DNA of 34,494 nt from a virus. The position numbers and the translations under genes are program-made. The notes beneath the pieces are model-generated. The model was given only the letters and a program-made list of their open reading frames with translations. It made no database searches and had not been told where the DNA came from. Below are positions 1-34,494 of the stretch, piece after piece; the first letter of the stretch is position 1, and the number at the start of each line of letters is the position of its first letter. The DNA is taken from positions 1 to 34,494 of the IMG/VR virus record IMGVR_UViG_3300047476_000601, one strand, 5' to 3'.

Positions 1-10
1 GTCTTTCGAT

Positions 11-1189
11 ATGGAAAATCTGCGCATTGAAAACGTATCAATTGATTCTTTAACTTTTGACCCAACAAACGCCCGTTTACACGACAGCAAGAACCTTGAC
101 GCGATTGTTGGCTCGTTAAAACTATTCGGCCAAAGAAAACCAATCGTTGTTACTCCCGACAATATTGTCGTTGCTGGCAACGGAACTCTTGAAGCCGCAA
201 AAACTCTGGGCTGGACAGAAATTGCAATCGCGCGAACTCCTGCTGGTTGGACTTGGGACCAGATAAAGGCTTACGCGCTCGCCGACAACCGAACTGCCGA
301 ACTCGCCGAATGGGACCCAAAGGTGCTGGCCGACCAGTTACTAGAACTCGATGCCAACGGCTGGTCACTTGAGGAGTTTGGATTTGAGCCGCTTCAGCCA
401 CCGGTCAACCCTGAGGACGTTGAAGAGGACGAAGTTCCTGAATACACCGAGCCCGTATCAAAATTAGGCGATGTCTGGAAACTTGGAAATCACCTGCTCG
501 TTTGTGGAGATGCCACCGATCCGAGTTGCTACGACAAGATTTTGCAAGGTCGCAAGGCTGATGCAGTTTGGACCGACCCACCTTACGGTGTCGCTTACGT
601 TGGAAAGACCAAAGACGCTCTTACGATTGAAAATGACAAACTCAACCTCGAGGACTTAACTCAGTTACTTCGTGACTCGCTTGGATTGCTGTGGGCTCAC
701 ACAAATGGTGGTGCCGCTTGGTACGTTGCCGCGCCTCATGGTCAGATTGGCCTTGCTTTCTCAATCGCTTTAAATGAATTAGATGTTTGGCGTCACAGCC
801 TTGTTTGGGTGAAAGACACTTTAGTTATGGGTCGTGCCGATTATCACTACAAGCACGAAGTTCTTTACTATGGCTGGACACAAGGCTCATCGCATAATTG
901 GTATGGCGACCGCAAGCAAACGACAGTTTTTGAAATCGACCGACCAAAGCGAAACGCTGAACATCCAACAATGAAGCCAATCCAGTTAATTGCCAAGTGC
1001 CTAGATAACTCGACAAAGCAAGGTGACTTAGTAGTTGACCCATTTGCAGGCTCTGGCAGTACTCTTATCGCTTGCGAGCAAATGAACCGCAAAGCCGCGT
1101 GTATTGAACTAGACCCTAAGTACGTTGATGTTATTGTAAAAAGATGGGAACAGTTAACAGGCAAGACTGCTGAACTTTTGGAGGTTTAA
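11..1189 (+). CDS. ParB-like domain / DNA methyltransferase fusion
   Basis: A 392-residue fusion. Residues about 5-115 resemble a ParB/Srx-type domain (VSIDSL, RKPIVV, VVAGNGTLEAAK, LADNRTAELAEW). The rest is an N6-adenine or N4-cytosine methyltransferase with motif IV DPPY at residues 189-192 and the SAM-binding motif DPFAGSG at 343-349. Motif IV before motif I is the beta-class order. It probably methylates phage DNA, either to escape host restriction or to mark DNA for packaging. No restriction partner is seen nearby. The stop abuts the start of the small terminase gene (TAAATG), which puts the two in one transcription unit. Only ten bases precede the start, so its ribosome site is not visible. 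Confidence 0.9.
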   Translation: MENLRIENVSIDSLTFDPTNARLHDSKNLDAIVGSLKLFGQRKPIVVTPDNIVVAGNGTLEAAKTLGWTEIAIARTPAGWTWDQIKAYALADNRTAELAEWDPKVLADQLLELDANGWSLEEFGFEPLQPPVNPEDVEEDEVPEYTEPVSKLGDVWKLGNHLLVCGDATDPSCYDKILQGRKADAVWTDPPYGVAYVGKTKDALTIENDKLNLEDLTQLLRDSLGLLWAHTNGGAAWYVAAPHGQIGLAFSIALNELDVWRHSLVWVKDTLVMGRADYHYKHEVLYYGWTQGSSHNWYGDRKQTTVFEIDRPKRNAEHPTMKPIQLIAKCLDNSTKQGDLVVDPFAGSGSTLIACEQMNRKAACIELDPKYVDVIVKRWEQLTGKTAELLEV

Positions 1190-1648
1190 ATGGCTACTCG
1201 TGGCCGACCACCAAAACCCATCGAGCAAAAGCGTCTAACTGGAAATCCTGGAAAACGCGCATTACCGAAGCAAGGTGAAATGGTTTTGCTTCCAAGTGCT
1301 TATGACATCCCAGAGCCACACCGACCGCTTCAATCGCCTGGCATGGAACTTTGGGAAAGTATCTGGGGAATGGGCCAATCTTGGCTTAGTCCAGTTACAG
1401 ACCGAGAATTGCTACTTATAACCTGCGAACTTCTAGATGAACGCTGGAATTTGCGCATCAAGGTTTTAAGAGATAATCGACCAGAGGAACGCAAAGCCCT
1501 GCGAGATTTAGATAGGCAATTAGTAAGCAACCTAAGCCTGCTCGGATTTTCACCAACCGACCGGTCGCGGCTCGGCGTTGCCGAAGTAAAGCGTCAAAGT
1601 AAATTAGAGGAACTGCGATCTCGTGTCCAAACAGACCAAGCCAACTAA
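1190..1648 (+). CDS. terS: Terminase small subunit (P27 family)
   Basis: A 152-residue DNA-recognition subunit of the packaging motor. The N-terminus RGRPPKP...LTGNPGKR and the C-terminal block FSPTDRSRLGV..VKR..KLEEL are typical of the P27 small-terminase family. It is expected to bind the packaging site and hand DNA to the large subunit encoded immediately downstream. It starts directly after the methyltransferase stop, with a GGAGG-type ribosome site inside the methyltransferase end (TTGGAGGTTTAAATG). Its last 26 bases overlap the large-subunit gene, suggesting translational coupling. Confidence 0.88.
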   Translation: MATRGRPPKPIEQKRLTGNPGKRALPKQGEMVLLPSAYDIPEPHRPLQSPGMELWESIWGMGQSWLSPVTDRELLLITCELLDERWNLRIKVLRDNRPEERKALRDLDRQLVSNLSLLGFSPTDRSRLGVAEVKRQSKLEELRSRVQTDQAN

Positions 1649-3143
1649 CTGGCCACCTAAGTGGCTAACACCAGTTGACGAGAACTTTCTAAAGAATTCT
1701 CGCGGCTGGCAGGTTGCTGACTTTATTAACACCTTTGGAACTCAAACCAAAGAAACGATTGCTGGCCGCTCTGGTGACCAACTACAACTCAGACCTTGGC
1801 AACATAAACTTTTAGACCACATGTTTGCTGTTGATGAACGTGGATTGTTTATTCATAGAACTGCTCTAGTTGGTATGGCACGAAAGAACGGCAAATCGGC
1901 TCTTGGCTCTGGAATTGCTATTTGGTCGTTGATTATGGGTGCAGACGGTGGTGAGGTTTATTCCTGTGCTGCTGAAAAAGAACAGGCACGCATTGTTTTT
2001 GGTGAAGCAAAGAAAATGATTGAGTCCGACCCTGAACTAAACGATATGTGCAAGGTTTACCGCGACGCCATTGAGGTTAGGTCCACCGGTTCAATTTATC
2101 GCGTTCTTTCTGCCGAGTCGTTTTCAAAAGAAGGTTTATCGCCAACCTTGGTTATTTATGACGAACTTCATGCGGCTCCCAATCGTGAACTTTGGGATGT
2201 AATGCAATTAGGTATGGGTGCAAGGCGCGAGCCGATGATGATTGCCGTTACAACCGCTGGTGTTAAAGCCGACAGCACTGGTCAAGACTCGACAGCATAC
2301 GCTCTTTACCAACATGGGCAAAAAGTCGCTCGTGGCGAAATAGAGGACCCAACTTTCTTTATGGCTTGGTGGGAAGCCGACAATGAAGCCGACCATACAA
2401 TCGAGGAGACTTGGTTTCCAGCAAATCCTGGTTATGGCGACCTAAATGACCCACAAGACTTCAAAGCAATGATTAAACGTACCCCAGAGTCTGAATTTAG
2501 AACCAAGCGTTGCAATCAATGGGTATCTAGCCAAAATGCCTGGTTGCCAAATGGCTCGTGGGAACCTTTAGCGGCTGAGCGAGAAATCACTGCCGATATT
2601 CCTGTAATTCTAGGATTTGATGGTTCGTTCTCTGGTGACGCTACGGTTCTGGTCGGAACTACCGTAGAGGACCAGCCCCACGTCTTTTTGGTCAAGGCTT
2701 GGGAGAAGCAACCTAGCGACCCTGACGATTGGCGCGTAGACCAATTAGACGTTGAAAATACCATTATTGAATTTTGCGCCAGTCATAACGTTAAAGAAAT
2801 TGTTTGTGACCCTTTCCGTTGGCAAAGAACTATGCAGATATTAGACGAGCGTGGGCTTCCGATTGTTGAGTTTGCCTCATCCTCGGCCAGTCGCATGGTT
2901 CCAGCATGTGCGCAGTTCTATGATGCAGTTGTGAACAAGAAAATGACTCACGACGGCGACCCTTTATTGACAAGGCACTTACAAAACGCCGTTATTAAGA
3001 CAGATAGGCTTGGTCCACGTATTGTGAAAGAACACAGAAACTCGCCACGAAAGATTGACGCGGCAGTTGCTAGTATTATTAGTTTTAGCAGAGCGACACT
3101 TCCACAAGAGGAACCGGTCGTGCCTCAGTTCTTTAGTTTCTAG
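1623..3143 (+). CDS. terL: Terminase large subunit
   Basis: A 506-residue packaging ATPase/nuclease. The ATPase half carries a Walker A-like GMARKNGKS at residues 84-92 and Walker B LVIYDE at 176-181. The RNase H-like nuclease half shows the expected acidic residues: D333 in GFDGSFSGD, D396 in VCDPF and D479 in KIDAAVA. It uses GTG with a GAGGA site about 11 bases upstream, inside terS. It should pump DNA through the portal and cut concatemers. The length is normal for the family and both domains look intact. Confidence 0.95.
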   Translation: MSKQTKPTNWPPKWLTPVDENFLKNSRGWQVADFINTFGTQTKETIAGRSGDQLQLRPWQHKLLDHMFAVDERGLFIHRTALVGMARKNGKSALGSGIAIWSLIMGADGGEVYSCAAEKEQARIVFGEAKKMIESDPELNDMCKVYRDAIEVRSTGSIYRVLSAESFSKEGLSPTLVIYDELHAAPNRELWDVMQLGMGARREPMMIAVTTAGVKADSTGQDSTAYALYQHGQKVARGEIEDPTFFMAWWEADNEADHTIEETWFPANPGYGDLNDPQDFKAMIKRTPESEFRTKRCNQWVSSQNAWLPNGSWEPLAAEREITADIPVILGFDGSFSGDATVLVGTTVEDQPHVFLVKAWEKQPSDPDDWRVDQLDVENTIIEFCASHNVKEIVCDPFRWQRTMQILDERGLPIVEFASSSASRMVPACAQFYDAVVNKKMTHDGDPLLTRHLQNAVIKTDRLGPRIVKEHRNSPRKIDAAVASIISFSRATLPQEEPVVPQFFSF

Positions 3144-3150
3144 GAGTTAT

Positions 3151-3291
3151 GTGATCGCCTCAATTCTGCAAGCAATAGGCCTAACAGTAATCTCAATCGG
3201 TCTAGGTTTAATTTTCATACCAGCAGGCATTATTGCCATTGGTGCATCGTGCTTACTTGTTGGGTTAGCATATGAGAAAGGCAACAAGTAA
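3151..3291 (+). CDS. Small membrane protein between terL and portal
   Basis: A 46-residue, very hydrophobic protein with two likely membrane helices (about residues 2-21 and 22-40) and a short charged tail, YEKGNK. It starts at GTG with AGGAG four bases upstream, and that ribosome site overlaps the terminase stop. Its TAA overlaps the portal ATG by one base (TAATG). An upstream in-frame extension into terL is open but has no ribosome site, so I chose the GTG. Function is unknown; tiny membrane proteins in this position are not known to be virion parts. Confidence 0.7.
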   Translation: MIASILQAIGLTVISIGLGLIFIPAGIIAIGASCLLVGLAYEKGNK

Positions 3292-4820
3292 TGCTTGGCA
3301 ATTTCAGCAAAAATGAAACTCGCTCTATTTCATATCAGCAAATCTGGGGTGCAGGTGGAGACTTTATCGGTACAACCGAGTCAGGCGTTCAAATAGATGA
3401 AAGCAATGCTCTTAAGTTAAATGCTTTCTATGCCTGTGTGCTTCTAATTTCAGACACAATTTCAACACTTCCAGTCGATTGTTTTATTCGTCGCGATGGT
3501 GATAGGTATCCATTTAGGCCACAGCCAGCCTGGGTTGCAAAACCAGACGTGGAACTTTTACGTTCTGAGCATTACCAGCAGGTTTTAGTTTCATTACTGC
3601 TAGACGGTAATGCCTTTATTCGTATATTCAGGGACTCAAACGGCGATATTGCCAACCTGGTTGTACTAGACCCGTTAAGAGTTGAAGTTAAACGCTTTAA
3701 TGAAAATCGTGAAATTTATTATGTGGTTAATGAGGATTACTCTCGGCCAATTCCAAAGAACGAAATGCTACACATCACTGAAATTCGCAAGGCTGGCGAG
3801 GTTCGTGGCGTAAGTCGAGTATCCGAACTGCGCGACAATCTTGGTCTTGCAGTTGCTTTGCAGAATTTTGCCTCTCGATTCTTTGCTCAAGGCGCAACAA
3901 CCGCAGGTGTAATTGAGTCGCCTAATAATTTGACCGCAGAACAAGCAAAAAGCCTGGCAGATGGTTACAACTTGCAACACAAGGGCTATCAAAAGGCTCA
4001 CAAAGTTGGAATTCTCTCTGGTGGCGCACGTTTCAATCGCACCGGTGTAAATCCTGACGAAGCACAAATGCTAGATTCGCAGAAATTTGCTGTTGAGCAG
4101 ATTGCTCGCATATTCCGAGTACCACCACACATGATTGGCATTACTACTGCTGGCTCTATGTCGTACAACTCGGTCGAACAGCAAAACATCAACTTCGTAC
4201 AGCACACTTTGCGTTCCTACATTGCGAAACTAGAGGAAGCATACTCAGAACTTCTACCTCAAGGTGCATTCTTAAGGTTTAATATTGATGGATTACTACG
4301 CGGCGACTTCCAAACTCGCATGCAAGGTTATTCAATCGGTTCACAGGCAGGCTTCCTTTCTATAAATGACATCAGAAAACTCGAGGATTTGCGACCAGTT
4401 GAAGGTGGCGATGTTTATCGCGTACCTTTGGCTAACGTGGATATTGCTGCTAGTTCGCTCGCCGAAACCAAGCAAAAGGTTGAAATGGCTCAGAAACTTA
4501 TTAATTCTGGCTTTGATCCTGCAAGCGTTTTGGCTAGTTTAGCCTTGCCACCAATGCAACACACAGGTGTTCCAACGGTTCAACTTCAAAACATCGCGCA
4601 AATAGACCCAGAAAATCCAGAAAACGTTTATGACGTACAGCGAACTCATGATGTAACCGTAAACATCCCTGAAACCGTTGTTAACGTTCCACCTGCAATA
4701 ATTAACGTGGAACCGCCAATTGTAAATGTCGAAGCACCTGCTCAAAGAGCAACTATTAGAACAGTTGAACGCGATGCAGATGGCAGAATAGTAAACATCG
4801 TGGAAAGAGTTGAGGAATAG
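3291..4820 (+). CDS. Portal protein (HK97 family)
   Basis: A 509-residue portal forming the dodecameric DNA gate at one capsid vertex. The ALKLNAFYACVLLISDTISTLP block, the LLLDGNAFIRI segment and the RVPPHMIGI motif are hallmarks of HK97-type portals. It lies after the terminase and before the protease and capsid genes, as expected. The C-terminal 60 residues are unusual: a run of VNIPETVVNVPPAIINVEPPIVNVEAPA-like short beta repeats, which probably project from the portal body. It starts by one-base overlap with the preceding small gene. Confidence 0.93.
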   Translation: MLGNFSKNETRSISYQQIWGAGGDFIGTTESGVQIDESNALKLNAFYACVLLISDTISTLPVDCFIRRDGDRYPFRPQPAWVAKPDVELLRSEHYQQVLVSLLLDGNAFIRIFRDSNGDIANLVVLDPLRVEVKRFNENREIYYVVNEDYSRPIPKNEMLHITEIRKAGEVRGVSRVSELRDNLGLAVALQNFASRFFAQGATTAGVIESPNNLTAEQAKSLADGYNLQHKGYQKAHKVGILSGGARFNRTGVNPDEAQMLDSQKFAVEQIARIFRVPPHMIGITTAGSMSYNSVEQQNINFVQHTLRSYIAKLEEAYSELLPQGAFLRFNIDGLLRGDFQTRMQGYSIGSQAGFLSINDIRKLEDLRPVEGGDVYRVPLANVDIAASSLAETKQKVEMAQKLINSGFDPASVLASLALPPMQHTGVPTVQLQNIAQIDPENPENVYDVQRTHDVTVNIPETVVNVPPAIINVEPPIVNVEAPAQRATIRTVERDADGRIVNIVERVEE

Positions 4821-5203
4821 TGGCAACAGGCATTAGTTCATACCTGGCAAACAAGTGGCTTGATGCATTAGGCAACAACGTTCCATTTTCTGTTACGGCT
4901 TGTTATGTGCAATTACACATCGGCGACCCAGGCGCAAACGGAACTGCAAACACAGCAACAGAGACAACTCGTAAATCTGTGTCTTTTGGTGCTGCTAGTG
5001 CTGGAACACTTGCTAGTGATGCAGATGTTACTTGGACCAATATTTCTGGAAGCCAAGATGCCACGTTCTTTACTGCTTGGGATGGTTTGACAGGTGGGTC
5101 TTTCTTATTCTCTGGAACGATTACAGGCAATGCTTACACCGCAGGTGATACATACACAATTACTAGTGGGTCTTTGACTGCTTCACTAACTGTTGCGAGT
5201 TAG
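4820..5203 (+). CDS. Conserved phage structural-type protein
   Basis: A 127-residue protein rich in Ala, Thr, Gly and Ser and predicted to be mostly beta. It has a helical start (SSYLANKWLDALGN) followed by YVQLHIGDPGANGTAN, ETTRKSVSF, WTNISGSQDATFFTAWD and GGSFLFSGTI. This LHIGDPG...WDG...F.G layout recurs in small proteins of actinobacterial phages that are usually called structural or minor tail proteins. The position between portal and protease suggests a head or neck accessory. GTG start overlaps the portal stop by one base. The exact role is not determinable from sequence. Confidence 0.65.
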   Translation: MATGISSYLANKWLDALGNNVPFSVTACYVQLHIGDPGANGTANTATETTRKSVSFGAASAGTLASDADVTWTNISGSQDATFFTAWDGLTGGSFLFSGTITGNAYTAGDTYTITSGSLTASLTVAS

Positions 5204-5205
5204 TT

Positions 5206-6081
5206 ATGAGTTCATCAGAACTTGATGAATTTTTATTAAATACAGACAGATTAGTTCGTCTGCCAGCCCTAGTTTTAAACTCTGGCACTTTAGATGGCTC
5301 GACGTTTGTTGGTAGTTCCTACAATGCAAACGACTTAACCTATGACAACGTCAATTCCACCTACAATGGCGCATTAACTCAATTTTCTAAGGCAAACACC
5401 AGCCTTAGTAGTTTAACTTCTAACGCAAATACAACGCCACAGGTAATAGTTACAGCCGAGTCCCAATTTGGAACTATAAATGCAACTGCTAATGCGACTG
5501 TTAGTAACTTGGTATCTGCCTCAGCACCTCTTGGCGCTTTAAGTGCAAATGCTAGTTCATCAGTAACAAATACGGTTTCTGCAAATGCAAATCTTGGAAA
5601 CTTAGACTCAACTATTACTGCAACAATTGTCCATGTCGCTTCAGGTAGTTCAGAACTTGGCTCATTAGTTAGTACAGCAAATACTTTGCCAACAATCCTG
5701 CCAATATTTGACGCACCTCTCGGTGGATTAACAGCGCAAGTAAACTCTGAAGTAACTGATTTAGCGACTGCAACTGCCGAATTCGGATTACTAAATGCCA
5801 GTGCCATTTCGACTGTTATACCTAAACCTCAACCGCAACCTGAACAGCAATACGGTGCTAATCGACCTTATGCTTCACCTCAACCACCAAAGAAGCCTGA
5901 ATCAATACCTGAGCCACCAAAGGTTGAAATAAAAGAAACACCAAAGGCTCAGCCGGTGCGCATGCCAGCCACAATAGTTGCAAAGGCTGGGTTCAATACA
6001 ATTAAACCAAAGTTTGAGGCTCAAGCAGAGATAGAATGGTCCATATTAGATGACGAAGCAGACCTGCTTTTACTAATTTAG
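5206..6081 (+). CDS. Repeat protein with proline-rich tail (virion accessory?)
   Basis: A 291-residue protein of three parts. After an N-terminal segment comes a run of about seven repeats of 20-22 residues (residues about 65-208) with the pattern A-x-(L/F)-G-x-L-x-A-x-A...V...V, for example SAPLGALSANAS and NANLGNLDSTIT. A Pro/Lys/Gln-rich linker follows (about 210-260, PKPQPQPEQQ). The C-terminus ends with the hydrophobic LLLLI. The repeats alternate small and hydrophobic residues, as in fibrous beta structures. ATG start two bases after the preceding stop. I infer a fibre- or decoration-like virion protein; no named family is recognised. Confidence 0.6.
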   Translation: MSSSELDEFLLNTDRLVRLPALVLNSGTLDGSTFVGSSYNANDLTYDNVNSTYNGALTQFSKANTSLSSLTSNANTTPQVIVTAESQFGTINATANATVSNLVSASAPLGALSANASSSVTNTVSANANLGNLDSTITATIVHVASGSSELGSLVSTANTLPTILPIFDAPLGGLTAQVNSEVTDLATATAEFGLLNASAISTVIPKPQPQPEQQYGANRPYASPQPPKKPESIPEPPKVEIKETPKAQPVRMPATIVAKAGFNTIKPKFEAQAEIEWSILDDEADLLLLI

Positions 6082-6088
6082 GATTATT

Positions 6089-6355
6089 GTGGCAATTTCA
6101 ACAGGACACACTGCTGTGGGCATTACGCCGAGCCAAGTTGATGGGCAGTCTAATAATCCATCGCGCATTCGCATTTTTAATGCCAGCAACGACAAAACAG
6201 TATTTATTGGAAATGGTGATGTCACCGTTAACAATGGCTTTGGATTAACTAAACTAGAACAAATGGAACTTATTTTAAATCCTGGCGAGGCACTTTATGT
6301 GGTCGCTGAAGCGGCTGGCGCAACAATACAATGGATAAGGCAGACACTTTACTAA
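6089..6355 (+). CDS. Small beta-rich phage protein
   Basis: An 88-residue protein starting at GTG with an AGGATT site overlapping the preceding stop. The sequence alternates like a small beta sandwich: SRIRIFNASNDKTVFIGNGDVT, then FGLTKLEQMELILNPGEALYVVAEAAGATIQWI. This V.I.N....TVYIG...VT...G..L..GE..... pattern recurs in small phage proteins next to head genes and would suit a decoration or adaptor subunit, but that is inference. Its TAA overlaps the next ATG (TAATG), coupling it to the protease gene. Confidence 0.6.
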   Translation: MAISTGHTAVGITPSQVDGQSNNPSRIRIFNASNDKTVFIGNGDVTVNNGFGLTKLEQMELILNPGEALYVVAEAAGATIQWIRQTLY

Positions 6356-8052
6356 TGCCATACTTTATTACCGACAAAGCACAAGGCTGTTCTGGATGGG
6401 CAACCATAAAAGACGATGGCGAAATTATGGGCTGTCATACAACTAAACAAGCGGCCATTGATCAGATGGTTGCGATTTCTATTGCCGAGGATATGGAACC
6501 AGGTGGCGAGAGACTAGATTCAGGACCGCAAGCAGTAATTGTAGACATAGACGGCATTTTAATTATTGACGGTCAAAGAGTGGAGCGCACCTATAACTTC
6601 CTTGAAGCGATGGACGATACAGAAATCATTATTGTGACCGGTCGGTCTGCTTCAACTAGAGGTGAAACTGAAAACCAACTTGAGTCTTTAGATATTGATT
6701 ATGACCAGTTATTCATGAACCCAGACTCTACTGCTCAGTCGCCAGAATTTAAAAAGCGAGTTGCTGAACGGTTATTAGAGACTTACAACGTTATCTTGGC
6801 AATTGACGATAACCCTAGAAATAGAGCCGTTTATCGCGACCTTGGAATAACTGCTTTAGATTTGAGCGATGTTCCTGATACTCCAGAGCAAGACGATGAC
6901 GAGTCGGACGATATGTCTGATGACGATATGCGAGCAATTAATCAAGAGGCTCCAGCCTTTATGCGTGCGGCCGCTCGTCGAGGTCTGGAATACTATGCAG
7001 ACGGCAAAGGTGGTGACGGTTTAGTTGATAGAACTATCCGCGAAGCAAGGCTTATGGCGCAAGGCCAAGTCAGCGATGATAAGTGGATTCGCATTGCCGC
7101 TTGGATTGCTCGTCACCTTAGCGATCTTGATTCACCTAATGCTGACCCTAATTCTGATAATTACCCATCGGCAGGAGTAGTTGCACATTTACTTTGGGGA
7201 AGTGGCCCTAGTAAAAGGCAGGCTCAACGCGCCTTGGAATATGCGCAAAGAGTTGTTGAACGGCTACGCGCTGACGAGAATAACACTCGCTGGTCCAGTA
7301 TTTCGATAAACTTAAACAAGGATGAAAGGACTCCTGTGTCTAAACAAGTAGAACGCCGCGTCAGTCACGTTGAATTCGATGTGAGAGAACTTCAGTCAAA
7401 AGGCGACAAGATGACCTTTAGGGGTTATGCCGCTGTATTTAACAGCCCAAGCCAACCGCTACCTTTCACTGAGTACATTCGCGAGGGTGCGTTTACTCGC
7501 TCTCTCAAATCGCGCAACGAAATTAAGATGTTTAAGAACCACAACACCGACATTGTGCTTGGTTCTACACGCGCAGGAACTCTACGCCTAACTGAGGATT
7601 CAACAGGCCTACTAGCCGAAGCCGATTTGCCACCAACTACCGATGGCAAAGACCTATCGATTCTTATGCAACGTGGCGATGTGAACTCGATGTCCTTTGG
7701 ATTCAGTGTTCCACCACGCGGCGACTCTTGGAACGAAAATGGACAAGTACGCGAACTGCACCAAATTCGCCTGCATGAAGTTTCCATTGTCACCGGTTTC
7801 CCAGCCTACGAAGCAACAACCGCTTCAGTTCGCTCAATTGATTACTTAGCAACTCGCACAGCCGTAGATGCAGACGCTTTGGCTGACGCTTTAAATCGCC
7901 TAGAAGCAGGCGAGGAATTAGGCTCGGACCACGCGAACATCATCACCGAAGTTGTCTCCAAATTGCGCACTGATAAACAAGACTCGCAAATGACTCCAGA
8001 ATTGCTGGAACTCAAGCGCAAGCAACTCGACCTTATGTTAAAGGCTTTCTAG
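6355..8052 (+). CDS. HAD-phosphatase / prohead protease fusion
   Basis: A 565-residue multidomain protein, about three times the usual prohead protease. (1) Residues 1-50 form a small Cys-containing module (PYFITDKAQGCSGWAT...MGCHTTKQAAIDQM). (2) About 58-180 is a HAD-type phosphatase fold: nucleophile motif VDIDG (D64, D66), VTGR at 94-97 and IDDNPRN at 150-156. (3) A very acidic linker follows. (4) Residues about 205-325 form a helical module (YYADGKGGDGLVDRTIREAR...WIRIAAWIARHL). (5) About 335-500 is an HK97-type prohead protease with H396, S447 in NSMSFGF and E475. I chose ATG 6355 because it overlaps the preceding TAA; an in-frame ATG 24 bases earlier lacks such support. A possible internal start is listed separately. 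Confidence 0.85.
   Translation: MPYFITDKAQGCSGWATIKDDGEIMGCHTTKQAAIDQMVAISIAEDMEPGGERLDSGPQAVIVDIDGILIIDGQRVERTYNFLEAMDDTEIIIVTGRSASTRGETENQLESLDIDYDQLFMNPDSTAQSPEFKKRVAERLLETYNVILAIDDNPRNRAVYRDLGITALDLSDVPDTPEQDDDESDDMSDDDMRAINQEAPAFMRAAARRGLEYYADGKGGDGLVDRTIREARLMAQGQVSDDKWIRIAAWIARHLSDLDSPNADPNSDNYPSAGVVAHLLWGSGPSKRQAQRALEYAQRVVERLRADENNTRWSSISINLNKDERTPVSKQVERRVSHVEFDVRELQSKGDKMTFRGYAAVFNSPSQPLPFTEYIREGAFTRSLKSRNEIKMFKNHNTDIVLGSTRAGTLRLTEDSTGLLAEADLPPTTDGKDLSILMQRGDVNSMSFGFSVPPRGDSWNENGQVRELHQIRLHEVSIVTGFPAYEATTASVRSIDYLATRTAVDADALADALNRLEAGEELGSDHANIITEVVSKLRTDKQDSQMTPELLELKRKQLDLMLKAF
7325..7338 (+). promoter_or_regulatory. Possible internal ribosome site and GTG for protease-only product
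   Basis: AAAGGA lies five bases upstream of an in-frame GTG (codon 328) exactly at the junction between the helical module and the protease domain. Starting here would yield a protein of about 238 residues (VSKQVERRVSHVEFD...), close to the normal size of HK97-type prohead proteases. The site may let the phage make free protease in addition to the long fusion. Seen: the ribosome-site-like sequence and its position. Inferred: its use. Confidence 0.4.
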
Positions 8053-8243
8053 TGGACGTGGCAAAAATAAAAGCACTTCTTTTAGAAAGCGTTGGCAATC
8101 CTGAGTCTGGTGCTATTGCTGACTTTGCAGACACAATGGCAGAGGCTATATCTAAAGAACTAGATGATTGCTGTTCTACTGAAGCAAAGTCTTTCACGCC
8201 AGTTTCAGAAACACGAGTTATCAAGCCAACTGAAGCACGCTAA
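8052..8243 (+). CDS. Small head-module protein
   Basis: A 63-residue acidic helical protein (VDVAKIKALLLESVGNPESGAIADFADTMAEAISKEL) with a short C-terminal segment, SETRVIKPTEAR. GTG start overlaps the protease stop by one base, so it is translationally coupled. Small proteins with a VGNPESGxIADF core occur next to the capsid gene in other actinobacterial phages. Function unknown; a capsid assembly accessory is possible from position only. A Cys-Cys pair (DDCCS) sits in the middle. Confidence 0.65.
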   Translation: MDVAKIKALLLESVGNPESGAIADFADTMAEAISKELDDCCSTEAKSFTPVSETRVIKPTEAR

Positions 8244-8314
8244 ATCTGTGCAATAATTTATTTATACGATTGAGTGGAGCCACCATCGTGCTATCTGTCG
8301 CGGAGCCGCACAGA
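8235..8314 (+). promoter_or_regulatory. Dyad-rich region upstream of the capsid gene
   Basis: The 108-base gap before the capsid gene contains TCTGTGC (8235-8241) and its exact complement GCACAGA (8308-8314). They enclose two small palindromes, GTGGAGCCAC (8274-8283) and GCGGAGCCGC (8300-8309), centred 26 bases apart. It could be a structured leader for the capsid mRNA or a pair of protein-binding sites. A candidate promoter overlaps it. Spacing of the two GGAGCC palindromes is about 2.5 helical turns. Confidence 0.4.
8270..8297 (+). promoter_or_regulatory. Candidate promoter for the major capsid gene
   Basis: TTGAGT (8270-8275) and TATCTG (8292-8297) are separated by 16 bases. They would start a transcript about 45 bases upstream of the capsid ATG, which has a good TTAGGAG site (8336-8342). 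A dedicated promoter for the most abundant structural protein is plausible. The -10 lacks a final T, so this is a moderate match only. Confidence 0.33.
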
Positions 8315-8351
8315 ATTTAAATATTCAACTATCTATTAGGAGTAACAACTT

Positions 8352-9542
8352 ATGTCTGATTACCTAAATCAGCAGGTTGAGGCTCGCGCAAAAGCATGGG
8401 AAGAGGCTAAGGCACTTCTTGATTCTGCAGCAGCAGAAAAGCGCGATTTATCAGCCGAAGAGAACCAAAAGTACGATCGCATCATGGCTGACCTTGATGC
8501 ACGTGCCGCAACTATCGAGTCAATCAAGGTAGTCGCAGAACGCGAAGAGCGTGCCGCTGAAGCCATGAAAGGCCTAGAAGCACAGGCTCGTCCAGAAACT
8601 TCAGTTCGTGCATACGATGAAGCCGACATGATCCGCGCACTTGCTCGTGGTGAAGTTCGCTCACACATGTTCGAGAAGCGCGACATCACCAAGAGTTCAA
8701 CTGGTGCTCCAGTACCGACAAGTTTCTACTCACGTATCGTAGAACTTGCACGTCTTGTAGGACCAATGCTCGAAACTTCAACCATCATCAACACTGCTGG
8801 TGGCGAAGCCCTACAGATTCCTTCACAGGCATCATACTCAACTGGCACAGTAACTAGCGAAGCCGCCGCAATTGGCGAAAGCGATGCAACTTTCAACGCT
8901 TTCACCACATTGAACGCTTACAAGTACTCGTTCCTAACCCAAATCTCTCGCGAAATGCTAGAGGATTCAGGTGTGGACATTCTTGGCTTCCTAGCCCAGC
9001 AAACAGGTAACGCACTAGGTTACGCAGTAAACAGCGCACTAACTATTGGAACTGGCACCGTTCAGCCAACAGGTATCGTTACTGCCGCAGGCTCAGGCGT
9101 GACCGGTGGCACTGGCGTTGCTGGCGCATTCACTGCTGACAACCTAATCGACCTTGTTTACAAGGTAGACACCGCAGGTCGTCGTTTACCAGGCACTGGT
9201 TGGCAGATGAACGCATCAAGCATTGCCGCTGTGCGTAAGTTAAAGGACAACGCTGGACAATACCTGTTCAGCCCATCGCTATCTGCTGATGCACGCGACC
9301 TATTGCTCGGATACCCAGTATTCGAAAACCCAGCAATGGCCGCACCAGCAACAGGTGCGAAGTCAGTGATCTTTGGTCACTTGCCTTCATACTTCGTCCG
9401 CACAGTTGGTGGCATCCGACTAGACCGCTCTGATGACTTCGCGTTCCAGAACGATCTAGTTACCTTCCGAGCAACTTTCCGAGTTGACGGAGCCCTACCT
9501 CAAACTTCACACGTGAAGTACTTTGCAGGTGGCGCATCCTAA
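8352..9542 (+). CDS. Major capsid protein (HK97 fold)
   Basis: A 396-residue capsid protein. Residues 1-100 form an acidic, Ala-rich coiled coil (EARAKAWEEAKALL...IKVVAEREERAAEAM) like the delta/scaffold domain that HK97-type proteases remove. From about 105 the HK97 core follows: VPTSFYSRIVELARLVGPM, ALQIPSQASYSTGTV, AAIGESDATFNAF, YSFLTQISREMLEDS and GYPVFENPAM. The segment EKRDITKSS is a plausible cleavage junction. Strong AGGAG site and ATG. The adjacent upstream protease and downstream strong terminator fit a highly expressed head gene. Confidence 0.95.
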   Translation: MSDYLNQQVEARAKAWEEAKALLDSAAAEKRDLSAEENQKYDRIMADLDARAATIESIKVVAEREERAAEAMKGLEAQARPETSVRAYDEADMIRALARGEVRSHMFEKRDITKSSTGAPVPTSFYSRIVELARLVGPMLETSTIINTAGGEALQIPSQASYSTGTVTSEAAAIGESDATFNAFTTLNAYKYSFLTQISREMLEDSGVDILGFLAQQTGNALGYAVNSALTIGTGTVQPTGIVTAAGSGVTGGTGVAGAFTADNLIDLVYKVDTAGRRLPGTGWQMNASSIAAVRKLKDNAGQYLFSPSLSADARDLLLGYPVFENPAMAAPATGAKSVIFGHLPSYFVRTVGGIRLDRSDDFAFQNDLVTFRATFRVDGALPQTSHVKYFAGGAS

Positions 9543-9559
9543 GTAATTAGGTAAAGAAC

Positions 9560-9602
9560 GTGACCCCCGTAGGAGCGCAGGCCTATGGGGGTCACTTTTT
9601 TA
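9560..9602 (+). terminator. Rho-independent terminator after capsid gene
   Basis: GTGACCCCCGTAGG (9560-9573) pairs with CCTATGGGGGTCAC (9582-9595) in a 14-bp stem (one G-T pair) around an 8-base loop. It is followed by a run of seven T. It ends the head transcription unit just before the two leftward genes. On the other strand the hairpin is followed by GTTCTTT only, so it may also serve, more weakly, as the convergent terminator of the leftward pair. Confidence 0.9.
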
Positions 9603-9609
9603 TTGGCTG

Positions 9610-9807
9610 TTAATTCACCAGGCAGAATCCATGCTTGTGCCAGTCGCGCATCTCATCGATGGCCTTTTGCTTAGTTGGGTAATCCTCAATCAGCGCAGTA
9701 TCAAACCAACTCGGAATCCATTTGCCGTTTAATTCGTAACAGTCACTTTTGCGAAAGACGTCCCAACCATCCTCGTGCTTCCAATAAACAAGACTGCAAC
9801 ATTTCAT
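9610..9807 (-). CDS. Small leftward protein, unknown
   Basis: A 65-residue Trp/Tyr/Cys-rich protein (MKCCSLVYWKHEDGWDVFRKSDCYELNGKW...). It starts two bases after the stop of its leftward neighbour, with GGAGG seven bases before its ATG, and is the second gene of a two-gene leftward unit. These are the only genes on this strand. I do not recognise a family; the C-terminal half (YPTKQKAIDEMRDWHKHGF) looks like an alpha helix packed on a small beta sheet. Probably an accessory cargo gene, not a virion part. Confidence 0.7.
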   Translation of the reverse strand: MKCCSLVYWKHEDGWDVFRKSDCYELNGKWIPSWFDTALIEDYPTKQKAIDEMRDWHKHGFCLVN

Positions 9808-9809
9808 CT

Positions 9810-9995
9810 TTATGCCTCCGCCTTTTTATCAACCAGATTTTCTAATAGAAATGTAAGCGCGTAAATTTTGGCATCGTTGTTTTTGGCTTCTAAAACTTTA
9901 TCGATGAGTGTGTAGACCGTTGATTGGTCAAGGTTGAATGCAGGTGATGTTAGTTTTGCGATTCTCATCACTCGGTTCTTTTGGATGTTATTCAT
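9810..9995 (-). CDS. Small leftward helical protein, unknown
   Basis: A 61-residue helical protein (MNNIQKNRVMRIAKLTSPAFNLDQSTVYTLIDKVLEAKNND...FLLENLVDKKAEA) and the first gene of the leftward pair. Its ATG follows the conserved promoter and hairpin leader described at 9996-10067, with AAAGG six bases upstream. No family is recognised. Its position, strand and private promoter mark it as a moron-type insert between the capsid gene and the glycosylation genes. Confidence 0.72.
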   Translation of the reverse strand: MNNIQKNRVMRIAKLTSPAFNLDQSTVYTLIDKVLEAKNNDAKIYALTFLLENLVDKKAEA

Positions 9996-10034
9996 TTCTA
10001 TCCTTTGGCTCTAGCGGATCGCTCCGCGTTATGT
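9996..10034 (-). promoter_or_regulatory. Conserved hairpin leader (copy C)
   Basis: Read leftward: ACATAAC, then the hairpin GCGGA-GCGA-TCCGC (plus-strand stem 10014-10018 with 10023-10027, GNRA tetraloop), then TAGAGC (10008-10013), then the ribosome site AAAGG and ATAGAA before the ATG. The same order occurs before the genes at 13786 and 26773, with different stem bases that still pair. The transcript should begin at or near ACATA, so the hairpin would lie at the very 5' end of the mRNA. Confidence 0.75.
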
Positions 10035-10038
10035 CTCA

Positions 10039-10067
10039 AGGATAGCGTCTTGTTATACAAAGGGCAA
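10039..10067 (-). promoter_or_regulatory. Promoter C for the leftward pair
   Basis: Leftward -35 TTGCCC (plus 10062-10067), exactly 17 bases, then -10 TATCCT (plus 10039-10044), then four bases to ACATA. This is the same geometry as promoters A, B and D elsewhere in the window. The rest of the gap up to the glycosyltransferase start (10068-10147) holds no promoter I would defend for the rightward genes. Confidence 0.75.
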
Positions 10068-10147
10068 CTTATTTAAAAGGCGAGTTTGTGCCGTATTTTG
10101 GGGCTTTATGGGCTAGGCTCTTAACACCTGCGACAAATAGGAGCCTT

Positions 10148-11368
10148 ATGTCTAAGCGTTCTGGCAATCCAGCCAAACGAGCCGAAGCCAGCAAAACTGA
10201 ACCTTTAACAATTGGATGGACCTCAAACGCGCCTTGGGCAACAACTGGCTATGGAACTCAAACTGCTCAAGTTACTTCTCGTCTTAAGAAGCAAGGTCAC
10301 AACGTTGCAATCTTTAATAACTACGGACTCGAGGGTGCGAACCAAGACTGGAATGGCATCCCTGTTTATCAACGTGGCGCAGACCTTTATTCAAACGATG
10401 TCGTACCAGCGCACATGTTCGATTGGGTCGACCTAAACGACAATGCTCCGCATGTTCTTTTTACACTTTATGACGTCTGGGTTTACAAGGGTGAAAAATG
10501 GGCCGACTGGAATGTTGCCTCTTGGGTTCCAATCGACCACATGCCTGCTCCACCCGAAGTTGCCAAATGGTGCAGGCAAGACTTTGTTACTCCAATTGCG
10601 ATGAGTCGCTACGGATTAGAAATGCTCAACAACGTTGGAGTTGACGCTTTATACATTCCACATGGCATTGAAAAAGTATTTAAACCAACTGCTCAAGTAG
10701 ACGGAATATCAGGTCGCAAGCGCATGGGAATTAGCGAGGATAAATTCGTTGTTGGTATGAATGCCGCCAATAAAGGTGTTAGTCCAAACCGCAAGGCTTT
10801 TGGTGAGAACCTTTTAGCGTTCTCGATGTTCGCGCAAATGCATGACGATGTAGTTCTTTATTTGCACACCGATTACTTGGGTGCCTTTGGTGGATTAAAA
10901 CTTCTAGACCTAATCCGTTCAGTTGGTCTATCTAAAGAGCAGTTCAAGTTTGTTGATCCATACCAGTACCGCACCGGAATAAGCCAAGAAGTAGTTGCCA
11001 GCATTTACACAGCGATGGATGTACTTCTAGCGACCAGTTACGGCGAGGGTTTTGGTATTCCAACGGTTGAGGCTCAAGCCTGTGGCACTCCTGTAATCGT
11101 GAGCGAGTTTGCGGCTTCTACCGAACTAGTTGGAGACGGCTGGTTAATTGACGGGCAACCTCTGTGGGATGCACCTCAAACCAGTTGGTTCCATTTGCCT
11201 AGCGTGCCAAAGATAGTTGAAGCCCTAGAGGAGTCTTATCAAAGAGGCCGAGGCCGTTCTCAAAAAGCCATTGATTTTGCGAAGCAATACGAAGCCGATG
11301 AAGTATTTAAAAAGTATTGGATACCAACGGTCGAGATTTTGCGAAATAAGGCTCTAGAAAGGTCCTAA
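10148..11368 (+). CDS. Glycosyltransferase family 4
   Basis: A 406-residue GT-B type transferase. The acceptor half begins IGWTSNAPWATTGYGTQTAQVTSRLKK. The donor half carries the EX7E signature: E300-GFGIPTV-E308, followed by AQACGTPVIVSEFAASTEL. It should move a sugar from a nucleotide-sugar donor to an as yet unknown acceptor, such as a virion protein. ATG chosen because TAGGAGCCTT sits directly upstream; an in-frame GTG 60 bases earlier has no ribosome site. First of a four-gene sugar cassette inserted in the structural region. Confidence 0.88.
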   Translation: MSKRSGNPAKRAEASKTEPLTIGWTSNAPWATTGYGTQTAQVTSRLKKQGHNVAIFNNYGLEGANQDWNGIPVYQRGADLYSNDVVPAHMFDWVDLNDNAPHVLFTLYDVWVYKGEKWADWNVASWVPIDHMPAPPEVAKWCRQDFVTPIAMSRYGLEMLNNVGVDALYIPHGIEKVFKPTAQVDGISGRKRMGISEDKFVVGMNAANKGVSPNRKAFGENLLAFSMFAQMHDDVVLYLHTDYLGAFGGLKLLDLIRSVGLSKEQFKFVDPYQYRTGISQEVVASIYTAMDVLLATSYGEGFGIPTVEAQACGTPVIVSEFAASTELVGDGWLIDGQPLWDAPQTSWFHLPSVPKIVEALEESYQRGRGRSQKAIDFAKQYEADEVFKKYWIPTVEILRNKALERS

Positions 11369-11372
11369 GAGC

Positions 11373-12158
11373 GTGAAAGTTGGCTGGTACACCCATCACG
11401 TAGTCCGAGACGAGAAATCGCCTGAGAATGGCTCTGTGGGCTTATTTACAGGTGCCTTTGCAGGCGGAGCCGAGATGTCCGACTACGAATACATCAAAAA
11501 GGCTCCAAAAGGCGTTGAAGTTCAAATAGTTACGGCGGATAATTTCCAAAGCCCAGCCGAGTTTGATTTGGCCGTAGTTACTGGAACTGAGTCTTTTACA
11601 GACGCACAATTAATGGCCCTAGGTAAATCAAGTCCATTTGTGTTCGTACATCATCTGCAAACTCCACGCAACTCTCTAAAGTACTTAATCGATAATGCGC
11701 GAGTCTTTGTTACGCATACGCCAGCGCACATGAAGCGAGAGTTGGCTTGGACTAATCCAAAGAAAACGGCTCAAGTTCTTTCAGCCTTTGATGTAGACGA
11801 AATAAAGCCAGGCAAAAAGGAGAACTTTGCTCTATGGGCTGGCCGCAACCATCCGCTCAAAGGCGAATTAGCCGCTTTTAACTGGGCTTTAAAGATGGAG
11901 ATACCTTTTATACCTCTCACAAATAAACCAAGGCGCGAAGTCTTAAAAGCGATGGGAATGGCCGAGTACTTCGTGCATTTACCTTTGGCTTTTGAATCCG
12001 AGGGCCGCGCAGTAATGGAAGCCGTACTTTCTGGGTGCAAAGTAGTCGCAAACGAGAATGTCGGTATAACCTCGATTCAGGATTGGGACGACCCAATAGC
12101 ACTAAGAAACATGATTCAAAAGGCAGGTGACACATTTTGGCGATTAGTTCAAATGTAA
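11373..12158 (+). CDS. Second glycosyltransferase (GT-B, family 4-like)
   Basis: A 261-residue protein with the core of a GT-B transferase. It has FALWAGRNHPLKGELAAF (nucleotide-sugar side) and FESEGRAVMEAVLSGCKVVANENVG, where E208 and E216 form an EX7E pair. The N-terminal half (GWYTHHVVRDEKSPENGSVGLFTGAFAGGAEMSDYEY) matches the acceptor-domain start of such enzymes, but the whole is shorter than typical GT4 proteins (350-400). GTG start with an AAGAG site. It overlaps the next gene if that gene uses its TTG start. Confidence 0.78.
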   Translation: MKVGWYTHHVVRDEKSPENGSVGLFTGAFAGGAEMSDYEYIKKAPKGVEVQIVTADNFQSPAEFDLAVVTGTESFTDAQLMALGKSSPFVFVHHLQTPRNSLKYLIDNARVFVTHTPAHMKRELAWTNPKKTAQVLSAFDVDEIKPGKKENFALWAGRNHPLKGELAAFNWALKMEIPFIPLTNKPRREVLKAMGMAEYFVHLPLAFESEGRAVMEAVLSGCKVVANENVGITSIQDWDDPIALRNMIQKAGDTFWRLVQM

Positions 12159-12844
12159 GAATGTTAACGATCGTTCCAACTCGTGGACGTAATCAAAACG
12201 CAATCCGATTATTTGACGCAATTAACGCAACAGCAGATTTCACTGAGTTGGTATTTGCAGTCGATTCGGATGATTTAAAGACTTATTCAGGTTTAATGTC
12301 TGAAGTTTCTGGTGTTAACAACGCAAAGGTTGTGGTCGCTAGTCCAATGGGAATGAACGCAACTCTTAACCACTGGGCCACCTGGTTCGCTCCTGACTAC
12401 GATTACATCGCATTTATGGGAGACGACCACCTGCCAAAAACAGTCGGCTGGGATTCACGATTGGCTCAAGCAATAGGCAATAAGCCAGGTGTCGCTTACG
12501 GCAATGACTTACTCCAAGGCGCAAATCTACCAACTGCTGTCGTTCTTTCGGCTGGGATTGTTGAAGCGACCGGTTTCATGGCTCCACCACCGCTGAAGCA
12601 TTTGTTTATGGATAACTACTGGTTGGCACTAGGCGAAGCCCTAGGGAACATCCACTATTTAGACAGCGTGATTATTGAGCACTTGCACTATACAAATGGC
12701 AAGGCTGAAGCCGATGAAAGATACCTAGCCGTCAACAACGATGCAATTCACAATGCTGACGCTGATTACTTTGGCTATTACATAAAGACACATTTTCAAT
12801 CAGACTTGGAGTTAATCAATGCGCATTTTAATAACAGGCCATAA
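12137..12844 (+). CDS. GT-A type glycosyltransferase (family 2-like)
   Basis: A 235-residue protein with a GT-A pattern: MLTIVPTRGRNQNAIRLFDAI at the start, VFAVDSDD, then YDYIAFMGDDHLPKTVGWDSRL, where GDDH stands for the metal-binding DxD motif. GMNATLNHWA is the usual segment between them. The TTG start at 12137 has AGGTGA seven bases upstream and gives an overlap with the previous gene. An in-frame ATG at 12161 lacks a ribosome site but begins at the conserved core, so the start is uncertain by eight codons. Confidence 0.78.
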   Translation: MAISSNVRMLTIVPTRGRNQNAIRLFDAINATADFTELVFAVDSDDLKTYSGLMSEVSGVNNAKVVVASPMGMNATLNHWATWFAPDYDYIAFMGDDHLPKTVGWDSRLAQAIGNKPGVAYGNDLLQGANLPTAVVLSAGIVEATGFMAPPPLKHLFMDNYWLALGEALGNIHYLDSVIIEHLHYTNGKAEADERYLAVNNDAIHNADADYFGYYIKTHFQSDLELINAHFNNRP

Positions 12845-13679
12845 AGGATTTGTTGGTCGTCACTTTTTAAAGGCGTTAGAGGGCAACGAAATAACTGGCA
12901 TCGACTTAAAAGACGGAAACGACTGCAGGGACTTTTTTAAATACAGAAAGGACCACTACGACCTAGTTATCCACCTCGCCGCTATTGTTGGTGGTCGCGC
13001 GACTATTGAAGGTGAGCCACTAAAGGTTGCCACCGATTTATCAATAGACGCAGAGTTCTTTAATTGGGTTCACGAAACTGAACCGAGCAATGTTGTTTAT
13101 TTCTCATCCAGCGCGGCATACCCGACTGAATTTCAGAACGGATTATTTGATTCTTTAGAGGAACGCGATATTGATTTAGACGATGTCTGTTCACCAGACC
13201 TGACCTACGGCTGGGCAAAACTGACTGGGGAGTACTTAGCGCAGTTCATCGAGAACTCAAATGTTTATGTATTCAGACCTTTCTCTGGTTATGGCTCCGA
13301 TCAGGACGACACTTATCCATTCCCAAGTTTTATCGATAGGGCTCTACGCAAAGATGACCCTTTTGAAATCTGGGGTGACGGAAAGCAGGTCCGCGATTTC
13401 ATACACATTGACGACATCGTAAAAGCAGTCCTGCATCACGTAGAAAACCAAATCACTGGAACTTTCAATTTATGTTCTGGCTCGGGAATTTCTTTTAATG
13501 AACTAGCAACGCTTATTTGTAACGAGGCTGGATACCAGCCAGAGTTTAAGCACATAGAAAATGCACCGGTCGGCGTGCAGTTTCGAGTAGGCGATACAAC
13601 TAAGTCTTGGGCTCATTATTCGCCTAAAATCAGCCTGATTGACGGTATCAGGGAAGCCCTAGTCGCCAGAAAGCCCTAG
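12819..13679 (+). CDS. NAD-dependent nucleotide-sugar epimerase/dehydratase
   Basis: A 286-residue extended short-chain dehydrogenase/reductase. The Rossmann motif TGHKGFVG (G7, G10, G13) binds NAD(P). The active-site pair is Y130/K134 in TYGWAKLTGE, with serines at 96-98 in YFSSSAAYP. FRPFSGYG, GDGKQVRDFIHIDD and FNLCSGSGIS match GalE/RmlB-like nucleotide-sugar enzymes. It probably makes or remodels the donor sugar for the three adjacent transferases. It overlaps the previous gene by 26 bases. A weak CCCTA/TAGGG hairpin follows the stop. Confidence 0.88.
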   Translation: MRILITGHKGFVGRHFLKALEGNEITGIDLKDGNDCRDFFKYRKDHYDLVIHLAAIVGGRATIEGEPLKVATDLSIDAEFFNWVHETEPSNVVYFSSSAAYPTEFQNGLFDSLEERDIDLDDVCSPDLTYGWAKLTGEYLAQFIENSNVYVFRPFSGYGSDQDDTYPFPSFIDRALRKDDPFEIWGDGKQVRDFIHIDDIVKAVLHHVENQITGTFNLCSGSGISFNELATLICNEAGYQPEFKHIENAPVGVQFRVGDTTKSWAHYSPKISLIDGIREALVARKP

Positions 13680-13710
13680 TTTTAGGGATAAATTTGGTAT
13701 TCAAATTGAC

Positions 13711-13739
13711 TTGCATTTGTTATACATAGATGCAATACT
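13711..13739 (+). promoter_or_regulatory. Promoter A
   Basis: -35 TTGCAT (13711-13716), 17 bases, -10 AATACT (13734-13739), then four bases to ACATA. The geometry is identical to promoters B, C and D. A second AT-rich hexamer, TATACA (13721), preceded by TG, lies inside the spacer and could act as an extended -10 instead; the matched spacing in the other copies favours AATACT. Confidence 0.7.
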
Positions 13740-13743
13740 TGTC

Positions 13744-13785
13744 ACATAGGCGCAGGGAAACCTGCTAGAGCGCAAAGGCAAGAAA
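13744..13785 (+). promoter_or_regulatory. Conserved hairpin leader (copy A)
   Basis: ACATAGGC, then hairpin GCAGG-GAAA-CCTGC (13752-13765, GNRA tetraloop), TAGAGC (13766-13771), AAAGG ribosome site (13774-13778), then AAGAAA directly before the ATG. Shared with the leaders at 9996 and 26733. The stem sequence differs between copies while pairing is kept, which argues that an RNA structure is selected. Confidence 0.78.
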
Positions 13786-14058
13786 ATGGCAACATTCGAA
13801 CTAAAGCAAGAAGTAAATACTTTCAGCGAGAAGTACTACACCCGACGCGAGAAAGTAAATCCAGACATCGAACTTTGCATTGTTTGCGGCCGCAAGGTTG
13901 GAGACAACGGTTTCAAAGTTTGGGTTGTAAACGGCGGCGATACACTCGCAACCATTGACGAAGAGGTAAACCCTGCTGGCGACTTAGGTTTTTGGCCAAT
14001 AGGATCCGAATGCATAAAGCCAATACCAGAGGCTTTCAGACTTCAACAGACAAAGTAA
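13786..14058 (+). CDS. Small putative zinc-binding protein in its own transcription unit
   Basis: A 90-residue protein with a CIVCGRKV knuckle (C31, C34) and a later GSEC, which could supply a third metal ligand. The region between them (KVWVVNGGDTLATIDEEVN) looks like two beta strands. It sits alone between promoter A with its hairpin leader and a perfect terminator, inside the structural gene region. That makes it a self-contained moron-type gene. Function unknown; a regulator or an anti-defence factor would both suit the context, but nothing in the sequence decides this. Confidence 0.75.
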   Translation: MATFELKQEVNTFSEKYYTRREKVNPDIELCIVCGRKVGDNGFKVWVVNGGDTLATIDEEVNPAGDLGFWPIGSECIKPIPEAFRLQQTK

Positions 14059-14073
14059 CCAAAACTAAAAGAG

Positions 14074-14100
14074 CCTCCGCTACGGCGGAGGTTTTCTTTT
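14074..14100 (+). terminator. Rho-independent terminator with TACG loop
   Basis: CCTCCGC (14074-14080), loop TACG, GCGGAGG (14085-14091), then TTTTCTTTT. The C-UACG-G loop belongs to the very stable UNCG tetraloop class. It closes the transcription unit of the gene at 13786. Rightward transcription from further upstream would meet it too, so the connector gene behind it may need its own promoter or read-through. Confidence 0.92.
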
Positions 14101-14124
14101 GCTGTCATAGAATAGACCTATACT
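14097..14124 (+). promoter_or_regulatory. Candidate promoter for the connector/tail operon
   Basis: TTTTGC (14097-14102) and TATACT (14119-14124) are 16 bases apart, just after a terminator and before the head-tail connector gene. TATACT is a strong -10. A start about seven bases later would leave almost no leader and would exclude the AGGAG site at 14126-14130 from the transcript. Either the transcript is nearly leaderless or this match is fortuitous. Confidence 0.3.
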
Positions 14125-14135
14125 TAGGAGTTCTC

Positions 14136-14741
14136 TTGGCAATTTCAAATGGCTACGCTTCGCTTAATCAAGTTAAAGCGGCATTGCGTATTACTGACAA
14201 CGTTGACGATACGCTTTTAGAAATGGCGATTGAGTCTGCTTCTCGGGCTATTGATGGTCACGCTGGTCGTTACTTTTATTCATCGGGAACTGCAACTCGA
14301 GTCTTTGCGGCTGATGACGCTTGGGTCTGTCAAATAGACGATTTAGCAGGGACAGCAATCACACTTAAAAGCGACCCGAACGCAGATGGCACATGGAATT
14401 ACACCTGGGCTGTTAGCGATTATCAATTAGAGCCAGTAAACGGTGTCGTTGATGGTTTACAAGTTCCTTACACACGCATTCGCGCAGTTGATAATTACAA
14501 CTTCCCAGTTCTAAACGATGAAGCCCTAGTGCAGGTCACCGGTGTCTTTGGCTGGGCTTCAGTGCCTATGGCAATTACGCAAGCCTGTGTAATTCAATCC
14601 TCACGTATTTTTAAGCGTCTAGACTCACCTCTAGGCGTTGCAGGCTTTGGCGATATGGGTGCAGTTCGCGTTAGTCGCTACCTAGACCCTGACGTTGAAC
14701 AACTGGTCGCGCCTTATCGCAGAATAAGGAACTACTACTAA
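14136..14741 (+). CDS. Head-tail connector protein (gp6-like)
   Basis: A 201-residue adaptor that should bind beneath the portal. The N-terminal helix bundle (YASLNQVKAALRITDNVDDTLLEMAIESASRAIDGHAGRYFY) is the signature of HK97 gp6-like connectors. Then come a beta section (RVFAADD, ALVQVTGVFGWASVPMAITQACVIQSSRIFKR) and the usual C-terminus VEQLVAPYRRIRNYY. I chose TTG because AGGAG lies five bases upstream. The longer open frame to 13992 overlaps the upstream gene and runs through the terminator, so it is not the start. Confidence 0.87.
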   Translation: MAISNGYASLNQVKAALRITDNVDDTLLEMAIESASRAIDGHAGRYFYSSGTATRVFAADDAWVCQIDDLAGTAITLKSDPNADGTWNYTWAVSDYQLEPVNGVVDGLQVPYTRIRAVDNYNFPVLNDEALVQVTGVFGWASVPMAITQACVIQSSRIFKRLDSPLGVAGFGDMGAVRVSRYLDPDVEQLVAPYRRIRNYY

Positions 14742-15148
14742 TGGCATCCGTTTCAGAACTTCGTGATGGCCTAAAGGTGAACTTGGCAACAATTAGTGGT
14801 TTACGGACTACCGATACAGTCCCAGATAATCCAAATCCACCAATTGCAGTTATCTTGCCTCAAAGCGTGGAATACGACAATGCCTTTAATCGTGGAATGA
14901 ACACTTATACATTCTCGGTTTTAGTTATCGTTCACAGGGTTTCAGAAAGAAGTGCACAGAACTCTCTAGACACCTATATTTCAAGCACTGGGAGTTCATC
15001 GATCAAACTTGCGTTAGAATCAGACAAGACACTTAATGGCAAGGCTTACGATTTGCGCGTATCTGAAATGCGCAACTACGGAGAACTGACCATTGGTGAG
15101 ATAAACTATTTATCAGCAGAGTTTACCGTTCTCTGCTATGCAGACTAA
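14741..15148 (+). CDS. Putative tail terminator / head-tail joining protein
   Basis: A 135-residue protein beginning MASVSELRDGLKVNLATISGLRT, then PPIAVILPQSVEYDNAFNRG, TYTFSVLVIVHRVSERSAQNSLDTYIS, SIKLALESDKTLNG and INYLSAEFTVLCYAD. This alpha/beta pattern and its place between connector and tail tube match the small tail-terminator or joining proteins of actinobacterial siphophages. ATG overlaps the connector stop by one base. The assignment rests on synteny more than on a decisive motif. Confidence 0.68.
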   Translation: MASVSELRDGLKVNLATISGLRTTDTVPDNPNPPIAVILPQSVEYDNAFNRGMNTYTFSVLVIVHRVSERSAQNSLDTYISSTGSSSIKLALESDKTLNGKAYDLRVSEMRNYGELTIGEINYLSAEFTVLCYAD

Positions 15149-15164
15149 TTAGGAGCAATACACA

Positions 15165-15572
15165 ATGGCCAAATTTGCAGCCACCGATTACAAGGTAACT
15201 GTCAATGGTGTTAACCTTTCGACAAACCTAAACTCGGTTGAACTTAGCATTGAATCCGATGACCTAGAAACCACAGCCTTCGGTGGCGAATGGCGCACTC
15301 GTGTTGGCGGACTTAAGACCGGTTCAGTAACACTTTCATTTTTGCAAGACTTCGGTGCCTCATCAGTTGATGCAACTCTATTCCCATTGTTTAACACTTT
15401 GGCAACAGTTGTTGTAACACCAACTAGCGGTTCAGTTTCAGCAACTAACCCAAGTTACACAGCAACTGCACTTGTTAATCAATACATGCCGTTTGCTTCA
15501 AGCGTTGGCGATATTGCTACACTTTCAGTTACTTGGCCAACTTCAGGCACAATTACGAGAGCGACTGCATAA
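15165..15572 (+). CDS. Major tail (tube) protein
   Basis: A 135-residue beta-rich protein (FAATDYKVTVNGVNLSTNLNSVELSIESDDLETTAFGGEWRTRVGGLKTGSVTLSFLQDF). The TTAFGG.WR.RVGGLK.GS..L.F.QDF block is typical of short tail-tube proteins of actinobacterial phages. It precedes the frameshifted chaperones and the tape measure, the canonical order. ATG with TTAGGAG upstream. The small size suggests a minimal tube fold without extra surface domains. Confidence 0.88.
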   Translation: MAKFAATDYKVTVNGVNLSTNLNSVELSIESDDLETTAFGGEWRTRVGGLKTGSVTLSFLQDFGASSVDATLFPLFNTLATVVVTPTSGSVSATNPSYTATALVNQYMPFASSVGDIATLSVTWPTSGTITRATA

Positions 15573-15574
15573 CA

Positions 15575-15826
15575 ATGAAAATGATCCTGCGTGTAGAACT
15601 CACTGACGGTTCTGTTGAGGAAGTAACTTGCGTGGCAAGAGACTTCGTTGCATTTGAAGAAAAATATGAAAGAAGCGTGGCCCGCTTTGAACAGGAACTT
15701 AAATTAACTGACCTCCTGTTCATCGCGTGGCACTCGCTAAGTCGTCAAAAGAAAACGACTAAAGATTTTCATAATTGGTTGGATGATGTCGAAGCAATAG
15801 AGCCGAGTGAAACAGACCCAAAATAA
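15575..15826 (+). CDS. Tail assembly chaperone, short form (gpG-like)
   Basis: An 83-residue protein, MKMILRVELTDGSVEEVTCVARDFVAFEEKYERSVARF...FIAWHSLSRQ, that coats the tape measure during tail building. The FEEKY...LLFIAWH core is usual for these chaperones. It starts at ATG three bases after the tail-tube stop; the longer frame back into the tube gene is not needed. Its last codons CCA AAA TAA lie on a slippery sequence from which a longer form is made. Confidence 0.88.
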   Translation: MKMILRVELTDGSVEEVTCVARDFVAFEEKYERSVARFEQELKLTDLLFIAWHSLSRQKKTTKDFHNWLDDVEAIEPSETDPK

Positions 15827-15975
15827 AAGGTCTTGGGGATAATTCCCAACATTGGTTTATAGCAACTCTGGCGTGTGAAACCGGTATTGCTCCATCGGTT
15901 TTACTTCAAGAGTCCGAACGGATGCTATTCACAATGGGAATGTACCTAAGACAGAAAAACTCACCACAAGGCTAG
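15575..15975 (+). CDS. Tail assembly chaperone, -1 frameshift form (gpGT-like)
   Basis: A -1 shift at CCCAAAA (15817-15823) fuses the first 83 residues to 50 more (IKGLGDNSQHWFIATLACETG..., ending RQKNSPQG), stopping at TAG 15973-15975, 133 residues in total. The extension HWFIATLACETGIAPS and ESERMLFTMGMYL is a classic chaperone C-terminus and has no start codon or ribosome site of its own. The ratio of the two forms is normally fixed by the shift efficiency and is required for tail assembly in related phages. Confidence 0.9.
15817..15849 (+). promoter_or_regulatory. Programmed -1 ribosomal frameshift signal
   Basis: Slippery heptamer C-CCA-AAA, immediately followed by the zero-frame stop TAA. 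Ten bases later a small hairpin follows: TTGGGG (15833-15838) pairs with TTCCCAA (15844-15849) around ATAAT. X=C, Y=A and Z=A fit the XXXYYYZ rule, and the -1 frame is open for 50 codons with family-matching sequence. Confidence 0.88.
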
Positions 15976-15981
15976 GTTGTA

Positions 15982-16491
15982 ATGGTTCCAAAAGTTTATG
16001 GAATAGACGCAACTATTCGTGAACTTAAAAAAGTAGAACCAACGGCAATCAAAGACCTGCGCAAAGAGTTAAGAGTTGCCGCAGAACCAATTGCAACCAC
16101 TATTCGCTCAAGCCTGCCCTCGCAAGCACCTATTAGAGGTATGCGTCATAAAGGTAGGACTGGCTGGAATGTGTCAGCCGTTAGAACTAAGGTCAAAACT
16201 GACTTCTCTAAGAAAGCGTCTGCTCGTGGTTATGCAATAGTTTCTATTTGGGTCGGTGGCAAAAAGGGAACACCTGGAACTGCCGCTTTACAAATAGCAG
16301 ATATGGCAGGCCGAGGTAGAACAACTAAAACTGCAAAAGGTCGAGCAATGATCCGCGCTCTTAACGGTGCACCCTCTCGTTACGTTTGGAAGAAAGCCGA
16401 ACAACAACTTCCAGGAATAAGTCGTGAGATACTTATTTCATTAGAGAAAACCTCTGCCAAAGTAAATAAGAACTTAGTGGTGAAAAAGTAA
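15982..16491 (+). CDS. HK97 gp10-like tail component (putative)
   Basis: A 169-residue strongly basic protein (VYGIDATIRELKKVEPTAIKDLRKELRVAAEPIATTIRSSLP...). The start helix pair resembles gp10-type tail completion proteins, which usually carry a long helix, a Pro break and a basic beta region (GRTGWNVSAVRTKVK, GYAIVSIWVGGKKG). It lies between chaperone and tape measure, whereas in HK97 the gp10 gene sits before the tube. So the call is tentative. Its TAA abuts the tape-measure ATG. Confidence 0.6.
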   Translation: MVPKVYGIDATIRELKKVEPTAIKDLRKELRVAAEPIATTIRSSLPSQAPIRGMRHKGRTGWNVSAVRTKVKTDFSKKASARGYAIVSIWVGGKKGTPGTAALQIADMAGRGRTTKTAKGRAMIRALNGAPSRYVWKKAEQQLPGISREILISLEKTSAKVNKNLVVKK

Positions 16492-18744
16492 ATGGCTATT
16501 GTTGTACCCATAGTCTCCTCTTGGGACTCAAAGGGCCTAGATAAAGCCATAAATGAAATTAAGCGTGCTGAGGGTAATTTCAATAAATTCAGCACTGCAA
16601 CGAATATTCTTTCTGCTTCACTTATAGATACGGGCAAAAACTTAACTCGTAACGTAACTGTGCCTTTAGCCGCACTAAGCATTGCTGTAAATAAGACAAT
16701 TAAAGACGCTTCTAATCTTGCTGAAGCCCAGTCAAAAGTAAATGCCGTATTTGCTGGGCAAGCGGCAGACGTTCAAAAGTGGGCCAAAACTACATCCACA
16801 GCCTTTGGTGTTTCTCAACGTCAAGCCTTAGAAGCCGCAGGTACTTACGGCAACCTATTTCAGGCTTTTGGTGTTGGTCAAACTGAAGCCGTAGGAATGT
16901 CAAAGCGGCTGGTTGAACTTGCCGCAGATATGGCCTCGTTTAACAACGTGCCTATTGATGAAGCATTGACGGCTTTACGCTCGGGTCTTTCCGGTGAAAC
17001 AGAACCACTAAAACGCTTTGGTGTTGCATTAAATGATGTGCGCCTAAAAGAGCAAGCAATGGCAATGGGCTTAATAGACACCACTAAAGGCACCTTGCCT
17101 GTTGCGGCAAAGGCTCAAGCCGCTTACGCATTAATTCTTAAAGATACGGCACTACAACAAGGCGACGTGGCTAGAACTTCACAGGGCCTAGCCAATCAAA
17201 AGAAATTCTTAGGTGCACAAGTTGAGGATTTATCGGCATCCTTTGGTGCTGTATTCACGCCAGTAATGATTAACCTAGTTGGCGTTATTAGAAATTCAGT
17301 ACTGCCTCAAATGCAAAAGTTTATCGAAGCATTTAAGACCTTGTCGCCTAACGCAATTACAACTGCTGTCAAGGTTGGTATTTTTGCCGCCGCACTTGGC
17401 CCAGCAATGATTGCTATTGGTTACACAATAAAAATGCTTCAAGCACTAGGTAATGCTTTCTTATTTGTAACTAAGCGAGCCATTTTAATTCCAACAATTA
17501 TTGCTCTTATTATTTCTGCATTTATCAAGGGCAATGACGCGTCTATGTCCTGGGGTGAAGCAGTATTCAAACTGGTTCGTGGGCTCGTCATAGGATTTGC
17601 ACAAATCGGCAATGCAGTATCAGCCGCAGTTAATTTCATTATTAAGGGCTATAACGCATTCCAAAGAGTTTTAAAGAGCGGCGTTCAAATTGAGGAACTG
17701 GGCAACCTAGACTTTTTAATTCGTGGTGTTGACTCAGCAAAAGTGGCTTATGGCAAATTCAGTGCTGAGATGTCCAAAGCCCAGCAGGATGTTTCAGGGC
17801 TAGTTGCTCAAGCCAAAGAACTAGGCAGTACCGTTGGTGGCTCGTCACCGGAATCTGTCGCAGGTGGAGCAGATAAAGCCGCAGGCGCAATAGAACAATT
17901 TAAGAAACGTCTAGACGAAGCAAAGCAATCCTTGACTGACGCAAAGAGCCGCTTTGATGATTTTGCTAAATCTGTGTCTGGCTCTATACGTTCCGTCTTA
18001 AACTTTGGAAGCGCGGCTTCGGCTGAAACTGGAACATTCCTAGAAAACCTAATCTCGCAGGCAGATAAAGCAAAGTTATTCGGTGACCGAATTCGCACCC
18101 TTATTTCTATGGGCTTAAACGAAAGCGCAATCTCACAAGTTCTAGATGCAGGTGCCGAGGCTGGCATAAAGATTGCCGATGAGATTATTGCTGGTGGGGC
18201 AACAGTTGTCGACCAGGTAAATACCATTCTCACAGCCACACAGTCCCTAGCCGATCAGGTTGGTCAATTTGGTGCAGAGCAGTTCTACAACGCTGGAATT
18301 GAGCAGGGCAAGGCTCTCGTTCAAGGCGTTATGGATGCAATTAAAGCCGCAGGTTTATCAATAGACGCTAGTGGTGAAATTGTCAGCCCAGTTACTGCTG
18401 TGGCTCCAACACCTTCAGGTACGGCCTCTGCAGTTGACGCTGTAAAGAAAGCAAATACTGCAACAAAGAAAGCCGCAAAGATAAGTCAAGGCGTTGTTAA
18501 CAAATTAAAAGGCATGCCAAAACTAGCCGAAGGTGGCATGGTTACTAAACCAACTATTGCCATGATTGGTGAGGCTGGTCCTGAAGCAGTAGTGCCACTA
18601 AACAAATCTGGCGTTATGGGCAACACATTTAATTTGACTATCAACGCTGGAATGGGTGCTGACGGAGCGGCTATTGGTCGCGACATAGTAGATGCGATTA
18701 AACGGTATGAACGTGTTAGTGGACCAGTCTTTGCGAGTGCCTAA
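16492..18744 (+). CDS. Tape measure protein
   Basis: A 750-residue protein that sets tail length. Features: an N-terminal coiled region (LDKAINEIKRAEGNFNKF), the tape-measure core (ASNLAEAQSKVNAVFAG...SGETEPLKRFGVALNDVRLKEQA...TSQGLANQKKFLGAQVEDLSASFG), a hydrophobic stretch around residues 295-345 with two to three possible membrane helices, and a long Ala/Lys-rich helix. The usual C-terminus LAEGGMVTKPTIAMIGEAGPEAVVPLNK follows. At about 0.15 nm per residue the tail would be near 110 nm. It is the longest gene in the window, as is usual for siphophages. Confidence 0.95.
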   Translation: MAIVVPIVSSWDSKGLDKAINEIKRAEGNFNKFSTATNILSASLIDTGKNLTRNVTVPLAALSIAVNKTIKDASNLAEAQSKVNAVFAGQAADVQKWAKTTSTAFGVSQRQALEAAGTYGNLFQAFGVGQTEAVGMSKRLVELAADMASFNNVPIDEALTALRSGLSGETEPLKRFGVALNDVRLKEQAMAMGLIDTTKGTLPVAAKAQAAYALILKDTALQQGDVARTSQGLANQKKFLGAQVEDLSASFGAVFTPVMINLVGVIRNSVLPQMQKFIEAFKTLSPNAITTAVKVGIFAAALGPAMIAIGYTIKMLQALGNAFLFVTKRAILIPTIIALIISAFIKGNDASMSWGEAVFKLVRGLVIGFAQIGNAVSAAVNFIIKGYNAFQRVLKSGVQIEELGNLDFLIRGVDSAKVAYGKFSAEMSKAQQDVSGLVAQAKELGSTVGGSSPESVAGGADKAAGAIEQFKKRLDEAKQSLTDAKSRFDDFAKSVSGSIRSVLNFGSAASAETGTFLENLISQADKAKLFGDRIRTLISMGLNESAISQVLDAGAEAGIKIADEIIAGGATVVDQVNTILTATQSLADQVGQFGAEQFYNAGIEQGKALVQGVMDAIKAAGLSIDASGEIVSPVTAVAPTPSGTASAVDAVKKANTATKKAAKISQGVVNKLKGMPKLAEGGMVTKPTIAMIGEAGPEAVVPLNKSGVMGNTFNLTINAGMGADGAAIGRDIVDAIKRYERVSGPVFASA

Positions 18745-20051
18745 TGCCAAACCCTACAACTAATGTTTACATTGCCTTTGACTTAACTGCATCAGGAGGC
18801 AATTTCTTTGCCCTAAACGATACCCTGCGAGGCGTTTTGGACTCGACCTACGTTCTAGGTGGCGATGTACTTGTAGACGTCACACAGTATGTTGTAGACG
18901 TTTCAATCAATCGTGGAAAGTCACGCGAACTCGACCGTTTTACGGCTGGCAATGCAACTGTAGTTTTAAATAACGATTTGCGGACCTTTGACCCGTTTTA
19001 TCCTGACTCGCCTTACTACACACAGATTTTGCCTCGTAAACAAGTTGTAATCGAAACCAACGGCGTGCGTCAATTTTCAGGCTACATAGACGACTGGGAT
19101 TTACAGTATGAACTTGGTGGAAAGTCCTATGCGACTATCAGTTGTATTGATGGCTTTTTGCAGTTGTCGTCAACCCAACTTTCTGCTTTCACAAACATAA
19201 GCCAAACCTCTGGCGAGCGGATTATTGAGATTTTGAATCGACCTGAAGTTGCTTGGCCAGCAGGTGAACGAAACATAGACACCGGTCAAGCCACACTTCA
19301 AGCGGATACGGTTTCAGAAAACACTAACGTTTTACAGTACTTACAATTAATCGAGCAAACAGAGCCTGGCTCTTTATTTATTGATAAGTCTGGCGCATTA
19401 ACTTTTAAAGACCGTATTAATTACCCACCACTAGTCGACACAATTATTTTTGCCGATGACGGTAGAGCCGAGTCAGTTGCTTATAGCAACGTGCAGGTTA
19501 TTTATGGCTCGGAACTTTTGCATAACCGTATAACAATAACTAGAGCAGGTGGAACGGCTCAAACGGCTGACGATTTTGCTTCTCAAGATGTTTATGGTGT
19601 GCAAACCCTGTCTTTAGACGGTTTACTTTTAGAAACAGATACTGACTCTGAAACCCTGGCTAACTATTTGCTGGGTCGTTACAACCAGCCTGAACTACGC
19701 TTTAGTGCTGTATCTGTTGATTTACACGATAAAAGCACAGCCGATCAATCTGAAATTTTGGCTTTAGAACTAAACGATGTCACTCGCATTGTCTTTACTC
19801 CAAACGGAGTCGGTGCGGCGATTGATGAATATGGAATTATTACTGGAATTAAACATACGATTGGTGTTGCAACCCATACAGTCACATTCGAGTTTGGTAC
19901 GGTTCAGGACTTCCCAATCATTCTCGACAATCCTGAATATGGCCGCTTAGGTGGTTCACTACCGTTGTATGACGATGCAGGCACTTCGTACGATGACCCA
20001 TTGGTAAGGTACGATGGTACAGAGGAATTTGGCTACATACTAGCGTTCTAA
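18744..20051 (+). CDS. Minor tail protein / baseplate hub
   Basis: A 435-residue protein beginning after the tape measure by one-base overlap. VTQYVVDVSINRGKSRELDRFTAGNATVVLNNDLRTFDPFYPDSPY is a characteristic block of minor tail proteins of actinobacterial siphophages. So are FSGYIDDWDLQYE and SGALTFKDRI. It probably forms part of the tail-tip hub. All of it appears to be beta-rich. It combines what other phages often split into distal-tail and tail-lysin-like proteins; no peptidase motif is seen. Confidence 0.82.
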   Translation: MPNPTTNVYIAFDLTASGGNFFALNDTLRGVLDSTYVLGGDVLVDVTQYVVDVSINRGKSRELDRFTAGNATVVLNNDLRTFDPFYPDSPYYTQILPRKQVVIETNGVRQFSGYIDDWDLQYELGGKSYATISCIDGFLQLSSTQLSAFTNISQTSGERIIEILNRPEVAWPAGERNIDTGQATLQADTVSENTNVLQYLQLIEQTEPGSLFIDKSGALTFKDRINYPPLVDTIIFADDGRAESVAYSNVQVIYGSELLHNRITITRAGGTAQTADDFASQDVYGVQTLSLDGLLLETDTDSETLANYLLGRYNQPELRFSAVSVDLHDKSTADQSEILALELNDVTRIVFTPNGVGAAIDEYGIITGIKHTIGVATHTVTFEFGTVQDFPIILDNPEYGRLGGSLPLYDDAGTSYDDPLVRYDGTEEFGYILAF

Positions 20052-20062
20052 AGGATTACAAA

Positions 20063-20701
20063 TTGGCAACTAACTTTCCAACATCGGTGGACAACTTCAC
20101 CAATCCAACGGCAAATGACTCATTAAACTCACCTAGTCATTCAGTGCAACACGCTAACGCTAATGATGCTATTGAAGCGATTGAAACAACACTATTTGCT
20201 GGTGGCATAAATTACACAGGTTTAGTTCATCTCAACACAACTAGTTTTACTTCACAATCAACAATTACTTTCAACAATATATTTAGTGCTGCATACGATT
20301 CTTATCGCATTGTATTTTCAGGAACTAGTGCATCTTCAACTTACATTTATTTGCGGCTTGGAAGTGACAGCAGTGGTAATTATGATTTCTTTGGCTTTGA
20401 TATGTATCGCTCAGGTGGAGTCAATTCAAACGGCAATTCAAGTTCAGCAGGTGCAACTTCTTGGATAGTTGGTTATTGCTTCCCTGAATCTGGTTCTTTC
20501 ACTTGCGATGTTCATTCACCATTTTCTACTTTAAGAACTACATACCAATCTTTTACGGCTGGCGGAAATGCAAACGGCTCAGGTGATTTCATTATTGAGG
20601 GTGGAGTTCATAGACTTACTAACTCATATACAGGTTTCAATCTAACAACAACTGCAAATATAACTGGCACAGTTCGCGTTTATGGATACAGGAACTCATA
20701 A
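20063..20701 (+). CDS. Tail fibre / receptor-binding protein, copy 1
   Basis: A 212-residue Ser/Asn/Gly/Thr-rich protein. The N-terminus (FPTSVDNFTNPTANDSLNSPSHSVQHANANDAIEAIETTLF) is a common phage fibre-attachment segment. The C-terminal half is a beta domain ending NITGTVRVYGYRNS. TTG start with AAAGGAT about nine bases upstream. The last 30 bases of the conserved C-terminus recur in the second fibre gene at 21610-21639. It probably binds the host surface. Stop overlaps the next ATG (TAATG). Confidence 0.75.
   Translation: MATNFPTSVDNFTNPTANDSLNSPSHSVQHANANDAIEAIETTLFAGGINYTGLVHLNTTSFTSQSTITFNNIFSAAYDSYRIVFSGTSASSTYIYLRLGSDSSGNYDFFGFDMYRSGGVNSNGNSSSAGATSWIVGYCFPESGSFTCDVHSPFSTLRTTYQSFTAGGNANGSGDFIIEGGVHRLTNSYTGFNLTTTANITGTVRVYGYRNS
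20665..20694 (+). repeat. Direct repeat at fibre gene ends (second copy 21610-21639)
   Basis: Thirty identical bases encode the shared GTVRVYGYR end of both fibre proteins. Surrounding sequence has diverged widely, so this patch is either under tight constraint or has been homogenised by recombination. Such repeats could exchange fibre tips. Confidence 0.8.
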
Positions 20702-20916
20702 TGTCTGAAAAACCAACTAACCTAATCGTAGATGCCGCAACTGGCACTGAAACTATCCGCGAACTTACAGCCGATGAAATCGCAGAACGTGAAGCGATGG
20801 CATTAGAAGCCGCACAACGTGAAGCAGAACAACAGGCAAAGATCGAAGCGCGTGAATCTGCCCTAGCAAAATTAGCGGCTTTAGGATTAACCGCAGATGA
20901 AATTGCTGCCCTGTAA
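20701..20916 (+). CDS. Small fibre-associated protein, copy 1
   Basis: A 71-residue, strongly helical acidic protein (ETIRELTADEIAEREAMALEAAQREAEQQAKIEARESALAKLAALGLTADEIAAL). It is coupled to the preceding fibre gene. The C-terminus ALAKLAALGLTADEIAAL is shared residue for residue with the product of 21645-21863. A coiled coil that chaperones or caps the partner fibre is a reasonable inference from the strict pairing of fibre and small protein in both copies. Confidence 0.72.
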   Translation: MSEKPTNLIVDAATGTETIRELTADEIAEREAMALEAAQREAEQQAKIEARESALAKLAALGLTADEIAAL

Positions 20917-20944
20917 ACTTAGATAAGAACTTAGGAGAATAACA

Positions 20945-21643
20945 ATGGCCGGTGCAGGCAAAAAGACTTTCACAGCAGGTGAAGTTCTAACCGCTAGCGA
21001 TGTGAACACTTACCTAATGGAGCAATCCGTTATGGTGTTTGGTGGAACTGCTGCACGCTCATCGGCTATCCCTACGCCGTCAGAGGGGATGGTTAGTTAT
21101 CGTTCAGATATTGACAACCTAGAACTTTACAATGGTTCAGCATGGGTTGCTAGTGCTGGATTAGTTTTAGTAAATAAAACCGACTTCACATCTGTTTCTA
21201 GTTTCTCTCTTAACAATGTTTTCACATCTGATTTTCAAAATTATCGCGTAATTTTAAATTTCAGTTCTAATACTGCAACTCAAACCATAAATGCCAGAAT
21301 GAGAAAATCTGGTACAGATAATTCTGCATCTTATTACCACCAAGAAATGGCAGTAGCCTCAACATCTGTTACATCTAGCCGATTCAATAACATCAATCAA
21401 TTTTATGTTGGCAATATGGATAGTGGTTATCCGACCAGTTGGAACATAGAAATTTACAATCCACAGGTTGCCGCTAGGTACACTACATTGTTCTCGCAAG
21501 CACCTAAATTCACATCTGGTCAAGGTTATATGTTCTATGTTGAAGCATGTGAGCATCAAGTTGCAGATGCCTATGACGGTTTAAGTATTATCGGAACCAA
21601 CAACTTTAGTGGCACAGTTCGCGTTTATGGATACAGGAATTAA
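20945..21643 (+). CDS. Tail fibre / receptor-binding protein, copy 2
   Basis: A 232-residue protein. Its N-terminus (AGKKTFTAGEVLTASDVNTYLMEQSVMVFGGTAARSSAIPTPSEGMVSYRSDIDNLELYNGSAW) is a frequent tail-fibre opening. Its C-terminal beta domain (FTSDFQNYRVILNFSS...NNFSGTVRVYGYRN) is homologous to that of copy 1 at 20063-20701. ATG with TTAGGAG upstream. N-termini of the two fibres are unrelated while C-termini match, so one may be mounted on the other or each on a different tip protein. Confidence 0.75.
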   Translation: MAGAGKKTFTAGEVLTASDVNTYLMEQSVMVFGGTAARSSAIPTPSEGMVSYRSDIDNLELYNGSAWVASAGLVLVNKTDFTSVSSFSLNNVFTSDFQNYRVILNFSSNTATQTINARMRKSGTDNSASYYHQEMAVASTSVTSSRFNNINQFYVGNMDSGYPTSWNIEIYNPQVAARYTTLFSQAPKFTSGQGYMFYVEACEHQVADAYDGLSIIGTNNFSGTVRVYGYRN

Positions 21644-21644
21644 G

Positions 21645-21863
21645 ATGGCAAATCAGATTTTGAAAACACTAGAAATTGATGCATTAACTGGTGAAGTTAT
21701 TGAACGTGCTTTAACAGCCGATGAAATTGCAGAGCGTAAAACAATGCAAGCCGAAGCCGATGCACGTCAGGCTGAATCAGATGCAAAAATTGCAGCGCGT
21801 GAAAGCGCATTAGCAAAGTTAGCCGCACTAGGTCTAACTGCTGATGAAATCGCCGCACTCTAA
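21645..21863 (+). CDS. Small fibre-associated protein, copy 2
   Basis: A 72-residue helical protein (MANQILKTLEIDALTGEVIERALTADEIAERKTMQAEADARQAESDAKIAARESALAKL...) homologous to 20701-20916. Both contain LTADEIAER in the middle and ALGLTADEIAAL at the end. Third-codon positions differ widely, so the duplication is old or the copies came from different phages. ATG one base after the fibre stop; the longer frame starting inside the fibre gene is rejected. Confidence 0.72.
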   Translation: MANQILKTLEIDALTGEVIERALTADEIAERKTMQAEADARQAESDAKIAARESALAKLAALGLTADEIAAL

Positions 21864-21914
21864 TTTGCTAAACTAGAACAACAAACCCTGCGCACGACTT
21901 TTAAGGAATTAGTT

Positions 21915-22172
21915 TTGCGTAAGGTACAACATCGAGCATTACGAATTGTTGCAATCATTACTGCCGCAGGTCTGTCATTTATGGCCGCAGGTAACTTTTG
22001 GGAACAGAACGCATTAACGTCATTCCTATTTGGTGCAACTGGCGTTGGATTGTTTATTGCTATTGCGCTACTAACCCTGTTTGGTGTCAAGGGCAAAGTT
22101 ACCGATCAAGACTTCGATGCGACTATTAACAACGCCGCACAACAAATTCAATCTAAAGAGGACAAGAAATAA
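21915..22172 (+). CDS. Putative holin (two membrane helices)
   Basis: An 85-residue protein. A basic N-terminus (RKVQHRALR) is followed by two hydrophobic helices (about 11-27 and 36-58) with a short polar turn (NFWEQNAL), then a charged tail (KVTDQDFDATINNAAQQIQSKEDKK). This layout and its position directly before the endopeptidase gene fit a small class II holin that permeabilises the membrane for lysis. TTG start with AAGGAATT upstream. Stop overlaps the next ATG. Confidence 0.65.
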   Translation: MRKVQHRALRIVAIITAAGLSFMAAGNFWEQNALTSFLFGATGVGLFIAIALLTLFGVKGKVTDQDFDATINNAAQQIQSKEDKK

Positions 22173-22594
22173 TGCCATCGCCAATCAAAGGGAAAACACC
22201 AACGACTGCCTACCGCAAGGCTGGAAAAATGTGGTCAACTGGATATCACACCGGCGTTGATTATGCTGTTCCTGTTGGTACTGATGTGTTTGCCGTTCAA
22301 GATGGAACTGTCACAAATGCAACTTGGGGCAAGGCCTACGGAACGCAAATTGTTATCGATCAGAAAGCCCTAAACGATGGCACACCTAATCGCATCGCTG
22401 GTGGTTGGGCAATCTACGCACATCTGTCACAGGTGCTAGTGAAGCCCGGTCAAGTTGTAAAGCGTGGCGATCTAATTGGGAAAACTGGTAACACCGGAAA
22501 TTCATCAGGCCCGCATTTGCATTTTGAAGTTCGCAACAATCAACGCTGGAGCGCAGGCAAGGATGTAGATCCTATGCCTTTCATCAACGCCTAA
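22172..22594 (+). CDS. M23 family endopeptidase (endolysin)
   Basis: A 140-residue zinc metallopeptidase with the complete LytM/M23 set: H26 and D30 in HTGVD, H84 in YAHLS, H115 and H117 in GPHLHFEV. It should cleave peptide cross-links of peptidoglycan. It is a bare catalytic domain with no recognisable cell-wall-binding module. Between two membrane proteins, it looks like the lysin of this phage, although a virion-bound role is not excluded. Confidence 0.88.
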   Translation: MPSPIKGKTPTTAYRKAGKMWSTGYHTGVDYAVPVGTDVFAVQDGTVTNATWGKAYGTQIVIDQKALNDGTPNRIAGGWAIYAHLSQVLVKPGQVVKRGDLIGKTGNTGNSSGPHLHFEVRNNQRWSAGKDVDPMPFINA

Positions 22595-22605
22595 AATAGA
22601 TAACT

Positions 22606-22887
22606 ATGTCGATTATTAATGCTGGCCAATATGCAGGCGCACTTATCGCAGTATTAACTCTAATTGGTTTAGTTATTAAGTACGCGATTGTTATGCCAAT
22701 AAAGGCCTACATCGATCACGCGACTTATCCTCTGAGCCCTACTGCCAATGGTGGACTCTCGCTTGCAGATGCAAACAAAACACTTGCACGCATTGAGAAG
22801 AAACTTGATGAAGTTGATGATCGATTGATTCAAGTCGAAAATCTTGTGACGAAACCAGCGACACGCGCAAAGAAATCTGTTAACTAA
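22606..22887 (+). CDS. Single-helix membrane protein, possible second holin
   Basis: A 93-residue protein with one membrane helix (AGALIAVLTLIGLVIKYAIVMPI, residues about 9-31) and a heptad-patterned coiled coil (LARIEKKLDEVDDRLIQVENLV), ending in a basic tail. Such N-in or N-out single-span proteins with a cytoplasmic coiled coil are common in the lysis cassettes of actinobacterial phages. Holin, antiholin or lysis regulator are all possible. Confidence 0.62.
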   Translation: MSIINAGQYAGALIAVLTLIGLVIKYAIVMPIKAYIDHATYPLSPTANGGLSLADANKTLARIEKKLDEVDDRLIQVENLVTKPATRAKKSVN

Positions 22888-22915
22888 TTGCATTAAACGC
22901 CTAGGCTGGTATCAG
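22888..22915 (+). promoter_or_regulatory. Candidate promoter before the phosphoesterase operon
   Basis: TTGCAT (22888-22893), 16 bases, TATCAG (22910-22915), then a short leader with TTAGGAGG. The -35 is identical to that of promoter A, but there is no ACATA and no hairpin leader. It resembles the candidate at 8270 (16-base spacer, TATCTG), so the two may be a second promoter class. Confidence 0.38.
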
Positions 22916-22934
22916 TCTAAACTTAGGAGGCGTT

Positions 22935-23180
22935 ATGGGCTTACTAGACGAACTGAATGCATTAAGAGATAATCTCAATATTTGCAAAGCAGGCGAAGTA
23001 CTAAATAAATTACCTAAAGACGAATTGGCAGTGGTCAATTCAATTTTGAGCGAGCCAGACGGAAATGTTAATGCTCTGGCCAAAATACTAACCAAAAATG
23101 GCCACGCGATAAGTTCTCGAACTCTCTTGCGACATCGTAATCGCCACACTCCAAATAGAGAAGGCTGTCAATGTCCTTAA
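22935..23180 (+). CDS. Small protein with possible helix-turn-helix
   Basis: An 81-residue protein (GLLDELNALRDNLNICKAGEVLNKLPKDELAVVNSILSEPDGNVNALAKILTKNGHAISSRTLLRHRNRHTPNREGCQCP). The segment NALAKILTKNGHAISSRTLLRHRNR resembles a helix-turn-helix with a basic recognition helix. CQC at the end is unusual. It overlaps the phosphoesterase gene by ten bases and probably works with it. Strong TTAGGAGG site. Confidence 0.68.
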   Translation: MGLLDELNALRDNLNICKAGEVLNKLPKDELAVVNSILSEPDGNVNALAKILTKNGHAISSRTLLRHRNRHTPNREGCQCP

Positions 23181-24349
23181 AAGATGAACTTTCCAAACTG
23201 GGTGAGGATACCCAGCGAAAGCGAGCCACTAAAGATATTCCAAAAGGCTGGGAGCCTGCTATCGAATACGACTCGACCGGTGGCACCCTGACTTCTATCC
23301 CTCGAACTGCTGGCAATGAGCCAGACCACGCTGAACTTTTGGCCGAGTTCGAATTGGACCCAAATAAATGGCGTATAACAGGCCTGCGGCGTAGTAAATG
23401 GCAAAGATGGGATGGGGAATGGCTGGAGTCTTTCCGAGCCTCGTTCGTGCCTGCAACGGGCTCAACTTTGGTCCCAATTGACGATTTGCTCGAAATAGTG
23501 GCCAAGTGGAAACCCTTCAATGCCTCTAAGAAGCCCACAGAGCCACGCACAGGCGATTTTGCGTTCATGGTGGTACTAGCGGACACCCAAGTCGGCAAAG
23601 TCGATGGTGGAGGCACCGAGGAGATTATTCAGAATGTATTGCATAAAACTGACTTGGCTGTGGCTCGTCTAAAAGAACTCCGCAAGGCTGGCCGCAATAT
23701 CTCCACAATCTACCTGCCACAACTTGGCGACTGCATTGAGGGTATGAACTCCCAAGGTGGAAAACATATCTGGCGCACAGATTTAGACCTGACGAGTCAA
23801 ATACGTGTTTATCGCCGTCTGCTTTTACACATGGTTAAAACCTTTGCGCCACTGGCTGACCGAGTAATCGTTCCAGCAATTCCAGGCAATCACGATGAAG
23901 CGGTGCGCGTTGGAAATTCTATGGCTACGACTTACACCGACTCGTTTGCACTAGACGCGGCGAGCGCAGTTGCAGACGCTTTAGCCGACCATCCTGATTA
24001 CCAACACGTCTCGTTCGTCTTTCCAAAATACGACAGACTCACAGTGACTTTAGATGTTGCTGGGACCATTGTTGGATTTGCGCATGGACATCAATGCCGA
24101 GGTAAAGCAGTAGATTGGTGGGCCAAGCAAGCACATGGCCAGCAGGATATTGGTGAAGCAACCCTGCTGATAACAGGCCACTACCATCACCTTAAAGTAG
24201 AACAGACCGGTGCAAAAACATGGCTTCAGGCTCCTGCGCTTGATGGCGGATCGACCTGGTTTGAAAACTCTAGTGGTCAATCAGCACCAGCAGGAATGCT
24301 TACATTGCTGGTTGGAAATGGAATATGGGATGACCTCCGCATACTCTAA
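23171..24349 (+). CDS. Calcineurin-like metallophosphoesterase
   Basis: A 392-residue enzyme with the full two-metal motif set: DTQ (D138), GD (D187), GNHDE (N240, H241), GHGH (H305, H307) and TGHYHH (H337, H339). The first 125 residues are an extra N-terminal region with Trp-rich patches (WRITGLRRSKWQRWDGEWLE). Substrate may be DNA/RNA or a cyclic nucleotide; similar genes occur in many actinobacterial phages near the replication region. The preceding small DNA-binding-like protein overlaps it, suggesting a nucleic-acid role. Confidence 0.85.
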   Translation: MSLKDELSKLGEDTQRKRATKDIPKGWEPAIEYDSTGGTLTSIPRTAGNEPDHAELLAEFELDPNKWRITGLRRSKWQRWDGEWLESFRASFVPATGSTLVPIDDLLEIVAKWKPFNASKKPTEPRTGDFAFMVVLADTQVGKVDGGGTEEIIQNVLHKTDLAVARLKELRKAGRNISTIYLPQLGDCIEGMNSQGGKHIWRTDLDLTSQIRVYRRLLLHMVKTFAPLADRVIVPAIPGNHDEAVRVGNSMATTYTDSFALDAASAVADALADHPDYQHVSFVFPKYDRLTVTLDVAGTIVGFAHGHQCRGKAVDWWAKQAHGQQDIGEATLLITGHYHHLKVEQTGAKTWLQAPALDGGSTWFENSSGQSAPAGMLTLLVGNGIWDDLRIL

Positions 24350-24446
24350 CTGTGCACACGATTATAAAAGATTAAGCACCAGTGAAAGCGTAACTTATGT
24401 TTGCATCTGGTGTTCCGATATAAAGGTAGGAATAGATGACCAGTGA
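24330..24446 (+). CDS. Tiny zinc-ribbon-like protein
   Basis: A 38-residue protein (MTSAYSNCAHDYKRLSTSE...CIWCSDIKVGIDDQ) with a C8/H10...CxxC arrangement (C29, C32) that could bind one zinc ion. The CxHxYKxLxTxExxTYxCxWC pattern recurs in tiny proteins of actinobacterial phages. It overlaps both neighbours (20 bases with the phosphoesterase, 11 with the next gene), which fits a coupled operon. It is short, so the call rests mainly on the pattern. Confidence 0.55.
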   Translation: MTSAYSNCAHDYKRLSTSESVTYVCIWCSDIKVGIDDQ

Positions 24447-24663
24447 GCAATTTGCTGACCACGTAACTGAATGCGTTGAGTCACTTCGAAGCCGAATATT
24501 AGGAACTGGACAAGAGCAATATTCGATGGGCGACCGTCAAAAGATAGAGGACTACTCAAACACGCAATTACTCGATGAAGCAATTGCTGAATTGGATGAC
24601 TTCGTGGTCTACGCTGTCTATATGCGAACTCGCATGGCCGAACTGCGCTCGGCTTTGCACTAG
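24436..24663 (+). CDS. Small helical protein (MazG-like pattern, uncertain)
   Basis: A 75-residue helical protein. QLLDEAIAELDDFVVYAVYMRTRMAEL resembles the metal-binding helix of MazG-type nucleotide pyrophosphohydrolases (acidic residues on one face followed by aromatic residues), but there is no complete EExxD set. Last gene of the phosphoesterase operon, directly before a hairpin terminator. I do not assign an activity. Confidence 0.65.
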   Translation: MTSEQFADHVTECVESLRSRILGTGQEQYSMGDRQKIEDYSNTQLLDEAIAELDDFVVYAVYMRTRMAELRSALH

Positions 24664-24665
24664 CC

Positions 24666-24709
24666 GTAAGTCCCCTAGTATTTGCCTCCGTTTCTGCTAG
24701 GGGACTTAC
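24666..24709 (+). terminator. Hairpin terminator
   Basis: GTAAGTCCCCTAG (24666-24678) is the exact complement of CTAGGGGACTTAC (24697-24709). The loop has 18 bases. The following TTATTGG is a poor T-run, so this is an I-shaped hairpin terminator or an RNA stabiliser more than a classic one. It separates the phosphoesterase operon from promoter D. Confidence 0.78.
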
Positions 24710-24725
24710 TTATTGGCGTGGCGTT

Positions 24726-24754
24726 TTGCTTCTTTTTAAACTCCTGACTATGTT
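24726..24754 (+). promoter_or_regulatory. Promoter D for the replication operon
   Basis: -35 TTGCTT (24726-24731), 17 bases, -10 TATGTT (24749-24754), four bases, then ACATA (24759-24763). The geometry is the same as promoters A-C, but the hairpin leader is absent. Instead AAAGGAG follows within a few bases. TATGT and ACATA form a short dyad over the -10 and start site, which could be an operator for the RHH protein encoded next. Confidence 0.75.
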
Positions 24755-24779
24755 ATACACATACTGAAAGGAGTCGGAT

Positions 24780-24935
24780 ATGGCTGATGAAAAAGAAAAC
24801 AAAGACAATCTGATTGCTCTGCGTTTAAATAATGAGCAAATGCTCGCTGTAAGGCAGTGGGCTGTACAACACGAAAGTAATGTGTCCGAAGTTATAAGAG
24901 TCGCGATTGAAATGATGACAGGAGCAAAGCGATGA
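24780..24935 (+). CDS. Ribbon-helix-helix regulator (CopG/Arc-like)
   Basis: A 51-residue protein: MADEKENKDN, then the beta strand LIALRLN, helix NEQMLAVRQWAVQHE, the turn SN, and helix VSEVIRVAIEMMTG. This is the full ribbon-helix-helix layout, in which the strand of a dimer enters the DNA major groove. Strong AAAGGAG site. As first gene behind promoter D it is likely to repress its own operon, which holds the replication initiator. Its TGA overlaps the next ATG (ATGA). Confidence 0.8.
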   Translation: MADEKENKDNLIALRLNNEQMLAVRQWAVQHESNVSEVIRVAIEMMTGAKR

Positions 24936-25231
24936 GAAGAGCAACTGAAACCTTGGTGCAAACAACTTGGATGGCCGAGGATCCATTATTTGCCTGCCAC
25001 GATAACGTTACTGACGTGCGCTGGGAAGCAATCCAAGAGAAGGTTTATGAAGGCGAATACACAATGTCGCAAATTGCCTTAATTAGTGTTTTTGCATTCC
25101 TAGCAGGTAATGACGAGTTAGACTCCATCAGCCTGAGCGAATTAAATAATTTGCAACCTTTGGAACAGCAAGCAATACTCGAAGCCTTGCGCATCCATTG
25201 GACTGGAGTACAACTACAAGAGGACCTATGA
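24932..25231 (+). CDS. Hypothetical protein of replication operon
   Basis: A 99-residue acidic helical protein (MRRATETLVQTTWMAEDPLFACHDNVTDVRWEAIQEKVYEGEYTMSQIALISVFAFLAGND...). Four-base overlaps (ATGA) on both sides place it firmly between the RHH regulator and the initiator. No family recognised and no signal or membrane segment. A partner of the initiator is suggested by position only. Confidence 0.68.
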   Translation: MRRATETLVQTTWMAEDPLFACHDNVTDVRWEAIQEKVYEGEYTMSQIALISVFAFLAGNDELDSISLSELNNLQPLEQQAILEALRIHWTGVQLQEDL

Positions 25232-25980
25232 GCATTGAATCCATCGCTGTTTGTTTACATCACTCAAAAGCGTCTGGAACCGACAAGGTCGTATTGATTG
25301 GCATTGCCAACCACGATGGCGATGGAGGTGCTTGGCCTACTATCGCAACCTTAGCCAAGTACTCCAACGTCAGTGAACGTAATACCCAACGAGCAATCGA
25401 CCGGTTGATTGAAATGGGTGAAATTGTAAAGCACGTGCAAAAGGGTGGAAATATGAGCACCCGACCAGATAAGCGGCCTAACCGATACGAGGTTATGGTT
25501 CGTTGCCCAGCCGACTGTGATGGAACCCCACAACACCGTATCGGGGTGTCGTCTGTATCCGAACGGGGTGTCGTTGGTGACACTAACGGGGTGTCGTCTG
25601 TGACCGAACGGGGTGGCGCCAGCGACACCCTAACCATCCATGAACCATCCTTAGAACCGTCCTTAACTCTCTTCGAGCCTTTGGCGAATCATCTTGCTGA
25701 TTGGATTGAGCGAAACGGCTCAAAAAGGCCAAAGGTAACTCCAGAATGGATTAGGGAAATTGAACGGATGCACCGAATCGACAATCGGGACTTAGACGCT
25801 ATTCGGCAGATGATTGATTGGTGCCAGCAGGATAGTTTTTGGCGCGGCAACATTCTCAGTCCTAAGAAACTAAGAAAGCACTACGACACGATGCGTTTAC
25901 GGGCTGGCGACTCGACCGGTGCGATGGGCTGGCTACAAACCCTGCGATACATAGAAAGCCAAGACAATGAACTTAACTGA
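25228..25980 (+). CDS. Replication initiator with winged helix and internal iterons
   Basis: A 250-residue protein. Residues about 30-70 form a winged helix-turn-helix (GAWPTIATLAKYSNVSERNTQRAIDRLIEMGEI) followed by a wing (KHVQKGGNMSTRPDKRPNRYEV). Residues 106-135 are a low-complexity repeat (GVSSVSER, GVVGDTN, GVSSVTER, GGASDT) encoded by tandem DNA repeats. The C-terminal half (LADWIERNGSKRPKVTPEWIREIERMHRID...) resembles DnaD-like or lambda O-like domains. ATG chosen for AGAGGACCT and the ATGA overlap. By analogy with lambda O, whose gene contains the origin, it likely binds its own coding repeats and starts replication. Confidence 0.78.
   Translation: MSIESIAVCLHHSKASGTDKVVLIGIANHDGDGGAWPTIATLAKYSNVSERNTQRAIDRLIEMGEIVKHVQKGGNMSTRPDKRPNRYEVMVRCPADCDGTPQHRIGVSSVSERGVVGDTNGVSSVTERGGASDTLTIHEPSLEPSLTLFEPLANHLADWIERNGSKRPKVTPEWIREIERMHRIDNRDLDAIRQMIDWCQQDSFWRGNILSPKKLRKHYDTMRLRAGDSTGAMGWLQTLRYIESQDNELN
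25543..25630 (+). repeat. Tandem iterons, putative replication origin
   Basis: Four adjacent units each begin GGGGTG(T/G)CG: 25543-25564 (22 bases), 25565-25587 (23), 25588-25609 (22) and 25610-25630. Units 1 and 3 differ at two positions only (GTATCC against GTGACC). Units 2 and 4 contain the inverted half GACAC as well, and unit 4 holds the palindrome TGGCGCCA. Clustered repeats of one helical-turn multiple inside an initiator gene are the hallmark of theta origins of the lambda type. Confidence 0.72.
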
Positions 25981-26308
25981 TATGGCCAAACTACTAATGA
26001 CGGCTTCACTGATTGACCCAAGGCTCAGTCGTAAAACAAACGAGGAGCGTTTGGCGATGGCTTCGGCTTGGCTGGAAATAGTGGACTCTCGTTGCACTTA
26101 CGAATTCGCCGCCGAGTGCCTTAAAAAGCATTATCAAACCTCGGGCGATGTATTTATGCCTGTGCAGATAACTTCTAGGTTCAAGAGCGAAAGCGATCGG
26201 CTGGCCAGTATCAACAAGATAAAAGAAATTGCGCCAATGCACCCAGCAGTACCAATGCCAGACAACGTGCGAGCCTTTATACGAGATAAGGTCAAAAAGC
26301 CGACATAA
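25967..26308 (+). CDS. Putative helicase loader / initiator partner
   Basis: A 113-residue helical protein (MNLTDMAKLLMTASLIDPRLSRKTNEERLAMASAWLEIVDSRCTYEFAAECLKKHYQTSGDVFMPVQITSRFKSE...). The AxAWxxx...xxCTYEFAxxxxxxHYxxSxDxxxPxxI pattern occurs in small proteins immediately downstream of initiators in actinobacterial phages. By position it would correspond to a lambda P-type loader, but there is no ATPase motif. It overlaps the initiator end by 14 bases. Confidence 0.62.
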   Translation: MNLTDMAKLLMTASLIDPRLSRKTNEERLAMASAWLEIVDSRCTYEFAAECLKKHYQTSGDVFMPVQITSRFKSESDRLASINKIKEIAPMHPAVPMPDNVRAFIRDKVKKPT

Positions 26309-26315
26309 TAGTTTG

Positions 26316-26654
26316 ATGGCTATTAAGGACTGTGACCACAATGCGTGGCTAAGTGGCATCTGCTTAATTTGCAGTCCACCTGACGGCTGGCAACATCATG
26401 CCAAATGCCTAGATGCACATCCCGATACCTGTTTCCCCGAGGAGGACGAATTAGACCTCTATGAGGATGGGAAACGCTTGTGCGAGGAATGCCCAGTCAC
26501 CGGTTTCTGCCTAGAGATAGGGATAGAGGAGAAGTGGGGAGTTTGGGGAGGCCTAGATCCCAAGGAGAGGCTCAAACTTCTCAAGTCTGGCAAGATACCC
26601 CAGGAGCGGTTAGAAAGGCGCAAATTCCTGCGCATTTACGCATACACAACTTAG
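26316..26654 (+). CDS. WhiB-family iron-sulfur regulator 1
   Basis: A 112-residue WhiB-like protein. The four cluster ligands are C31, C56, C59 and C65 (RLCEECPVTGFC), followed by the GVWGG turn (KWGVWGGLDPKER) and a basic DNA-binding end (ERLERRKFLRIYAY). The N-terminus adds CDHNAWLSGICLIC (C6, H8, C16, C19), a second possible metal site that is not part of the usual fold. WhiB proteins bind a 4Fe-4S cluster and the host sigma factor. A phage copy may redirect or dampen host transcription, as proposed for mycobacteriophage TM4. ATG has no clear ribosome site. Confidence 0.88.
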   Translation: MAIKDCDHNAWLSGICLICSPPDGWQHHAKCLDAHPDTCFPEEDELDLYEDGKRLCEECPVTGFCLEIGIEEKWGVWGGLDPKERLKLLKSGKIPQERLERRKFLRIYAYTT

Positions 26655-26699
26655 AACAAATGTTCGAATAAATATTTTCATAAATCTTTGCGAATGGGC

Positions 26700-26728
26700 T
26701 TGTAAATGTCAGCCCTAGGCCCTATCTT
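26700..26728 (+). promoter_or_regulatory. Promoter B
   Basis: -35 TTGTAA (26700-26705), 17 bases, -10 TATCTT (26723-26728), four bases to ACATA. It lies in the 118-base gap after the WhiB gene. The GAACAAATGTTC dyad just upstream (about 26653-26664) could be a weak terminator or an operator. Confidence 0.72.
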
Positions 26729-26732
26729 GGAC

Positions 26733-26772
26733 ACATAGGCGAACCTCAGGGTTCTAGAGCAAAGGTAAGAAA
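26733..26772 (+). promoter_or_regulatory. Conserved hairpin leader (copy B)
   Basis: ACATAGGC, hairpin GAACC-TCAG-GGTTC (26741-26754), TAGAGC (26755-26760), AAAGG (26761-26765), then TAAGAAA before the ATG. The stem has no base pattern in common with copies A and C except that it pairs. The first eight and the last 18 bases match copy A closely. Confidence 0.78.
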
Positions 26773-26976
26773 ATGACAAGAACAGCAACAATAAAAACCG
26801 ACTTGGTTTTCTTTGCCAAGGAATACAATCAATCTCGCAGAATGCCAGCAGGCACCGAAGTTTGGGTCGAGAAAATCTGGAAGTCAGGAACTGTAAGACT
26901 TCGCGTAAAAGGCAACCTTCACACTCGCCAGTTAAATAAAGAATTTGTTAAGCGTCACCTTGAAATGGGTGCCTAA
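26773..26976 (+). CDS. Small basic protein, first gene behind promoter B
   Basis: A 67-residue protein (MTRTATIKTDLVFFAKEYNQSRRMPAGTEVWVEKIWKSGTVRLRVKGNLHTRQLNKEFVKRHLEMGA). Alternating strands (TEVWVEKIW, GTVRLRVKG) and a high content of Lys and Arg suggest a small beta-barrel nucleic-acid binder, but no family is recognised. It heads a long operon running to the terminator at 30353, so it is probably among the first proteins made from promoter B. Confidence 0.7.
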   Translation: MTRTATIKTDLVFFAKEYNQSRRMPAGTEVWVEKIWKSGTVRLRVKGNLHTRQLNKEFVKRHLEMGA

Positions 26977-27158
26977 TGAAAATTCATAAAATACAGAATT
27001 TCAATATTTGGTATGACCGGTCATCAAAATCCTGGTTAGTTCAGCAAATAGATGAACTTGGCAAAATAGTCCAAACGATAAATGGTTATAAAGGAACCGT
27101 GCATTCCTCAAAAACTGATGCATTCAAATATGTTGAGAAATTGGTGAGCAATGTTTAA
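26976..27158 (+). CDS. Small hypothetical protein
   Basis: A 60-residue protein with an alpha/beta look (HKIQNFNIWYDRSSKSWLVQQIDELGKIVQTINGYKG..., then a helix TDAFKYVEKLVSN). Such short Trp-containing strand pairs with a terminal helix are common in phage early genes. ATG overlaps the preceding TAA; no function can be given. Confidence 0.6.
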   Translation: MKIHKIQNFNIWYDRSSKSWLVQQIDELGKIVQTINGYKGTVHSSKTDAFKYVEKLVSNV

Positions 27159-27291
27159 AGAAATGAAAACTTGGCCTTGGACCGACAGGGCTCGTGAAAT
27201 CTGGTGGATGGTCAAATTCACTTTTTACGCAAGCCTTGTGATGGCTTTGCTTGTACTAGCCGATTGGTTTGGGAGGACTTACAATGGCTAA
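27151..27291 (+). CDS. Single-span membrane microprotein
   Basis: A 46-residue protein, MFKEMKTWPWTDRAREIWWM, then the membrane helix VKFTFYASLVMALLVLADWF and the tail GRTYNG. Overlaps both neighbours (eight bases on each side), in line with a tightly packed operon. Trp-rich before the helix, as in interfacial anchors. Possibly a host-membrane effector; unproven. Confidence 0.6.
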   Translation: MFKEMKTWPWTDRAREIWWMVKFTFYASLVMALLVLADWFGRTYNG

Positions 27292-27784
27292 CTTAAAAGA
27301 AATGGCACTGGAACTTGCAGTGGTCAATCTAGTGGCAGACTTGGTCGCCGAACATAAAGACTTCCTACGTCAAGAGATGGCTTTACTGTTCCACCTGCAA
27401 GGTTCCGACTCGGTAAAAGTGCAAATTGAAAACGACAAGATTGGCAAGACTTCTCTGGTAGAGCCAAAACTAAAAGCGTATGTCGCGGATGAAAATGCAT
27501 TCTTTACTTGGGTCGCTGAAAATCACAAAGACGACATCGTTGCCGTAGTACGAGAGTCTTTTAAGAAGTATGTCCTAGACAACACCGAGATACTGGATGA
27601 CGGCTCGGCTGTATTGAAAACAACCGGTGAGATAGTCGATGGCATTAAAGGCCGTATGGGAACTCCGTATGTTTCGACACGCTTTGATGCAGAGGGCAAA
27701 GAAAAACTGCGCCAGGCTTTAGCCAACGGCTCGGTTTCATACTCACTACCAAACAATCACAATCAACAAATAACGGAGGCATAA
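27284..27784 (+). CDS. Conserved recombination-region protein
   Basis: A 166-residue mostly helical protein (MANLKEMALELAVVNLVADLVAEHKDFLRQEMALLFHLQGSDSVKVQIEN...). The second part has TPYVSTRFDAEGKEKLRQALANGSV. It starts at ATG with GGGAGG seven bases upstream, inside the preceding gene. It directly precedes the annealing protein. In many phages an accessory of the recombinase or a nuclease inhibitor occupies this place; I cannot choose between them. Confidence 0.68.
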   Translation: MANLKEMALELAVVNLVADLVAEHKDFLRQEMALLFHLQGSDSVKVQIENDKIGKTSLVEPKLKAYVADENAFFTWVAENHKDDIVAVVRESFKKYVLDNTEILDDGSAVLKTTGEIVDGIKGRMGTPYVSTRFDAEGKEKLRQALANGSVSYSLPNNHNQQITEA

Positions 27785-27786
27785 AG

Positions 27787-28350
27787 ATGAAGCAAGAACA
27801 ACAAGACGCGCTTCGCGCACCTTTCCCACCTGAGCGCATTCAGAAACTGGATGCAGGCTACGCAAAACTGGATTATGTATCGCACGCTTGGGTAACTGAT
27901 CGCCTGCTAGAAGTAGACCCTGAATGGACTTGGGAGCCTGTCGCTTTTGATGAAACTGGGCTTCCAGCATTTGATGAAAACGGTGGGCTTTGGATAAAAC
28001 TTACCGTTTGTGGAGTTACTCGCTACGGCTACGGAGAGCCTCAAGGCCGCGACAAATTTGATATGAAAAAGGGAGCCATCGGAAATAGTCTCAGGAACGC
28101 GGCCATGCGCTTCGGAATTGCTCTAGACCTATGGGCCAAAGAAGTCGAGGCACCGGTCACAAAGGCAACACAAAAGCCTGTCGCGCAAGAAAACAAGCAA
28201 GTGCTACTGCTACTCGAAACGATAAAGAATGCGGCTTCTATCGCTGAATTGGCGCAAGTCGCGGTAACTATTGCAGACGCAACCCTAAACGAGAAAGAAA
28301 AAGAAGCCCTACGTTTTGCCTGGGCTCAACGTAAAGAGCAGGTGTCGTAA
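27787..28350 (+). CDS. Rad52/Sak-like single-strand annealing protein
   Basis: A 187-residue protein. The block LDYVSHAWVTDRLLEVDPEWTWEP, then IKLTVCGVTRYGYGEPQG and KKGAIGNSLRNAAMRFGIALDLWAKE, is the pattern of phage Rad52-like annealing proteins (YV....V..RL......W, G....G.G, K....D.....RAA..FG). It should pair complementary single strands for recombination-dependent replication and repair. The C-terminal 60 residues are helical and variable. Works with SSB and RusA from the same operon. Confidence 0.75.
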   Translation: MKQEQQDALRAPFPPERIQKLDAGYAKLDYVSHAWVTDRLLEVDPEWTWEPVAFDETGLPAFDENGGLWIKLTVCGVTRYGYGEPQGRDKFDMKKGAIGNSLRNAAMRFGIALDLWAKEVEAPVTKATQKPVAQENKQVLLLLETIKNAASIAELAQVAVTIADATLNEKEKEALRFAWAQRKEQVS

Positions 28351-28850
28351 TGCAAACCATAGAGTTTCCATACGCAGGCACTTCGGGCTGGGCTGGTAGT
28401 GATACCTCCCGAGAACGAGCCGAACAGCAAGACCAAGACGGCACTTATACAGCGCGACAAAGAACTGCGATGTACGAGTTACTGCACAGTTTGGATTACG
28501 GAGTTACTTGGCGAGAGTTGGCTTTAGCCACCGGTCTACATCATGGTCAGGCTTCGGGACTTTTATCGAACCTACATAAAGAGGGTCGGATAGTTCGCCT
28601 AACTGAACGGCGCAATAAGTGTGCGATTTATGTTTTGCCTGAGTACACACTCGGTCGGGAAACTTCCGAACATGGAAATACCAAGGCTGGAAGTAATCAA
28701 AGCAAAATCAATCAACTATTAGAACTTCATATTCCTAGCGAGGAACTTATATGGGATATGGAAACTCGCAAACATCGTGAATATTGCGCCGAGTGTCAGT
28801 ACCCTTGGCCTTGCGACACAATCAAGATTTTAAACGGGGGCCAAGAATGA
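28350..28850 (+). CDS. Winged-helix protein with CxxC tail
   Basis: A 166-residue protein. Residues 34-97 form a winged helix (ARQRTAMYELLHSLDYGVTWRELALATGLHHGQASGLLSNLHKEGRIVRLTERRNKCAIYVLPE) as in MarR-like or replication-linked regulators. The C-terminus CAECQYPWPCDTIKILNGGQE ends with the same motif as a family of small proteins at 31-32 kb (PCDTIKVLDGEQ). It may regulate or recruit at DNA during the early phase. Stop and start overlaps on both sides. Confidence 0.72.
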   Translation: MQTIEFPYAGTSGWAGSDTSRERAEQQDQDGTYTARQRTAMYELLHSLDYGVTWRELALATGLHHGQASGLLSNLHKEGRIVRLTERRNKCAIYVLPEYTLGRETSEHGNTKAGSNQSKINQLLELHIPSEELIWDMETRKHREYCAECQYPWPCDTIKILNGGQE

Positions 28851-29053
28851 CGGATGTAATCAACTGCGTGGCTTGTGGTCAAAAAGCGCATGTTTTAATG
28901 CCAACACCTATGCCATACAAATGGGATGGAAACTTCAGGGAATGGGAACCTAAAGGTTTCTGCCTGCATTGTATGCACAGAATTGGCAACGCTTACACAA
29001 AATTAGCGGCAAATAATTTCGCAGGTATCAAACTAGAGGACAGCGATGATTAA
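28847..29053 (+). CDS. Small zinc-binding protein
   Basis: A 68-residue protein with two CxxC knuckles (C7/C10 in NCVACG, C39/C42 in FCLHC), enough to bind a single zinc. The middle (MPTPMPYKWDGNFREWEPKG) is Pro/Trp rich. Starts by ATGA overlap with the winged-helix gene and overlaps the RusA gene by eight bases. A zinc ribbon involved in protein or nucleic-acid contact is likely; no specific family. Confidence 0.65.
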   Translation: MTDVINCVACGQKAHVLMPTPMPYKWDGNFREWEPKGFCLHCMHRIGNAYTKLAANNFAGIKLEDSDD

Positions 29054-29456
29054 CTTCTTTGTAGAGGGAGAGCCAGCACCTCAAGGTTCTAAAACTGCTC
29101 GAGTTGTAAACGGCCGAGTAGTTATGTGGGAAGCAAGCAAAAAGGTGAAACCCTGGCGCGATGCAGTTACGGCCCAGGCCTTAGTAACAATGCTCGCCTA
29201 CAACCTCAAAACGATTACCGAACCGGTCGAGTTGGTTCTCGACTTTAAATTACCTAAGCCAAAGTCAGTCAATAGAGAGTTCCCAAGCGTAAAGCCTGAC
29301 CTAGATAAATTGATACGAAGTACCTGCGATGCGCTTACTCAATCGGAAATTTACCAAGACGATGCCTTAGTGATTGGCATTGGTGCTTCAAAAACCTACG
29401 CAACAGGCCAGACCGGTTGCTACATAAGCATTATTGAACAGAGGTTTGATGTTTGA
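29046..29456 (+). CDS. rusA: RusA-like Holliday junction resolvase
   Basis: A 136-residue resolvase. The RusA core is visible: FFVEGEPAPQGSKTARVVNGR, VKPWRDAV, then KPDLDKLIRSTCDAL (D85, D87, K88) and YQDDALV (D105, D106), the acidic residues that bind the catalytic metal. It should resolve branched recombination intermediates before packaging. Same operon as the annealing protein and SSB. Overlaps WhiB 2 by eight bases. Confidence 0.9.
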   Translation: MINFFVEGEPAPQGSKTARVVNGRVVMWEASKKVKPWRDAVTAQALVTMLAYNLKTITEPVELVLDFKLPKPKSVNREFPSVKPDLDKLIRSTCDALTQSEIYQDDALVIGIGASKTYATGQTGCYISIIEQRFDV

Positions 29457-29739
29457 TTCAACTGGCGCACTATGCGCACAAACAGACCCAGAGTTATTCT
29501 TTCCCGAGAACTTCTCGTCTATCTACGAAACCCACGCAGTTCTAAAACTTTGCTCAAACTGCCCTGTCTACGTTAAATGCAGGGACTTTGCCTTGAACCA
29601 CGATGTTTACGGCTGGTGGGCTGGTACTACAAGAGCAGAGCGTTCTGCTATTCAAAAAGAAAGAGGCATTACGCCTAAGAGAATTCCAAGTTTCTATGAG
29701 ACTTCGGATGTAAATAAACAGAAAACAGTAGGAGAGTAA
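29449..29739 (+). CDS. WhiB-family iron-sulfur regulator 2
   Basis: A 96-residue WhiB-like protein with ligands C9, C35, C38 and C44 (LKLCSNCPVYVKC), FFPEN after the first Cys, and the turn GWWAGTTRAERSAIQKERG followed by a basic tail. It is the standard short WhiB form, unlike the extended copy at 26316. ATG chosen for GAGG four bases upstream. Two WhiB genes in one small phage, in separate operons, suggest staged control of host transcription. Confidence 0.88.
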   Translation: MFDSTGALCAQTDPELFFPENFSSIYETHAVLKLCSNCPVYVKCRDFALNHDVYGWWAGTTRAERSAIQKERGITPKRIPSFYETSDVNKQKTVGE

Positions 29740-29743
29740 ATTA

Positions 29744-30121
29744 ATGGCACTACCAATCATCGTCGCATCAGGTCACGTAGTGATGGACGCGAACTTTCAA
29801 GTAACCAAAAGCGGAGTGAGCCGATGCCAAGTTCGCATTGCCTGTAACGACCGTAAGCAAGTTGATGGAGAATGGGTCGACAGCGATCCTACGTTCCTAG
29901 ACGTAATCCTGTGGCGTGGCCTAGCCGACTCCGCAAGCGATCTTAAAAAGGGTCAAGCCGTAACCGTATCTGGCAAGTTGCAGGTCCGTAACTACGAGGG
30001 CAAAGATGGCTCTACCAAAACAGCAGTCGAGATTGTTGCGACCGATATTGGTGTAAGTATCAAGGGCAAACCGGTCATCAAAAGCCAAGACGACCCTTGG
30101 GCCGCCGAAGCACCCTTTTAA
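29744..30121 (+). CDS. ssb: Single-stranded DNA-binding protein
   Basis: A 125-residue OB-fold SSB: VASGHVVMDANFQVTKSGVSRCQVRIACNDRK, FLDVILWRGLADSASDLKKGQAVTVSGKLQVRNYEGKDGSTKTAVEIVATDIG. The acidic tip DDPWAAEAPF matches the DDxPF-like end through which SSB recruits repair and replication partners. A short tail compared with bacterial SSB (about 165-180). TAGGAG site upstream. Confidence 0.92.
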   Translation: MALPIIVASGHVVMDANFQVTKSGVSRCQVRIACNDRKQVDGEWVDSDPTFLDVILWRGLADSASDLKKGQAVTVSGKLQVRNYEGKDGSTKTAVEIVATDIGVSIKGKPVIKSQDDPWAAEAPF

Positions 30122-30130
30122 GGAGTAGAT

Positions 30131-30346
30131 ATGAACCACGAACTAATAATCTTTGGAATAATCCTGGGTGGAGCGATTGGGTTTGCTTTCACCGCTGGGT
30201 ACTTTGTGGCAATGCGAAGCGTAGTTAAGCAAATTGAGCAACTTCGGGAACTCACAAAGCAAAGCAAGTCCTATTTAAAACACCTAAAAGACGAGTCGAC
30301 TCCAATTTACGATTCGTTATACAAAGAATTTAACGATTCTAAGTGA
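30131..30346 (+). CDS. Small N-terminal membrane protein
   Basis: A 71-residue protein with one membrane helix (LIIFGIILGGAIGFAFTAGYFVAM, residues about 5-28) and a coiled-coil cytoplasmic part (SVVKQIEQLRELTKQSKSYLKHLKDE). Last gene before the strong terminator at 30353, with AAGGAG before the ATG. Unknown function; membrane-anchored coiled coils of this size are typical of phage host-takeover or exclusion proteins, which here is only a guess. Confidence 0.65.
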   Translation: MNHELIIFGIILGGAIGFAFTAGYFVAMRSVVKQIEQLRELTKQSKSYLKHLKDESTPIYDSLYKEFNDSK

Positions 30347-30352
30347 GAAAAC

Positions 30353-30400
30353 AGTATCCCACTGCAGGTATCTTGGCCTCTTGCAGTGGGATACTTTTTA
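30353..30400 (+). terminator. Strong rho-independent terminator
   Basis: AGTATCCCACTGCA (30353-30366) pairs perfectly with TGCAGTGGGATACT (30382-30395), 14 bp, followed by TTTTTA. It closes the promoter B operon. Downstream genes therefore need read-through or a promoter that I could not identify in the 22 bases before the HNH ribosome site. Confidence 0.93.
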
Positions 30401-30422
30401 TTTAGAGCACGCAGGAGTTTTA

Positions 30423-30698
30423 ATGAGCAGAATACGGCCAAGAAGCCAAAAGATGCAGGCGTTATACGTTCAGCGCAGAGCAATAGTGGCTGAGTTATTG
30501 GAAAGCCAGCCTTTATGCCAAAGGTGCGCCACTCAATACGCCACAGACGTACACGAAATCAAAACAAGAGCACGTGGCGGCTCAATACTAGATAAAGAAA
30601 ATTTGGCGTGTTTATGCCGACCTTGCCACACTTGGGTGACTCAAAACCCTAAACTGGCTCTAGAACAGGGCTGGCTAAAGAATAGTTGGGATGATTAA
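30423..30698 (+). CDS. HNH endonuclease 1
   Basis: A 91-residue nuclease: C32xxC35, H44-E45 (DVHEIKTRARGG), N60 (DKENLACLC), C65xxC68-H69. This is the zinc-bound HNH (H-N-H) beta-beta-alpha-metal fold. ATG selected by AGGAG six bases upstream; the longer frame reads through the terminator stem. May be a homing nuclease, a host-DNA nuclease or a packaging nick factor. A second HNH lies at 34158. Confidence 0.87.
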   Translation: MSRIRPRSQKMQALYVQRRAIVAELLESQPLCQRCATQYATDVHEIKTRARGGSILDKENLACLCRPCHTWVTQNPKLALEQGWLKNSWDD

Positions 30699-30787
30699 TG
30701 AGCGACAGTTTTATTTACGGATTGGCAAGTGGAATAGCAATCGCAAACATCGCCTGGACGATTTTGCATTGGATAAAAGGTAACTAA
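30698..30787 (+). CDS. 29-residue membrane microprotein
   Basis: MSDSFIYGLASGIAIANIAWTILHWIKGN: a single membrane span with TAATG overlaps at both ends. Very short, but the coupled start/stop geometry and the same codon use as its neighbours support it as a gene. Function unknown. Confidence 0.5.
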   Translation: MSDSFIYGLASGIAIANIAWTILHWIKGN

Positions 30788-31029
30788 TGGAACACTATTT
30801 AACAAGCATTATTTCTAAGCAAATGTACGATGAAGTGCCTGAAATAGTTGAACAGGAATTTGAACGTCAAGCGAATCAAAAAGGTTTAACCCTTGCAAAC
30901 GCTTCAAAAGTAGTTGAGTTCAGGCTTTACGTTCCAGGTGATGAAAACGATCCAGAGGATTATGGTACAAGTTATGACTGTACAGAGGACCAAGCAACTT
31001 TAGTTCAAATACATTATGGATGGTTTTAA
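30787..31029 (+). CDS. Small acidic protein
   Basis: An 80-residue acidic protein (MEHYLTSIISKQMYDEVPEIVEQEFERQANQKGLTLANASKVVEFRLYVPGDENDPEDYGTSYDCTEDQATLVQIHYGWF). A helix, then a strand EFRLYVPGD and a strand TLVQIHYG suggest a small alpha/beta fold. Overlaps both neighbours by one base. No family recognised. Confidence 0.6.
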   Translation: MEHYLTSIISKQMYDEVPEIVEQEFERQANQKGLTLANASKVVEFRLYVPGDENDPEDYGTSYDCTEDQATLVQIHYGWF

Positions 31030-31217
31030 TGGAACATCTAATTGAATACAAAGAAATGCGTGAAGCAATAGCACGAGTGCGTGAGTTGCATAGACCCGAA
31101 CAATGCGGTGATAAGGATTGCCGTCATTTATTTTGTGTTTATTGCACAGACCTTACAGAGATGGTATTTGTAGATTACCCTTGCGACACAATCAAAGTCC
31201 TAGACGGTGAGCAGTAA
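31029..31217 (+). CDS. Cys-rich microprotein ending PCDTIKVLDGEQ
   Basis: A 62-residue protein: helix EYKEMREAIARVRELHRPE, then CGDKDCRHLFCVYC, and VDYPCDTIKVLDGEQ. Four or five Cys plus His could bind zinc. The C-terminal PCDTIK.L matches the end of the winged-helix protein at 28350. Its last five codons are the junction repeat described at 31198-33135. ATG overlaps the preceding TAA. Confidence 0.65.
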   Translation: MEHLIEYKEMREAIARVRELHRPEQCGDKDCRHLFCVYCTDLTEMVFVDYPCDTIKVLDGEQ

Positions 31218-31390
31218 TGGCTAAGAAGCATAACAACACGAAGATTGGAAAGGGCGGAAAGATCCGACCTGTTTCATACGAGAAGCGTGTGCTCATAAAT
31301 GCAACAAGCATACATCGCTCAACTATGGATTACCTAGCAAAAATGGAATTACTACAAAAAATGAAACAAAAGTTAGACGGTGAGCAATAA
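31217..31390 (+). CDS. Basic microprotein ending LDGEQ
   Basis: A 57-residue basic protein (MAKKHNNTKIGKGGKIRPVSYEKRVLINATSIHRSTMDYLAKMELLQKMKQKLDGEQ). Lys-rich start, then a helix. It is opened and closed by junction repeats with TAATG overlaps. Possibly nucleic-acid binding from charge; nothing more specific. Confidence 0.6.
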   Translation: MAKKHNNTKIGKGGKIRPVSYEKRVLINATSIHRSTMDYLAKMELLQKMKQKLDGEQ

Positions 31391-31617
31391 TGAGCAAATG
31401 TAAAGAGCCTAATTGTTTAATGTGTCAAATGGAACGTGGCAATCTAAAAAAAGCCACGATAACGAAGATGTCTGGTGGTGGTTACAAATGGCAAGTTGGA
31501 CACGTTTATAGTTTCGCTCAAACTCGCAGGGGAGCGATATGGGCAGCAAAAAAACAAGCCAAAAGCGACCGCGCTTATTACAAACATAAAGCGAACTATG
31601 AAGAAGTGTGGGTCTGA
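31390..31617 (+). CDS. Small basic Cys protein
   Basis: A 75-residue protein (MSKCKEPNCLMCQMERGNLKKATITKMSGGGYKWQVGHVYSFAQTRRGAIWAAKKQAKSDRAYYKHKANYEEVWV). C4, C9 and C12 may hold a metal, followed by a strand pair YKWQVGHVYSFAQ and a helix. It does not end with LDGE and joins the next gene by TGATG. Function unknown. Confidence 0.6.
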   Translation: MSKCKEPNCLMCQMERGNLKKATITKMSGGGYKWQVGHVYSFAQTRRGAIWAAKKQAKSDRAYYKHKANYEEVWV

Positions 31618-31901
31618 TGGGTATTGAAGATAAATACGAAAATTTAAAAATCTATTGCGCTGGATTAGAAGCAACACTTGGACAGCGCAAGGCTCGTATT
31701 GAACAACTTGAAGCGGAGTTTAACGAAGTAAGAAAATTAGAACGCTCTCAGGTTAAAGACTCAATCGCATATAAACAAGGCTGGAAAGACTGTGCAAATC
31801 AGATGCAAAGTTTTGCAATGGGTACTGCTCGGAGTCTACGACAATTTAACGACAAAGCATTTCGGCTTTATTTAGAAGTAGAAAATAATGAAACTATTTA
31901 A
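31617..31901 (+). CDS. Small coiled-coil protein
   Basis: A 94-residue protein with a long heptad-patterned helix (YENLKIYCAGLEATLGQRKARIEQLEAEFNEVRKLERSQ) and a second helical part (GWKDCANQMQSFAMGTARSLRQFNDKAFRLYLEVE). ATG placed at the TGATG overlap, not the GTG nine bases earlier. Overlaps the next gene by 14 bases. Confidence 0.6.
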   Translation: MGIEDKYENLKIYCAGLEATLGQRKARIEQLEAEFNEVRKLERSQVKDSIAYKQGWKDCANQMQSFAMGTARSLRQFNDKAFRLYLEVENNETI

Positions 31902-32154
31902 TAAGTCAAAAAAAGAAATAAATAAAAATAAAAACATTGTTCAATGGACTGTTCCAGAAGAAATAATTATTGAAGCACGTTGCTTATACTGTGGTGAACT
32001 TGGCGACGTTGAATGGACAAATGCCCATTTGCGCGAAAAACAATATTACAAACTTCCAAGTAGTCAGTGGAAAAATGCAAGAAACACTCAGTTTATTGTG
32101 ATTAAACAACTACAAAAAGATGGAACAATTAAAGCCCTAGATGGAGAAAAATAA
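31888..32154 (+). CDS. Lys-rich Cys-pair protein ending TIKALDGEK
   Basis: An 88-residue protein. The Lys/Asn-rich start (FNKSKKEINKNKNIVQW) is encoded by an unusually A-rich stretch, followed by ARCLYCGELGDVEW (one CxxC) and a TIKALDGEK end like that of the 31029 protein. The stop-start junction is a degenerate copy of the repeat (CTAGATGGAGAAAAATAATG). Confidence 0.6.
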   Translation: MKLFNKSKKEINKNKNIVQWTVPEEIIIEARCLYCGELGDVEWTNAHLREKQYYKLPSSQWKNARNTQFIVIKQLQKDGTIKALDGEK

Positions 32155-32387
32155 TGCAACTACATACTTGTGAATCAATTACTTTAGGAGATAGTAGCGA
32201 GGAAATTTGCACTATCTGCAAAGCAAGTTTGGCGTTACCGTCATATAACGATTTAGCAAAAGCCATTGAACGAATGCGTGAAGTGGCATTGTGGTACAAA
32301 GCAATGCCAAATGGCGCACAAGCAGATTGTAAAAGTATTGCAAAAGTAATTGAAATGGTACTCAAAGACTTAGACGGTGAGAAGTAA
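32154..32387 (+). CDS. Small Cys protein ending LKDLDGEK
   Basis: A 77-residue protein: HTCESITLGDSSEEICTICKASLALPSYNDLAKAIERMREVALWYKAMPNGAQADCKSIAKVIEMVLKDLDGEK. One CxxC (C19, C22) with an earlier HxC, then two helices. The helix AKAIERMREVA resembles REAIARVREL in the 31029 protein and EAIQRVRDVL in the 32772 protein, so these are likely related genes. Confidence 0.6.
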   Translation: MQLHTCESITLGDSSEEICTICKASLALPSYNDLAKAIERMREVALWYKAMPNGAQADCKSIAKVIEMVLKDLDGEK

Positions 32388-32557
32388 TGGGTTGGATTCA
32401 AATTGCACCTAACTCTTGTCGGCATCCGTCAAAACCTAGTGATTGGAAAAAGTATCCAGAGGGAAGCATTTGGCAATGTGGTTTCTGCGATACGTGTTTT
32501 CGTGTTGGGTCTTATCGTGGAATGAAAACATTTTGGCAGTTAGATGGTGAGCAGTAA
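32387..32557 (+). CDS. Zinc-ribbon-like microprotein ending LDGEQ
   Basis: A 56-residue protein (MGWIQIAPNSCRHPSKPSDW..., then IWQCGFCDTCFRVGSYRGMKTFWQLDGEQ). C11/H13 and C31/C34 (also C37) form a plausible zinc site. It has no overlap partner beyond the TAATG couplings, and both ends carry the junction repeat. Function unknown. Confidence 0.6.
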   Translation: MGWIQIAPNSCRHPSKPSDWKKYPEGSIWQCGFCDTCFRVGSYRGMKTFWQLDGEQ

Positions 32558-32772
32558 TGGCGCACGATAGATTTTGTGATTATAGACCGAGTTACATTAT
32601 TGAAGGTGGCTTGGGTTGCATTTGTGATTTTGTTGAATCTATAAGAGTCAATGAGCGCAAAATAATTGCCCTACGCATTGGTGCTGATGTATTGCATCAA
32701 AAAGAAAATGGTAAGTATTCGACATGTGCAGGTTGCAGACGGAGACCCTGTGAACTAGAAGGGGATTGGTAA
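32557..32772 (+). CDS. Cys-rich microprotein
   Basis: A 71-residue protein with C7, C21, C23 and, near the end, CAGCRRRPCELEGDW (C57, C60, C66). The middle ESIRVNERKIIALRIGADVLHQ is a helix. The last residues are ELEGDW instead of LDGEQ, but TAATG coupling to the next gene is kept. Probably zinc binding. Confidence 0.6.
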   Translation: MAHDRFCDYRPSYIIEGGLGCICDFVESIRVNERKIIALRIGADVLHQKENGKYSTCAGCRRRPCELEGDW

Positions 32773-33119
32773 TGGGACTAAACATAGATGATGTGCTTAG
32801 AGCAAATGATGAAATGACCGAAGCAATACAACGAGTGCGTGATGTGCTTGTAAATGAGGTGTATCGCGATGAAGCCGAAGTTGAAGTTGTTGCAGTTGAG
32901 GATGTTCTAGAAGCATTAGATGGCGAGATGACTACAGGCGAAAGACTGAGCCGATTAGTTTATGATGCAGCCAGAGATGGTTTCTATGATGTAGATGTTT
33001 CAGTTGAGGATGTTCTTAAAGCCGTAGATGATGTAAGGAATTGTGAACACGATTGGATTACTTATGGCACACGCGGACAAGAGTGCAACAAATGTGGGTT
33101 TACCCACGATTACAGTTAG
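32772..33119 (+). CDS. Apparent fusion of two small genes with internal LDGE
   Basis: A 115-residue acidic protein. The first half (GLNIDDVLRANDEMTEAIQRVRDVLVNEVYRDEAEVEVVAVEDVLEALDGE) ends like the neighbouring microproteins. The second half repeats the end of the first (VDVSVEDVLKAVDD against VVAVEDVLEALDG) and adds CEHDWITYGTRGQECNKCGF, a C/H/CxxC zinc knuckle. The internal TTAGATGGCGAGATGA is a junction repeat that has lost its stop. ATG taken at the TAATG overlap. Confidence 0.62.
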   Translation: MGLNIDDVLRANDEMTEAIQRVRDVLVNEVYRDEAEVEVVAVEDVLEALDGEMTTGERLSRLVYDAARDGFYDVDVSVEDVLKAVDDVRNCEHDWITYGTRGQECNKCGFTHDYS

Positions 33120-33132
33120 ATGGTGAACAGTA

Positions 33133-33201
33133 ATGGAAGCGTTGACTTTTAGTATCGTACTTATTGGATTAATTGCCTTATTGCTGTGGTTACAAAGATG
33201 A
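33133..33201 (+). CDS. 22-residue membrane microprotein
   Basis: MEALTFSIVLIGLIALLLWL followed by QR: almost nothing but a membrane helix. It starts in the junction repeat (ribosome site GGTGA) and ends by ATGA overlap with the next gene. Extremely short; supported by the coupled signals on both sides. Confidence 0.45.
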   Translation: MEALTFSIVLIGLIALLLWLQR

Positions 33202-33311
33202 AACCTAATGGTATCTGCCGCTCTGGTTGTCCTACACAGGACCACGACTCCTACTGGGAATGCTTACAAGCCGCCAATATTGCTGTAGATAAGACTAGCC
33301 TTAGACCATGA
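33198..33311 (+). CDS. Cys-rich microprotein (CRSGCPTQDH type)
   Basis: A 37-residue protein, MKPNGICRSGCPTQDHDSYW, then ECLQAANIAVDKTSLRP. The CRSGCPTQDHxSYxECLxAANI pattern recurs in tiny proteins of actinobacterial phages and is a recognisable family of unknown role. Three Cys and a His suggest a metal. Four-base overlaps on both sides. Confidence 0.65.
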   Translation: MKPNGICRSGCPTQDHDSYWECLQAANIAVDKTSLRP

Positions 33312-33595
33312 ACTGGGACGATACTATTGGTCAATACATTCACGCCAAGATGGTCGCTAAAGCCTTGGAGCAAAAGCCAAACGCCGATCGCGTGAAGTTA
33401 GAGGACTCAATAAAGCGTGCAACTCTTACCGTAGGAATTGTCAGGGACTCAATAGCCGACCTAGTTGAGGCTGAAACTTCTAGCCTTGCGATGATGAGGA
33501 TTTTAGGTGAGGACCAGTACACAATAGACTTCTTAGCAGGAATGCTCGCAGTCAGCGAGTTCATTAGATACGGAAAGCACATCTCAGGCGAATGA
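33308..33595 (+). CDS. Small helical protein
   Basis: A 95-residue, wholly helical protein (NWDDTIGQYIHAKMVAKALEQKPNADRVKLEDSIKRATLTVGIVRDSIADLVEAETSSLAMMRILGEDQYTIDFLAGMLAVSEFIRYGKH). ATGA overlaps on both sides. No recognised family; it may partner with the following Ntn hydrolase given the tight coupling. Confidence 0.62.
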   Translation: MNWDDTIGQYIHAKMVAKALEQKPNADRVKLEDSIKRATLTVGIVRDSIADLVEAETSSLAMMRILGEDQYTIDFLAGMLAVSEFIRYGKHISGE

Positions 33596-34158
33596 CTACC
33601 ATCATCAGCACCACCGGTTCCAACTATGCCTGTATCGTTGCCGACCGAGGTATAACAAGTGACCTAATACACCACGACCTAGAAAAAGTCGTACAACAAG
33701 GTTCGTGGCTTATTGCAGGTGCTGGTTCTACTAGAGCCTGTGACGTGTTGCAGTACAACGTAAAGTTCCCAAAGCCACCAGCAACACTAGATAACAAGAG
33801 CGACAATCATTGGCGTGCTTGGATAGTGCAAAAGGTTATCCCTGTTATACAGAAAGCATTTAAAGAGAACGGCGTTGAAGCAGATGAACTTGAAGCAATA
33901 CTTGTTACACATGGCAGAGCGTTCCACCTTGACTCAGGCTTTGGATTACTTACTGCCTATCCTTACTGGGCTATTGGCTCTGGTGCTCAGTTAGCACTTG
34001 GTTATCTATCTGACGCTCAATACAGCGAGAACTGGCTGAAACATAACGACCTAGTCGCAAAGCACGCTGGTCGTATTGCTTCTATGCACGACCCGAATAC
34101 TCGTGGGACCTTAGACGTTTGGATATCTCACAAGCAGGGTAAGGCGTACAAGGTCTAA
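33592..34158 (+). CDS. Proteasome beta/HslV-like Ntn hydrolase
   Basis: A 188-residue protein that begins MTTIISTTGSNYACIVADRG. Removal of Met would expose Thr1, with Asp17 in VADRG and a lysine at position 31 (HslV and proteasome beta have Thr1, Asp17, Lys33). Later WAIGSGAQLALGYL matches the GSG block that holds Ser129 in that fold. So it looks like an active threonine-type hydrolase made without a propeptide, as HslV is. It may act as a peptidase on host proteins. No ATPase partner is encoded. Divergence is large. Confidence 0.7.
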   Translation: MTTIISTTGSNYACIVADRGITSDLIHHDLEKVVQQGSWLIAGAGSTRACDVLQYNVKFPKPPATLDNKSDNHWRAWIVQKVIPVIQKAFKENGVEADELEAILVTHGRAFHLDSGFGLLTAYPYWAIGSGAQLALGYLSDAQYSENWLKHNDLVAKHAGRIASMHDPNTRGTLDVWISHKQGKAYKV

Positions 34159-34469
34159 TGGGGTTCGCTAGACCTTGCCTGGACTGCGGTGTCCTCACCC
34201 GAACTGGAAGCAGATGTGAGAAACATCAAGCAATACTTGAGTCAAAAGTAAATGCTAAGAAAGCCCTCCGTACCCACTACTCAGGCGACTACAAGGCTAG
34301 AGCCAAGGCCGTTCGGGATTCGGCTGTGGCTTGTTGGTTATGTGGAGAATACTTTACAGACCGGTCAGAAATACAGGCCGACCACGTAGAGCCTGGAAAC
34401 CCCGATTCACTACTTCTACCAGCCCACGCCCGTTGTAACGCGTCACGAGGCAACAAAGCCGTTATTTAG
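34158..34469 (+). CDS. HNH endonuclease 2
   Basis: A 103-residue nuclease. The N-terminal zinc knuckle is C7xxC10 with C20 and H23. The HNH core is C59xxC62, D75-H76 (QADHVEPGNPDS), N81, H90 and C93-N94 (HARCNASRGN). In a circular or permuted map it would lie immediately before the methyltransferase and terminase genes. HNH proteins next to terminase often help cut cos ends, so a packaging role is likely. The 25 bases after it hold nothing I can name. Confidence 0.88.
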   Translation: MGFARPCLDCGVLTRTGSRCEKHQAILESKVNAKKALRTHYSGDYKARAKAVRDSAVACWLCGEYFTDRSEIQADHVEPGNPDSLLLPAHARCNASRGNKAVI

Positions 34470-34494
34470 GCTATTTCTCGCCAATACATAGGCC

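Follow-up and report, generated by a model that had tools for sequence, protein, structure and literature searches.

Why does a virus place the same hairpin leader in front of genes that are unrelated to one another? The question is raised by a 34.5-kb virus record (IMGVR_UViG_3300047476_000601), analysed over its whole length and called the window below, which encodes terminase, portal, capsid and tail proteins, a glycosyltransferase, an epimerase, WhiB, an exonuclease, a single-strand annealing protein, RusA and SSB. The closest cultured relative is Pontimonas phage phiPsal1 (TerL identity of 55%), with the phiC31 group as a distant relative (38%), and these affinities, together with WhiB, indicate that the host of the phage lineage is probably actinobacterial. 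Searching for portal homologues yielded 44 related contigs, many of which carry the leader element at the corresponding genes; every relative that carries it is a metagenome contig, and the lineage is one of uncultured phages.

The leader and its promoters

Three leaders are present in the window (Table 1). Direct reading agreed with the sequences and positions given in the earlier note and with the parts described as common to all three, namely ACATA, a 5-bp tetraloop hairpin, TAGAGC, AAAGG and ATG; the exception was the tail of copy 1, which had been given as AAGAAA-ATG and reads ATAGAA-ATG.

Table 1. Leaders, predicted promoters, ORFs and terminators at the three occupied sites of the window
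Feature	Position	Strand	Description
Predicted promoter, site A	10039..10067	-	TTGCCC 10067-10062, TATCCT 10044-10039; direct reading and alignment with relatives
Promoter spacer, site A		-	17 bp; contains TTGTATAACAA at 10060-10050
Leader copy 1 (site A)	10034-9996	-	ACATAAC GCGGA GCGA TCCGC TAGAGC C AAAGG ATAGAA ATG; covariance model E 8.3e-8
Parts of copy 1		-	Stem GCGGA 10027-10023 / TCCGC 10018-10014; loop GCGA; TAGAGC 10013-10008; AAAGG 10006-10002
Cassette A ORF 1	9810..9995	-	61 aa, no family; replaced by unrelated ORFs in relatives
Cassette A ORF 2	9610..9807	-	65 aa, no family; homologues at site A of relatives
Terminator-like hairpin between capsid gene and cassette A	9560..9595		14-bp near-perfect inverted repeat; could serve both strands
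Predicted promoter, site B	13711..13739	+	TTGCAT 13711-13716, AATACT 13734-13739; direct reading and alignment with relatives
Promoter spacer, site B		+	Contains TTGTTATACA at 13717-13726
Leader copy 2 (site B)	13744-13785	+	ACATAGGC GCAGG GAAA CCTGC TAGAGC GC AAAGG CAAGAAA ATG; covariance model E 4.8e-9
Parts of copy 2		+	Stem GCAGG 13752-13756 / CCTGC 13761-13765; loop GAAA; TAGAGC 13766-13771; AAAGG 13774-13778
Cassette B ORF	13786..14058	+	90 aa, no family; replaced by other ORFs in relatives
Terminator ending cassette B, ahead of head-tail connector	14070..14095	+	Terminators at the same place in relatives
Predicted promoter, site C	26700..26728	+	TTGTAA 26700-26705, TATCTT 26723-26728; 17-bp spacer without TTGTTATACAA; direct reading
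Leader copy 3 (site C)	26733-26772	+	ACATAGGC GAACC TCAG GGTTC TAGAGC AAAGG TAAGAAA ATG; covariance model E 2.2e-9
Parts of copy 3		+	Stem GAACC 26741-26745 / GGTTC 26750-26754; loop TCAG; TAGAGC 26755-26760; AAAGG 26761-26765
Two small ORFs heading the unit after WhiB	26773..27158	+	67 and 60 aa; first ORF differs in each relative examined there

A covariance model was built from 17 copies. In the window it matched the three known leaders, everything else scoring E 1.6 or worse; as these leaders belong to the training set, the relatives constitute the real test. In related contigs the model gave 51 matches at E < 0.001, corresponding to about 40 distinct copies. This search had been proposed in the earlier note, and it returned what was predicted there, further matches before ATGs with compensatory changes. 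The model found no copy in phiPsal1. Applied with strict filters and a cut-off of E ≤ 0.01, it also found none among 395 Actinomycetes genomes, which is weak evidence; six genomes from one order of small-genome actinobacteria contained neither the element nor the portal gene, which is likewise weak evidence. Fixed-sequence patterns with ACATAGGC and TAGAGC mostly recovered the same or a sister phage, plus chance matches, the wider family having TAGGAC.

The module begins with the predicted promoter, followed after about 8 nt (eight bases in 36 of 41 distinct copies) by a hairpin with a stem of 4–7 bp. At least 14 different arm sequences occur among the copies, and only the pairing is constant. 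The loop is usually of the GNRA type (28 of 40 parsed copies), the others, equally short, including AAAA, GTTA, TCAG and a hexaloop; more distant relatives have TTCG or TTAG. After the stem comes a single-stranded box, UAGGAC or UAGAGC in the RNA (TAGGAC in 30 copies, TAGAGC in four and TAGGAA in four), then the Shine-Dalgarno sequence, usually AAAGG-like, and AUG. In most copies the ribosome site remains accessible in the predicted fold. TAGGAC contains AGGA and may itself be a ribosome-binding sequence. In the site B cassettes of three related contigs (L349, L360 and L361), the TTGTTATACA promoter motif and a TAGGAC near the start codon are found with no hairpin, indicating that the hairpin is an optional module and not an essential one.

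Several other leaders in the group deserve mention. Upstream of the connector in L349, L360, L361, L383 and L399 there are TTGACA, TTATACA and a short leader (TAGGAC or similar) that has no hairpin; these site B cassettes, from more distant relatives, are natural hairpin-less comparators. In L296-L298, also more distant relatives, a different hairpin leader (GTAGCC aacagg GGCTGC, then AGGCAAAGGAGG) lies upstream of the glycosyltransferase at site A and is perhaps an analogous element. Three weak model matches (G001:C1:1331-1400, G005:C1:8235-8286 and G006:C1:23662-23716) share CACAACTAACAAAGGAAAAAGAAATG before small ORFs, which is another repeated start-site sequence in these phages, without a hairpin.

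Each leader in the window is preceded by two promoter-like hexamers 17 bp apart; all three pairs are weak matches that fall below the threshold of a consensus promoter scanner and were not listed by it. At sites A, B and D the promoter spacers contain TTGTTATACAA or its inverse. At site C the spacer lacks the motif and the -35 region is different, with the same leader downstream, and some relatives have the motif at the predicted start. The same leader thus stands behind two promoter types; this independence of any one promoter class favours an action that follows transcription initiation. The standard cassette 5' module is a predicted sigma-70-type promoter, usually with the TTGTTATACAA motif, followed by the hairpin and an open ribosome site.

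The motif TTGTTATACAA/TTGTATAACAA, a quasi-palindrome with TTGT/ACAA half-sites, occurs in the promoter spacer of most cassettes across the phage group and is a candidate operator for shared control; in the window it is found in the spacers of sites A and B and at 24751-24759 (+). A 51-aa protein encoded at 24780-24935 (+) has the same motif upstream and no hairpin, making it a candidate autoregulated repressor of the cassettes. One relative of this protein weakly matches CopG-type antitoxin/ribbon-helix-helix families (E 0.0006, below the cut-off).

Pairing between the hairpin arms

The earlier note took the retention of pairing while the bases change as a sign of RNA selection. That reading held across the approximately 40 distinct copies, in a pairing-blind control and in a recent compensatory double change. 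The pairing-blind pattern, AGC-N14-TAGGACAAAGGA, imposes no pairing requirement. In viral contigs all five pairs were present in 15 of 28 distinct matches, and four pairs in two more, as compared with five pairs in none of 118 matches, mostly due to chance, in cellular genomes. The paired viral matches also show a promoter-like upstream region and an ORF start, and most of the unpaired ones look like chance. In three near-identical phages (L058, L072 and L038) the approximately 104 bases of promoter and leader are the same apart from two positions in L038, which pair with each other as the innermost base pair of the stem, changed from C-G to A-U.

Alignment counts point in the same direction. 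In total, 98.8% of cells were paired and 27 double changes were counted, a result reached by none of 500 shuffles, although the copies share descent and the cells do not count as independent events; the covariation score was 0.80 vs 0.22 for shuffled alignments. Site-by-site and near-identical comparisons address the shared descent: orthologous copies of one site were 97.8% paired with 10 double changes, and the site B loci, which were retrieved through the connector gene and whose copies the model then chose and aligned, were 100% paired with 16 double changes. Controls with slid partners dropped to 26–60% paired. Copies of differing stem length or register came out of MAFFT misaligned, and such alignments were left out of the counts. 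Considering that model-fitted alignments lean towards structure, the pairing-blind and near-identical-phage tests weigh more, and the compensatory double change together with the pairing-blind control implies that RNA structure is under selection. We conclude from these sequence comparisons that selection keeps the RNA structure and not the stem sequence.

Sites, cassettes and gene exchange

Leader copies occupy four conserved sites, A to D, where they head transcription units of small, highly variable ORFs. Site A, on the opposite strand, separates the major capsid gene from the glycosyltransferase gene; site B lies between the glycosylation genes and the head-tail connector and has a terminator at its end; site C follows WhiB, its unit continuing into the early genes; and site D follows the exonuclease. 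The window has leaders at A, B and C, with none seen at D. The listed TTG start of the connector ORF (13992-14741, +) overlaps cassette B and its terminator, and homology begins only at about 14127, suggesting that the true start probably lies downstream of the terminator and that 13992 is unlikely.

The first ORFs behind the leader belong to 7 families among 12 copies at site A, 7 among 12 at site B and 7 among 7 at site C. In two clear homologous pairs (61% and 74% identity) the members occupy different sites in different phages; a third such pair is weak. Sequence agreement between near-identical phages is about 99% as far as the leader, with unrelated sequence past the start codon, and many relatives have no such unit at the site. 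Owing to the variable ORFs, the terminators and the end of identity at the leader/ORF junction, sites A and B match the description of morons, which are accessory genes that sit among structural genes and bring their own promoter and terminator, with the leader as the left exchange border. A variable gene with its own (predicted) promoter and terminator between conserved genes is found at A and B and not at C. To our knowledge, morons do not share a covarying RNA leader. As judged from these patterns of replacement, the genes behind the leaders form exchangeable accessory cassettes of a moron-like kind, headed by a standard 5' module that is reused at as many as four sites.

Function of the leader and comparison with known systems

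We lean towards the reading that the hairpin shields the 5' end of the mRNA and holds the ribosome site open, and we regard it as somewhat probable that the element serves this phage lineage as a standard 5' untranslated leader for its accessory cassettes. A hairpin close to the RNA 5' end would hinder 5'-end-dependent decay of the RppH/RNase E or RNase J type; it would also insulate the ribosome site from the following ORF, such that any swapped-in gene is expressed reliably; and the conserved promoter-leader block would offer homologous recombination a fixed left boundary in cassette exchange. The stems vary, and the loops vary while remaining short, indicating that a stable hairpin is what is kept, and its freedom in stem and loop sequence fits a stabiliser better than a protein site and disfavours a sequence-specific operator. 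The position fits the predicted promoters as well: transcription is predicted to start at ACATA, which would put the hairpin close to the 5' end, and the ribosome site follows it directly.

A comparable arrangement of a 5' hairpin and then the ribosome site is known from the T7 gene 10 leader. The ompA, papA and aprE 5' stabilisers have it as well (review, PMC3997798). According to the same review, Bacillus subtilis mRNAs can be stabilised by a hairpin, ribosome site or bound protein located at their 5' end or close to it, and an appended 5' hairpin stabilises the Escherichia coli bla mRNA (PMC3997798). The known leaders of this kind each serve a single gene, whereas the phage leader is a covarying family reused on exchangeable cassettes, for which the stabilising effect is predicted. 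Several features argue against a stabiliser: about 6–8 unpaired bases are predicted before the stem, and hairpins of the ompA type protect less well behind a long unpaired 5' end; some cassettes of relatives combine the same promoter motif with TAGGAC and have no hairpin; and conservation of the TAGGAC box is stronger than a plain stabiliser would require.

The conservation of the flanks ACATA/TAACAGC and TAGGAC/TAGAGC, which exceeds that of stem or loop, could instead mean that an RNA-binding protein of phage or host, or a small RNA, binds the leader and coordinates cassette translation, with the hairpin presenting the single-stranded flanks. The same leader on all cassettes would then give coordinated control. 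We consider this possible and rather unlikely, as the sequence of stem and loop is free, unlike that of most protein-bound hairpins, the TAGGAC box is also found without the hairpin and contains AGGA, such that ribosome pairing may explain it, and no candidate binder was found. It is just as tentatively that we entertain a dedicated phage RNA element, its boxes read by a phage or host factor, which would combine common post-transcriptional control of all cassettes with a mark for exchange.

The loss of identity past the start codon in near-identical phages and the recurrence of genes at another site are what would be expected if the block were mainly a DNA-level recombination junction, similar to PeSLs, conserved through cassette exchange and with an incidental hairpin. 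However, recombination needs identity, yet the stem sequence changes with pairing kept, and pairing is kept only in the strand order relevant to RNA, in the stretch that separates promoter and ribosome site. Recombination is thus a possible added role and improbable as the whole explanation. That several phage transcription units have a hairpin close to their 5' end would suit a put- or nut-like antitermination signal, but such a signal is very unlikely: there is no conserved loop, and the leader at site A points antisense towards the capsid gene with a terminator between, such that read-through would be antisense to structural genes. The phiC31 repressor binds conserved inverted repeats, and a comparable DNA operator, suggested by the distant relationship to the phiC31 group and by the location of the repeat just downstream of the promoters, is the least credible reading, because operators keep their sequence whereas the arms here vary with only the pairing kept, and TTGTTATACAA in the promoter spacer is the better operator candidate.

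With regard to known families, Rfam (release 15) gave no match in the window at the gathering threshold and, in permissive searches, chance-level matches with none on the leaders; no description that matches the leader was found in the literature. Both results agree with the earlier note, which knew of no described family and drew a loose analogy to the start-associated sequences (SASs) of Cluster K phages. The analogy is fair in that a repeated element lies directly before the starts of unrelated, mostly small phage genes. The Cluster K SAS is a fixed 13-bp sequence, GGGATAGGAGCCC, located 3–7 bp before the start codon, and half of the SASs have an inverted repeat (ESAS) just upstream, the arms of which are 17-bp conserved sequences with, as the authors find, little support for RNA pairing (PMC3203893). 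The phage leaders do not contain GGGATAGGAGCCC, their flanking sequences differ, and their arms of 4–7 bp are variable and covarying, unlike the sequence-conserved ESAS; they are hence not the same thing.

T4-type PeSLs (Arbiol 2010, Comeau 2014) are composite promoter-terminator motifs according to the title cited in PMC4503421. They resemble the leader, as far as that citation describes them, in being a repeated promoter and stem-loop block at the borders of shuffled small genes, and the leader likewise marks gene-exchange borders. In contrast to PeSLs as cited, its stem-loop covaries, is not followed by a T-run and lies within the 5' leader, downstream of the promoter. The leader combines known kinds, a 5' hairpin leader and an exchangeable cassette, and is set apart from PeSLs by their cited description.

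The leader is a structured phage RNA element with clean covariation and no published description that we found. It marks the left edge of accessory cassettes, so that a simple covariance search can find such genes, and the cassette genes are candidates for anti-host or anti-defence functions. The leader ties mRNA structure to modular gene exchange, a question that PeSLs and SASs left open, and the RNA-level constraint is measurable here.
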